Virus record (IMG/VR): IMGVR_UViG_3300005613_000426
Span: 1 to 22,945 of that record
Strand: one strand, 5' to 3'
Length of the DNA stretch: 22,945 nt
Source: a virus
Shown here: in pieces, positions 1 through 22,945 of the stretch
How positions within the stretch are numbered: position 1 is the first letter of the stretch
Layout of the letters: each line of letters starts with the position of its first letter
Notes under the pieces: model-generated
Database searches by the model: none
Told to the model about the DNA's origin: nothing
What the model saw: the letters and a program-made list of their open reading frames with translations, nothing else
Program-made: the position numbers and the translations under genes

Positions 1-515
1 CCATTCGAGAAAAGATTATTTAAATCCGTCATTACAGGAGCAGGAAATGATCCACCGGGAGTACCAGGCCTACCGCTATTTCCTCCAGAGGCAGTGACTG
101 TGGTAGTTCCTGGAATAGACCAATAAGGCGAACTTACGTCATTTGGAATTGTTAATGAAACCGGATCATTCCCATAAGAGGCAAGAAGTGAATCTACGGG
201 TGTAGTCACATATTTAATAATCGATGGTCCTCCTGCACCAGGGCCATTAGGTCGAGAGGGATGTGCGGTGCCCGTCTGTCCATTATTACCAAAAGCAGTC
301 ATCAATGTAATATCGATACCTCTTCCAGTAAAACCAGATAAATTAACACTATCTGATGCCAAAAGACTCATAAAATATGGTGTTGGAGTTCCTCCACTAG
401 GAGCATTTGTTCCTCCTCCAGTTCTTCCGCTGTTAAAAAATCCTATTGCGCGGCCATTTTGAGTTACTCCCAAAAGTTTTGCATTAAGATTCGATGTTAT
501 TCTCCTAATTCCCAT
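1..515 (-). CDS. Glycine-rich virion/tail-fibre-like protein, 3' end beyond the window
   Basis: An open frame starts at the ATG at 515-513 and stays open to the left edge, giving about 171 visible residues with no stop, so the gene is truncated by the window. It opens MGIRRITSNLNAKLLG and becomes rich in Gly, Ser, Thr and Pro, with stretches such as GGGTNAPSGG and NGPGAGGPS. That composition is common in phage appendage proteins and collagen-like fibre segments. The start lies 7 nt after the stop of the upstream minus-strand gene, so the two are probably co-transcribed from the late promoter at 951-964. No catalytic motif or known domain is recognised. Virion attachment is inferred from composition and neighbours only. 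Confidence 0.7.
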   Translation of the reverse strand, partial: MGIRRITSNLNAKLLGVTQNGRAIGFFNSGRTGGGTNAPSGGTPTPYFMSLLASDSVNLSGFTGRGIDITLMTAFGNNGQTGTAHPSRPNGPGAGGPSIIKYVTTPVDSLLASYGNDPVSLTIPNDVSSPYWSIPGTTTVTASGGNSGRPGTPGGSFPAPVMTDLNNLFSN

Positions 516-522
516 GATAGTA

Positions 523-924
523 TCAGATATCGGTATCGCCAATAATTTGGAAGTTCATAACGGTTCCAATTCCCGTTCCTCCAGCATAATAATATGGAGC
601 ATTAACTTCTGCAACTAATTTATCGCCATTTACCATTACAATAGGATAATTAAATTCAACAAAATATGTGTCATTTGTTGCTAAATCAATTCTTGCAATT
701 CTATATTCAGTTTTTCCTTCTCCAGATGCGGCAACTCCATTTGGATAAACATATAAAGATGCAGTAGAAGTTGAAAGACCAGTATTATGTACTACTACAC
801 TACGAAGATAAGTAGTTGATGCAGTACCAGCTGCAGTTGCTGTAGTACCAACAGTAAAAATGCCGACAGTGGCAATTCCTGTTATTGACTGAACATTTAG
901 AAGTTTCGTTCTCTTGAGTGCCAT
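523..924 (-). CDS. Small late structural protein, unknown family
   Basis: The 133-residue product begins MALKRTKLLN and is rich in Thr, Ala, Gly and Val. It has an alternating hydrophobic pattern (SITGIATVGIFTVGTTATAA), then a mixed region with TEYRIARIDLATNDTYFVEF and a Tyr/Gly tail. This looks like an all-beta virion decoration or fibre-associated protein, but I recognise no family. The ATG at 924 is preceded by AGGAACAGGA, a usable ribosome binding site, and 26 nt further up is a perfect TATAAATA, so late expression is well supported. There is no signal peptide or membrane segment. The next gene starts 7 nt after its stop. Confidence 0.8.
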   Translation of the reverse strand: MALKRTKLLNVQSITGIATVGIFTVGTTATAAGTASTTYLRSVVVHNTGLSTSTASLYVYPNGVAASGEGKTEYRIARIDLATNDTYFVEFNYPIVMVNGDKLVAEVNAPYYYAGGTGIGTVMNFQIIGDTDI

Positions 925-950
925 TTTTTTCCTGTTCCTTTTTTTATTTT

Positions 951-964
951 TATTTATATTTATG
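951..964 (-). promoter_or_regulatory. Late promoter, overlapping pair of -10 motifs
   Basis: On the minus strand this stretch reads CATAAATATAAATA. It holds a perfect T4-type late motif TATAAATA (958 to 951) and an overlapping CATAAATA (964 to 957). It lies 26-32 nt before the ATG at 924 and overlaps the stop codon of the small upstream gene. T4-like phages use this motif with the gp55 sigma factor and the gp33 coactivator. Confidence 0.75.
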
Positions 965-1133
965 AAAACAGTGCGCTATCTAAATCAGTGTATCCTGCTG
1001 GAAGTCCAGTTAAGTTTTCTCCAGATCCAACAAAAGATGTTGCAGTAACAACACCAACAGTATTTACATTCTCAACATTTACTAAATTTTTATTGTCATC
1101 AATAATAATAGTGTCTGATATTTTAACAGCCAT
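960..1133 (-). CDS. 57-residue fibre-repeat protein
   Basis: The frame from the ATG at 1133 to the TAA at 960-962 gives 57 residues, starting MAVKISDTIIIDDNKNLVN and ending AGYTDLDSALFS. Its middle reads GVVTATSFVGSGENLTGLPAG, nearly the same as a segment of the 220-aa protein upstream (GVVTATSFEGDGSNLTNLPAG). Both proteins also end in (T)xLDxALF. The motif is typical of repeats in cyanophage tail-fibre-like proteins. A CATAAATA late promoter lies 35 nt upstream and GGAAC precedes the start. It may be a free-standing fibre module or a remnant of a duplicated gene; the intact frame and own promoter favour a working gene. Confidence 0.75.
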   Translation of the reverse strand: MAVKISDTIIIDDNKNLVNVENVNTVGVVTATSFVGSGENLTGLPAGYTDLDSALFS

Positions 1134-1167
1134 TTTTTTGTTCCACTAGTACTTTGTGAACCTCAAA

Positions 1168-1175
1168 TATTTATG
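1168..1175 (-). promoter_or_regulatory. Late promoter CATAAATA
   Basis: The minus strand reads CATAAATA, matching the NATAAATA late consensus, 35 nt before the ATG at 1133. It sits in the short gap between the 220-aa gene (stop at 1183) and the 57-aa gene. Confidence 0.65.
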
Positions 1176-1182
1176 TATTTTT

Positions 1183-1845
1183 TTAATTAAACAGTGCGGC
1201 ATCAAGTTCAGTAAATCCCGCAGGAATATTGAGGTTTGTAAGTGCAGAACCATCAAGTGCTGGTAATGCACCACTTAAATTTGATGATGGAACAGTTCCA
1301 TCAAAACTAGTCGCAGTTGCAACACCAGTTACATTTAATCCAGAGTTAAATGTTGGTGCTCCTGTTCCTGCTCTATTAGAGTAATTATCTGCACGAACTC
1401 TACCACCAGAACCACCAAGAGCAGGTAATGCTGCTGTTGTTCCAATTCCAAGAATGTTTGGAATAAATTCATCACCGTCTGCAACAATAAAGTCTGCATC
1501 ACCATCAACACGAATTTCTGCATACTGTGTATATGCAACAATCGCAGTATCCGGCGGATCAACAGTAACTGTTTGTCCAATTCCTAAAACTTGATCCGTA
1601 AAATAAATTTTATTCAGCGGATTTGTTTGATCAGAACTGAGTGCAGTTCCAAGTCCTGCAGGCAAGTTGGTAAGATTACTACCGTCTCCTTCAAAAGATG
1701 TTGCTGTTACAACACCAGTCACATCAAGTCCACTGTTATTAATTGTAACGGAAGTTCCTACAACAGATGCTGAGGATGTGATAATTCCTGTTACATTAAT
1801 ATTACCATTCAGTGGATTTAACAACTGAGACTTGGTTTGAGACAT
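1183..1845 (-). CDS. Tail-fibre-like repeat protein
   Basis: The 220-residue protein carries two degenerate copies of a fibre repeat: NSGLDVTGVVTATSFEG followed by DGSNLTNLPAG, and NSGLNVTGVATATSFDG followed by SALTNLNIPAG. It ends FTELDAALFN. The alternating hydrophobic/Thr/Gly pattern fits a beta-structured trimeric fibre, and cyanophage structural proteins commonly use the ATSFxGxGSNLTxLPAG motif. It starts at the ATG at 1845 without a clear Shine-Dalgarno, but a perfect TATAAATA lies 20 nt upstream. It is the first late gene after the terminator of the early-type cassette. Host-receptor contact is plausible but unproven. Confidence 0.75.
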   Translation of the reverse strand: MSQTKSQLLNPLNGNINVTGIITSSASVVGTSVTINNSGLDVTGVVTATSFEGDGSNLTNLPAGLGTALSSDQTNPLNKIYFTDQVLGIGQTVTVDPPDTAIVAYTQYAEIRVDGDADFIVADGDEFIPNILGIGTTAALPALGGSGGRVRADNYSNRAGTGAPTFNSGLNVTGVATATSFDGTVPSSNLSGALPALDGSALTNLNIPAGFTELDAALFN

Positions 1846-1865
1846 TATTATACTATTTTTTTAGT

Positions 1866-1873
1866 TATTTATA
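1866..1873 (-). promoter_or_regulatory. Late promoter TATAAATA
   Basis: A perfect T4-type late motif on the minus strand, 20 nt before the ATG at 1845. It begins 10 nt downstream of the terminator stem at 1884-1905, so one short spacer both ends the early-type transcript and starts a late one. Confidence 0.8.
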
Positions 1874-1883
1874 AACATAAAAA

Positions 1884-1905
1884 AGCATCCAGAAAACTGG
1901 ATGCT
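1884..1905 (-). terminator. Rho-independent terminator of the early-type cassette
   Basis: The minus strand reads AGCATCCAG, TTTT, CTGGATGCT, followed by a T run (TTTTTTAT). This is a perfect 9-bp stem with a 4-nt loop and a U tract, the textbook form of an intrinsic terminator. It lies 37 nt after the stop of the Mom-like gene and directly before a late promoter. Confidence 0.9.
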
Positions 1906-1942
1906 CGTCTGCACATGAAGTGCATCTCCCTTCACACGGCCC

Positions 1943-2560
1943 TTATATTGTACCATACTTTTGCTCTTTCCACAATACCTCAAGTTTCTTATCAAAGGTC
2001 ATCAGAAACCGATGTTTACGACTTCTTTCTCTCCATTCACCATCTTTTCCTTTGACACTTCCTCTCGAGTGCTTAGTGCCATCGGAATAATAAAAATCTT
2101 TCTTGGGTTCTGTTAACCCATAGTACTTAAAATTACAAGCTCTGTATATAGTTCCACTGTGGTGATTAGCATCAGCGTAACTAAGAATGCTACGAACTGT
2201 GGCATCTCTACGAAACCTCTTGATACATTTACTTACAAACCAAGATGTTATATTATATTCTTCCTTTTGTATGTCGGGATGTATACAAAGTCGTGAGAGT
2301 TCATACAAACCCTCTTGCTTATCTCTTTCTAAACCAAAAGCACCTACGGCAATTTCTGGAACTGGGAGTCCAGTAAAAATGCAAGCACCAAGACACCCGC
2401 CAATATTAAGAGGACATTCCCATGAAGGACGTTTGAAAAGTCCATAGTTGAATCCCGATTTGAAATCTTTAGATTCATCTTTTAAATAATGATGAGTGTA
2501 AAGAAGATTTTTGATTTCTTCCTTACCAACTCTATCTATATAAAAGTCGGACTTTGCCAA
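1943..2560 (-). CDS. Mom-like protein (putative DNA base modification, GNAT-type fold)
   Basis: This 205-residue protein matches the pattern I know for the phage Mom family: HHYL near residues 23-26, a VGAFG strand near 72-76, YELSRLCIHP near 86-95, then SYADANHHSGTIYRACNF near 127-144, KHSR at 163-166 and RKHRF at 181-185. In phage Mu, Mom (a GNAT-related fold) changes adenine to N6-carbamoylmethyl-adenine and protects DNA from restriction. The same job here is inferred, not shown. The start is a TTG at 2560: the upstream frame is closed by a TAA and no ATG is nearby. It is the last gene of the early-type cassette, followed by a strong terminator. An unrelated GNAT acyltransferase is the main alternative. 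Confidence 0.7.
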   Translation of the reverse strand: MAKSDFYIDRVGKEEIKNLLYTHHYLKDESKDFKSGFNYGLFKRPSWECPLNIGGCLGACIFTGLPVPEIAVGAFGLERDKQEGLYELSRLCIHPDIQKEEYNITSWFVSKCIKRFRRDATVRSILSYADANHHSGTIYRACNFKYYGLTEPKKDFYYSDGTKHSRGSVKGKDGEWRERSRKHRFLMTFDKKLEVLWKEQKYGTI

Positions 2561-2571
2561 AGTATTTTTAC

Positions 2572-2742
2572 TTACTTATGTTGTGATTCTAACATATATT
2601 CTACAGTATTTGCAATATCATTCATTGCAATACGAAGATCTGGTTGCTGGCCAGATTCCATCATGAATGGATCTGCATGTTCATCACACAGAGTCCATCT
2701 CCACTGTTGTTGATGCTCAGAGTACCACAAATTAATTTTCAT
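2572..2742 (-). CDS. Conserved small cyanophage-type protein, unknown function
   Basis: The 56-residue product starts MKINLWYSEHQQQWRW and contains ESGQQPDLRIAMNDIANTVEYML. I recall similar small proteins with the NLWY...WRWTL and QPDLRxAMNDxANTVEY pattern in cyanomyoviruses, without known function. The ATG at 2742 is preferred; a TTG at 2757 would add five residues. The start overlaps the end of the upstream 51-aa gene by 11 nt, which suggests translational coupling. The stop lies 11 nt before the TTG start of the Mom-like gene. Aromatic N-terminus and helical C-terminal half; no membrane segment. Confidence 0.7.
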   Translation of the reverse strand: MKINLWYSEHQQQWRWTLCDEHADPFMMESGQQPDLRIAMNDIANTVEYMLESQHK

Positions 2743-2887
2743 TTTTTGAATACTCAAGTTTAACCCAATTTAGAAGAGCATTCAGTTCTGCTCTTTCCAT
2801 TTCACGCATATCTTCACCCTTACTAAAAAGTAAGAAGTCAAGTGCCTTGATAACATTTTGACGATCTTTTTGTGATAATAGAGACAT
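2732..2887 (-). CDS. Small 51-residue protein, unknown function
   Basis: The frame from the ATG at 2887 to the TAA at 2732-2734 gives 51 residues, opening MSLLSQKDRQNVIKALDFLL and continuing with a charged helical part that includes MREMERAELNALLNWVKLEY. It looks like two short amphipathic helices, as in many small early phage proteins. It overlaps the next gene by 11 nt and lies 19 nt after tRNA-Thr on the same strand, which places it in the cassette read from 3544-3572. No family is recognised. The tight packing and overlap are the main reasons to call it. Confidence 0.6.
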   Translation of the reverse strand: MSLLSQKDRQNVIKALDFLLFSKGEDMREMERAELNALLNWVKLEYSKNEN

Positions 2888-2906
2888 AATAATAGTAAAT
2901 GTCTAA

Positions 2907-2979
2907 AGCCCCCGACAAGACTTGAACTTGCGACATCAGCTTTACAAAAGCTGCGCTCTACCAACTGAGCTACAGGGGC
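2907..2979 (-). tRNA. tRNA-Thr (anticodon TGT)
   Basis: A 73-nt cloverleaf can be folded by hand: acceptor GCCCCTG with CGGGGGC (one G-U pair), D arm GCTC...GAGC, anticodon stem CAGCT/AGCTG around loop TTTGTAA (anticodon TGT, codon ACA), and T arm GCAAG/CTTGT around TTCAAGT. The discriminator is U and CCA is not encoded. It sits in the early-type cassette next to tRNA-Leu. ACA is a favoured Thr codon in AT-rich phage genes, so it probably supplements the host pool. Confidence 0.96.
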
Positions 2980-3010
2980 ATTTGAGATTATTTAGAGAAT
3001 AAATCTCAAG

Positions 3011-3095
3011 TGCGAGTAGGGAGACTTGAACTCCCACGGGCATAATGCCCAACAGATTTTAAGTCTGGTGCGTCTACCGATTCCGCCATACTCGC
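3011..3095 (-). tRNA. tRNA-Leu (anticodon TAA)
   Basis: An 85-nt class II tRNA: acceptor GCGAGTA/TACTCGC, discriminator A, anticodon stem CAGA/TCTG with loop CTTAAAA (anticodon TAA, codon UUA), a long variable arm GGGCATTATGCCC that forms its own stem, and T arm GGGAG/CTCCC around TTCAAGT. CCA is not encoded. TTA is heavily used by AT-rich phage genes, so this tRNA likely aids translation in the host. Confidence 0.97.
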
Positions 3096-3097
3096 AT

Positions 3098-3117
3098 AAA
3101 AAAACCTTATTCAGGTT
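3098..3117 (-). terminator. Weak hairpin with T run between a small gene and tRNA-Leu
   Basis: On the minus strand AAACCT and AGGTTT can pair around a GAATA loop, followed by more T residues. The stem overlaps the TAA stop of the 51-aa gene at 3107-3262. It is short and AT-rich, so it may be a leaky terminator, a processing signal before tRNA-Leu, or chance. Confidence 0.3.
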
Positions 3118-3262
3118 TCCAAGTTGGTGGATGGAAATGGCAGTACTCATTAAAAGTAATCTTCATTTCCTTATTAGTAAGGTTAGCGTGTTTTGCTGCT
3201 TTTGGCAAGTTCCACTTTGCAGAGAACAGCATCTCCATTGATTTTCTTGTTTCTGGGCGCAT
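3107..3262 (-). CDS. Small 51-residue conserved-type protein, unknown function
   Basis: The frame from the ATG at 3262 to the TAA at 3107-3109 gives 51 residues: MRPETRKSMEMLFSAKWNLP, then KAAKHANLTNKEMKITFNEY, ending in a Pro/aromatic tail (CHFHPPTWKPE). I recall small cyanophage proteins with the same MLFSAKWNLPKAAK...TNKEM...FNEY...HPPTW layout, with no known role. The KAAKHANLTNKEMKITFNEY part resembles a short helix-turn-helix, but this is only a pattern impression. It lies in the early-type cassette, 12 nt before tRNA-Leu. Confidence 0.65.
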   Translation of the reverse strand: MRPETRKSMEMLFSAKWNLPKAAKHANLTNKEMKITFNEYCHFHPPTWKPE

Positions 3263-3292
3263 TTGAAAAAAGTATCGTGTGAAAAAATTTGC

Positions 3293-3309
3293 CGGGATTT
3301 TTTGCCCCG
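3293..3309. other. GC-only short hairpin flanked by A/T runs
   Basis: CGGG and CCCG are separated by a 9-nt loop and flanked on both sides by runs of A or T. It lies in the 75-nt gap after the 60-aa gene. It could be a weak terminator or attenuator, but a 4-bp stem is marginal. Confidence 0.25.
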
Positions 3310-3337
3310 AAAAATGGAATTAAAAGTTGATTTTGGT

Positions 3338-3520
3338 TCAGACTGGATCTGAATAACCAATCATATCTTCACTAAGAACTTCACGGATAAAGTTTAGCAC
3401 GTTCATAAACTCATCCACGGTTTCACATTCCACTTCTCTTTCTGTCCCTTCACTAGAATACATGTAGATTTTCCTTTTGATTGGATCCACAACACATCGA
3501 GTCAGATACTCGTCTTGCAT
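3338..3520 (-). CDS. First gene of the early-type cassette, 60 residues, unknown function
   Basis: The 60-residue protein begins MQDEYLTRCVVDPIKRKIYMY and is acidic (EGTEREVECETVDEF), ending in a predicted helix (FMNVLNFIREVLSEDMIGYSD). Short strands then a helix suggest a compact alpha/beta fold, but no family is recognised. The ATG at 3520 is about 24 nt downstream of the -10 box of a near-consensus sigma70 promoter, so this is the first gene transcribed. The leader has only a weak ribosome binding site (AAGG). Small acidic early proteins in phages often act on host processes; here that is only a possibility. Confidence 0.75.
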   Translation of the reverse strand: MQDEYLTRCVVDPIKRKIYMYSSEGTEREVECETVDEFMNVLNFIREVLSEDMIGYSDPV

Positions 3521-3543
3521 AGAATTTGTTTGATTACCTTAGT

Positions 3544-3572
3544 AGTATAGCACTCCCAAGAAGGCCTGTCAA
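3544..3572 (-). promoter_or_regulatory. Sigma70-type early promoter
   Basis: The minus strand carries TTGACA (3572 to 3567), a 17-nt spacer and TATACT (3549 to 3544), with TGC directly before the -10 (extended -10). This is close to bacterial consensus and unlike the late motifs elsewhere. The TTGACA box contains the TGA stop codon of the upstream late gene. Confidence 0.85.
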
Positions 3573-4150
3573 TAGAGGGCACCAGATATATTTCCATCAA
3601 TATTCACTACCCATACGGTAGCCGTTCCTCCCACTGTACCATTGTAACTCGTGAGAGTTGTAACTCCAACAGAATAAAATCCAGACTGCGATAATGGAAC
3701 TGTACTAAATCCAGAAGTCGTTGTACTTGCTTCTATTATCATGGTTCTTTCAAATCCACTAGTGTTACTAAGATAAAGATATGTAGATCTTCCATCCGTT
3801 AAATTTGATATTTGAAATTTTTTAGTACCAGAAAAAGAAGCTTTATGATGATGATATTTGACTTGAGAAGAATCTACTACGAAATCATCAGTCGTACTAT
3901 CAGTACTACTTGAAGTTCCCGATGCATCAAAAATTAACGATGTTGTAATACCAGCAACGTTTAAATTGCCATTATAACTTCCACATGCATCAATACGAAG
4001 ATCTCCTAAGAAAGTTCCAATACCACAAGGACTAAGTTGATTCCAATCTAAATTTGGATCTGGTAATCTATCCTTCAGTTCAGAAGATCCTGTTGTACCA
4101 ATATAAGAACCACCTTCTGGAAGTAAAAATACGTAGTCATAAAGAGGCAT
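3569..4150 (-). CDS. Structural protein at the 3' end of the baseplate operon
   Basis: The 193-residue product begins MPLYDYVFLLPEGGSYIG and is rich in Ser, Thr and Gly. It contains ACGSYNGNLNVAGITTSLIFDASGTSS, an echo of the NVTGITT fibre repeat, and a Ser/Thr/Asp linker around residues 76-95. The second half looks all-beta. This suggests a fibre or baseplate-appendage protein, but no family is recognised. A strong AAGGAG precedes the ATG, and the gene overlaps the upstream paralogue gene by 14 nt. It is the last gene of the long late operon; its stop lies in the early promoter at 3544-3572. Confidence 0.7.
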   Translation of the reverse strand: MPLYDYVFLLPEGGSYIGTTGSSELKDRLPDPNLDWNQLSPCGIGTFLGDLRIDACGSYNGNLNVAGITTSLIFDASGTSSSTDSTTDDFVVDSSQVKYHHHKASFSGTKKFQISNLTDGRSTYLYLSNTSGFERTMIIEASTTTSGFSTVPLSQSGFYSVGVTTLTSYNGTVGGTATVWVVNIDGNISGALY

Positions 4151-4898
4151 TATTATTCTCCTTCATTTTTAATACGGTTTTCTCAATTGATTCATTAATT
4201 AAATTTTCAACATAGTTATGCTCATAGTTAAAGGAATAACCCTCATTACCACCAGGATAATCTAAATGACTTTCACCTTCATATTCAACAATCAAGTCAT
4301 CATCATATCTTGATGCATGAATTACATAATTATACTCAATATCAACACCAGAGACTTCCCAATTTGTTCCAACATATATTTTATTATCTTCAATTTTTTC
4401 AACAAACAATACATATGGACTTCCAATTGGTGTTAAATGAACACTTATTGTTTCTTCTTTTACAAGTCCTCTCCAATAATCTGGAAGTTGAATTACCTTT
4501 CCCTTTGTTTTTCCGTGAAGATATACACCGATTTCGGGGCCTTCTAAGCAAACATGACGCAATCTCCAACCTTTTTTGGTTGGATGTGGCATATCAAAGG
4601 GAAGATTTTTTTTATTTGAAAGGACATGAGCACCGCTATTTGATATAACTTCACCCTGTCCATAAAAACTTATTGAATCGTGAGCATAAATGCTTCCAAC
4701 TCTCATATTATAGTAATACCAGGGAATACACTCTGGTTTAAGTTCCAAATCAATATCATTATAGATATCATCATTATCTGGTTTTGGAACCCAATCATAA
4801 TTATATGATGGTTGTCCTACAATAATAGGATCACTACAATCCTTTTCTCCACGAAATCTTGCGCTTAAATCATTTCCAGTTTTTGGATCAAATGCCAT
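4137..4898 (-). CDS. Appendage protein with HPTKxGWRLRH domain, paralogue 1
   Basis: The 253-residue protein has a variable N-terminal part (about 1-90) and a conserved C-terminal domain that begins KNLPFDMPHPTKKGWRLRHV. It continues CLEGPEIGVYLHGKTKGKV, LPDYWRGLVKEETISVHLTP and ends near EYEGESHLDYPGG. The same module is common at the ends of cyanophage fibre proteins; its role there is not established. The next gene upstream has the same domain, so the pair arose by duplication. GAGG precedes the ATG. Fibre tip, folding domain and baseplate appendage all remain possible. Confidence 0.75.
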   Translation of the reverse strand: MAFDPKTGNDLSARFRGEKDCSDPIIVGQPSYNYDWVPKPDNDDIYNDIDLELKPECIPWYYYNMRVGSIYAHDSISFYGQGEVISNSGAHVLSNKKNLPFDMPHPTKKGWRLRHVCLEGPEIGVYLHGKTKGKVIQLPDYWRGLVKEETISVHLTPIGSPYVLFVEKIEDNKIYVGTNWEVSGVDIEYNYVIHASRYDDDLIVEYEGESHLDYPGGNEGYSFNYEHNYVENLINESIEKTVLKMKENNNASL

Positions 4899-4908
4899 TT
4901 TTTATACC

Positions 4909-5694
4909 TCAATTTTTACGAATATCATAATCCCAACCAACAACAGAATACTCATTATTATTCCCAGGATAATCATTTGGAGTTTCTCCAGGATATTCTG
5001 GCATTAATTTTTCTCCATCTTTACGTTCAGCAAAGATTTGATAGAAACAATCAATTGGCATTCCACCCTTTGATTGCAAATAAATTTTTGATTCGTCCCA
5101 TCTTTTTACAATTACATCTTGATGTGCTCCAATTGGAGTTAAGCTAACTGTAATTGTTTCAGAATCAACTAAACCTTTCCAGTAATCTGGAAGGTTGATT
5201 TCAGTTTTACCTTTTATTCTTCCTCGCACAAATACATCGTTTGATGGCCCTTCAGGACAAGTATGTCTCAATCTCCACCCATCTTTTGTTGGATGTTTAA
5301 TGTCAAAATTTTTCTTTAATGAAAGAATATGTTGTGCTCCACCAAATCTTGAAATGACTTCTCCTTGTGCAAGGACATGACTTCCCGATTCAATCTGACG
5401 ATTAACTGTAAGATTATCAAACACACAAGCATCACCCACAACAGATAATGAATATGGAGTATGATTGAATCCACAAATTGCGCCAATAATTAATGGCGGA
5501 GTTGATTCTAAATTTTTATTAGGCCCAATCATTGAAGTTGCAGCAACAATCGGAAACTGTTTTTCATCGCCAAAAATTGTTGGGCCTTCAATAAAAGCAG
5601 ATCCTCTTGCCTCTGATGGCCCAATACCTAATGCAATTGGTTCCCCATTGCCAACAAAAAATCTTTTTCCGCAATATAAATCTGGTACTTTCAT
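4909..5694 (-). CDS. Appendage protein with HPTKxGWRLRH domain, paralogue 2
   Basis: The 261-residue protein shares with its downstream neighbour the segments QGEVISxxGAxxxLSxKKN, HPTKDGWRLRHTCPEGPSND, LPDYWKGLVDSETITVSLTP and an EYPGETPNDYPGNN tail. The N-terminal 90 residues differ (MKVPDLYCGKRFFVGNGEPI), so the conserved C-terminal half appears to be a mobile module fitted to different N-termini. It starts with an ATG overlapping the previous stop (ATGA) and has a GAGGTGA ribosome binding site, consistent with coupled late expression. Virion location is inferred. Confidence 0.75.
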   Translation of the reverse strand: MKVPDLYCGKRFFVGNGEPIALGIGPSEARGSAFIEGPTIFGDEKQFPIVAATSMIGPNKNLESTPPLIIGAICGFNHTPYSLSVVGDACVFDNLTVNRQIESGSHVLAQGEVISRFGGAQHILSLKKNFDIKHPTKDGWRLRHTCPEGPSNDVFVRGRIKGKTEINLPDYWKGLVDSETITVSLTPIGAHQDVIVKRWDESKIYLQSKGGMPIDCFYQIFAERKDGEKLMPEYPGETPNDYPGNNNEYSVVGWDYDIRKN

Positions 5695-6275
5695 CGATTA
5701 TTCACCTCATTTTGATAGGTATATGTCTTAGATCCATTTATTTTTGTTGCACCATCAGCACAATCAATTAATCCTCCGTATATATTTAATATACCTCTCC
5801 CAATACACTCTACAGTATTTTCCGAAAATATTTTGCAGGAAACTTTTGCTTTGATGTCAACCGTTTGTGAATTTATAATAACTTTTTCATTCGAATCTAA
5901 AATAATATTACCATTTTGTCCGTCAGCACCTGATGCAATCAGTTCAATATTCTCTGCATAAATTCTAATCCTTCCATTTGGTGCTCCAATAATTATGTCA
6001 CCATTTTCTGCCAATTGATAAATTGCTGGAGTTTCTTTCGCAACGTCTTTACCAGAAACAACTGCAAATGATCCTGGACATACATTTATTGTACTTCCCC
6101 TTCTCCCTTGATTAATATCACCAGTAGAATCCATTTGCATATAATGTCTTCCACCATCAGCACCAGTTCTTAAAAGAACTCCTGCAAGATTATTGTCATC
6201 ATGAATATGTCCAAATTTTATTTCCCCATGTTCATTACCTAATCGATAGGCATGATAGTTGATTCTTTCTGACAT
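5691..6275 (-). CDS. Beta-helix spike-like protein (gp5 C-terminal-like)
   Basis: The 194-residue product has a long run of short beta-strand repeats, for example AENGDIIIGAPNGRIRIYAE, NIELIASG, NGNIILDSNEKVIINSQTVD and a C-terminal NIYGGLIDCADGATKING. This is how the trimeric beta-helix needles of T4 gp5 and related membrane-piercing spikes read. It starts in a TAATG overlap with the stop of the gp5-like hub gene, which itself lacks an obvious C-terminal needle. The inference is that the needle is a separate polypeptide in this phage. A general baseplate beta-solenoid is the main alternative. No metal-binding HxH tip motif is seen near the end. Confidence 0.6.
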   Translation of the reverse strand: MSERINYHAYRLGNEHGEIKFGHIHDDNNLAGVLLRTGADGGRHYMQMDSTGDINQGRRGSTINVCPGSFAVVSGKDVAKETPAIYQLAENGDIIIGAPNGRIRIYAENIELIASGADGQNGNIILDSNEKVIINSQTVDIKAKVSCKIFSENTVECIGRGILNIYGGLIDCADGATKINGSKTYTYQNEVNNR

Positions 6276-8530
6276 TAAACTTTACCTACACAGTCAACAA
6301 CATTAATAATATTTCTAAGTAACTTGACTTTATCTTGTGGGACATCACCAACTCTAACAACATTAAACACTGGAGTTAATTTTGCATTATAACCTGTTTC
6401 ACTTTGAATGTAAATATCTGGAAACTCAGTAAACCCAACTCCAGGATTTAAAACATTTATACCTGTTACAGAACCAGTGTCGTCAAATACTGGAGACAAT
6501 TCAGCACCATTATCTGGAGTAATAACAATTTTATCTCCAGTATTATAATTTACTCCAGAATCTGAAACATAAACTGAACCCACTTCCAGGGTAACAGGAT
6601 AATCTCCACCAGTTAATGTTGGATCTGTTCCTCTTATTGGTGGATTTACATCAATAGAAGGTGCTGTAATTGTTTGTTCTTCTGTTATTGTATTTGGTGG
6701 TTGTGAAGATGATTGAACAATATCACCAGGATTTACTGTTAGAATATCTCCAGGATTATATGGAAGATCATAAGTACCATCAGTTCTCTTTACAGTTGTT
6801 TGATCTGGATTAGCCCAAACTCTACCATCACCACCTTGAGAACCATCAGGAGCGGGTAAATATCCAGTTCCTGGATTATCAATAATTACATAATCAACTC
6901 CACCATTATCATCAAGAACAGTTGTTCCTGTTGCTCCAGATCCATTTCCACAGTTATCTTCAAATCTCACAAAAGGTGGATTTGTATACCCATTACCTGA
7001 AGTAATAATATCAACACCGAGAATATCTCCTGTTGCACTGATAACCGCATTTCCAGTAGCACCAGATCCATTGCCACCATAGAAAATTACGTTCGGAGGA
7101 CTGCAAAAAACAGGGCCAACATTACAAGAATCTTCAAATGCACTTTCAAAATCTAAATCAAAATCATAATTATTCAAATCAATTGCATTAGTAAATGATG
7201 ATGAATAGTTATTAATTTTATCTACAATTGAACTAATATCAATTGTTGCATATGAATTTCCACCATTCCAAATACTCCATTCCTGTATTTGTGGACAAGA
7301 TGGTGTTTCTTCACAAGAAAGAAACGACAGTAAATCACGAATGAATCCTGTTATATTATCTGCAATATCAAAAGAACTAAAAAGTGCTTTTATTGGATTA
7401 AGAATTAAATTTAAACTCGAACGAATAAATCCAAGAAGTTGTCCAAGAAGAACTCCAATAAAATTTTCAACAGCACACAATGGAGTATTGATAAATCGAT
7501 CTACTGCTTGTAATAAAAATTTACCAACCATCGAAAGTAAATTAGAAATAATTCTCCTAAACAAACAAGAAATTAAATCGTTAGCAGTTTCAATTTGCCT
7601 CTTCAATTCAGGCCTTTGATTTGGAAATAAAAAATAATAAAAATCTTTTGCAGTATTATTAACTGTATTAATTACATATTTTTGAATTTCAGTAATAATC
7701 CATTTCACACCGCCAGATACAAATTTTGTAGCATTATTAATTGTTTTGTTAATCTCATTCTCAACATTTGATATATTTGTTGATACATTTGTTGCCCAAT
7801 CAGTTTTTGTTTTTTTAAATCTTTCAACATCAAGAATCATATTTCTGATTTGTGCTTGAATCTCACCCAATGGAACTGGTTCACATCTTGACGTTATGGG
7901 AGCAGGATTTTCCCTTTTACCATTTTCATATTGTTCTCTAGAACCTCCATCAGTCCTTCCATTATCTAATGAAATATTTGATTCTGTTGCAGTAGAATTA
8001 CTCTGACTTTGAGTTTGTCCTGGATTTTTTACCTGAGTTGCAGAACCATTTTCTTGAACTAAAGGAAGAGCATATCTTGGTACTACATCTCTATTTGTAA
8101 ATCCACTAAAAGGTAAAAATGGTATAGGAGGAATCTCTTTAGAAATTGCAGTATATTGATTAAACCCAATAACACCAATGATAATTGGTTGTTGAGCATC
8201 CTCACCATCCAGGAAAAACCCATAAACAAAATTTCCCTGTCTTAGGTTTGGAGTTTGCGATGCACCACCAGAACCGCTTCCAGCAGTGACTGGAAGCATC
8301 ACTGAAGCCCAAGGAAGTTCTTCATCAGTTAAATCATCAGGAGCAGCAGTATGATATCCCATGATACGAACTTTATATCGATAATCAAATCCTTCATGAT
8401 CAGAAGTCGTATCAGTTCTTCTTCCAGGGATATTTTGAACCCATGCATTCTCATCAACAATTTGTCCTATCCACCAGATAAAACCATCACGGCCGACAAA
8501 ATGCCTTTTAAATAATCCTTGTTCAATCAT
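6275..8530 (-). CDS. 5: Baseplate hub protein, gp5-like OB fold without lysozyme
   Basis: Residues about 15-135 match the N-terminal OB fold of T4 gp5: WWIGQIVDENAWVQ, YKVRIMGYH, LPWASVMLPVTAGSGSGG and VYGFFLDGEDAQQPIIIGVI align with the gp5 sequence pattern. The T4-type lysozyme domain that follows in gp5 is absent, with no catalytic Glu/Asp motif. Instead there is a linker, a helical region (about 225-400) and a C-terminal beta region with repeats of the type NGSGATGxxV...GxGYxxPP. At 751 residues it is longer than T4 gp5 (575). It sits between the CP12-tailed gene and the spike-like gene, overlapping both. Role: hub core below the tube. The missing lysozyme is likely replaced by domains in the two large tail proteins. 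Confidence 0.8.
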   Translation of the reverse strand: MIEQGLFKRHFVGRDGFIWWIGQIVDENAWVQNIPGRRTDTTSDHEGFDYRYKVRIMGYHTAAPDDLTDEELPWASVMLPVTAGSGSGGASQTPNLRQGNFVYGFFLDGEDAQQPIIIGVIGFNQYTAISKEIPPIPFLPFSGFTNRDVVPRYALPLVQENGSATQVKNPGQTQSQSNSTATESNISLDNGRTDGGSREQYENGKRENPAPITSRCEPVPLGEIQAQIRNMILDVERFKKTKTDWATNVSTNISNVENEINKTINNATKFVSGGVKWIITEIQKYVINTVNNTAKDFYYFLFPNQRPELKRQIETANDLISCLFRRIISNLLSMVGKFLLQAVDRFINTPLCAVENFIGVLLGQLLGFIRSSLNLILNPIKALFSSFDIADNITGFIRDLLSFLSCEETPSCPQIQEWSIWNGGNSYATIDISSIVDKINNYSSSFTNAIDLNNYDFDLDFESAFEDSCNVGPVFCSPPNVIFYGGNGSGATGNAVISATGDILGVDIITSGNGYTNPPFVRFEDNCGNGSGATGTTVLDDNGGVDYVIIDNPGTGYLPAPDGSQGGDGRVWANPDQTTVKRTDGTYDLPYNPGDILTVNPGDIVQSSSQPPNTITEEQTITAPSIDVNPPIRGTDPTLTGGDYPVTLEVGSVYVSDSGVNYNTGDKIVITPDNGAELSPVFDDTGSVTGINVLNPGVGFTEFPDIYIQSETGYNAKLTPVFNVVRVGDVPQDKVKLLRNIINVVDCVGKV

Positions 8531-8741
8531 TATATATTCTACACTCCGGCGCGTCTGGGTTCATATCACAAAAGAGTTCCAATGAAGTTGGATCTTTTGT
8601 TTCTTGTGGATGATTTTTCTGATATCTTTCCAAATCTTCAAGTTCACTTTGTATGTGTCTTCGACGCTGTGAACTTAATGAACCATTATCAAGTTCATTT
8701 TTATCATCTTCTATATGTTGCTGTAATGTTCTGTTTGCCAT
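8523..8741 (-). CDS. Small protein with CP12-like C-terminus
   Basis: The 72-residue protein has a charged helical N-terminal part (QQHIEDDKNELDNG, SSQRRRHIQSELEDLERYQKNHP) and ends DPTSLELFCDMNPDAPECRIYND. The tail matches the C-terminal GAPDH-binding loop of cyanobacterial and plant CP12: C58 and C67 are separated by eight residues within NP...ECRxY(D/N). The N-terminal CP12 cysteine pair and the AWDxVEEL core are missing. CP12 redox-locks GAPDH and phosphoribulokinase and switches off the Calvin cycle, and cyanophages are known to carry cp12 genes. Its location inside the baseplate operon, 5 nt after the hub stop and overlapping gp5 by 8 nt, points to late expression. A structural role with a chance tail is possible. 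Confidence 0.65.
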   Translation of the reverse strand: MANRTLQQHIEDDKNELDNGSLSSQRRRHIQSELEDLERYQKNHPQETKDPTSLELFCDMNPDAPECRIYND

Positions 8742-8746
8742 TTTCT

Positions 8747-10099
8747 TTAGTAAGATTTTCTACCAAAACTATCTCTAACAAGAGTCATACTAGTAAAAGT
8801 ATCTCTTGGTGTAATACGATGACATAAACTTGCTATCATATATATACCACCACTTTTCTTATTATATGATTTATTATCGTTGATAGTTAGTTCAGGAAAG
8901 TCACAATGAATTAAATCCCCCGCCCTTAAACTAAAATCACCAGCAATTGTGACATTAATTTTAATAATAAACATTTGATTATATCTCATCACCGATTGTA
9001 CCATTGTTTTTGGCGCATCAAATGTTGGATTAAATGGTTGATCTTTCCAATTTGATAATTGTTCTGCAGTAGATCTGCCGGAAGGTAAAGTTCCAACATC
9101 AAGAACTTGATTCATTAATCTTGAAGTTGGAGTTCTAAATTCCTCCGCAACAGTATTAATTGGATCTAGTCCACCAGTTACAATTTTTTCACCTTGATTA
9201 TCATCAACGTTATAATCTCTTACCTCATAATCCATTGCATAAAAATCAAAGAACAAACTCCGATTTGAATATGTTCCCAATACTAGATTATTTTGAAGAT
9301 CAATATCTCTTTCTATATTATATGATAATATCTTTCCAGAATAACCTTCGGGTTTTTCTGCAGTATTATTGTAGATATAGTTCTTCTTGTATTCTTGACT
9401 AAAAAGAGAATCAATAGATCTAAAATTAAATCCATCATAAGTTTCATAAAATAAATATCCCGCTGCTCCGCCAGATTGTCCAGCATTTGAAGGAATTGAT
9501 TTTGATGCCAGCCAAGTGCAGGTGTAAAAAGGTTTTCTATCATTTCCAATAAAATTATAATTATTACTTGTCTCATCAACAATTACATTTTTTTTAGTTT
9601 TAATGCCAACCGCACCTGAAGTGGATTGTGTAAGTATACTTCTTACAGAATCTGATATTTTTCCTTCATATCTTTTTACAACTCTACACTGCTCATTTGC
9701 AAATAATTCTCTTGATGTAAAATCAATATAATATACATCTTTCTGAGTTCCAGGATCAATGTCCCTGACACGATTGATGTATAATGATGTATCATTTTTA
9801 AACGTCAATGTATTTGGATTATCTTGAGAATCATTAAATACGATAAAAGATTGTTCTCCACCACGAATTGGAAGAGTGTCAATCATCCCCCTATCTTTCA
9901 AGGTTTCTTTTGTTTGCGAATCAGTAAATCCAGTTTCTACAACTGTAGCAGTTAATGAAACTGAATTTGATAATATACTCTCATAATAACTAAGTTCGAC
10001 AATAGCTGCAGATAAATCAACCGATTCTCCACTATCTTGTGCCTGGAAAACCTGAAACTGAGTTATATTACCAACTCTTGTATTTGTATTATCTGCCAT
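8747..10099 (-). CDS. Baseplate hub subunit, gp27-like
   Basis: The 450-residue protein lies directly upstream of the gp5-like gene, as expected for the gp27-type hub partner. Features are mixed beta: an N-terminal domain (QFQVFQAQDSGESVDLSAAI, LSYYESILSNSVSLTATVVE) and a C-terminal part with FSLRAGDLIHCDFPEL followed by GGIYMIASLCHRITPRDTFT and LVRDSF. A barrel with a final 'xYMIxSLxHxI...TxxxLVRDS' strand is the usual ending of hub proteins of the gpD/gp27 class. T4 gp27 has 391 residues. Its start overlaps the previous stop (TAATG). The assignment is by context and pattern, since gp27 family members diverge strongly. Confidence 0.65.
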   Translation of the reverse strand: MADNTNTRVGNITQFQVFQAQDSGESVDLSAAIVELSYYESILSNSVSLTATVVETGFTDSQTKETLKDRGMIDTLPIRGGEQSFIVFNDSQDNPNTLTFKNDTSLYINRVRDIDPGTQKDVYYIDFTSRELFANEQCRVVKRYEGKISDSVRSILTQSTSGAVGIKTKKNVIVDETSNNYNFIGNDRKPFYTCTWLASKSIPSNAGQSGGAAGYLFYETYDGFNFRSIDSLFSQEYKKNYIYNNTAEKPEGYSGKILSYNIERDIDLQNNLVLGTYSNRSLFFDFYAMDYEVRDYNVDDNQGEKIVTGGLDPINTVAEEFRTPTSRLMNQVLDVGTLPSGRSTAEQLSNWKDQPFNPTFDAPKTMVQSVMRYNQMFIIKINVTIAGDFSLRAGDLIHCDFPELTINDNKSYNKKSGGIYMIASLCHRITPRDTFTSMTLVRDSFGRKSY

Positions 10100-12678
10100 T
10101 ATCCTTGTTTGTATAAGAACCCAGTAAGTTGAGTTTGATAGTAACTATTTAATAATGCTTTCTTAGACATTCCTATTGGCATTGGAAGAACACCACCACC
10201 AACGGGAAGTACTCCCCCCTGATCTGATGGAATTGGAATAGGAACCATTACAGTCCCACCTCTCCGATCATAAGATGCTTGTTGAGCAATCTTTTGCGCT
10301 TGTGCAGTAGCAGCAATTCCACCTTTTTGATCTAAAGATGCTAAGAATTTTGTAGGATCTAAAGTTCCTTCAAAGGATCCAGAAGCTCCCGCCTTTCCTT
10401 TTCGTATTTCATAATGAAATACACCAGTTTGACTTGTTCCTTTTTGAACTGGAGTTCCTGGACGGATGACATCACCAACTTTAACAAGGTTTACGTCACC
10501 TTCAGCAATTCTTTCAGTAACTCCAAGTTCACTATTGTAAACATCAACAACATTTCCATATCCACCGCCAGCATTTGCTGCATATATCACACGTCCACCA
10601 ATTCTACTATAGAACTTATCATTAGGCCCAGCATCAAAATCTACTCCAGCGTGTTTTCTTCCACCAGGGCGATGAGCGCCATAATGTTGCCTTCCAGGGA
10701 GAGTATTTGTTGGTGGTAATGGTGGTAATTGAGATTGTTTTATTAAAGGAGTTGATGGTGTTGCTGGAGGAAGTTCTGGTGCTGGGGGTGCTTGTGTTTG
10801 TCCAGTAGAAATACCTGGGAAGTTTGGTTTTCCAGCAGGCCCTGGATTAGTTTTTCCATATGCAATAGATCCTGGGCCAACGTACCACCCAAATAAATGT
10901 CCATATCTAGTTTTATATCCAAGTCCACCAGGATATTTGTTTGCTGCACTAGGAACTGCAAAGTCCGTTCTTCCCCCTACCCAATCAGCAGCATTTTTCA
11001 TCAGAGTTAGATTTTCTAATGCCCTTGCAGTATCATTAATTATTCTTTCTGCTACGACTCTACTTGTAATATTTGGGTGGGATAGAACTGCATTAATAGC
11101 ACTTTCTCTGTCAGATATACCTGCAAATAAATTAGAATTACCTTCTCTTACTGGTTGATATTGATTTTTTGCTAAGATATGTCCTTTAATTGTATCTGAT
11201 CTTTGCCCAAAATTTTTGCCAGATGCAACTCTATTGTAAATCGATTGTGCAACATCTGCTCTTCCCTGTTGATTGCTACTTTCAAGCGATGAAATTGCAA
11301 CTAATGTCCACCAATCAGCATTTGCACCTTCAGGAACATCTCCAGTTGTTCCCAAATCTCCTGGCATTGGTTGATTAAATCCTTGATATGGATCGGTATT
11401 TTTATTGCTGGAAGGTGGATTAAGTTCTTCTTCTGGAGGTTTAATTTCAAATACCTTTGCCTTTAGTTGCTTATAGATTTCTTTTCCAGCCCAATCTCCA
11501 ACAATACCACCAACAAATCCACCAGCAAGTGTACCAAGTCCAGGAAAAATTAAACTTCCAACACCAGCACCAATTGAAGCACCAAGAGATGCACCTGCTG
11601 CTCCTGCAACTGCATTGTCCAATTGTTCTCCCATTGCCATATCAATACCAATACCAATCAATGCACCAATAAAAGGAATTCTTTTGAAGACTTTTGAAAC
11701 TTTCCCAAGTCTTTTTACACCTTTATCTCCAAATAAATTCTTTGCACGATCTATTGTTGTTGTAGATGTTGGTTTTGGAGTTGATGGTTTTGCAGGTTTG
11801 ACTGGTTTTTTTGCAGTAGGTTTTGCTTTCGAAGGATCAACTCTTTTTGGAGTCCCACCTCCCCTTGTAGTTGGTGTTCCTGTTACAAGTCCTGCGACTT
11901 GTTTAATTTTATTAGCAACAAATTTACCGACACCTACCAAAAGATTTTTTAATGACACCCCAAGTTTCTTTAATAGTTTTCCTGCCAGAGTGGCGGGCCC
12001 TTTTGTGATTAATTTTCCAAACTTTAATAATGCTCGAATTTGCTTTCTAAAAACTGTTGTGAGACTTATAATTCCAATACGAATAACATCCCAAATATTA
12101 TTAATACCACTTGCAATATCATCAAAAATTTTAAAGATGGTGTCGCTATTCTTAAGAAGAAACTTAAGTAAACTTCCAATCAAAATACTCGTAAAAAAGT
12201 TCATGATTTTATCCATGAAACTCATTTTAGGAGCAGATGGAAGTAAACCACCATCTTTCTTTTTAACTTTCTTCTCTTCTAATTGTTCCTCCCGTTCCTT
12301 TTTATCTTCTTTATCATCTTCCTTTCTTTGGTTTTCTGCTTCTTTTTTTGTCTTCTTTTTCTTTTCTTTAAAATACTTAATAATATTATCAAGAATTTCT
12401 GAAATATAATTTCCTTTCTTTTTCAAATTTTCTATAGTTGCATCTTCGGTTGACTTATCTTCAACCGATTTAACATCATCAACAAACTTTGAAAGATTAA
12501 TTTTAGGTGCAGAAGGTGCTAAAGATATTGATTTTTTTGTAACCTTAACGATATCAGATCCACTTTTAGTATCAGAAGATCCAAGTAACTTCTTACCATC
12601 TACCTTTTTTGTTTCGGTAGATTTGGAACCCGATGGTAAAAGTAACTTTGTTGCTGTGCCTGCTAAAAGTGGTAACAT
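10099..12678 (-). CDS. Large tail protein with SleB hydrolase and degenerate M23 domains
   Basis: The 859-residue order is: a Lys/Glu-rich coiled segment (100-142), a hydrophobic helix (FMDKIMNFFTSILIGSLLKF, 154-173), a further helical part, a glycine zipper (about 356-397, AGASLGASIGAGVGSLIFPG), a SleB-type cell-wall hydrolase domain (455-605, with E466 in SLESS and DVAQSIYNRV), a Pro-rich linker, and an M23-like domain (660-780). The M23 domain keeps zinc ligands H676, D680 and H755, but the catalytic histidine of the usual HxH is V753 and the middle catalytic histidine is also not evident, so the peptidase looks dead. The protein shares its helix motif with the upstream large protein. A hub/tail component that opens the cell wall and perhaps inserts into membrane is likely. 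Confidence 0.75.
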   Translation of the reverse strand: MLPLLAGTATKLLLPSGSKSTETKKVDGKKLLGSSDTKSGSDIVKVTKKSISLAPSAPKINLSKFVDDVKSVEDKSTEDATIENLKKKGNYISEILDNIIKYFKEKKKKTKKEAENQRKEDDKEDKKEREEQLEEKKVKKKDGGLLPSAPKMSFMDKIMNFFTSILIGSLLKFLLKNSDTIFKIFDDIASGINNIWDVIRIGIISLTTVFRKQIRALLKFGKLITKGPATLAGKLLKKLGVSLKNLLVGVGKFVANKIKQVAGLVTGTPTTRGGGTPKRVDPSKAKPTAKKPVKPAKPSTPKPTSTTTIDRAKNLFGDKGVKRLGKVSKVFKRIPFIGALIGIGIDMAMGEQLDNAVAGAAGASLGASIGAGVGSLIFPGLGTLAGGFVGGIVGDWAGKEIYKQLKAKVFEIKPPEEELNPPSSNKNTDPYQGFNQPMPGDLGTTGDVPEGANADWWTLVAISSLESSNQQGRADVAQSIYNRVASGKNFGQRSDTIKGHILAKNQYQPVREGNSNLFAGISDRESAINAVLSHPNITSRVVAERIINDTARALENLTLMKNAADWVGGRTDFAVPSAANKYPGGLGYKTRYGHLFGWYVGPGSIAYGKTNPGPAGKPNFPGISTGQTQAPPAPELPPATPSTPLIKQSQLPPLPPTNTLPGRQHYGAHRPGGRKHAGVDFDAGPNDKFYSRIGGRVIYAANAGGGYGNVVDVYNSELGVTERIAEGDVNLVKVGDVIRPGTPVQKGTSQTGVFHYEIRKGKAGASGSFEGTLDPTKFLASLDQKGGIAATAQAQKIAQQASYDRRGGTVMVPIPIPSDQGGVLPVGGGVLPMPIGMSKKALLNSYYQTQLTGFLYKQG

Positions 12679-12679
12679 A

Positions 12680-14980
12680 TTATCCGATTAAATTATAGAT
12701 TGATTTAACCACTAATGTTGTCATATTATTTGGATCTTCTGAAGAGAATGATGGTACAGTTGCTTGTTGTCCAGAAGATCCACTTGTAGGAGCTTGAACT
12801 CCACCTTTTGTTGGAATTGGAATTGGAACAACACTCACTTGAGAAGCAGATGGAGCACTTGGAACTTGTGATTTTTTACTACCATATGTTTCTATTATTG
12901 CTTGGATGACAGGATTTCCTGCTGCTTGTTTAGCACCAATATCACCCTTTAATAATCCTTGTTCATAACCACCTTCCAATTTTGCAAGTTCAATCATACT
13001 AATTCCACCACGATTCATAGCATATCCTTGTTGAAATCTTCCCTTATATCCTGCACCAAAAGATCCTACACTACTTGCAAGAGCTGAATCTAATTTTGAA
13101 AAATTCGTATAACTTCCAAGCAATCCTGCCCCCATTCCTTGTGGGCCATAAGCATCATGATGAATTTCTAAAACTTCATATCCTTGACTTTCCAATCCTT
13201 TATAGTAAGAAACTGCTTTCCTAAGTCCATCATCAGAATCTGGAAACATTTTTTCAAAATATTGAATTGGAATTTTAGGATCTTTTTGTTTTACTTGATT
13301 GACAATAAATTGAGCCATTACTTTATTTGCTTTCAATTCGCCCATTTTTCCAGTTGCTCCAGGAGTTCCACCACCATAGGTATGTCCAGGAACAACTACA
13401 ATTCCTTTTGGAGCATTGCCACTTTTAACTTTTGCAATAGAATTTCTAACTCTAGTAATTCCATATTGTTTATCCATTCCAACTTGTCCACCTTGTTGCA
13501 TTGCTTGAATTCCATTCAATGCTCCGAATTTTGGTTGATTGGTAGATCCTGCCATTGAATTCATGGCAAGTAAATTGCCAGCACCAAACATATCAACGGC
13601 AGGTTTGCTCATCATTACTTCCCCAGGTTGAGCAGCAATAAGTTGAGTATCTTTTCCAAGTCCTGTGATTGTTAATCCAGAATTATTGGTTATATTTCCA
13701 CCTTCAGCATATGAAAGTTCTTTTACATTAATGACTGTGCCACCTTCTTCTTGTTGTTGAACTGGAATTGTGGGTATTTGTATTGGAGAATTATCTGGTA
13801 ATCTATTAATTGGTTTAAACTTTATTGGATCTTGTCCAAAAAACTTCGTGACATTATTGATAGTATCGATTGCACCTTGTATTCCAGTATTCATCTGATC
13901 AATGATAAAATTAATTGGAGAGGTAACAAATCTCCACAACCAATTAATAATTCCATTCAAAAAATTTACAATTCCATTTACAAAATTTTTCAAAGGATTT
14001 AATATTATACTAGGATCATTAATAACTTTCAATAAAAATTTAACCGCAGATCCAAGAAGAATCATCATAAAGAAATTCTTTATCCTATCAAAAAAACTTA
14101 CAAATGGTTTTGTAACTTTTTTAAATATATTTTCTGTTTTAGATTTTGATTTTGATTCTAATTCTTCTTCTCTTTTTTTCTTTTTTTCCTTCCTACCTTT
14201 TCTTCTTTTTTTCTCTTCTGCTTTTTTTTCTTCCTTATCTTCTTCTCTTATTTGATTCAATAATTCATCTAACTTATCACCAATGGTATCCAACTCATCA
14301 ATAATAGCTTCTTTAAATTCTATAACTTCCTCTGCTGTTTTTTCTTCTCCAATTTCTGCTTGAGGTAATAATTTTTGAGCATCAATGGTTGTCTTTTTTG
14401 GTGTCGGTGTCTTTTTATCTAACACCTTTTCAATACTTATCTGTTTCTTCTTTACTTTAAAACTTCCCGTTTTTCCACGAACTCTTTTATATTCATTCGT
14501 AATCAACTCTGCACTTTCAGTAGTCATTTGACTACCAGACATTCGTGCTTGTACTGCTTTTTCCTTTAAAAGAGTTGCATATTCTTCATAAGTTAAATCA
14601 AATACATCTTCCAATCCTAGGATAGAAAGAATTTGAGAGTCTATTTCTTCTTCTACAAGATCATCTGGTTTTTTAGGAACAATTGCAAGTGCTCCTGGAG
14701 GTTCTTCGCTTCCTCTTATATCGCCAAGTAAATCATCCAATCCTTCGGGAATATCTTCTTCCTGATCTTCAATTTCTTGTATTAAAGTTTTTGCCATGTC
14801 GGAAAGATCGTTCGTCTTCCCCATCGCAACATCATTATCAATTTGACTCTGCTCCTTTTCACTTAAGGAGTTGTAGTAATTCGACAGAAGAGAAATTTGA
14901 GCATCAGAAAGTTTATCGGTTAATTGCTTACCGAGTTTAAATTCATATGCTTTTCTTAATTTTTCCGTCTTAGTTGCCAT
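12680..14980 (-). CDS. Tape-measure-like tail protein with amidase_3-type domain
   Basis: The 766-residue protein begins with helical, acidic sequence, has a very Lys/Glu-rich coiled coil (245-275), then hydrophobic helices (FFDRIKNFFMMILLGSAVKF, 296-315; NFVNGIVNFLNGIINWLWRF, 332-351). Its C-terminal domain (about 525-680) reads as an N-acetylmuramoyl-L-alanine amidase: PGHTYGGG (H533), GELKANKVMAQF (E548), LEIHHDAYG (H607) and SMIELAKLEGG (E664), which give the expected zinc ligands and catalytic Glu. Position right after a G/GT-like gene pair with a frameshift signal, and the mostly helical body with membrane segments, suggest the tape measure role of T4 gp29, although the 859-aa neighbour is the rival candidate. 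The start overlaps the small -1 ORF by 11 nt. Confidence 0.7.
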   Translation of the reverse strand: MATKTEKLRKAYEFKLGKQLTDKLSDAQISLLSNYYNSLSEKEQSQIDNDVAMGKTNDLSDMAKTLIQEIEDQEEDIPEGLDDLLGDIRGSEEPPGALAIVPKKPDDLVEEEIDSQILSILGLEDVFDLTYEEYATLLKEKAVQARMSGSQMTTESAELITNEYKRVRGKTGSFKVKKKQISIEKVLDKKTPTPKKTTIDAQKLLPQAEIGEEKTAEEVIEFKEAIIDELDTIGDKLDELLNQIREEDKEEKKAEEKKRRKGRKEKKKKREEELESKSKSKTENIFKKVTKPFVSFFDRIKNFFMMILLGSAVKFLLKVINDPSIILNPLKNFVNGIVNFLNGIINWLWRFVTSPINFIIDQMNTGIQGAIDTINNVTKFFGQDPIKFKPINRLPDNSPIQIPTIPVQQQEEGGTVINVKELSYAEGGNITNNSGLTITGLGKDTQLIAAQPGEVMMSKPAVDMFGAGNLLAMNSMAGSTNQPKFGALNGIQAMQQGGQVGMDKQYGITRVRNSIAKVKSGNAPKGIVVVPGHTYGGGTPGATGKMGELKANKVMAQFIVNQVKQKDPKIPIQYFEKMFPDSDDGLRKAVSYYKGLESQGYEVLEIHHDAYGPQGMGAGLLGSYTNFSKLDSALASSVGSFGAGYKGRFQQGYAMNRGGISMIELAKLEGGYEQGLLKGDIGAKQAAGNPVIQAIIETYGSKKSQVPSAPSASQVSVVPIPIPTKGGVQAPTSGSSGQQATVPSFSSEDPNNMTTLVVKSIYNLIG

Positions 14981-15146
14981 GTTGTTGCTGCTTTAATTTT
15001 TCATCTTCAAGATGTTGTTGTAACAGCCCAATATATACATCTCTTTCCCAAGGAATCAGATTTTCAATTTCTGTTAATGAATATTTATGGTACTGCATTA
15101 AAGCAAAATTAATTCTATAGTAATTTTCAAGATCCATATGGATCAT
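14970..15146 (-). CDS. Small -1 frame ORF after gp26; candidate frameshift extension (T-like/gp51-like)
   Basis: The frame from the ATG at 15146 to the TAA at 14970-14972 encodes 58 residues (55 from the ATG at 15137), including DLENYYRINFALMQYHKYSL and ENLIPWERDVYIGLLQQHLE. The IPWERDVYIGLL pattern resembles the C-terminal extension of tail assembly chaperones. It lies in the -1 frame of gp26, starts 2 nt past the gp26 stop and overlaps the start of the large tail gene by 11 nt. It can be reached by the frameshift cassette at 15131-15176, giving a gp26 fusion of about 298 residues, or by re-initiation. Function inferred: chaperone for the tape measure protein, as for gpGT in lambda or gp51 in T4. 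Confidence 0.7.
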   Translation of the reverse strand: MIHMDLENYYRINFALMQYHKYSLTEIENLIPWERDVYIGLLQQHLEDEKLKQQQHGN

Positions 15147-15176
15147 CCCTATCCGAAAAAACTGGATAAACCCTCC
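15131..15176 (-). promoter_or_regulatory. Candidate programmed -1 ribosomal frameshift cassette
   Basis: In minus-strand order: GGAGG (15176-15172), a 10-nt spacer, the heptamer T TTT TTC (15161-15155) in the correct gp26 frame (xxT TTT TTC), the gp26 TAG stop (15151-15149), then the palindrome GATCCATATGGATC (15144-15131), which can form a 5-bp stem with an ATAT loop. SD-like box, slippery site and stem-loop occur in the same order as in E. coli dnaX. The GGAGG is too far from the next ATG (25 nt) to act as its binding site. A -1 slip joins gp26 to the small downstream ORF. Confidence 0.7.
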
Positions 15177-15865
15177 AGAACGACAGTACTTTCAATTTGA
15201 GTTTTTGGATTTGTAAATGTAATTTCGTGAGATAATTTTGGCATTGTTTCAAAAAACTTTTCAATTTGTTTAAATTGAATGCTATTCATCTGCTCAAGAA
15301 AATCAATGATCTCTTTTTTCGTTACATCAGAAGAAGCCCAAACTTCTTCTTCGTTATAAATTTTATCAACACAAGAAGCAATCAATTCAAACGATTGATC
15401 CACATTACTTTCGGAAATATCAAAATTACTTTTAATAAATTGATCCAAAGATGGATATTTCATTTCCATAATTAAAGAATCATCAAGTTTAATTTTATTC
15501 GTATGTCCATCCTTCCTTTGAACTTTAATATCATCGATATTAATACTAACTGAAACCGATGTTTCTCTATCATCAGGTGCAATCAAATTAACTTCAACCT
15601 GTTCACCAACAGACTTTCCACGAATATTGAGGAACAAATATTCAATATCAAATGTAGGAAGAGATTCTATTTTAATTCCCCTCGTTTGAATACAATTTTT
15701 CAATACTGCTTTAATTGCGTTTGAAATTTCTTTTGTATCCTCAGTTTCTAATGCTAAAACTAAAAGTTTTTCTTCCTTAACTAAAAAAGGCCTATATTTG
15801 ATCGTCTTCCCATTTGATGGCAACTCAAGATCATAAGTTGGTGTTGTAATTGTAGGTAAAGGCAT
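15149..15865 (-). CDS. 26: Baseplate hub assembly protein gp26-like (T4_baseplate family)
   Basis: The 238-residue product begins MPLPTITTPTYDLELPSNGK and contains TIKYRPFLVKEEKLLVLALE, ENCIQ-type helix, then LPTFDIEYLFLNIRGKSVGE. This is the pattern I recognise for the T4 gp26/T4_baseplate family (PxxGKxIKYRPFLVKEEKxLL...DIEYLFLxLRxKSVGE). In T4, gp26 has 208 residues and works in central hub assembly. The gene begins the long minus-strand late operon: AATAAATA lies 27 nt before the ATG and AGGA close to it. Its last codons SSFFG contain the slippery heptamer described separately, so a longer fusion with the next ORF is predicted. It may act as chaperone of the tape-measure-like protein. Confidence 0.8.
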   Translation of the reverse strand: MPLPTITTPTYDLELPSNGKTIKYRPFLVKEEKLLVLALETEDTKEISNAIKAVLKNCIQTRGIKIESLPTFDIEYLFLNIRGKSVGEQVEVNLIAPDDRETSVSVSINIDDIKVQRKDGHTNKIKLDDSLIMEMKYPSLDQFIKSNFDISESNVDQSFELIASCVDKIYNEEEVWASSDVTKKEIIDFLEQMNSIQFKQIEKFFETMPKLSHEITFTNPKTQIESTVVLEGLSSFFG

Positions 15866-15892
15866 AATGTCCTATAGAAGTTTCAGTGTGAT

Positions 15893-15900
15893 TATTTATT
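15893..15900 (-). promoter_or_regulatory. Late promoter AATAAATA for the baseplate operon
   Basis: The minus strand reads AATAAATA, an NATAAATA late motif, 27 nt before the gp26 ATG. It overlaps the tandem TAA stops of the upstream 265-aa gene. I see no comparable motif in an intergenic position between here and 3569, so this promoter probably drives about 12 kb. Confidence 0.65.
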
Positions 15901-16696
15901 ATGTCAATCCAGATGTTGGAATACCACCAGATCCAAATACAGGAAGAATTGGCCTTTCACTCAAAGGTAACGGAACTCCATTAATAGGTGGTACATCTGG
16001 ATTTCCTGGTGCATTTTCATTTCTTACATATCCACTCGAACCAATGTTTAATCTTTCTCTTACATATCGAATATAAGAAAATGAAACAGTACATTTCAAA
16101 ATTTGACTTTGATCATATGAAACTGGCATTGATACAATATTTGTAGGAAATGCATCAACAAAAGTGTACTTCATCATTGTTTCTGATGTATTCGATCTAC
16201 CGGTTTTAAAATGTTGATCTTTCTCAAATTTTATAAGTTCAATTCCACCTTTATAACTTTTGGGATAATTTATTCGATAATATGCATTCCTGTTTTTATA
16301 GTCTTGCCTCGATAAAGTAGATCCTTCCCCGACAATATAATTAATCCAGCCATCAAAATATTCAATTACTTTATAATCTCGATCAACATAAAAAGTTAAA
16401 TCTAAACTTTCATCATAAATTCTTCGATAACCCATTTTTTCTGTGACTCCATGATAGTCACTTGTAACATCATGAGTCGCAACTGATGATCCTGGTAAAG
16501 ATGCCTCAGTACAAAGTAAATTTATGTCATCAAAATTCTGTCCTGTTATATCAGGTGCTCTTAATGTATTTGATAAAAAACTTGGCACTCCAGGCCCTGG
16601 GGTTATGGTAACTCTATAAAGAGAAGTTTGTGCAAGATTTAATAGTCTAGATTTGATATCACTTATTGTCAACTTTTCTGGGGTGATACCTGCCAT
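15899..16696 (-). CDS. gp19-fold tail tube/baseplate tube-initiator protein (gp54-like)
   Basis: The 265-residue product has the gp19-type pattern: CTEASLPGSSVATHDVTSDY near residues 62-81, a GYRRIYDESLDLTFYVDRDY strand pair, then VIEYFDGWINYIVG, which match LPGxxxxT...tFxvdxdyxxxxxFdxW in tail tube proteins. It ends with a Pro/Gly-rich tail. T4 has three proteins of this fold: gp19 (tube), gp48 and gp54 (baseplate tube caps). Since gp48 is encoded close by on the other strand, gp54 is the best guess. The gene starts at 16696, divergent from gp4 with only 37 nt between start codons. Its own promoter is unclear: CATAAAGA in the gap is one mismatch from the late motif. Confidence 0.65.
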   Translation of the reverse strand: MAGITPEKLTISDIKSRLLNLAQTSLYRVTITPGPGVPSFLSNTLRAPDITGQNFDDINLLCTEASLPGSSVATHDVTSDYHGVTEKMGYRRIYDESLDLTFYVDRDYKVIEYFDGWINYIVGEGSTLSRQDYKNRNAYYRINYPKSYKGGIELIKFEKDQHFKTGRSNTSETMMKYTFVDAFPTNIVSMPVSYDQSQILKCTVSFSYIRYVRERLNIGSSGYVRNENAPGNPDVPPINGVPLPLSERPILPVFGSGGIPTSGLT

Positions 16697-16697
16697 T

Positions 16698-16705
16698 TAT
16701 AAATA
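16698..16705 (+). promoter_or_regulatory. Late promoter TATAAATA for gp4
   Basis: A perfect plus-strand TATAAATA lies 28 nt before the chosen gp4 ATG at 16734, two bases from the start codon of the divergent minus-strand gene. Transcription would begin around 16711, leaving a leader of about 23 nt, which also shows that gp4 cannot start at the upstream in-frame ATG at 16653. Confidence 0.75.
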
Positions 16706-16733
16706 TCTTTATGGTATATATTATGTAGTCAAG

Positions 16734-17180
16734 ATGGGAGAAAGTATCAAGAGTAGATACAAACCCGAGAATCCTAAAAAATATAAAGGAAATCCAAATA
16801 ATATTATTTGTCGTAGTAGTTGGGAAAGACGTTTTTGTCGTTGGTGCGATTTAAACGAAAATGTTTTGGAATGGGGTTCTGAAGAATTTTTCATACCATA
16901 TATTTCTCCTATAGATAATCGTGTTCATCGATATTTTCCCGACTTTATAATCAAAATTAAACAAGATACTAGTGAAATTAAAACCTATATTATTGAAGTT
17001 AAACCAAAACGTCAAACAATTCCTCCCACAAAAACTCCAAAAAAGAAAACTAAAACTTGGATTAATGAAGTCAAGACTTATGCAGTAAATGAAGCAAAAT
17101 GGAAAGCTGCAAAAGAGTTTTGTGATGATCGTATGATTGAATTCAAAATTATCACAGAAGACAACCTAGGAATCAAGTAA
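16734..17180 (+). CDS. 4: Head completion protein gp4
   Basis: The 148-residue product matches T4 gp4 (150 residues) along its length: YKGNPNNIICRSSWERRFCR, WGSEEFFIPYI, RYFPDFIIKIK, YIIEVKPKRQTIPP, INEVKTYAVNEAKWKAAKEF and IITEDNLG all have clear T4 counterparts. The D...(I)EVKP layout is that of a PD-(D/E)XK-type nuclease fold. In T4, gp4 (with gp50/65) acts after DNA packaging so that tails can join heads. An in-frame ATG at 16653 would add 27 residues overlapping the divergent gene, but the late promoter lies inside that extension, so 16734 is preferred. It joins the next gene by a TAATG overlap. Confidence 0.92.
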   Translation: MGESIKSRYKPENPKKYKGNPNNIICRSSWERRFCRWCDLNENVLEWGSEEFFIPYISPIDNRVHRYFPDFIIKIKQDTSEIKTYIIEVKPKRQTIPPTKTPKKKTKTWINEVKTYAVNEAKWKAAKEFCDDRMIEFKIITEDNLGIK

Positions 17181-17557
17181 TGGCAAAAGGTTTTGGAGAA
17201 GAAATTCAACAACAATCTTCAAGGATTTCCAGATTGAAAAGAAAGCTTGATGGTTCTGAAGATGCTGATGCAATTATGCTGAATATATTAGAGGTATTTA
17301 AAGATTCCGTGTTCATTCCAGAAGTTGGAAAATATTATACATTTGTCTATATTGCAAAGACTCCAGATATTACTTATGATCAACATCCCTTAGTTGCTGT
17401 TACAGAAATTCAAAGATGGGGGTTTAAAGGAATTAATTTTCACTGGGGAGCAGTAAGAAATTATACCTGGATTGAAGTTGTTGGAAAACTTCATATCGTA
17501 AGAAACAATGAAATTGATTATCTTCGTTCACTTCCATATCAAAAATTATGGAGATAA
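17180..17557 (+). CDS. Conserved-type 125-residue protein between gp4 and gp48, unknown
   Basis: The product begins MAKGFGEEIQQQSSRISRLK with a charged helical N-terminus, then FIPEVGKYYTFVYIAKTPDI, LVAVTEIQRWGFKGINFHWG, a YTWIEVVGKLHIV strand and a helix ending LRSLPYQKLWR. The second part looks like a small beta-rich domain. I recall similar proteins next to gp4/gp48 in cyanophages without a known role. Its start overlaps the gp4 stop and it lies before gp48, so late expression and a job in head completion or tail initiation are reasonable guesses only. No catalytic motif is seen. Confidence 0.8.
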   Translation: MAKGFGEEIQQQSSRISRLKRKLDGSEDADAIMLNILEVFKDSVFIPEVGKYYTFVYIAKTPDITYDQHPLVAVTEIQRWGFKGINFHWGAVRNYTWIEVVGKLHIVRNNEIDYLRSLPYQKLWR

Positions 17558-17560
17558 ATA
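17553..17560 (+). promoter_or_regulatory. Late promoter GATAAATA for gp48
   Basis: Plus-strand GATAAATA (NATAAATA class) overlaps the stop codon of the 125-aa gene and lies 20 nt before the gp48 ATG at 17580. Confidence 0.6.
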
Positions 17561-17579
17561 AGTAAAAAACCTGTGTCTA

Positions 17580-19022
17580 ATGGCAGAACAGTCTATAACT
17601 AGAAATTGGAAGGGAATAGCAACAAAATCTGTGACTGATACTTCTACTGGAAATGTCAGAGTATTTGTTATCGGATTGCCTCCCGCACCAATCACAGGAG
17701 CAACAGAAATTGAAGTTCTTAGAACAACAGATGGAAGTAACAAATGGGAATATACTCTAACGGGGCAAGGGGCATTACTTGGATATTATAATGATAGTAA
17801 CACAACTAAAATAAATACTCAAAAACTTAACCAATTAGTTTTTACTGATGCCATAAAACAATACAATAATGACAGAGCAGCAGTATTAAATAACAATGCA
17901 AATTATGCAAATGCAACTGAAGCGGAAGACAAGAGAAGATTTTTTGTTGGGACATCAAAAATACCAGGAGTTATAGATCCAGTAACTGGACAAAAAGTTG
18001 CTCCTGATGGAAAGTTAATTGATCCTCCACCACCGCCACCAACGGATCCACTAACGGATCCACCACCTGGCCCAGGTGGATCTCAACTAGATCCAGACGC
18101 TCAACTAACCCCAATATCTGATTTAGATCAAATCTCAGGAAGAGCAACAGATGGTACATTTGATACTTTAAAATATCCAAAAGATCCTGCAATTGGTGAT
18201 AAGTTTGATTTCTTAAAGGTTGATGTTATAAAATATGTTCCTCCAGGACTTGGATTGGGAGGAAATTTTAATATAAAAAGATTTGATGAACCTGGGGGAA
18301 GAGAAAAATCAATTTTAGGATCAGTATTTCTTCCAATGCAACCAGGAATAACAGATTCTAATGGAGCATCGTGGAATGAAGATCCGTTAAATCCATTCCA
18401 AGCAGCACTTGGAGGTACAGCAGCAGAAGCACTTAATAATTTTGGTGGGGCTAAGTTTGCTGAGGGAGTAAATAAGATGATAGGTAGTTTTAAAACAATG
18501 GCAAAAAATATTGCCAATAACGAAAATGTCCAGCAATACTTAACTGCATACTTTGCCGGACAAGCAGTTGGTGCAAACTTTATCGCAAGACAAACTGGAG
18601 CAGTTATCAATAACAATCTTGAGTTACTTTTTAATGGGCCTAAACTTAGAACATTTCAATATAATTTTAGATTTACACCAAGATATGATAAAGAAGCAGA
18701 AGAAATCAAAAAAATCATTAGAGTGTTTAAAAGAAATCTTGCACCATCTCAAAGTGATGATGGACTCTTTCTTGCATCGCCAAATGTATTTCAACTTAAA
18801 TATATCTACGGAAATACCAAAGATCAACATCCATTCTTAAATAAAATTGGAACCTGTGCTCTTACAGATATGTCTGTAAACTACACTCCAGATGGAACTT
18901 ATATGACATATGGAGATGGTTCAATGACTTCATATACAGTGACATTACAATTCTCAGAATTGAACCCGATTTATCGGGAAGATTATGATACTGCGGAAGG
19001 AAAACAAGGAATGGGTTACTAA
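17580..19022 (+). CDS. 48: Baseplate tail tube cap gp48
   Basis: The C-terminal third carries the tube-cap signature: LLFNGPKLRTFQYNFRFTPR, DKEAEEIKKIIRVFKRNLAP, FQLKYIYGN, then TDMSVNYTPDGTYMTYGDGS and TVTLQFSELNPIYREDY. This is the gp48/gp54 type seen in T4 and cyanophages. gp48 caps the baseplate dome and starts tail tube polymerisation with gp54. At 480 residues it is longer than T4 gp48 (364). The extra length includes a striking proline-rich linker at about 149-165 (DPPPPPPTDPLTDPPPGPGG). There is no clear Shine-Dalgarno but a late promoter lies just upstream. gp53 begins 3 nt after its stop. Confidence 0.85.
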   Translation: MAEQSITRNWKGIATKSVTDTSTGNVRVFVIGLPPAPITGATEIEVLRTTDGSNKWEYTLTGQGALLGYYNDSNTTKINTQKLNQLVFTDAIKQYNNDRAAVLNNNANYANATEAEDKRRFFVGTSKIPGVIDPVTGQKVAPDGKLIDPPPPPPTDPLTDPPPGPGGSQLDPDAQLTPISDLDQISGRATDGTFDTLKYPKDPAIGDKFDFLKVDVIKYVPPGLGLGGNFNIKRFDEPGGREKSILGSVFLPMQPGITDSNGASWNEDPLNPFQAALGGTAAEALNNFGGAKFAEGVNKMIGSFKTMAKNIANNENVQQYLTAYFAGQAVGANFIARQTGAVINNNLELLFNGPKLRTFQYNFRFTPRYDKEAEEIKKIIRVFKRNLAPSQSDDGLFLASPNVFQLKYIYGNTKDQHPFLNKIGTCALTDMSVNYTPDGTYMTYGDGSMTSYTVTLQFSELNPIYREDYDTAEGKQGMGY

Positions 19023-19024
19023 AA

Positions 19025-20047
19025 ATGGCAAAACCTTACTTCAGACAAGTACCAAACTTTGAATACGTTAGTAGAGTTTCTGGAGAACAAAATATCTCCG
19101 ACTATATTAATGTCAAAAATTTATTTAAAAAAGGTAAATTAAGGGAAGATATTTTTGGTGATCTTAATTTCTTCACAAAATATAAAATTATTGGCGATGA
19201 AAGGCCTGATAATGTTGCATATAAAATTTACAATGATTCTACATTGGATTGGATTGTTCTTCTTTCTAATAATATTTTAAACATTCAAACAGAATGGCCT
19301 TTATCTCAGAAATCATTTGATCAAGTAATGCTAGAAAAATATGGATCTTATGAAAATCTTTACTCTGGAATTCATCATTATGAAACTACAGAAATTAGAA
19401 ACTCCTTGAACAACACAGTAATCAATGCTGGTTTAAGGATCTCCCCAACCTGGAAAACGAATGGAAACTTTGTTGAAATTATAAGCAATGAAATTGCAGT
19501 TATAAAATCTGGAAATGCTGTAATTCCATCAACTACAGTTGAGGTAAACTTATTTGATGGAATTGAAGGACTTCAAGTTGGAGATCAAGTTACAATTGAA
19601 GGAGTGTCCGATAGTTCATATAATGGAAAACAAATTGTTACAAGTATACTTGTTCAAGTTGAAAATTCAACAATTACATTCCAATATGAACTTCCATCTG
19701 TACCAGCAGAAGCTCTTCCTGCACTTTCTACGCCAAGAAATCAATTTGTAAGATATTCATTAGGTGATGTTTCAAATATAACTGGAAATTCATATTACTA
19801 CGAATATTGGGATGAAGGACTTGGTTATTCGGTTCTTGTTCCATCGACTACTTTTGTAAGAGCAGTGACAAATTATGAATATGAAAGTCAACTTGAAGAT
19901 GATAAGAGAAATATATTTGTACTTAAACCACAGTATTTAAATATTATCTTCAACGATTTAGATGATATTATGCCATATAAAAAAGGTGGTGCTCAATATG
20001 TGAACGCCACCTTGAAGAAAGGAGATAATATCAGACTTTATACTTAA
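19025..20047 (+). CDS. 53: Baseplate wedge protein gp53 with inserted domain
   Basis: The N-terminal part matches T4 gp53: YFRQVPNFEYVSR, a FFTKYKIIGDERPDNVAYKI segment and YNDSTLDWIVLLSNNILNIQ with EWPLSQKSFDQVMLEKYGSY, corresponding to gp53's 'RPEELANAIYGNPQLYWVLLMCND...GW'. The C-terminus returns to wedge-like sequence (ILKPQYLNIIFNDLDDIM). Residues about 125-235 form an insert with beta-rich, Val/Thr/Ile sequence (LFDGIEGLQVGDQVTIEGVS) that T4 gp53 (196 residues) lacks, taking the total to 340. gp53 joins wedges to the hub in the baseplate. Its TAA shares the TTAA at 20044-20047 with the gp32 stop on the other strand. Confidence 0.85.
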   Translation: MAKPYFRQVPNFEYVSRVSGEQNISDYINVKNLFKKGKLREDIFGDLNFFTKYKIIGDERPDNVAYKIYNDSTLDWIVLLSNNILNIQTEWPLSQKSFDQVMLEKYGSYENLYSGIHHYETTEIRNSLNNTVINAGLRISPTWKTNGNFVEIISNEIAVIKSGNAVIPSTTVEVNLFDGIEGLQVGDQVTIEGVSDSSYNGKQIVTSILVQVENSTITFQYELPSVPAEALPALSTPRNQFVRYSLGDVSNITGNSYYYEYWDEGLGYSVLVPSTTFVRAVTNYEYESQLEDDKRNIFVLKPQYLNIIFNDLDDIMPYKKGGAQYVNATLKKGDNIRLYT

Positions 20048-21009
20048 CTATCTGCCAATTTTTGGAAGAAAGAAAGAGCATCATCTTCATCTTCATCAGA
20101 AGAAGAACTTGAAAGATTGCTAAGTTCTTCTTTCATAGAATCAGGAACTGGAGATACTTTACTACGATTATATGATTCTTCCAGTTCTTTCATTACATTT
20201 TCTTCACGGGAAGGAGTTTGGGTATAAGATTCATACTCATCTTCTTCATTAAAAGAGGAAGATTTGGGCGTTCCTTTCTGTCCCAGAACATACTTCAGAC
20301 GTTTTTCCAGATCTTCATAAGACTTGAATTGATCTGGTGCCGTGATTGCAGTCAGAGAATATTCTTTCTTCCAGATTGCTTCTAGAGCATCATCATCCTC
20401 CAGGAGAGGATTGGGACGATCAAACTCAGACTTGTCATAATTCCAATAACCATCTTTCTTGACAATCTTCAGTTTGAAGTTAGCCCCCTGCCAGAAATCG
20501 AAGGGATTGATTGGATCTTCATCATCAAACTCAGGTTGCATTGCTTCCATGATCTTATCAAAGATCTTCTTACCGAACTTATAAAGGAAAACTTTACCTT
20601 CATTTTCAGGATGAAGAGGATCCTTCACAACATAAATGTTTGCATAATAAGACAGTTTACGCTTTTGTTTACGTACAGTGTCTTTATCTACTTCACTACC
20701 AGTATTCCAAAGTTCACGATTGTATTCAGAAACAGGATCTTTTTGTCCAACAGTAGTCAGTGAGTTCTCAATATACCAACCGCCAGGGCCTTGAAATGCA
20801 TGTGAATACATTTTCGCCCAAGGCATATCTTCCCCATCAGGTTGTGGAAGAAACCGAATAACTGCAGAACCAACACCAGTCTTGTCCATTTCTGGTTTCC
20901 AGAAACGATCATCAGAAGAACTGTTGCTGTTCATTTTTTCAACTTCTTTTACCAGTTTTTCGGTAAGAGAACCCAGTTTAGATTGCTTTCTAAGATTTTC
21001 AAAAGACAT
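20044..21009 (-). CDS. 32: Single-stranded DNA-binding protein gp32, lacking the zinc site
   Basis: The 321-residue protein follows T4 gp32 (301 residues): basic N-terminus (LRKQSKLGSLTEKL), GSAVIRFLPQPDG, YSHAFQGPGGWYIEN, KRKLSYYANIYVVKDPLHPE, NEGKVFLYKFGKKIFDKI, ANFKLKI, and a Ser-rich acidic tail with SSSSSDEDEDDALSFF. T4 binds zinc with H64, C77, C87 and C90; here H70 remains but the three Cys positions are S83, D91 and S94, and the whole protein contains no cysteine. The tail is the expected partner-binding region for gp59 and others. GAGG precedes the ATG; a sigma70-type promoter lies 45-73 nt upstream. Transcription converges on gp53. Confidence 0.95.
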   Translation of the reverse strand: MSFENLRKQSKLGSLTEKLVKEVEKMNSNSSSDDRFWKPEMDKTGVGSAVIRFLPQPDGEDMPWAKMYSHAFQGPGGWYIENSLTTVGQKDPVSEYNRELWNTGSEVDKDTVRKQKRKLSYYANIYVVKDPLHPENEGKVFLYKFGKKIFDKIMEAMQPEFDDEDPINPFDFWQGANFKLKIVKKDGYWNYDKSEFDRPNPLLEDDDALEAIWKKEYSLTAITAPDQFKSYEDLEKRLKYVLGQKGTPKSSSFNEEDEYESYTQTPSREENVMKELEESYNRSKVSPVPDSMKEELSNLSSSSSDEDEDDALSFFQKLADS

Positions 21010-21053
21010 TTGTACCTCGTATTTGTTTGGATTTGGCCTGTGTGTACTCCATT

Positions 21054-21082
21054 ATTCTACATGTCTGATCCAGTTGTGTCAA
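21054..21082 (-). promoter_or_regulatory. Sigma70-type promoter for gp32
   Basis: The minus strand has TTGACA (21082 to 21077), a 17-nt spacer and TAGAAT (21059 to 21054). The start of transcription would fall near 21047, giving a gp32 leader of about 38 nt with an SD-like GAGG. The promoter lies over the end of the upstream 114-aa gene. Confidence 0.75.
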
Positions 21083-21401
21083 TCCTTTCTCTCATTGTTT
21101 TAAGAAGTTTTGACATATTATTGAAGACAATTCCAATATCAATGTCAGAAGGAAATCCCATCCCAGAAGCAGACTCTAGAATACGTTTTTTCATCTCAAT
21201 TGCTTCAGGATCATCAGAGAGACTTAATCGAGTATATAATACTTGTTGTTTTTTAAGTAATAACTCTAATAAATCTACATGTTTAATTTTATCTTCTGTA
21301 GTCATTTTAGGAAATTCAAATACATTATGATACACTTCTTCCTGAAGACTTGATATCTCTGTCATTTCCGATTGAACAACTTCAGAATCAAAAAAACTCA
21401 T
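21057..21401 (-). CDS. Conserved 114-residue protein between gp59 and gp32 (DUF1825-like?)
   Basis: The product begins MSFFDSEVVQSEMTEISSLQ, then EEVYHNVFEFPKMTTEDKIK and a leucine-rich helix (HVDLLELLLKKQQVLYTRLS), followed by LSDDPEAIEMKKRI. It looks fully helical. The opening (xFFDSExVxxE) resembles DUF1825, a family I associate with cyanobacteria, and cyanophages have a similar gene next to gp32; function unknown. The start overlaps the gp59 stop by 4 nt (ATGA). The gene neighbourhood suggests a part in replication, recombination or host takeover, but there is no direct evidence for any of them. Confidence 0.75.
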   Translation of the reverse strand: MSFFDSEVVQSEMTEISSLQEEVYHNVFEFPKMTTEDKIKHVDLLELLLKKQQVLYTRLSLSDDPEAIEMKKRILESASGMGFPSDIDIGIVFNNMSKLLKTMRERIDTTGSDM

Positions 21402-21997
21402 GACTCTCCCCCAATTACATTTTTCAAAATTTTTTTATAATGGAATACATCGATATTTAGAAAGGAATTATATTTACTCATACGCATTGATACAAATTCC
21501 CATATTGGATCTTTAAGTTTCTTATCAAAAATTTTTTTATATCCCAACATTTTATCAAGAATTATCATCGTCTCTAAAGATACATTTCCTTTCAAATGTT
21601 CTTTCAGTAATTTTGGATGTTTTGTTCCTTCTATTTGAAATAAACCATCAAATTGTTCTCCTGTAAAACATTGATGTGTTTCTTCCTTAAAAATATAACT
21701 TAATGATTGTATTCTTTTACGCCAACTATTATAATTACTTTCACCTTCTTTAATCATGTTTCCTATCCACTGTCCTTGTGGATCATCAGTAGAAACAAAA
21801 TTTGCAACAAAAAAATCTATAATTTCCGAATCTTCCTTTTGCCTAGATAATTTTTCAAACCAATAACGATCACGTCTCTTGTAAAAAGATTGCAAACTTA
21901 CACGACTCTTTCCAAGATACTTATGATAATCATAATTATCTTTCGTAAAATGATTTTTTAATGAAAGATAAGTTTTATATACTTCAAATGGAACCAT
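21398..21997 (-). CDS. 59: Helicase loader gp59
   Basis: The 199-residue product aligns by eye with T4 gp59 (217 residues): VYKTYLSLKNHFTKDNYDYH, a SLQSFYKRRDRYWFEKLSRQ segment matching T4 'AYQKRRDKYFFQKLSEK', FFVANFVSTDDPQGQWIGNM matching 'FISNLVANQDAWIGD', and SLETMIILDKMLGY matching 'SFETFILLDSFLN'. gp59 loads gp41 helicase on gp32-coated DNA and links recombination to replication. It lies 3 nt after gp33 and just upstream of the 114-aa gene and gp32, the same order as T4 33-59-32. All-helical, cytoplasmic. Confidence 0.93.
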   Translation of the reverse strand: MVPFEVYKTYLSLKNHFTKDNYDYHKYLGKSRVSLQSFYKRRDRYWFEKLSRQKEDSEIIDFFVANFVSTDDPQGQWIGNMIKEGESNYNSWRKRIQSLSYIFKEETHQCFTGEQFDGLFQIEGTKHPKLLKEHLKGNVSLETMIILDKMLGYKKIFDKKLKDPIWEFVSMRMSKYNSFLNIDVFHYKKILKNVIGGES

Positions 21998-22000
21998 TAA

Positions 22001-22291
22001 TCAAAATACAAGTCTTGCTTTAGAAGTCTTTTTCAAAAAGTTTAATTCCATAGCTTCATACTTAATTTTTTCCTTTAATGGTTTTGAAATTAATTTTGGA
22101 ACAGATTCAATATCCATTCCATTGTTTTCACAAAAATGAACTATAGCATCAATATAATTCATCTCAATATTTTCTTGAACAAGACTTTCAATTTCTTGTG
22201 AAAATCGAGATGAACAATAAAACTTTTTTTGAATCTCTTTCTGCAATTCATCTTCAGATTCACTAGTTCTGATTTTTTTATTCGGTTCCAT
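22001..22291 (-). CDS. 33: Late transcription coactivator gp33
   Basis: The 96-residue product from the ATG at 22291 begins MEPNKKIRTSESEDELQKEI and contains YIDAIVHFCENNGMDIESVP, KLISKPLKEKIKYEAMELNF and LKKTSKARLVF. This is the pattern of cyanophage gp33 (YxDAxVxxCExNxIExExVxxLIxxPLKEKIKxEAxxLNFLKK). In T4, gp33 bridges RNA polymerase and the sliding clamp gp45 at late promoters through a hydrophobic C-terminal motif; LVF at the end here may serve that. An ATG at 22315 would add eight residues, but 22291 gives the shorter overlap (14 nt) with the exonuclease gene. It helps explain the NATAAATA promoters in the window. Confidence 0.85.
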   Translation of the reverse strand: MEPNKKIRTSESEDELQKEIQKKFYCSSRFSQEIESLVQENIEMNYIDAIVHFCENNGMDIESVPKLISKPLKEKIKYEAMELNFLKKTSKARLVF

Positions 22292-22945
22292 TAGATCGAG
22301 TATTATGCTGTACAAATTCTTTAATGTATTGAACTAATAACTTAATATAATCCCCTTTATTTCTTTTGTCAAATACTTTCACATCTCCACCAGGAGTTAC
22401 CATTAAAGTAATCAGTTTCTTAATGGGAATTCCTGTCATCTCATAATAAGCAGAAGCATAAAACATTTCCTGAACAAAATAATTTTCAATCCATTTTTCA
22501 GGTTTAATCTTTTCTGATGTTTTAAAGTCTATAACTGCCAGTTCCCCGTCATATTCTGCAATACAATCGACTCTACCAGCTAATCCAAAATATTCAGAAT
22601 AAAGTGTTCTTTCGATTGCATGAATGTTATTTATACGATCCAAATATGGTTTTGCATAATTAAACATGATTTTTGTCATCGGCATAAACTCATTCCAATC
22701 CATTTCCAGATTCATGAGGTATGCCTGTGCAGCTTCGTGAAAATCAGTCCCTCTTGTTGTTGCTTTCTTTGTAATACGATTTGCTTCTTCAATACCAACT
22801 CTTGCTCTCCAATCAGCAAAGATTTGTCGGTTATAAAAAGAAGTTACAGATGTAATAGACGGCACCCATTCTCCATTTGGAATATTATAGAGACGGATGC
22901 CGTTTTGTTCTTTCTTGTTAAGTTCAATGTCACCGAGATAATTAT
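22278..22945 (-). CDS. PD-(D/E)XK exonuclease (RecB/Cas4-like), 5' end beyond the window
   Basis: The frame is open to the right edge: 26 further codons precede the GTG at 22865, reading LNKKEQNGIRLYNIPNGEWV before PSITSVTSFYN, the usual 'RxYxxPxGxxxPSVT' start of these phage nucleases. So the gene is truncated at its 5' end and the GTG is not a start. The visible motifs are RGTDFHEAAQ, AGRVDCIAEYDGELAVIDFK and TSEK, giving the catalytic D...(A)VIDFKT of the RecB/Cas4 nuclease core, then a YxxQMFYASAYY-like helix (YFVQEMFYASAYYEM). No cysteine cluster for an iron-sulfur site is seen. It overlaps gp33 and is likely part of phage DNA repair/recombination or host DNA degradation. Confidence 0.88.
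   Translation of the reverse strand, partial: NYLGDIELNKKEQNGIRLYNIPNGEWVPSITSVTSFYNRQIFADWRARVGIEEANRITKKATTRGTDFHEAAQAYLMNLEMDWNEFMPMTKIMFNYAKPYLDRINNIHAIERTLYSEYFGLAGRVDCIAEYDGELAVIDFKTSEKIKPEKWIENYFVQEMFYASAYYEMTGIPIKKLITLMVTPGGDVKVFDKRNKGDYIKLLVQYIKEFVQHNTRSNGTE

Follow-up and report, generated by a model that had tools for sequence, protein, structure and literature searches.

How does a marine T4-like virus produce its tail assembly chaperones, and do some ribosomes leave the gp26 frame before they reach its stop codon? According to a standard review (Atkins et al. 2016, PMC5009743), the G-T frameshift is a conserved property of long-tailed phages 'except T4'; the lambda G protein attaches to the tape measure and the T tail to the tube protein. 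The initial annotation of the window, by which we mean the whole stretch of 22,945 nucleotides that was analysed, proposed that a -1 frameshift joins the gp26 gene of a T4-like phage to a hidden small ORF, the two forming a G/GT pair. The layout that it described, with GGAGG, T TTT TTC in the gp26 frame, a 14-nt palindrome and a 58-codon -1 ORF overlapping the next gene, is indeed present on the minus strand at 15176-14970. The locus comprises the following features.

15899..16696, minus strand: tail tube protein (PF23849 4e-16, phrog_45 4e-40), directly upstream of gp26
15149..15865, minus strand: gp26 (238 aa), putative G-like tail assembly chaperone; PF12322 / phrog_150 'baseplate hub'
15171..15176 (15176-15171), minus strand: GGAGGG, putative SD-like stimulator, 9 nt 5' of the heptamer
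15155..15161 (15161-15155), minus strand: slippery heptamer U UUU UUC (T TTT TTC) in the gp26 frame, 0-frame codons AGT TTT TTC
15149..15151 (15151-15149), minus strand: gp26 stop TAG, one codon (GGA) past the heptamer
15131..15144 (15144-15131), minus strand: perfect 14-nt palindrome GATCCATATGGATC, beginning 10 nt past the heptamer
15131..15144, minus strand: stem-loop GATCC-ATAT-GGATC, 10 nt 3' of the heptamer
14970..15146, minus strand: gp51 / T domain, 58 codons, in the -1 frame relative to gp26; phrog_634 1.3e-26
12680..14980, minus strand: next gene (766 aa), candidate tail/lysin or tape-measure-like gene with weak matches to tape-measure PHROGs (E 0.003-0.005)
10099..12678, minus strand: 859-aa protein that matches a tape-measure PHROG (phrog_167) and contains an M23 peptidase domain

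The gp26 gene matches its family strongly in Pfam (PF12322, 1.4e-73; 247.6 bits vs a curated cut-off of 24.5) and in PHROG (phrog_150, 1.4e-78). On the minus strand its 3' end reads ...CTG GAG GGT TTA TCC AGT TTT TTC GGA TAG, followed by GGATGATCCATATGGATC. The -1 frame stays open up to the stop at 14970, overlapping the start codon (ATG, 14980) of the next gene. The predicted length of a gp26-51 fusion is 237 + 3 (RIG) + 58 = 298 aa, in agreement with the product of about 298 aa suggested initially, and the predicted junction peptide in its window form is ...SSFFR / IGMIHMDLENYYR. The gene order is tail tube gene, gp26, gp51 and two large tape-measure-like genes, the first of which has weak PHROG matches; in the annotation of HTVC008M a 'putative tail tape measure' is placed two genes past gp51.

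The small ORF does not deserve the label 'hidden'. It is a member of phrog_634 ('baseplate hub assembly catalyst') and is usually annotated as gp51; the ORF of the window also matches phrog_150 at positions 241-281. In cyanophages the ORF is known as gp51, but many records miss or truncate it, and in several it is left unannotated or is started too late. The T domain is entirely unannotated, lying in the gap after gp26, in Aeromonas phage CC2 (L282), Cronobacter phage S13 (L284), Vibrio phage VH7D (L089) and VmeM-32 (L087).

The conservation of the junction was examined in 209 distinct relatives from IMG/VR scans and among named phages; T4-type phages and two Vibrio phages were kept separate, and one contig with a premature stop within gp26 (L179) was excluded. 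The first 80 IMG/VR loci were picked by gp26 similarity alone. TTTTTTCG was found at the same place in 80/80 of them, and the offset of gp51 was identical wherever gp51 was detected. Across the full set an in-frame U UUU UUN occurs at the end of gp26 in every junction (209/209), as TTTTTTC in 194, TTTTTTA in 7, TTTTTTT in 7 and TTTTTTG in 1, and the gp26 stop follows 0-2 codons past the heptamer in all relatives. Elsewhere in the same gp26 genes, 48,455 codons contain 13 in-frame U6 heptamers. The conservation of the heptamer at the gp26 end is far beyond chance. The site is found in phages of Prochlorococcus, Synechococcus, Pelagibacter, Sinorhizobium, Stenotrophomonas, Citrobacter, Vibrio, Desulfovibrio and Rhizobium, and also in Aeromonas phages CC2 and phiAS5 and Cronobacter phage S13. 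The record of Stenotrophomonas phage IME-SM1 (L285:1925-1935) reads TTTTTC, with five T compared with six in relatives, and its annotated gp26 misses the usual stop and continues in another frame; this is possibly a homopolymer miscount.

The heptamer encodes a pair of phenylalanines, and could in principle be the by-product of a Phe-Phe C-terminus needed by the protein. The pair is conserved at the end of gp26, including that of T4, where it is coded by TTCTTT and is not slippery. The choice of codons, however, is not what such a requirement would produce. Among relatives less than 90% identical, TTT encodes the first Phe of the slip site in 154/154, with zero synonymous variation, and TTC the second in 143/147. 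Codon entropy at these two positions is 0.00 and 0.18, whereas all other conserved codon columns have values of at least 0.30. The codon before the pair, which may encode Ser, Asp, Asn, Ala, Gly or Thr, always has T at its third position. Phe-Phe pairs within gp26 genes use T TTT TTY in 2 of 218 internal cases, as opposed to 201 of 201 terminal ones. In seven relatives Phe is replaced by Leu (TTA), and the slippery string is kept nonetheless. No slippery string is present in T4 gp26, which ends in Phe-Phe-Glu-Leu-Leu and lacks a -1 partner. The codon choice leads us to reject a requirement of the protein for Phe-Phe as the source of the heptamer, an explanation that we regard as close to refuted.

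An SD-like box (GGAGGG, GAGGG or AAGG(G)) is located 8-9 nt upstream of the heptamer in nearly all relatives. The mean energy of the anti-SD duplex, computed across relatives over the last 400 nt of gp26, reaches its minimum of -6.3 just upstream of the heptamer, against a background with a mean of -0.02 and an sd of 1.34. The minimum lies at the spacing of 9-14 nt upstream of the slip site that characterises the SD-like element of dnaX-type signals. Loss of the heptamer or of GGAGG in relatives retaining both ORFs, the pattern initially named as speaking against a frameshift, was looked for in the junction set; the heptamer is kept throughout and the box nearly so.

The window palindrome folds as a stem of 5 bp with a 4-nt loop (-6.3 kcal/mol), a 7-bp stem being impossible for a 14-nt palindrome, and by itself this hairpin is ordinary when compared with shuffled sequence (z -0.7). 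The case for a downstream hairpin is made by the comparison among relatives and not by the window fold alone. The 36-nt segments downstream of the heptamer are on average more stable than their shuffled versions (mean z -1.9). In most clades the stem-loop is strong and shows compensation, with the P-HM1 group (GCCCTC...GAGGGC) among the strong cases; it is weak in the window, and folding of these segments against shuffles found no simple downstream hairpin in the S-RIM2 clade. In the clade of the window, 81% of cells in the 5-bp stem are paired, vs at most 53% when the stem is slid along the alignment, and changes on both sides of the stem number 42 vs 13 expected from shuffles; the shuffles ignore relatedness, and these figures are supportive only. 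Across relatives the hairpin is positioned 5-10 nt 3' of the heptamer, with compensatory changes present, and relatives without the window-type stem often carry a different stem at the same place.

These elements bear on the possibility that the fusion is produced by RNA polymerase slipping on the T run rather than by the ribosome. A T run is present in every relative and reaches T8 in the Pelagibacter phages. In most relatives, however, the run is just 6 T, which is short for polymerase slippage. In transcriptional slippage, neither the compensated hairpin nor the conserved SD-like box with its constant spacing would have any function, and on these grounds we reject this route as highly improbable.

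Past the heptamer, the -1 frame continues into the T domain in 208/209 relatives, the exception being S-SCSM1. Purifying selection acts on the T frame, where the pN/pS ratio is 0.18 vs 1.28 and 2.18 in the other two frames. For 40 relatives, no more than 7-13 nt separate the opening of the -1 frame from the gp26 stop, and therefore the slip must take place at the heptamer. No ATG, GTG or TTG is found within 17 nt past the gp26 stop in 100/209 relatives, and the conserved start of the T domain is therefore reachable there only via frameshifting; the other relatives, including the window, have such a codon. In S-RIM2 and Syn9 the annotated gp51 starts about 48 nt inside the conserved region.

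Where a start codon is available, ribosomes could terminate at the gp26 stop and reinitiate at the ATG past it. Such translational coupling would yield gp51 as a separate small protein and make a fusion unnecessary. An ATG 2-14 nt past the stop in the window and in about half of the relatives is consistent with reinitiation, as is the annotation of gp51 as a gene of its own in databases. Reinitiation does not account, however, for the relatives that have no start codon near the domain, or for S-RIM2 and Syn9 with their late gp51 starts, and it leaves the absolute conservation of U UUU UUN unexplained. The distance of about 24 nt between the SD-like box and the ATG is too great for initiation, whereas the box is well placed for frameshift stimulation, and gp51 of T4 is a real fusion. 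We consider reinitiation improbable as the explanation of the junction; where the ATG is present, an extra, free gp51 may also be made alongside the frameshift product.

Some phages do depart from the frameshift arrangement, and they count against it. S-SCSM1 (L094:1485-1510) keeps the heptamer and has an 11-nt insertion (aatcctaatag) directly past the gp26 stop, which shifts gp51 to the +1 frame and leaves reinitiation as the sole route to it. The insertion is either a natural loss or a sequencing error; a second case of this type was not found in the IMG/VR scan. Vibrio phages YC (L088:2200-2220; classed in Ackermannviridae) and K361 (L093:2080-2095) encode gp26 together with a T-like domain in its -1 frame but have no heptamer. 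The overlap of stop and start codons (TAATG) in both suggests translational coupling in place of frameshifting. The missing hairpin of the S-RIM2 clade is also a point against the frameshift, and so is the ATG near gp51 in the window and in many close relatives, which could give a separate gp51.

The AlphaFold2 model of gp26 has a pLDDT of 87. Compared with the PDB, it gave at the top of the list 3fgx (Z 8.0), 2ob9 (7.9), 3klu (7.3) and 5ir0 (5.3), followed by an unrelated structure at 3.1; a Z near 8 is borderline by the comparison tool's own note. The match is confined to the N-terminal ~88 residues, of which ~85 are aligned at 5-8% sequence identity, and the C-terminal ~150 residues have no clear structural match. 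The entry 2ob9 is the HK97 gp13 tail assembly chaperone and 5ir0 is a protein of a Vibrio PICI-like element; 3fgx and 5ir0 are labelled uncharacterised. The entry 3klu is Bacillus YqbN, a relative of tail assembly chaperones. Foldseek alone places 2ob9 at an E of about 1 for the gp26 model. A list headed by tail assembly chaperone structures, obtained independently of the frameshift, would be hard to get by chance, even with a borderline fold score for the predicted model. The G/GT interpretation gains support because the predicted fold of gp26 best matches tail assembly chaperones, and this joins the open and selectively constrained -1 frame in favour of the pairing put forward in the initial annotation. 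The model of T4-type gp51 shows its T tail as three helices. Chaperones were not listed when this model was compared with the PDB, in a list that other domains can fill. Scanning the small domain against Pfam, and searching PDB sequences with profiles of gp26 and of the T domain, returned chance matches only.

T4 has been taken as the exception to tail frameshifting. Its gp26 and gp51 are described as 'hub assembly chaperones', and gp51 as an 'essential protein of unknown function' (PMC3004832). T4 gp26 (208 aa) and gp51 (249 aa) are encoded on opposite strands, and to this extent the initial statement that T4 has separate genes 26 and 51 stands. The two are not merely separate, however. PF12322 covers the whole length of both proteins (8.8e-64 for gp26 and 3.9e-52 for gp51), and gp51 alone continues into the T domain, matching phrog_150 to position 280 and phrog_634 at 1.2e-23. 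Profile comparison of T4-type gp51 confirmed both halves, the gp26-family domain and the T tail. By their profiles the two T4 proteins are paralogues, gp51 consisting of a gp26-family domain plus a T tail and gp26 lacking the tail. The likeness of the small ORF to T4 gp51, raised at the outset, is borne out: the window ORF aligns with the C-terminus of T4-type gp51 at an hhalign E of 2e-7. In Klebsiella phage CP-p-KP-21068 (L286:1201-2492) the gp51 and gp26 paralogues overlap in tandem on the same strand, unlike the divergent genes of T4.

The frameshift form is kept within Straboviridae, in the KVP40-like phage VH7D and in CC2, phiAS5, S13 and Ci1. The family tree contains three groups, T4-type gp51 (99/97), T4-type gp26 (98/100) and the frameshift group, which includes the two Vibrio phages (91/92); long branches blur the root of the tree and with it the direction of change. 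We lean towards a history in which the frameshifted gp26/gp51 is the original G/GT pair across the T4 superfamily and T4-type phages duplicated the gene, the gp26 copy losing the tail and the gp51 copy fixing it in frame. If this is true, the essential and unexplained gp51 of T4 would be its version of GT, and the 'T4 exception' would reflect the loss of an otherwise conserved tail frameshift. Recoding and gene duplication would then form a rare natural pair of solutions to the same dosage problem.

Judged from these comparisons, gp26 and the -1-frame gp51 ORF very probably correspond to G and T of a tail assembly chaperone gene expressed via a -1 frameshift. The best explanation of the data is that T4-like phages outside the T4-type group have gp26 and gp26-51 as their G and GT chaperones, and that T4 has two genes instead of the frameshift. 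Most ribosomes would terminate at the gp26 stop and yield the G-like protein of 238 aa. A minority would shift into the -1 frame at U UUU UUC and produce the GT-like gp26-51 fusion of 298 aa, aided by the SD-like box 9 nt upstream and usually also by the downstream hairpin. Production of the fusion in infected cells is inferred, and so are its ratio to gp26 and its binding partners. By analogy with lambda, the gp26 part may coat the tape measure or hub assembly, and the short helical T tail may recruit the tail tube protein; neither gp26 nor gp26-51 need remain in the virion. T4 would make the same two products from its paralogous genes, gp26 as G only and gp51 as a G-domain permanently fused to the T tail.

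The proposed arrangement resembles lambda G/GT in that the slip occurs at the extreme 3' end of the G gene, the small T domain is in the -1 frame, the gene follows the tail tube gene and precedes large tail genes, and the G part is chaperone-like in its predicted fold. The lambda slip site is G GGA AAG, whereas gp26 has U UUU UUN with an SD-like stimulator and belongs to a group thought to lack the frameshift. Sequence similarity of gp26/gp51 to lambda G/T was not found. With T4 the window shares an orthologous gp26 family and the same T tail on gp51; T4 differs in having two genes on opposite strands and no slip site. The signal is like that of E. coli dnaX, with an SD-like box about 10 nt upstream, a heptamer of homopolymer type and, in most clades, a stem-loop downstream. 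Unlike in dnaX, the heptamer is U UUU UUC and not A AAA AAG, the gene is unrelated, and the hairpin is shorter, further away, variable and missing in the S-RIM2 clade. HK97 gp13 (2ob9) and Bacillus YqbN (3klu) are among the best structural matches of the gp26 model, in the range of Z 7.3-8.0; they differ from gp26 by its extra C-terminal ~150 residues and by the low sequence identity given above.

An earlier report of a gp26/gp51 frameshift or of their paralogy was not found in the open-access literature. Chaperone roles for T4 gp26 and gp51 are not new, and have been proposed in work cited in PMC9024508. The mechanism is of a known kind; its place and the resulting explanation of the two T4 genes appear to be new.

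Outside the gp26-gp51 junction, the window carries tRNA-Thr(TGT) and tRNA-Leu(TAA) genes on the minus strand at 2907-3095. The head closure protein (gp4-like, phrog_218) at 16710-17177 has a match to a TnsA-like endonuclease domain (PF08722, 4e-22).
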